Origin: Pyrinomonadaceae bacterium
GTDB lineage: Bacteria > Acidobacteriota > Blastocatellia > Pyrinomonadales > Pyrinomonadaceae
Assembly (NCBI GenBank): GCA_013813825.1
Contig: JACCRA010000155.1
Span: forward strand, 1 to 15,062
Direction: 5' to 3'
Length of the DNA stretch: 15,062 nt
Under the pieces are notes generated by a model, which had not been told where the DNA came from, made no database searches, and was given only the letters and a program-made list of their open reading frames with translations. Both the position numbers and the translations under genes were made by a program. Positions 1-15,062 of this stretch are shown piece after piece (the first letter of the stretch is position 1; the number at the start of each line of letters is the position of its first letter).

Positions 1-404
1 CCGGCACGCTCTCCGGTAACCCACTGGCGATGACCGCCGGACTCACGACGTTGAAACGACTGCGCGACAAGGCAGTTTATGAGCAACTCGAACGCGCCGG
101 AGAGCGACTGTGCGCCGGCTTAACCGCAGCGGCGCAGGCGGCCGGTTGCGCGACCGTGACCAACCGCGTCGGCTCAATGTGGACGACGTTCTTCACGACC
201 GAGCCGGTCTTTGACTGGACCAGCGCGACGGAGAGTAGCCGCGAGATGTTCGGGAAGTTTTTCCACGCTATGCTCGCCGAGGGCGTCTATCTCGCGCCCT
301 CGCAATTCGAGGCCGGCTTTGTCGGCCTCGCGCACACCGACGAACTGCTCGACCAAACAATCGAAGCTGCGCGTCGCGCGTTCGCTTCCATCTCCCTCAG
401 CTAA
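1..404 (+). CDS. hemL: Glutamate-1-semialdehyde 2,1-aminomutase, C-terminal part (gene cut by the window's left edge)
   Basis: This PLP enzyme converts glutamate-1-semialdehyde to 5-aminolevulinate, the last step of the C5 route to heme precursors in the cytoplasm. The frame is open from base 3 and begins inside the conserved family motif GTLSGNPLAM. About 133 residues follow to the TAA at 402-404. The rest matches the C-terminal small domain of the family, including VYLAPSQFEAGFVGLAHT and a closing helix with an aminotransferase-like 'HTDELLDQTIEAA' pattern. The PLP-binding lysine lies upstream of the window, so an intact active site cannot be confirmed. A start at base 30 is only an internal methionine, because the codons before it continue the family motif. 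No terminator hairpin is visible directly after the stop. The gene runs toward a stretch of broken genes. Confidence 0.93.
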   Translation, partial: GTLSGNPLAMTAGLTTLKRLRDKAVYEQLERAGERLCAGLTAAAQAAGCATVTNRVGSMWTTFFTTEPVFDWTSATESSREMFGKFFHAMLAEGVYLAPSQFEAGFVGLAHTDELLDQTIEAARRAFASISLS

Positions 405-424
405 TACCAAATTGCCGAATGAAG

Positions 425-600
425 TGACGTGAATTCAACTTGGAAGTGCAATACGGTTGTCTGCTCTAAGTACGACGGTTGGCCTCACTCGCTGGCGGCA
501 TCACTGTTGCAGGCAGGGGAGCTTACAAAATGGTCAACTGCTCTTACTTCAGCGTTGATTAATGGTTGCAGTGTTGCACTTCCAACTTGAATCCGCGTGA
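425..600. repeat. Short element bounded by terminal inverted repeats (MITE-like)
   Basis: Bases 425-454 and the reverse complement of 571-600 match at 25 of 30 positions. The core TTCAACTTGGAAGTGCAA differs at a single base from its partner. The 116 bases between the repeats have no meaningful open frame. The size and ends resemble a non-autonomous miniature transposable element or a deleted insertion sequence. No target-site duplication is obvious beside the ends, so the exact borders are uncertain. It sits between hemL and other gene debris, which fits a site that tolerates insertions. Confidence 0.55.
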
Positions 601-663
601 TGAGATATTCTCCTTTCTAAGCACCTTGAAACATGAGAAGAGGGCGACGGCGGCGCCGTCCGC

Positions 664-915
664 CTAACATTCGGGCGGGGTCAGCCGGGCGATCCGCTCC
701 GCCACCTCCTTCATCAAATCTGCTGGCTGCAACAGCCAGACGCGCAACGGGAAGCTCTCCTCCTCGTCGAGTCTGTAGGAGTGTGGGTCGCTGCTCGCCG
801 TCACCACATATCGGTTGTCTTCGCTGAAGGCGACGGCAGTGACCGCGCCGATGTGTTGCAGGCGCGCGACCACATCCTCCGGCCTGCCCGTGTCGAAGAC
901 GTGGAGGATGCCGCA
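664..915 (-). pseudogene. WD40-repeat protein, 3' remnant
   Basis: The minus strand translates to part of a WD40 blade. It has the beta-propeller pattern HIGAVTAVAFSEDNRYVVTA, then RVWLLQPADLMKEVAERIAR, ending at a TAG at 664-666. Large bacterial WD40 proteins, often fused to kinases or NTPases, commonly end with 'VW...PADL..E.C.R..RNLT..EW'-type tails, and this looks like such a tail. The frame can be read back to about base 915 (ILHVFDTGRPEDVVARLQH), where it runs into transposase-like sequence in another frame. Only about 80 codons of a normally long gene remain and there is no plausible start. I read it as a gene end left by insertion or deletion. The upstream border is approximate. Confidence 0.65.
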
Positions 916-1040
916 GTGCCCACGTGCGACCGGTGGGCGTTACGGAAGGAGAATCCAACTTCATCAACAAAGATGATGGTTGTGCCGGTGCGCTGAGACT
1001 TTTTTATCCGCGGCCAGTGTTCGCAAAGCCACGCCGAGAA
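916..1040 (-). pseudogene. IS630-type transposase fragment, frameshifted
   Basis: The minus strand encodes WPRIKKSQRTGTTIIFVDEVGFSF. This corresponds to the IS630/Tc1-type DDE transposase segment around the second catalytic acid ('...W..IKK.A......I.F.DESGFSL'). The expected continuation, VTPTGRTWA ('...RTWAPRG'), lies in a different frame a few codons on, so a frameshift is visible. Only about 40 codons survive. The DNA then passes directly into the WD40 remnant. Neither terminal repeat nor the other catalytic residues are present, so this fragment is dead. Both borders are approximate. Confidence 0.6.
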
Positions 1041-1070
1041 ATGCAAGTGCAAACAGCTTTAACAAGTTAG

Positions 1071-1172
1071 CGACGCTCCGGCTGGCTGGTCTATCTCCCG
1101 GTTGATCCTCGCTTCGACTTCGTCCGCGACGATCCGCGCTTTAAGCAACTAACGAGCGGCTTCAAGCTGTGA
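1071..1172 (+). pseudogene. C-terminal tail of a TPR/kinase-type protein, remnant
   Basis: In the frame after a TAG at 1068-1070, 33 codons run to TGA at 1170-1172 and include WLVYLPVDPRFDFVRDDPRF followed by KQLTSGFKL. The pattern 'D.RFD.LR.DPRF..L...' is the usual C-terminal end of large TPR-containing serine/threonine kinases, adenylate cyclases and transcription regulators that are numerous in Acidobacteriota. No start codon or upstream domain is present. It is a gene end stranded on the opposite strand to the neighbouring debris. The match is a short motif, so the parent family is less certain than the fact that it is a coding remnant. Confidence 0.5.
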
Positions 1173-1256
1173 AGTTGCGGCGGGCGTGATGAAGGCGAAA
1201 CGACGAACGAAAGAGAGCCGCTTTCCATTCCGCGTTCCTCATTGCTCGTTCATTAC

Positions 1257-3158
1257 TCATCCCCTGCGCGCCACGCCGAGCGGCAACTCCACAACAAAAC
1301 TGGTCCCCTTGCCAGTCGCGCTCTCGACCGTGATCGTGCCGCCGTGCTGGGCGATGATCTTTTTAACGATGGCGAGGCCGAGGCCGGTGCCACGTTTTTT
1401 GGTGGTGAAGAATGGTTCGAAGATGCGCGCCTTAGTCGCTTCATCCATGCCCACGCCCTTGTCAGTGATAGTGATGCGGGCGCGGGACGAGTTAGTCTGT
1501 GCGCTGTTGCCGCGGCCGTCGCCACCACCATCGCTATTGCCGCTGATGGGCGGGTGGACGAGGGCAGTGCTGAGTGTGATGGGCGAATTTTCGACGCCGG
1601 CATCGACGGCATTGGCGAGGAGGTTGACGAAGACTTGTCGCAACTGATCCTCGTCGAGCAGCCCTGTGAGCGTTGCCTCGCTGTAACCCCGCTCGACGGG
1701 CGTGCCTTTGCGCTGGAGTTGATCGGCGATCAATTCGAGGCTGGAATCGAGCAACTCGTGGACGTTGGTGGGGGCGAGCGAGAGTTTGCGCTCGCGCGAA
1801 TACTGCGTCACGTCAACGGTCAGCTTGTTGAGATGATCGATGCCGCGCTCGACGAGATCGATGGTGTTGTGGGCGTCGCGGGCGTCCGTCATGTCGCGCA
1901 GCATTGCGACGCCGAGGCGAATGCTGCCCAGCGGATTTCTGATCTCGTGCGCGACCTGCGCCGCCGCCTGACCGACCGCCGCCAGCGACTCCGTCCGCCG
2001 CACCTCGCGCTCGGCCTCGGCCGCTTCTGTCACGTCCACCAGCGTCAGGATTTGTCCACGCTCGCCGTCGATGTCGAGCGGTGAAGAATAAACGTCGAAT
2101 GAGCGCTCGCGCGTAGGGCTGCTCTCCGCCGCCGCTTGCTCCGGCGCGAGCGTCCGGCGCCCGTGATACATTGGTTCATCGACGCGCGCGCCCGTCACTT
2201 TGGCGAGCAGTCGGGTCGTCTCTTCGCCCGCGCGCAGTTCGTGGATGGAAGCGCCGACCGTGGCTTCAGGCAGTAACTGTTGGAACGATTCGTTGGCGCT
2301 GCGGATACGCCCCTCCGCGTCGATGGCGGCGACGGCGCTGACCATCCCTTCGATCATCTGCGCGTTGAATTGCCGCTCGCGTCGCGCCTCCGCCAGACTG
2401 CGCCTGACTTGTCGAAAACGCCGCTGCACTTCCCACGTCATCGCGCCAGCGACGAAGATGCCGGTGATGACAGCAAGAATCGTCAGGTAATCCAGATTAC
2501 TTTGGGCCTCGTTCTCCCACACCTGACTTTGCCAGTTCAAGTTTTCCTGCTCGGCCTGCATCTGCTGGATGAAAGCATCAAGTTGCTCGTCGAGATTGCG
2601 GTAGAGGGGGAATCCTTCGAGCGAATAGCGATCCAAATCTTCCGTGACGCCGATGTAATCGGCGAGTTGCCGGCGGAACCGCTGCCCCGCATCCGTCTGG
2701 CCGGCGGGCAGACGCTCGAACGAAGCGAGCAGCCGGCGCACATCGCCGCGCGCGGTGCGGAGGCGCAAATCGAAGGGATTGATGATGCCGCCGCGCCGCT
2801 CGGCCGAGTCGCGTTCGCGCGCTTCGTTGTTGAGCTTCGCCAGCGCGTTGTTCAGTTCGAGCAACAGCTTCGTGCGCCCCGAACGCATCTGACTTTCTTC
2901 CCGCACTCTTTCGCTGACCGCTTGCATCTCTCTGACGCTCGAATAGCCGAGGCCATAAACCAGCGCTAACAGCAGCACGAACCCGGCCAACAGCGTGGGC
3001 AGCGTCGGGGACACTTTCCCGCCGCTGAGCGTCCGCGCGTCAGCGCCGGCCTCTTCCTGCCGGCGCGCACGCTCCTCCGCCGTCAGCCTCCGGCTATAGA
3101 CGACGTTGCCGCGCCCGTCATGCGGTTTATTCCCGGCCTCTGTTTCGTGGTTAGCCAT
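1257..3158 (-). CDS. Membrane-bound PAS-containing sensor histidine kinase
   Basis: This 633-residue protein is the sensor half of a two-component system. It autophosphorylates a histidine and passes the phosphate to a response regulator. The N-terminal 50 residues are polar, followed by a membrane segment at about 52-72 (LPTLLAGFVLLLALVYGL), a helical external region to about 221, and a second membrane segment at about 224-241. A PAS-like domain spans roughly 262-378. The HisKA domain contains VAHEIRNPLG with the phospho-acceptor His404. The HATPase_c domain shows the N box (VNLLANAVDA, N512/N516), G1 (DKGVGMD, 566-572), the F box (IFEPFFTT) and G2 (GTGLGLAIVKK). The motif style is close to NtrB/AtoS-type kinases. 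A Gly/Ser/Asn-rich insert (about 538-560) sits between the N and G1 boxes. The ATG at 3158 has no Shine-Dalgarno sequence; a heptamer repeat occupies that position. The kinase lies 72 bases after polA. No response regulator is present, and its 3' side is gene debris. Confidence 0.93.
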   Translation of the reverse strand: MANHETEAGNKPHDGRGNVVYSRRLTAEERARRQEEAGADARTLSGGKVSPTLPTLLAGFVLLLALVYGLGYSSVREMQAVSERVREESQMRSGRTKLLLELNNALAKLNNEARERDSAERRGGIINPFDLRLRTARGDVRRLLASFERLPAGQTDAGQRFRRQLADYIGVTEDLDRYSLEGFPLYRNLDEQLDAFIQQMQAEQENLNWQSQVWENEAQSNLDYLTILAVITGIFVAGAMTWEVQRRFRQVRRSLAEARRERQFNAQMIEGMVSAVAAIDAEGRIRSANESFQQLLPEATVGASIHELRAGEETTRLLAKVTGARVDEPMYHGRRTLAPEQAAAESSPTRERSFDVYSSPLDIDGERGQILTLVDVTEAAEAEREVRRTESLAAVGQAAAQVAHEIRNPLGSIRLGVAMLRDMTDARDAHNTIDLVERGIDHLNKLTVDVTQYSRERKLSLAPTNVHELLDSSLELIADQLQRKGTPVERGYSEATLTGLLDEDQLRQVFVNLLANAVDAGVENSPITLSTALVHPPISGNSDGGGDGRGNSAQTNSSRARITITDKGVGMDEATKARIFEPFFTTKKRGTGLGLAIVKKIIAQHGGTITVESATGKGTSFVVELPLGVARRG

Positions 3159-3161
3159 TAA

Positions 3162-3229
3162 CAGTTTTCAGTTTTCAGTTTTCAGTTTTCAGTAACTCAG
3201 CGTCAGTTTCTGCTAAAAAATGAAAACTG
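3162..3229. repeat. CAGTTTT heptamer array with an inverted copy
   Basis: Four full copies of CAGTTTT plus CAGT run without interruption through 3162-3193. An inverted copy (TGAAAACTG) lies at 3221-3229, so CAGTTTTCA and TGAAAACTG can form a 9-bp stem. The array begins 3 bases before the histidine kinase start codon, and the inverted copy ends 1 base before the polA stop. It therefore fills nearly the whole polA-kinase spacer and takes the place of a ribosome binding site. Confidence 0.85.
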
Positions 3230-3230
3230 T

Positions 3231-6200
3231 TTACTTCTTCACGTCCATCCAATTCTCGCCGATGCCGACTTCGGCTTCGAGCGGCACGTCGAGCTTGACA
3301 GCAATTGCCATTTCGCGCTTGAGGATCGCGGCGGCCTGCTCGGCTTCGATTCGCGGGGCTTCGATCAGCAGTTCGTCGTGGACTTGCATCACCATCCGCG
3401 CTTGGAGTCCGGCGCGCCGTAAGGCTTCATCGACTTTGAGCATCGCGAGCTTGACGATGTCGCTGGCCGTATTCTTGGAGATGATCCCCTCGGAATCGAA
3501 ACGATGCAGCAGGTCAGCAACTGCTAGGGTGTATGTTTCTTCCACGACACCGAGAGCGCGCTTTTCTCGCAAACGGCTCCAAGCGTACAAAGGAATCGAA
3601 AGTTCCGTGTCGGCTTCCTTTAGCATCTCAGCCACAGTGTAAATTGAGACAGCGCCGCCGTGCTTGAGGCGGCTGTGCAGCACACGGTGTGAGTGCCGGC
3701 GCAGTTGAGCCGGAGAGACTTGCACAAGAAATGCCGAGATGACAAATTGGGGAGCGTGCATTCCCGGCGTATGCACGAAACGACAGTTACTGTAACCGAG
3801 AGCCTTGCCCAACATCCCGCCGACCAAATCCAACCGGTGTGAGGTGAACCCTTGATAGGCATAAGGCCCGCGCAACTTGCCCTCCACGCCTACCGTGCGG
3901 AAGATGAGTTGCAGGTCGGCCAGCAGGGCGCGTTGGCACAAGTGCAGGGAAGGAGTGGTCGCGCCACCTCCGCCTTGACAGCCGTCCGCATCCAACATGC
4001 CGCGCAAGAACGCCTTCCGCGAAGACAACGGGCTGCGAAACACAAAGTCAGGTATTCGCTTCGTCTTCGCGTTGGCCTGTGTGTTGACGCCGATCCGCGC
4101 CATGAACTCAATCAAGCCTTTGGAGTAAATAGTCACTTCGGCTTTCTGCTGTGACTGCCACCGGAAATTGGTCCTGAGTCCTAAGCTCTCAAAATAAGTG
4201 GCACACTCGTCTGCTTTAGAGACGATCTCCATGCGGTTCTCTAACCTCGCCGTGCCGAGCGAGTAAGTTAAACACCACCGGTGTTTTTCCGGTTGATGAT
4301 TGATCCATCCGTCTCCGAGGTAATACCCTAGCCAGTAAAAAAAATTATCCCCGAAGCTGGTGATGGTGAAAGGCAGCACATGGCTGACATCCGGGCGAGA
4401 AACGGATGGAAGGTGGAGTGAACCAAACTCAATTGGCTGCGATAAGCTCCGGCAGATTCTATCGCCCGCGGCGAGGTCAGCATAGCGCTTCCACTCATAA
4501 CCGTCCTCGGTCATCACGAGCACTTCATGCCTCGTGTCACACCGTAGCACTTGGCCGTTAGCCAAGTGCAGTTCCGCCAGTTCATGCAAGCCGCGATTTA
4601 AGACCTCAAAGCCGGCGAACGCGGTTCCCGTCCAAACCTTCAGCCCGTTACTCCCGCGTCGGTAAAGTTCCCCGATTGGGAGATACCCGCCGGAGGTCAG
4701 CACTTTGGTTTCGTAAGGCAAACAACCCTGAATCGGCATATTGATGGCTTCGCGTTCGGCGCGGGCGCGAATCTGCCCGTTGCGGTCGTTGATGGTCGGC
4801 AAGGGGCGGATGCGTCCGTAGAGCGAACGCATTAAACCTTTCTCGCGCGCCTCTTCGGGGACGCGATCCATGAAGGCGCGAATGCCTTTATAGGTCTTGA
4901 AGTAGTCGTCGATCACCTGCTTGGCTTCCTTGCGCGAGATGCCGACGCGCTGCGAGAGGCCGAAAGGTTCGACGGCGTAGGCGATGGCGAAATTAACGAT
5001 CTTGGCGAAGCGGCGCTTTTCTTTCAACTCCTCTTTCGTCCGTGCCCCAAAGACAAGTTGCGCCGTGCGTGTGTGAATGTCGTCGTCGTTCTGAAAGGCG
5101 TCGAGCATCACCGGATCGCGCGTCACATGGGCGAGCAGTCGCAGTTCGAGCTGCGAGTAGTCGGCCGCGACGAAGACGTTGCCCTCATCTGGAATAAACG
5201 CCCGGCGGATGCGGCGGCCGAGTTCGGTGCGGATCGGAATGTTTTGCAGATTCGGCTCGCTGCTCGATAATCTTCCGGTCGCCGTCACGGTTTGGTTGAG
5301 TTGGCTGTGGATGCGGCCGTCGGGACCAATCAGTTCGGGCAGCGTGTCGGTGTAAGTCGTCTTCAGTTTATCAAGTTCGCGGTATTCGATGATCAGGCGG
5401 GGCAGTTCATACTTCAGTGCAAGCTCGTCCAAGACGGCGCGGCTCGTCGAGACCTGTCCGGTCGAAGTCTTGCGGCCCGAACTGATGTTTAATTCTTCCA
5501 GCACTTCGCCGACTTGCTTCGGCGAGTTGATCTTGAACTCGCGCCCGGCCTCTCTGTAGATCGCTTCGGTCAGCTTCGCCAACTCCGCGCCGAAGAGGGC
5601 GGATAACTCGCGCAACGCGCCCGTGTCCACGCGCAAGCCGGCGCTCTCCATGCGATAGAGCAGCGGTGCGAGCGGTAGTTCCATCTCGGTGTAGATCGCC
5701 TCCAAGCCTTGTTCGAGAAGGCGGCCGTGGAGCACGTCGGCCGTCTGCGCCGTGAAGTCGGCGGCCTCGGTTGCGCGCCAGTGCGCGGGGGACCAACCTT
5801 CGGGCGCTTCCGTCCAGCCGCCGGCCCCGACCGCCTCGCCGGCGAGATCGCCGAGGTCGTACTTGCTGCGGATCGGATCGAGCAGGTAGGCGGCCAGCAG
5901 CGTGTCGTCGGAAACTCCCTCGAGATTGATATTCAACTGCGCGAGCAGCGCAACGGCGCGCTTTAGATCGTGAACGGATTTGGAGAGTAGCCCGTTGCCT
6001 AACACGTCGCCAAGCATTTCAGCCGCCGCCCCGGCCCCGCCCTCGAAATTTTCCAGATCGACAAACGTGGAAGTGTGCGGCGCGGTTGAGATGGCGATGC
6101 CTGTAGGCGCGGCCTGATCTCGCGCCGCGCCCTGCTGCCCGGCTCCGGCGGGTGTCGAATCGGCGACGGCGAAGCCCCAGTGATCCACATCCCAGAGTTG

Positions 6201-7220
6201 CTTGACTAACTGCGCCAACTCCGCCCCGGTCGTGACGCGGCGATAGCGACGCTCGGCGCTCAGGCCGGAAGCCGCTCCGCCGGCGGCGTCGGCAAACTCG
6301 CGTGTCAGCGTTTGAAATTCAAGCTCGCGAAATAACGTGTAAGCGGCGGCGCGGTCGGGCGTGCGCGCGCGCAACTGGTCCAAGTCGAGTTGGATGTTGA
6401 CATCCGTTTTGATCGTCGCCAAGTCGCGCGACTGGCGGATCAAGTCAGCGTTGGCGCGCAAACTTTCGCGGTAAGTCTTGTGCTTCACTTCCTCCCAGCG
6501 CGCGAGCGCCGCGTCAATCGAGCCGAACTGTTTGACGATCTGCACCGCCCCTTTCGCCCCGACGCCGGGCGCGCCCGGAATGTTATCGACCGCGTCGCCC
6601 ATCAGTCCGAGCAGATCGATAATCTGCGTTGGCGGCACGCCGAACTCCGCCTCGACCCAATGTTCGTCGCACCACTCGACGGGTGGCACCGGTTCCTTGC
6701 GCTTCACGTTCTGCGAGTTCTGCCGCATACAGACGACGAGCGGATCGCGCACGATCTGGCACATGTCCTTGTCGTTCGAGACGATGACGGCTTGCCGCCC
6801 ACAGGCGGCGGCCTGCACGGCGAGCGTTCCGATCACATCGTCGGCCTCAAAGCCGGGGGCGTTGATGATAGGGATGTTGAAGACTTCGCAGACGCGGATG
6901 ATGTACGGGATTTGCGAAGACAACTCGTCAGGCATCTCGGCGCGATTGGCCTTGTAGTTAGCGTCCATCTCGTGCCGGAACGTCGGCACGCCCGACTCGA
7001 AGACGGCGGCGATGTAATGTGGCTGTTCGTCGGCTAAGAGCTTTCGCAGCATGTTGGTGAAGACGAAGACGGCCTGCGTCACTTGCCCGCGACTATTCGT
7101 GAGCGGCTCGACACGCCCGCTCATCGGCGCAAAGAAGGCGCGGAAGATGTGCGACATCGAGTCGATCAAATAGACGCGCTCAGGAGCCGTGGCGGAAGCG
7201 GAAGAGGTGGCCGGTGGCAT
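3231..7220 (-). CDS. polA: DNA polymerase I, interrupted by an in-frame intein
   Basis: Pol I fills gaps and removes RNA primers during replication and repair. Numbering is from the ATG at 7220; a TTG at 7259 would add 13 unconserved residues. The 5'-3' exonuclease domain (about 14-310) shows YLIDSMSHIFRAFFAP, FEADDVIGTLA (124-134) and the helix-hairpin-helix GLMGDAVDNIPGAPGVGAKG. The 3'-5' exonuclease fold (about 325-500) lacks the DxE of motif I and the aspartate of motif III (FTAQTADV where active enzymes have YxxxD), so proofreading is probably absent. Polymerase motif A is AADYSQLELR with Asp687. The O helix RRFAKIVNFAIAY has Lys740, Phe744 and Tyr748. Motif C is VHDE (1280-1283). An intein occupies residues 833-1250 (bases 3471-4724). 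Without it the protein is 911 residues, a normal Pol I size. The start has no clear Shine-Dalgarno sequence. The gene is divergent from lpxC. Confidence 0.96.
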   Translation of the reverse strand: MPPATSSASATAPERVYLIDSMSHIFRAFFAPMSGRVEPLTNSRGQVTQAVFVFTNMLRKLLADEQPHYIAAVFESGVPTFRHEMDANYKANRAEMPDELSSQIPYIIRVCEVFNIPIINAPGFEADDVIGTLAVQAAACGRQAVIVSNDKDMCQIVRDPLVVCMRQNSQNVKRKEPVPPVEWCDEHWVEAEFGVPPTQIIDLLGLMGDAVDNIPGAPGVGAKGAVQIVKQFGSIDAALARWEEVKHKTYRESLRANADLIRQSRDLATIKTDVNIQLDLDQLRARTPDRAAAYTLFRELEFQTLTREFADAAGGAASGLSAERRYRRVTTGAELAQLVKQLWDVDHWGFAVADSTPAGAGQQGAARDQAAPTGIAISTAPHTSTFVDLENFEGGAGAAAEMLGDVLGNGLLSKSVHDLKRAVALLAQLNINLEGVSDDTLLAAYLLDPIRSKYDLGDLAGEAVGAGGWTEAPEGWSPAHWRATEAADFTAQTADVLHGRLLEQGLEAIYTEMELPLAPLLYRMESAGLRVDTGALRELSALFGAELAKLTEAIYREAGREFKINSPKQVGEVLEELNISSGRKTSTGQVSTSRAVLDELALKYELPRLIIEYRELDKLKTTYTDTLPELIGPDGRIHSQLNQTVTATGRLSSSEPNLQNIPIRTELGRRIRRAFIPDEGNVFVAADYSQLELRLLAHVTRDPVMLDAFQNDDDIHTRTAQLVFGARTKEELKEKRRFAKIVNFAIAYAVEPFGLSQRVGISRKEAKQVIDDYFKTYKGIRAFMDRVPEEAREKGLMRSLYGRIRPLPTINDRNGQIRARAEREAINMPIQGCLPYETKVLTSGGYLPIGELYRRGSNGLKVWTGTAFAGFEVLNRGLHELAELHLANGQVLRCDTRHEVLVMTEDGYEWKRYADLAAGDRICRSLSQPIEFGSLHLPSVSRPDVSHVLPFTITSFGDNFFYWLGYYLGDGWINHQPEKHRWCLTYSLGTARLENRMEIVSKADECATYFESLGLRTNFRWQSQQKAEVTIYSKGLIEFMARIGVNTQANAKTKRIPDFVFRSPLSSRKAFLRGMLDADGCQGGGGATTPSLHLCQRALLADLQLIFRTVGVEGKLRGPYAYQGFTSHRLDLVGGMLGKALGYSNCRFVHTPGMHAPQFVISAFLVQVSPAQLRRHSHRVLHSRLKHGGAVSIYTVAEMLKEADTELSIPLYAWSRLREKRALGVVEETYTLAVADLLHRFDSEGIISKNTASDIVKLAMLKVDEALRRAGLQARMVMQVHDELLIEAPRIEAEQAAAILKREMAIAVKLDVPLEAEVGIGENWMDVKK
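3471..4724 (-). other. PolA intein with LAGLIDADG homing endonuclease
   Basis: This protein intron of 418 residues excises itself from Pol I. The left junction is MPIQG|CLPYETKVL and the right junction is GIISKN|TASDIVK; joined, the extein reads MPIQG-TASDIVK, matching uninterrupted Pol I. In intein numbering, block A starts at Cys1 and block B contains RCDTRHEVLV with His66. The endonuclease motifs are LGYYLGDGW (Asp138, block C), KRIPDFVF (block D), LRGMLDADG (Asp247, block E) and LLADLQLIFRTVGV (block H). Block F is TYTLAVADLLHRF and block G ends in Asn418, followed by Thr as the +1 nucleophile. Two usual splice residues differ: the block B position three before the His is Asp rather than Thr, and the residue before the final Asn is Lys rather than His. 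The DNA looks less GC-rich than the flanking polA. Both endonuclease acids are kept, so homing activity is plausible but untested. Confidence 0.95.
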
Positions 7221-7547
7221 GATACTGTGATGATAGGAAAAAGCAGTAGCGGGTGACAAGCAAAAGGGGACGAGAACACACGGGACGACACCCGGCGAGC
7301 GGCCCGCGAACCAACATTTAAGCGGCGCGCGATTCAGACGCGGCAGTGGCTTGCGCTGCTCTGGCAGTCGTCATGCTCTTCAGAGTGTGGCGTAAGCGCC
7401 TCATTCAATCGGCGGCGCCGTTGCCATCCCGCCACTGGGCCGGAAGGCAGGCCGCAGTTTCCTTGCTCTTTGAATGTTGTCGGGGCGGTACGCACATTGC
7501 CAAGCACAAATCGCTATTATGCTTTTCGGCATTCGCCCGGCAACTCA
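7221..7547. other. Divergent spacer between polA and lpxC
   Basis: These 327 bases separate the start codons of two divergent genes and must hold both promoters. I see no conserved open frame, tRNA or strong hairpin. A TATTAT at 7515-7520, 27 bases before the lpxC ATG, could be a -10 element. The best -35 candidate, TTGCCA at 7497-7502, is only 12 bases from it, too close for a standard sigma-70 promoter. No convincing promoter was found on the polA side. Confidence 0.4.
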
Positions 7548-8474
7548 ATGCGAAAGGATTCCGAGACCGAATTGATCAAACAGACAACTATCGCCGTCCC
7601 CATCGAGACGAGCGGCTTGGGCTTGCATACCGCTGTCCCGGTGCGAGTGCGGCTCGTGCCCGCGCCGCCTGACACCGGCTATATCTTCGTGCGGACTGAT
7701 CTCGATGATTTCGAGATTCCGGCGACGGTCGAGAGCGTCGCCCAGTGTAGCTACGCGACGACGCTGATGCAGAAGGGCGTTACGCTTTCGACGGTCGAAC
7801 ACCTGCTCGCGGCGTTGCGTGGCGGCGGCGTGGATAACTGTTACATCGAGGTGGATAATCTGGAGTTGCCGATCATGGATGGCTCGTCGGAGCCGTTCAT
7901 CGAGTTGATCGAGCGCGCTGGCTTGATTGAGCAACCGGCGTCGCGTCGCGCTCTGCGCGTGCGGCGGAAAGTGTCAATCGAGGAAGGCCGGCGGCGCATC
8001 AGCGTCGAGCCGTCGGCGCGTTTCGAGATTGATTGCATGATCGACTTCGAGCACCCGCTGATCGGCGTCCAGCATCGGACGTTCGACGCGGGCGAACCGG
8101 GCGCGTTCGCCCGCGACATCTCCGCCGCGCGCACGTTTGGCTTCACCGACGAGATCGAGGCGCTACGCCGCGCTAACCTGATTCGCGGCGGCTCGATTGA
8201 CAACGCCATCGTGTTGACGCCCAGCGGAATGCTCAATCAAACGGGCTTACGCTTTCGCGATGAGTTCGTCCGTCACAAGATACTCGACATCATCGGCGAT
8301 TTCGCGCTGCTCGGCATGACACTGCTCGGTCGCATCCGCGCCGAACGCAGCGGCCATCTTTTTCACGCCATGCTGATGTCGAAACTACTCCGAGACGACA
8401 CGGCTTGGGAAGTGATCGACATGCCTGCCGCAGCTTCGACGAACGAAGTTTCGATAGCGCAAGCCGCCTTCTGA
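7548..8474 (+). CDS. lpxC: UDP-3-O-acyl-N-acetylglucosamine deacetylase (lipid A synthesis)
   Basis: LpxC is the zinc-dependent deacetylase that catalyses the committed step of lipid A synthesis in the cytoplasm. The 308-residue product has the normal family length and every expected zinc and catalytic motif: STVEHLLAAL (Glu84, His85), VRHKILDIIGD (His243, Asp247 as the zinc HxxxD pair) and the late histidine in SGHLFHAML (His270). The N-terminal ETSGLGLHTA and the PIMDGSSEPF segment are also typical. I chose the ATG at 7548 because it begins just before the first conserved strand (IKQTTIAVPIETSGLGLHT); an in-frame TTG at 7470 would add 26 unconserved residues. No clear Shine-Dalgarno sequence precedes it. 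The gene stands alone on this strand, divergent from polA and convergent with rqcH. Its presence shows that the host makes LPS. Confidence 0.96.
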   Translation: MRKDSETELIKQTTIAVPIETSGLGLHTAVPVRVRLVPAPPDTGYIFVRTDLDDFEIPATVESVAQCSYATTLMQKGVTLSTVEHLLAALRGGGVDNCYIEVDNLELPIMDGSSEPFIELIERAGLIEQPASRRALRVRRKVSIEEGRRRISVEPSARFEIDCMIDFEHPLIGVQHRTFDAGEPGAFARDISAARTFGFTDEIEALRRANLIRGGSIDNAIVLTPSGMLNQTGLRFRDEFVRHKILDIIGDFALLGMTLLGRIRAERSGHLFHAMLMSKLLRDDTAWEVIDMPAAASTNEVSIAQAAF

Positions 8475-8648
8475 GTCAGCCGTCAGCCTGCTCCGGCCAA
8501 AAAAGGCACGAAGCGCTAAACAAAAATTAAGCGAGGCAAGATGCCGGGAGCGCAAATTTGCCAATCTGCCAAGCTCGCCCCGGCGAGCCAACAAAGTTTC
8601 CTGTCCACTCAACCCTGTGTCCCCACGCGCGATGCGGTACGCGCCCTT

Positions 8649-8695
8649 AGCGCACATGGCAGACTGGAAAGTCTGTGCTCCCGGCGGTGTGCGCT
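8649..8695 (+). terminator. Nested hairpin in the lpxC/rqcH convergent spacer, possible terminator
   Basis: An outer 8-bp stem pairs AGCGCACA (8649-8656) with TGTGCGCT (8688-8695). It encloses a perfect 6-bp hairpin, CAGACT-GGAA-AGTCTG (8660-8675). On the plus strand it is followed by CCGTTTTCTTTT, a T-rich run suited to an intrinsic terminator, though it is about 175 bases after the lpxC stop. Between two convergent genes it could stop transcription in one or both directions, or be a dispersed REP-like palindrome. Another hairpin, GCTCGCC/GGCGAGC, lies at 8573-8588. The rest of the spacer (8475-8738) shows no gene. Confidence 0.5.
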
Positions 8696-8738
8696 CCGTT
8701 TTCTTTTCAGTTAAGCCGGCTGACGATACTTGATGGAA

Positions 8739-10220
8739 TCAGAGCCGTTCGACATTCTCGCCCGGCTCGACCAGTAGCGTGCGGAAACTCGACATGCGAA
8801 CCAATCCGGGCGCGGCACCTTTGGGCTTGGCGATGAATTTGCGTTGCGTGTAATTGACGGCGACTTTGGCATCGCGTTTGGCATGACTGAACTGGGCAGC
8901 CAGTTGCGCGGCCTCGATGATGGTGCGGTGCGGCACATCGGCGTTGCGCGCGTGGTTGCGGACGACGACGTGCGAGCCGGGGTAATCGGCGGCGTGAAGC
9001 CAGAGGTCGTGCGAGCGCGCGACGCGGAAAGTCAGGTGATCGTTATCCTTCGCGCCACGCCCGACGAGGATTTCATAGCCATCTGATGATCGGTAGCGGC
9101 GCCCCCCCGGCACGCCGTCGTTGGTGGCCTTCGCCCGTTCGCGTGGCGATTGCTGTTGTTGCGGCTTTTTCGTTGGTCCCTGCTGCTGCCGTGCCGCAAA
9201 CTCTTCGAGCGCCGCTTCGTCCCGCCGCAAGGTGATGCGCTCAAGTTCCGCGCATCGCTCTTCCAGTTCCGACAATTCGTGACGCGCTTCCGCGAGTCGT
9301 CCCGCGATCTCCTGCGCGGCGCGCTTGGCCTTCGTGTAGCGGGCGAAGCGGCGCGCGGCCTCTTCGGGCAACGTCGCGTGCTCATCGATCTCCAACTCGA
9401 CGACGGGCGTGCCTGCGGCGTAATAGTCGATGAGCCGGACGCGCGAGCCGGCGCGCTCGGCGGTGGCGATGTTGGCGAGCAGTAGATCGCCGACGCGCTT
9501 GTGTTCGTCGGCATCGCCGTGTGCGGTTAGATCGCGTTCGAGATTGCGCTCCAACTTGCGCCGCTTATCGATGGCTTGCCGCAACCGCGCCGCGACCTCG
9601 CCCGCGCGCGTCGCGAAGGCGCGTTCGGCTTCGCGACGTTGATAGTAGTTATCGAGGGCGGCGGAGAGGGTGGGAAACTGTGCGCCCTTGAGCGCCAATT
9701 GATCGAGCGCCGGCGTCTCACGACCGGCAAAATTTGTTGGCGGCGGTTGATAGACCGCGCCGCGCTGTTGCCCTTCGGCGCGTGGTTCGCGCACAAATTC
9801 GACGACGCGATCCTGCCCGTCCAGCAATAGTAAATTCGCGGCGCGGCCGGTGAGTTGTGCGATGAGGGACCAATCACGCGTCGCGCCGGTCGCATCGTAA
9901 GAAGCGAAGGCGAAGCGGACGATGCGGTCATGTTCGTCCTTCGTCACCGAGAGAACCCGCGCGCCGCCGAGATGTTTTTTGAGCGCCAGCACAAAATTCG
10001 ACGGCGCGAGCGACGCCTTTTCCAAAGCGCGCATTGGCCGCTCGACGAGGTGCAGGCGCGCCTGCTGCGGCTCAACTGAGATGAACAAGTAGTGATTACC
10101 GCTCAAGCGCAAGTCGGCCGCCACGGTCGCCCGTCCCACCTGCCACACCTTGCCCCACACGCGCCCCTCCAACACCGGCGCGAGTTCGGCCACGATCTCG
10201 CCGATCAGTTGATTGTTCAT
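8739..10220 (-). CDS. rqcH: RqcH/NFACT-family ribosome quality control protein
   Basis: RqcH (NEMF/Rqc2 family) binds large ribosomal subunits that still carry a stalled nascent chain and, in studied bacteria, recruits alanyl-tRNA to add a C-terminal alanine tail that marks the chain for degradation. The 493-residue product has an NFACT-N domain (about 1-190) that keeps the Asp-Arg pair DRIVRF (Asp98-Arg99) linked to tRNA recruitment in the family. Charged coiled-coil segments follow at about 195-235 and 285-345, then a Gln-rich linker (345-357). The C-terminal NFACT-R domain (about 374-475) has YRSSDGYEILVGR, DLWLHAADYPGSHVVVRNH and VAVNYTQRKFI. It is somewhat shorter than the Bacillus protein. 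The older names FbpA or fibronectin-binding protein are applied to the same family. The ATG at 10220 lacks a Shine-Dalgarno sequence. It is last in the minus-strand series, separated from the RDD gene by a terminator, so it probably has its own promoter. Confidence 0.93.
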   Translation of the reverse strand: MNNQLIGEIVAELAPVLEGRVWGKVWQVGRATVAADLRLSGNHYLFISVEPQQARLHLVERPMRALEKASLAPSNFVLALKKHLGGARVLSVTKDEHDRIVRFAFASYDATGATRDWSLIAQLTGRAANLLLLDGQDRVVEFVREPRAEGQQRGAVYQPPPTNFAGRETPALDQLALKGAQFPTLSAALDNYYQRREAERAFATRAGEVAARLRQAIDKRRKLERNLERDLTAHGDADEHKRVGDLLLANIATAERAGSRVRLIDYYAAGTPVVELEIDEHATLPEEAARRFARYTKAKRAAQEIAGRLAEARHELSELEERCAELERITLRRDEAALEEFAARQQQGPTKKPQQQQSPRERAKATNDGVPGGRRYRSSDGYEILVGRGAKDNDHLTFRVARSHDLWLHAADYPGSHVVVRNHARNADVPHRTIIEAAQLAAQFSHAKRDAKVAVNYTQRKFIAKPKGAAPGLVRMSSFRTLLVEPGENVERL

Positions 10221-10277
10221 TTTGCGACTCAGTATTGACTGTCAACTGACGGCTGATAGGACTGCTCGAATAGGAAA

Positions 10278-10308
10278 CAGCCCGACGCGTGCATCAAGCG
10301 TCGGGCTG
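10278..10308 (-). terminator. Intrinsic terminator of the zinc-ribbon/RDD gene
   Basis: CAGCCCGACGC (10278-10288) and GCGTCGGGCTG (10298-10308) form a perfect 11-bp GC-rich stem with a 9-base loop. On the minus strand the stem is followed by TTTCCTATTC. It begins 27 bases after the RDD gene stop at 10335 and 58 bases before the rqcH start, so it should separate the two genes transcriptionally. The T-run is short. Confidence 0.75.
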
Positions 10309-10334
10309 CGGCTGGAGGCAAATCCGTGCGACGT

Positions 10335-11645
10335 TTATTCGCGCACCGTGATGGTGCCGGAGAAGTGATCGTGCGCGGCGCGGTTCTCGGCGTCGATGAA
10401 GGCGTAGAGCAGCGCCAGCCCGGCGGTCGCCGCAAGTGTAAAGGTGAATGCCACGGCGCGGCGCGCACACTGGCCGACAGTCGGGATCAAGCCGTTGCGC
10501 GCGTCCACGGTACGGAGCGACCAGAGGCGCTGACCCACTGTGCGCCCGAAGACCGCCGTCGCCACCGTCAGATAAAGAAACATGATCGTGATGACGACGC
10601 CGGTTAGCGAGGCGGCGACGCGCACATCAGACCAATTACCGTTGGTCAACTCGATGACGGCGGCTGAGGGCGAGGCGATTAAAGCGACGATAACAAGATC
10701 GAAGAGGCCGGCCGCGACCCGTCGCGGCAGCGGCGCGCGGTCGTCGCTCTCCGTCGCCGAGACAGCCGGGACGTGCGTGGTCTCGGCCTCCTTGCGTGTT
10801 AGATAGTTGTCATCAATCACCACGTTGATGTGGCGGGGGGCGGGCTTCTCCGCTGTTATCGATTCCGTTGACGGCGGCATCGTCGATTGAGGCGGGACGA
10901 CGACGAGCGCCGGCGTTAGCCCCGCTTCGGCGTCGCCCTCGGTCGTGGCGTGCTGTTCCGACAGTTGCGCCGGCTCCGCCACAATTGTCGCTTCAAGGAC
11001 GGGCGGCACGGGAATTGTCACAATTGCGGTCGGCGGCGGCAGCAACGCCTCGATGGCTTCTTCATACTGCTCATTGGCAATGAGCGCCGCCGCAGCCGTA
11101 CCACGCTTGGCTCCGCGCGCGATAGGCGGCAGCGGCGTCTGACGCGCCCGCTCAATTCGCTTCAGCGCGGCGACTACGAGGGGGTTGATTGCGGGCGCGT
11201 TGACGGGAGGCACCAATCCGAGTTGCGGCGCGGCGGCCCGAACAGTTGCCGGTGCGGACGGTTGCTCAGTCTGACGCCGCGGGGCCTCCGCAGCCTCCTG
11301 GGCGCTTTCGTGCGCGCGCCGCTGTTGTATCTCGCGCACGCGCTCGCTTAAATCTTTTCGCCATTGCGGCCTCGCCGGACGGCCTTTGCCGGGAAATTCG
11401 ATTAGCGCGGACATGGCCGGCACAGGTGTGGTTGCCGGGGCAGCGGTGGTGGTCGCCCCTTCGGTGGCAGCGGATTGGTCGGCTGATGTCGAAGGTGCGG
11501 CCTCGCGAGTCTGACTTTTCGTCTCTGGACCGGAGAGCGGAACGGCAGCCGAGGCTGCTGTGGGAGCCAACGCGGTAGGCACTTGGCACCGTGGGCATTC
11601 AGCGGATGAGTTGGGATATTCGGCGCGGCACGCGGCACACTGCAT
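10335..11645 (-). CDS. Zinc-ribbon and RDD-domain membrane protein
   Basis: Function is not known; RDD domains are membrane modules suspected of transport roles. Numbered from the ATG at 11645 (436 residues), the protein opens with a zinc ribbon (MQCAACRAEYPNSSAECPRC; Cys3, Cys6, Cys17, Cys20). A low-complexity Ala/Pro/Thr-rich stretch follows, containing two charged helical islands, WRKDLSERVREIQQRRA (about 95-111) and VAALKRIERARQ (about 158-169). The C-terminal RDD domain (about 305-436) has membrane segments near 311-331, 347-367 and 398-416, plus the family's 'GQRLW.LR.VD..G' motif. I chose the ATG at 11645 rather than the one at 11663, because a GGGAGG Shine-Dalgarno sequence lies 10 bases before it and the zinc ribbon then starts at the N-terminus. 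A perfect TATAAT upstream and a strong terminator downstream suggest a single-gene transcript. Confidence 0.85.
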   Translation of the reverse strand: MQCAACRAEYPNSSAECPRCQVPTALAPTAASAAVPLSGPETKSQTREAAPSTSADQSAATEGATTTAAPATTPVPAMSALIEFPGKGRPARPQWRKDLSERVREIQQRRAHESAQEAAEAPRRQTEQPSAPATVRAAAPQLGLVPPVNAPAINPLVVAALKRIERARQTPLPPIARGAKRGTAAAALIANEQYEEAIEALLPPPTAIVTIPVPPVLEATIVAEPAQLSEQHATTEGDAEAGLTPALVVVPPQSTMPPSTESITAEKPAPRHINVVIDDNYLTRKEAETTHVPAVSATESDDRAPLPRRVAAGLFDLVIVALIASPSAAVIELTNGNWSDVRVAASLTGVVITIMFLYLTVATAVFGRTVGQRLWSLRTVDARNGLIPTVGQCARRAVAFTFTLAATAGLALLYAFIDAENRAAHDHFSGTITVRE

Positions 11646-11678
11646 ACGAGTGGGGCCTCCCATCGGAAGAAAACAAAA

Positions 11679-11684
11679 ATTATA
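11679..11684 (-). promoter_or_regulatory. Candidate -10 element for the zinc-ribbon/RDD gene
   Basis: The minus strand reads TATAAT, a perfect sigma-70 -10 hexamer in an AT-rich patch, 33 bases before the ATG at 11645. It would give a leader of roughly 27 bases containing the GGGAGG ribosome binding site. No good -35 hexamer sits at 16-18 bases; that position is GC-rich (part of GGCGGCG), so the promoter may be weak or need an activator. Confidence 0.45.
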
Positions 11685-11828
11685 AACTTGAGATGACGGG
11701 TCGCCGCCGTAAACCTAAGTCTTCTGCGGAGTCGCGGCGGATGCTATCAGAGATTACTTTAAGTCGTCAACCAGAAAATATACCAGCCGCTGTAGTTCGG
11801 GGAAGTAGTAGATACAAGATAGGAGAAA

Positions 11829-11910
11829 AGTCTGGAGTCGAAAATCTGGAATCTAAAGCAAGAGCAGGAGTATTCTTTGGTTTCAAACCTTCGACTCCCG
11901 ACTCCAGACT
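11829..11910. repeat. Inverted word repeat AGTCTGGAGTCG downstream of the DUF2203 gene
   Basis: AGTCTGGAGTCG (11829-11840) is perfectly inverted as CGACTCCAGACT (11899-11910). Degenerate direct copies stand beside each arm (AAAATCTGGAATC on the left, TTCGACTCCCGACTCC on the right). The loop is about 58 bases. The right arm ends 8 bases from the DUF2203 stop at 11919. The remainder of the 11646-11918 spacer holds only the RDD promoter region and no gene. Confidence 0.7.
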
Positions 11911-11918
11911 TCAGATTG

Positions 11919-12296
11919 TTAAATCGGTTGGCGTCCGGCGAAGCCGGCTTCAGTCTCGTGCCACCACTCAATCTGATCGCCTTCACCGAGTTGCCAGCAC
12001 AGCAGGACGACGCGCCCATCGCGCAGGGAAGGAAAGTCAATCAGGCCGCGTCCGTAGTCTTTGATTTGTATGCCGAGCGCTTCCAACTCTTGCGCCCGCT
12101 CAACGAGAGTCAGTAGCGTTTTAACGTACTTCGCGCCCTCAGGCATGTGGCCGCCACCCCGCTCCGCGCGCTCCGCCGCAACCCGCGAGGCATCTTGAAA
12201 AGAAGCAACCAGTGCGTGCGCTCGCGAGATCGCCGACACCATCCGCCGCACTTCGGGCAGGAGCGAGTTTGCTTCTTCCAAGCTAAAGAGTTTCAT
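11919..12296 (-). CDS. DUF2203 family protein
   Basis: This is a small soluble protein of 125 residues, about the usual family size, with no known biochemical role. The N-terminal family signature FSLEEANSLLPEVRRMV (4-20) is followed by a helical region. The conserved C-terminal half (about 75-125) runs GIQIKDYGRGLIDFPSLRDG, then LLCWQLGEGDQIEWWHETEAGF and the closing GRQPI typical of the family. There is no signal peptide or membrane segment. The ATG at 12296 begins directly at the conserved motif and has no Shine-Dalgarno sequence; the bases before it belong to a word-repeat region. It lies 99 bases after the NYN nuclease gene on the same strand and could be co-transcribed with it. Confidence 0.9.
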   Translation of the reverse strand: MKLFSLEEANSLLPEVRRMVSAISRAHALVASFQDASRVAAERAERGGGHMPEGAKYVKTLLTLVERAQELEALGIQIKDYGRGLIDFPSLRDGRVVLLCWQLGEGDQIEWWHETEAGFAGRQPI

Positions 12297-12325
12297 AACA
12301 GCAGAGGCCAGAGTTCAGAACAGAA

Positions 12326-12381
12326 GGTAAGAGATCAGAGAGCAGAGGAAATCAGTTTTTACTGACCTCTGATCTCTAACC
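12326..12381. repeat. Inverted word repeat between the NYN and DUF2203 genes
   Basis: GGTAAGAGATCAGAG (12326-12340) pairs with CTCTGATCTCTAACC (12367-12381) at 14 of 15 positions. Nested within is a smaller stem, TCAG/CTGA, around a T5 run. Related words (CAGAGG, GACCTCTGA, CCTCTGACC) fill the rest of 12301-12390. The hairpin lies just after the NYN gene stop on the minus strand, where it could act as a weak terminator or mRNA end, but it lacks a proper T-tail there. Confidence 0.75.
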
Positions 12382-12395
12382 TCTGACCTTTATGA

Positions 12396-13208
12396 TCAGT
12401 GCTCGTCCGTGATGCGGACAAAGTCGGCATGGGTGCGAAGTCGGTCCTCTTCGTCGCCTTCGCCGCTGTGCGGGATGTGGCCGTCGTTGCTCCCCATGTG
12501 GGAGCGCGTTGTCGGCGCGGGTTGCGTCGAGAGGTGAATGCTCTCACGGTGGTTATCGCTGTTGTGATTGTTGTGGGGCGGACGCTGGTGCCCGTCGAGT
12601 TCTTCCGTCGGGGGAATAAAAGCAGGGGCGGGGCCGTCGTCGTGCGGTTGATGATCGTAGTAGCGGGCGCCGTGCGAATGCTCTTTACGGACGCGCTCGG
12701 CGATCTCGCCGAGGTCGATGAAGTAGTCGGCCACGTCGATCAGCTTGGGCGCGGTGTTTGAGCGAAATCCGGCGACTTCGACGCGGCAGCCCTTGTAGGC
12801 GACGGCGTTGACGGCGTAAACAAAATCCTCATCCCCGGAGACAAGCACCGCCGTGTCATAGCGGCCGGCGAGCGACAGCATGTCCACGGCGATTTCAACG
12901 TCAAGGTTAGCCTTGCGCGTGCCGTCGTAAAAAGTCTTCAACTCTTTGTGGATGACGCGGAAGCCATTGCGGCGCATCCAGAGCAGAAAACCCTGCTGGC
13001 GCTCGGCCCCGACATCGACGCCGGTGTAAAAGAAAGCTCTGAGCAGGCGGCCATCGCCGAGCAATACGCGCAACAGCTTATTGTAATCAATGTCGATGTT
13101 GTGAAAACGCGCTGCGTGAAAAAGGTTGTTACCATCAATAAAAACCGCGACCAGCCCCCGGTGCCCTAACTGCCAAGAAATGTTATTCGTCGGATCAAAG
13201 TGCTGCAT
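12396..13208 (-). CDS. NYN-domain (LabA/DUF88-like) putative RNase with His-rich tail
   Basis: NYN domains are PIN-fold, metal-dependent nucleases, usually acting on RNA. Numbered from the ATG at 13208 (270 residues), the domain covers about 17-168. Its acidic positions are visible: AVFIDGNNLF (Asp25, with Asn27/28), NLDVEIAVDM (Asp103, Asp109) and LVSGDEDF (Asp126, Asp128), the normal set for an active site. From about 175 to 270 the tail is polar and rich in His, Asp, Pro and Asn (for example HSHGARYYDHQPHDDG and PPHNNHNSDNH), and is probably disordered. I prefer this ATG over a TTG at 13307 because GGAG lies 11 bases upstream and the longer N-terminus looks unconserved. It is followed by the DUF2203 gene on the same strand. 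The substrate is unknown. Confidence 0.88.
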   Translation of the reverse strand: MQHFDPTNNISWQLGHRGLVAVFIDGNNLFHAARFHNIDIDYNKLLRVLLGDGRLLRAFFYTGVDVGAERQQGFLLWMRRNGFRVIHKELKTFYDGTRKANLDVEIAVDMLSLAGRYDTAVLVSGDEDFVYAVNAVAYKGCRVEVAGFRSNTAPKLIDVADYFIDLGEIAERVRKEHSHGARYYDHQPHDDGPAPAFIPPTEELDGHQRPPHNNHNSDNHRESIHLSTQPAPTTRSHMGSNDGHIPHSGEGDEEDRLRTHADFVRITDEH

Positions 13209-13385
13209 GAAAAGAGTTGCTCCATTGTTAAGTTGGTTAATGTCATGGCTTTTAACTTCATAAATGCGGAAGGTCTTTAGAATGCCGTCAGGCGCGCCGA
13301 AGGTCAAGCGGCAAAAGTCAGGTCAGAGGGCGCCATACTTTGCGAGAAGGTCTTTTCACTCTCCGTGAGAGGCGAGAAGGTAATG

Positions 13386-13461
13386 GACAAGATTAACCAG
13401 ATTGGCAAGACAGGACGATGTTACCTGACCATCTTATCCGGTGAATCTTGTTCATCCTGTC
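13386..13461. repeat. Inverted word repeat downstream of the lipoprotein gene
   Basis: GACAAGATTAACCAGATT (13386-13403) pairs with AATCTTGTTCATCCTGTC (13444-13461) at 15 of 18 positions. Each arm consists of a degenerate 8-9-base word (close to GACAAGATT/AACAAGATT). On the plus strand TATTTTT follows, terminator-like, but no plus-strand gene lies upstream. The spacer 13209-13487 also holds a direct repeat GCGAGAAGGT at 13342-13351 and 13372-13381. I see no gene in it. Confidence 0.65.
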
Positions 13462-13487
13462 TATTTTTCCGAGAACGCGGCGACTCA

Positions 13488-14441
13488 TCACTTTGCGACC
13501 GTTTCGGGCGCGGCGGCAATGGTATCGCCGGTCACGGCGTCGAGGTAAATAAGCAACTGCGGCGTCGCGCCGCTGGCCGCGATCTCCCACGCGAGGCGTA
13601 ACTCAAGCGCCGCCGCGCCGCCCTCACCGCCCGTCGCCGGACGGAGGGGATAGACGACCAATTCGCGTGCGGCCAACTCGCCGGCTGCGGGAGCAATGAC
13701 GGTCTGGCTGCGGCCATCTGCGTCGGCGTAAGTGACGGAACGACCCGCGAGTTGTTGCACGGCCTCGGCGGCCGTCAGGCGCGTGCGCGGCGCGTTCAGC
13801 GCGCGGTTGATGCGTTCGGTGTCAGGGATAGAGGTGCTCGACAAGGTAACAATGCGGCGGTCGGGCGTGAATGCGATCTCGATCTCGCCGTAGCCGCCGC
13901 GTAGAGGAAAGGCGAAGGGGCGCTGCCGGTAACGGGCGCGCCGTGTGCCGCCCTCGTCGTTGATCTCGATCAACGACAACTCGGAAAGTGTAGCCCCAAC
14001 GACGCCGGCCGCGTCTCGCAGAAAACGGCGCAAGGATTCGCGGGTGGCTTCCTGTGCAGCCTCCGCGCCGTCGCCGGCCGGCTCGACGAGCGGCAGCATC
14101 AGCGTGCCGCCGCCGGTAGGCAGCGCGCTGATCGTCGCCGTGACGGGTTGGAGTTCGGGCGCGACACTCGCCGCCGCCGTTGTCGCCACCGGCGTCGCGT
14201 TGGGCCCCTGAGCGCGAGCCGCTGTGAATGCGGCCCACGCGGCGAGAGCCTGCTCACGTCGTTCCGTGCTGGCCGCGAGGACGATTGGGTAAGCCGGCTC
14301 GTTGGTGCGCGGGCGCGCCGGATCAGGCGAACGCGATGTGGCCGCACACGCGCCGCTGACAAACGCGAGCAGCACGACAAACGTGCAGCGCCGTGAGCGG
14401 GCGAAACTTCGGGGGCGACTGAGAACACTGTCACGCTGCAT
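13488..14441 (-). CDS. Putative lipoprotein or secreted protein with PepSY/propeptide-like C-terminus
   Basis: I do not recognise a named family. Numbered from the ATG at 14441 (317 residues), the N-terminus is a signal sequence: basic RSFARSRR, then the hydrophobic stretch FVVLLAFVSGAC ending at Cys32. The lipobox is imperfect (Ser at -3), so lipidation is likely rather than certain. A low-complexity Ala/Thr/Pro region follows to about 120. The C-terminal 130 residues alternate strands and end with ELRLAWEIAASGATPQLLIY and LDAVTGDTIAA, which resembles PepSY or thermolysin-propeptide (FTP) domains with their '..Y.DA.TG.I' ending. No protease domain is attached. I prefer this ATG to an upstream TTG-type extension because it starts right before the signal peptide, and GGAAG lies upstream. 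Its first 11 bases overlap the end of the preceding gene, suggesting translational coupling. Confidence 0.75.
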   Translation of the reverse strand: MQRDSVLSRPRSFARSRRCTFVVLLAFVSGACAATSRSPDPARPRTNEPAYPIVLAASTERREQALAAWAAFTAARAQGPNATPVATTAAASVAPELQPVTATISALPTGGGTLMLPLVEPAGDGAEAAQEATRESLRRFLRDAAGVVGATLSELSLIEINDEGGTRRARYRQRPFAFPLRGGYGEIEIAFTPDRRIVTLSSTSIPDTERINRALNAPRTRLTAAEAVQQLAGRSVTYADADGRSQTVIAPAAGELAARELVVYPLRPATGGEGGAAALELRLAWEIAASGATPQLLIYLDAVTGDTIAAAPETVAK

Positions 14442-14664
14442 GAAGGAAAGCTTCTTCCGCGGCTTGCGGCAACTCGATAGGCACGAAGAACCGCTCTGGA
14501 TACAAATAATCTTCTCCTGATTCATCAACCACACGCACAAGGTTGTGTCGAGCGGCCTTCTCATCAGGCACAACTTGGTAAATCTTCCGCAGTTCTAATG
14601 AAGCAGGATAGCCTTCGTTGTTGATACACACAGCAAACTTAGGTTCAATGTTTTCTATCTTCAT
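14431..14664 (-). CDS. Small conserved hypothetical protein
   Basis: The 77-residue product (MKIENIEPKFAVCINNEGYP, then SLELRKIYQVVPDEKAARHN, then DESGEDYLYPERFFVPIELP) has the look of a conserved small beta-rich protein. I have seen similar short sequences annotated only as hypothetical, and I cannot name a function. It has no signal peptide or membrane segment. The ATG at 14664 is 5 bases after the stop of the preceding small gene; a TTG at 14673 would instead overlap that stop. The 3' end overlaps the lipoprotein start by 11 bases. Tight packing on both sides suggests one transcript with both neighbours. The DNA here is visibly more AT-rich than the surrounding genes. Confidence 0.75.
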   Translation of the reverse strand: MKIENIEPKFAVCINNEGYPASLELRKIYQVVPDEKAARHNLVRVVDESGEDYLYPERFFVPIELPQAAEEAFLHAA

Positions 14665-14669
14665 AAGAT

Positions 14670-14906
14670 TCAATCCAGCAAATTTTTAACTTTCATTTCC
14701 TTTTTGCCAATGCCATGCGCCTCATACCAGTGCAGTTCAGCATCGGACTCCGTACCATCTTCAAGGCTAACAAGAGCAATCCCTTTGAGCTTACGCCACC
14801 GTCCTGAGCCATAAGTCTTACGCAACCGTTCGATGTCCTGAATCTTGCTGCCGGCAGCAATCGTTTCTATGTTCGTGATTTCGCCAATGAGTTCAAAAAT
14901 TATCAC
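14670..14906 (-). CDS. Small conserved hypothetical protein with GRWRKLKG / HWYEAHGIGKKE motif
   Basis: The well-formed part of this frame is 78 residues: IIFELIGEITNIETIAAGSK, then IERLRKTYGSGRWRKLKGIA, then AELHWYEAHGIGKKEMKVKN to the stop. The basic WRKLKG segment followed by an aromatic/histidine cluster suggests a small nucleic-acid-associated or toxin-antitoxin-like protein, but this is speculation and I do not recognise a named family. The start is uncertain. I chose the GTG at 14906 because sequence before it looks unconserved. A TTG at 15002 would give 110 residues, and the frame stays open to the window's right edge, so the gene may be longer. It is 5 bases upstream of the next small gene. 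Confidence 0.65.
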   Translation of the reverse strand: MIIFELIGEITNIETIAAGSKIQDIERLRKTYGSGRWRKLKGIALVSLEDGTESDAELHWYEAHGIGKKEMKVKNLLD

Positions 14907-15062
14907 GTCGTAATAATGCCAACTACAGCCACAAGATTCAAGCAAGCCGCCGAACGAGCCGCTTGACGCATTCAAGAGGCGTAGCTCGTCATAAGATAGC
15001 AAAGCGGGGCGAGGTCTCGAAGATATTTTAACGTCAGTTCGACGTAAGACTCGGAAATGACA
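14907..15062. other. Right-edge sequence upstream of the small-gene pair
   Basis: These 156 bases may hold the promoter of the three-gene minus-strand cluster or the N-terminal coding part of its first gene, since that frame has no stop here. A short palindrome, ACGTC-AGTTC-GACGT, lies at 15031-15045. I see no other feature. Confidence 0.3.

Follow-up and report, generated by a model that had tools for sequence, protein, structure and literature searches.

Is the long insert in the polA gene of this contig an intein that splices and homes, or a regulator, a relic or an ordinary part of the polymerase? The window, the whole stretch of 15,062 nucleotides that was analysed, belongs to a MAG (G000) that is 78% complete in 819 contigs. 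The preferred reading, with a probability of roughly 0.87, is that the chromosomal polA of an acidobacterium resembling Pyrinomonadaceae houses a mobile intein of class-1 type, equipped with a LAGLIDADG homing endonuclease and capable of splicing and homing.

Position and anatomy of the insert

The polA frame (7259..3231, minus strand) encodes a precursor of 1342 amino acids. Pfam domains and the NCBIfam equivalog PRK05755 identify it as PolA. Pfam finds the 5'-3' exonuclease and DNA_pol_A domains in the whole protein, DNA_pol_A being split into two stretches. The original prediction described a 418-residue insert between Gly and Thr of MPIQG|TASDI. Frame, coordinates and exact junction were reproduced: the insert (CLPYE...IISKN) covers precursor residues 846-1263, window positions 4724-3471, and interrupts NMPIQG|TASDI. 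By calculation, the precursor has a mass of 148.6 kDa, the intein of 46.9 kDa and the two joined exteins of 101.8 kDa, in agreement with the sizes of about 47 and 100 kDa proposed before. When the intein-free PolA L004 is aligned with polymerases of solved structure, residue counting places the junction at Taq Gln754-Gly755|Thr756. Its glutamine presumably corresponds to E. coli Gln849. The features on the minus strand are:

4725..7259 (-), polA N-extein, made up of the 5'-3' exonuclease, the RNase H-like (exo1) domain and the larger part of the polymerase domain up to ...NMPIQG
7259 (-), TTG start codon of polA; an alternative ATG follows 13 codons downstream
3471..4724 (-), full-length intein of 418 aa, C1...N418, supported by family matches and predicted fold
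4722..4724 (-), Cys1, the first nucleophile, Cys in 89/89 complete family members
4518..4544 (-), block B RCDTRHEVL with Asp63 = B:7 and His66 = B:10 (positions after PMC4031507)
3792..4364 (-), LAGLIDADG homing endonuclease, residues 121-311, blocks C, D, E and H; the model resembles I-DmoI
4308..4334 (-), LAGLIDADG motif 1 WLGYYLGDG, Asp138 present
3981..4007 (-), LAGLIDADG motif 2 LRGMLDADG, Asp245 present
3612..3749 (-), three-helix segment of the predicted model (residues 326-371), which separates the endonuclease from block F
3471..3536 (-), blocks F and G, TYTLAVADLLHRFDSEGIISKN, with Thr399 = F:4, His407 = F:13, Lys417 = G:6 and Asn418
3231..3470 (-), polA C-extein, 79 aa and stop codon, first residue Thr+1 (TASDI...)

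Both lpxC and hemL, named earlier as neighbours, are there, hemL as a partial gene, together with a PAS/HisKA sensor kinase and an NFACT protein. In the loci of G001 and G042, the ORF directly after polA resembles the same kinase by eye, so the polA of the window seems to occupy a normal chromosomal locus. A perfect 7-base tandem repeat (CAGTTTT x 4.6, 3162-3193) lies in the short space that separates polA from the sensor kinase gene.

Pfam detected LAGLIDADG_3 in the insert with 34.6 bits (cutoff 22.5). The Pfam Intein_splicing model stayed under its cutoff (19.4 vs 35.8), as did the intein_Nterm model (21.4 vs 24.5). In the predicted model (mean pLDDT 88), residues 1-418 match solved full-length inteins from end to end, including the Hint fold of class 1 inteins. 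The class 1 residues are in place: a Cys or Ser at position 1 (Cys1), a terminal Asn followed by Ser, Thr or Cys (Asn418-Thr+1) and the His at B:10 (His66). Two acidic motifs and the fold identify the endonuclease as LAGLIDADG (DOD). The three-helix segment may possibly be an extra DNA-binding part, judged from the model. Two other assignments were rejected. A class 3 intein has no residue-1 nucleophile and a Cys at F:4; here Cys1 is present and F:4 is Thr in 88 of 89 family members and Ser in one. Class 2, defined in PMC4031507 by the lack of a residue-1 nucleophile and a direct attack of Cys+1, does not agree with the Cys1 and Thr+1 of the window.

Empty sites, the same-site family and its helper residues

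When the whole precursor was searched against the order, 117 of 119 genomes matched, a few of them weakly. From 104 genomes besides G000 and G001, 105 loci were fetched. The site was read by script in 102 and by eye in L008; two loci end before it, one of them in G105, in which a second locus covers the site. Thus, among 105 genomes with a readable site, 103 are empty and two are occupied, G000 of the window and G001. The DNA flanks of the 102 script-read empty sites join base-exactly, with 45 to 55 of 60 bases matching the joined flanks of the window (median 51). The insert is in frame, lies at a conserved site and is absent from close homologues. It is not an ordinary PolA domain, because 103 of 105 readable genomes of the order lack it; a segment common to all related PolA, looked for as the finding that would contradict the original prediction, was absent. 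The Lys-type lineage at the PolA G|T bond is rare in the order of the window. Searches with the intein gave 15 matches in 162 genomes of the class (G000, G001 and 13 at 27-35% identity) and five among 396 genomes sampled from the phylum (G000 plus another four at 26-35%).

In the protein database, the same-site insert in bacterial PolA proved to be a family. The protein search with the intein region yielded 94 proteins at E up to 1e-5. The top 90, a lower bound, belong to the PolA family and carry the intein after Q[GAS]; the bottom four have other hosts, with ribonucleotide reductase and SufB domains. This search and the one with L068 described below each scored the 8000 best candidates, and their counts of 90 and 243 are therefore minima. 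Complete inteins could be delimited in 89; P0076 was left out, being cut off inside the intein. The pattern that delimited most of the 89 required a Lys-Asn end; four of the 89 were delimited apart from it and also end in Lys-Asn.

The usual, non-defining helper residues are replaced in this family. PMC4031507, which also provides the block numbering, gives Thr B:7, His B:10, Asp F:4, His F:13 and His G:6 as canonical and His G:6 as missing in about 5% of functional inteins. The window has Asp, Thr and Lys instead of Thr B:7, Asp F:4 and His G:6. The earlier statement that all intein blocks are present holds in that the blocks are recognisable, but three of their usual helpers are replaced. 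Cys1, Asp B:7, His F:13, Lys G:6 and the terminal Asn occur in 89/89 complete members, His B:10 in 88/89 and Thr F:4 also in 88/89, with Ser in one. The +1 residue is Thr in 81, as in the window, Ser in seven and Cys in one. As a control, a block F/G pattern was applied to 21 loci. It read 13 inteins and gave no reading for eight loci, including L068. Two of the 13 belong to the PolA Lys-type family; the other 11 all have His G:6, and F:4 is Asp in ten and Ser in one.

An evolutionary scenario for this set can be outlined tentatively, with the odds leaning somewhat against it. The exchange of the block B Thr and the block F Asp, together with a Lys for the penultimate His, would mark a mechanistically distinct class 1 branch. 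A single origin of this co-adapted set would have been followed by its spread among the PolA of viruses, Patescibacteria and Acidobacteriota, with no reversion. The two helpers may have swapped their jobs in activating the N-terminal bond, with Lys417 and His407 driving the Asn cyclisation.

Proposed splicing and homing, and alternative readings

The anatomy suggests the following course. The polA gene would be translated as a single 149-kDa precursor. Cys1 would attack the preceding Gly, the chain would move to Thr+1, and Asn418 would cyclise. Joining of the exteins would give a 102-kDa Pol I and release the 47-kDa intein. Asp63, Thr399 and Lys417 would take the helper roles of Thr B:7, Asp F:4 and His G:6, and the invariant His407 (F:13) probably assists in the cyclisation of Asn. 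Pol I activity can reasonably be expected to depend on splicing. The freed endonuclease would cut intein-free polA at the NMPIQG|TASDI codons, and repair would copy the intein in. Such homing into empty polA would account for the patchy occurrence and the transfer between hosts.

The hosts are diverse. Named carriers include Pyrinomonadaceae (P0005, P0007, P0076), Acidobacteriota (P0021), Patescibacteria (P0040), Daviesbacteria (P0038, L052, L054, L055) and viral contigs (L056-L065); other group labels in the trees were assigned by similarity. In a FastTree phylogeny of 165 N-extein residues from 89 carriers and 99 empty PolA (L008 and three of the 102 script-read empties, too short, were left out), the carrier state changes at least 18 times. 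Eight of these changes are forced by well-supported branches; many branches are long, which makes the details unsafe. The nearest PolA rows to the window in this tree are the empty L004-L007. P0020, P0022, P0025 and P0028 share 47-48% of the N-extein and 60-63% of the intein with the window, P0017-P0019 65-68% and 57-60%. The sequence comparison indicates that intein and extein histories conflict. A search with the P0025 polymerase found PolA proteins of about 900 aa that lack an endonuclease domain and reach 84%; those bearing a name among the best 120 of 7655 matches are Bipolaricaulota (68%). The P0025 host may thus be placed, only roughly, near Bipolaricaulota. In the intein tree, from which P0028 was left out, the acidobacterial inteins form one group (91/83), with the Bipolaricaulota-like inteins beside it (82/27), an arrangement compatible with transfer in either direction. 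The GC3 of the intein is 0.648 vs 0.749-0.778 for the exteins and three neighbouring genes.

Part of the pattern is explained by vertical inheritance with frequent loss. Intein identity correlates with extein identity across 27 near carriers (r 0.61, 351 pairs), and in the closest carriers (P0002-P0008) the exteins, at 78-88%, outscore the inteins at 70-74%. Within Pyrinomonadaceae, vertical descent with loss is possible from these identities.

None of 50,697 phage records had a place covering 80% of the intein of the window or of P0049. The best phage match of the P0049 query was an unnamed CDS adjoining nrdB in Aeromonas phage PhAER-4. A single-sequence scan of viral contigs gave no match; an alignment scan of them, limited to two peptide patterns, gave 10 loci, and the scan of genome contigs with the same limit gave five.

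The closest rival, which we consider unlikely, is an intein that still splices but has given up the use of its endonuclease, and that controls Pol I production as a switch, either slow or dependent on conditions. The insertion in the active site fits such a domesticated regulator, and the replaced helper residues could tune the splicing rate; according to PMC5050341, a phage class-1 intein accumulates precursor when its Gly G:6 is changed to His. The state of the endonuclease speaks against it. Asp138 and Asp245 are both present in the window. In the 26 near relatives, Asp138 is found in 26/26 and Asp245 in 22/26 (three Glu, one Ala). Identity to these relatives is 71% and 72% in the splicing halves and, at 64.5%, only somewhat lower in the endonuclease; it is 57% in the helical part and 33% in the short linker before the endonuclease. 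The retained residues and the regional identities fit a recently active homing endonuclease, and the patchiness and the discordant histories fit a homing element. In the family as a whole, residue 138 is Asp in 66 of 89 members, another residue in 22 (Asn in 15) and a gap in one; residue 245 is Asp in 74 and another residue in 15 (eight Glu). Because these residues are changed in part of the members, some family endonucleases are probably dead.

Less likely still than such a switch is a decayed or misassembled insert, which would leave an unspliced precursor and a broken polA in the genome of the window. The non-canonical B:7, F:4 and G:6 residues and the draft state of the MAG would agree with it. 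However, the frame is open on both sides, a second genome (G001) has the same arrangement, and all or nearly all of the 89 complete members share these residues. The replacements are therefore not decay, and a decayed insert was rejected on this family-wide conservation. An ordinary PolA domain without an intein has practically no chance: nothing was found in its favour, the model matches the Hint fold and the base-exact empty sites refute it.

Known inteins and a second lineage at the same bond

PolA is named in a table of bacterial intein hosts in PMC5874633, a review, so a PolA intein as such was already known. The rarity of the PolA site, left undecided by the original prediction, can be answered in part: PolA is a listed host, at least 90 database PolA proteins carry the Lys-type intein at this bond, the search for the canonical lineage described below gave at least 243 hits, 120 of which were examined, and the Lys-type is rare in its own order. 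The literature covered, short of most subscription papers and the main intein census, contained no description of the G|T site, the two lineages or the Asp/Thr/Lys set, nor any biochemical study of a member of the PolA G|T family. The main text of PMC6302109 on viral family-A polymerases does not contain the word 'intein'. The intein of the window is a well-bounded one, an ordinary kind of mobile element at a less-discussed host site with a catalytic variant common to its family. The family-wide Asp B:7, Thr F:4 and Lys G:6 set and the separate canonical lineage at the same bond go beyond the original prediction.

Together they provide a natural experiment: one bond within a DNA-contacting motif that family-A polymerases conserve, two intein lineages and about 100 empty relatives. 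The Asp/Thr/Lys set lends itself to testing how far the helper residues of inteins can be rewired, and these inteins could offer different splicing kinetics. The spread across several phyla and viral contigs informs on the travel routes of inteins.

The second lineage was found in L068 (G035:C118), where a canonical intein with the end THN|SSADI interrupts a 3'-5' exonuclease/family-A polymerase at this very bond; the contig has 3.3 kb and its assignment to genome G035 is unsure. The search with L068 gave at least 243 proteins, 120 of them listed, with names including Pyrinomonadaceae, Chloroflexota and Rubrobacteraceae. Among these 120, 88 inteins were delimited, all after Q-G and all with a His-Asn end. 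A site-bound recount of the remaining 32 read His-Asn in 29, and three were unreadable; G:6 is His in 117/117 readable inteins of the canonical lineage among the 120. In a profile alignment of the 89 and the 88 inteins, Asp63 aligns with Ser, Thr399 with Asp and Lys417 with His. A tree of sampled rows, 22 Lys-type, 18 His-type and three other inteins, separates the two types, each with 100/100. By this sequence evidence, two separate intein lineages occupy one bond, each in its own paralogous polymerase. The group of L068 and P0212 resembles the intein of the window in the bond Q-G|S/C/T, Cys1 and LAGLIDADG. It differs in length (340-380 aa in 88/88 delimited) and in His G:6, and P0212 also in Asp F:4 and Ser B:7.

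Two long frames in G010 (L066:448-4260 and L067:3-3779, about 1260-1270 codons) join a region containing a P-loop-like stretch (GKSGNGKS in one frame, GDTGSGKT in the other) to a 3'-5' exonuclease/family-A polymerase; Pfam, applied to L066 alone, found only exonuclease and polymerase. G000 also has at least two canonical His-Asn inteins, in a PhoH-like protein and in GyrA. Intein loci of G000 are:

L071:1122-3383 (minus), intein locus G000:C74
L072:775-4680 (minus), intein locus G000:C440

The PolA frame of G001 (L070:7930-13308, 1793 codons) carries two inteins, one at TGRLS|S with a canonical end and one of the Lys-type family at QG|T. The former shares the PolA host with the intein of the window; unlike the QG|T intein of the same protein, it sits about 180 residues upstream and has a His-Asn end.

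Mycobacteriophage class 1 inteins with Gly, Lys or Ser at the penultimate position are described in PMC5050341; a Gly member splices, and the block F His can take over from a missing penultimate His. These inteins share class 1 and, in some cases, Lys G:6 with the intein of the window. According to the same paper, they have other hosts and conserve the remaining catalytic residues, whereas B:7 and F:4 differ in the window. TliVMA, PI-PkoII, PI-PfuI and PI-SceI, each a Hint domain with an inserted LAGLIDADG endonuclease, align with the whole predicted model at 15-21% sequence identity in these structural alignments. The intein of the window differs from all four by Asp B:7, Thr F:4, Lys G:6 and its bacterial PolA host.
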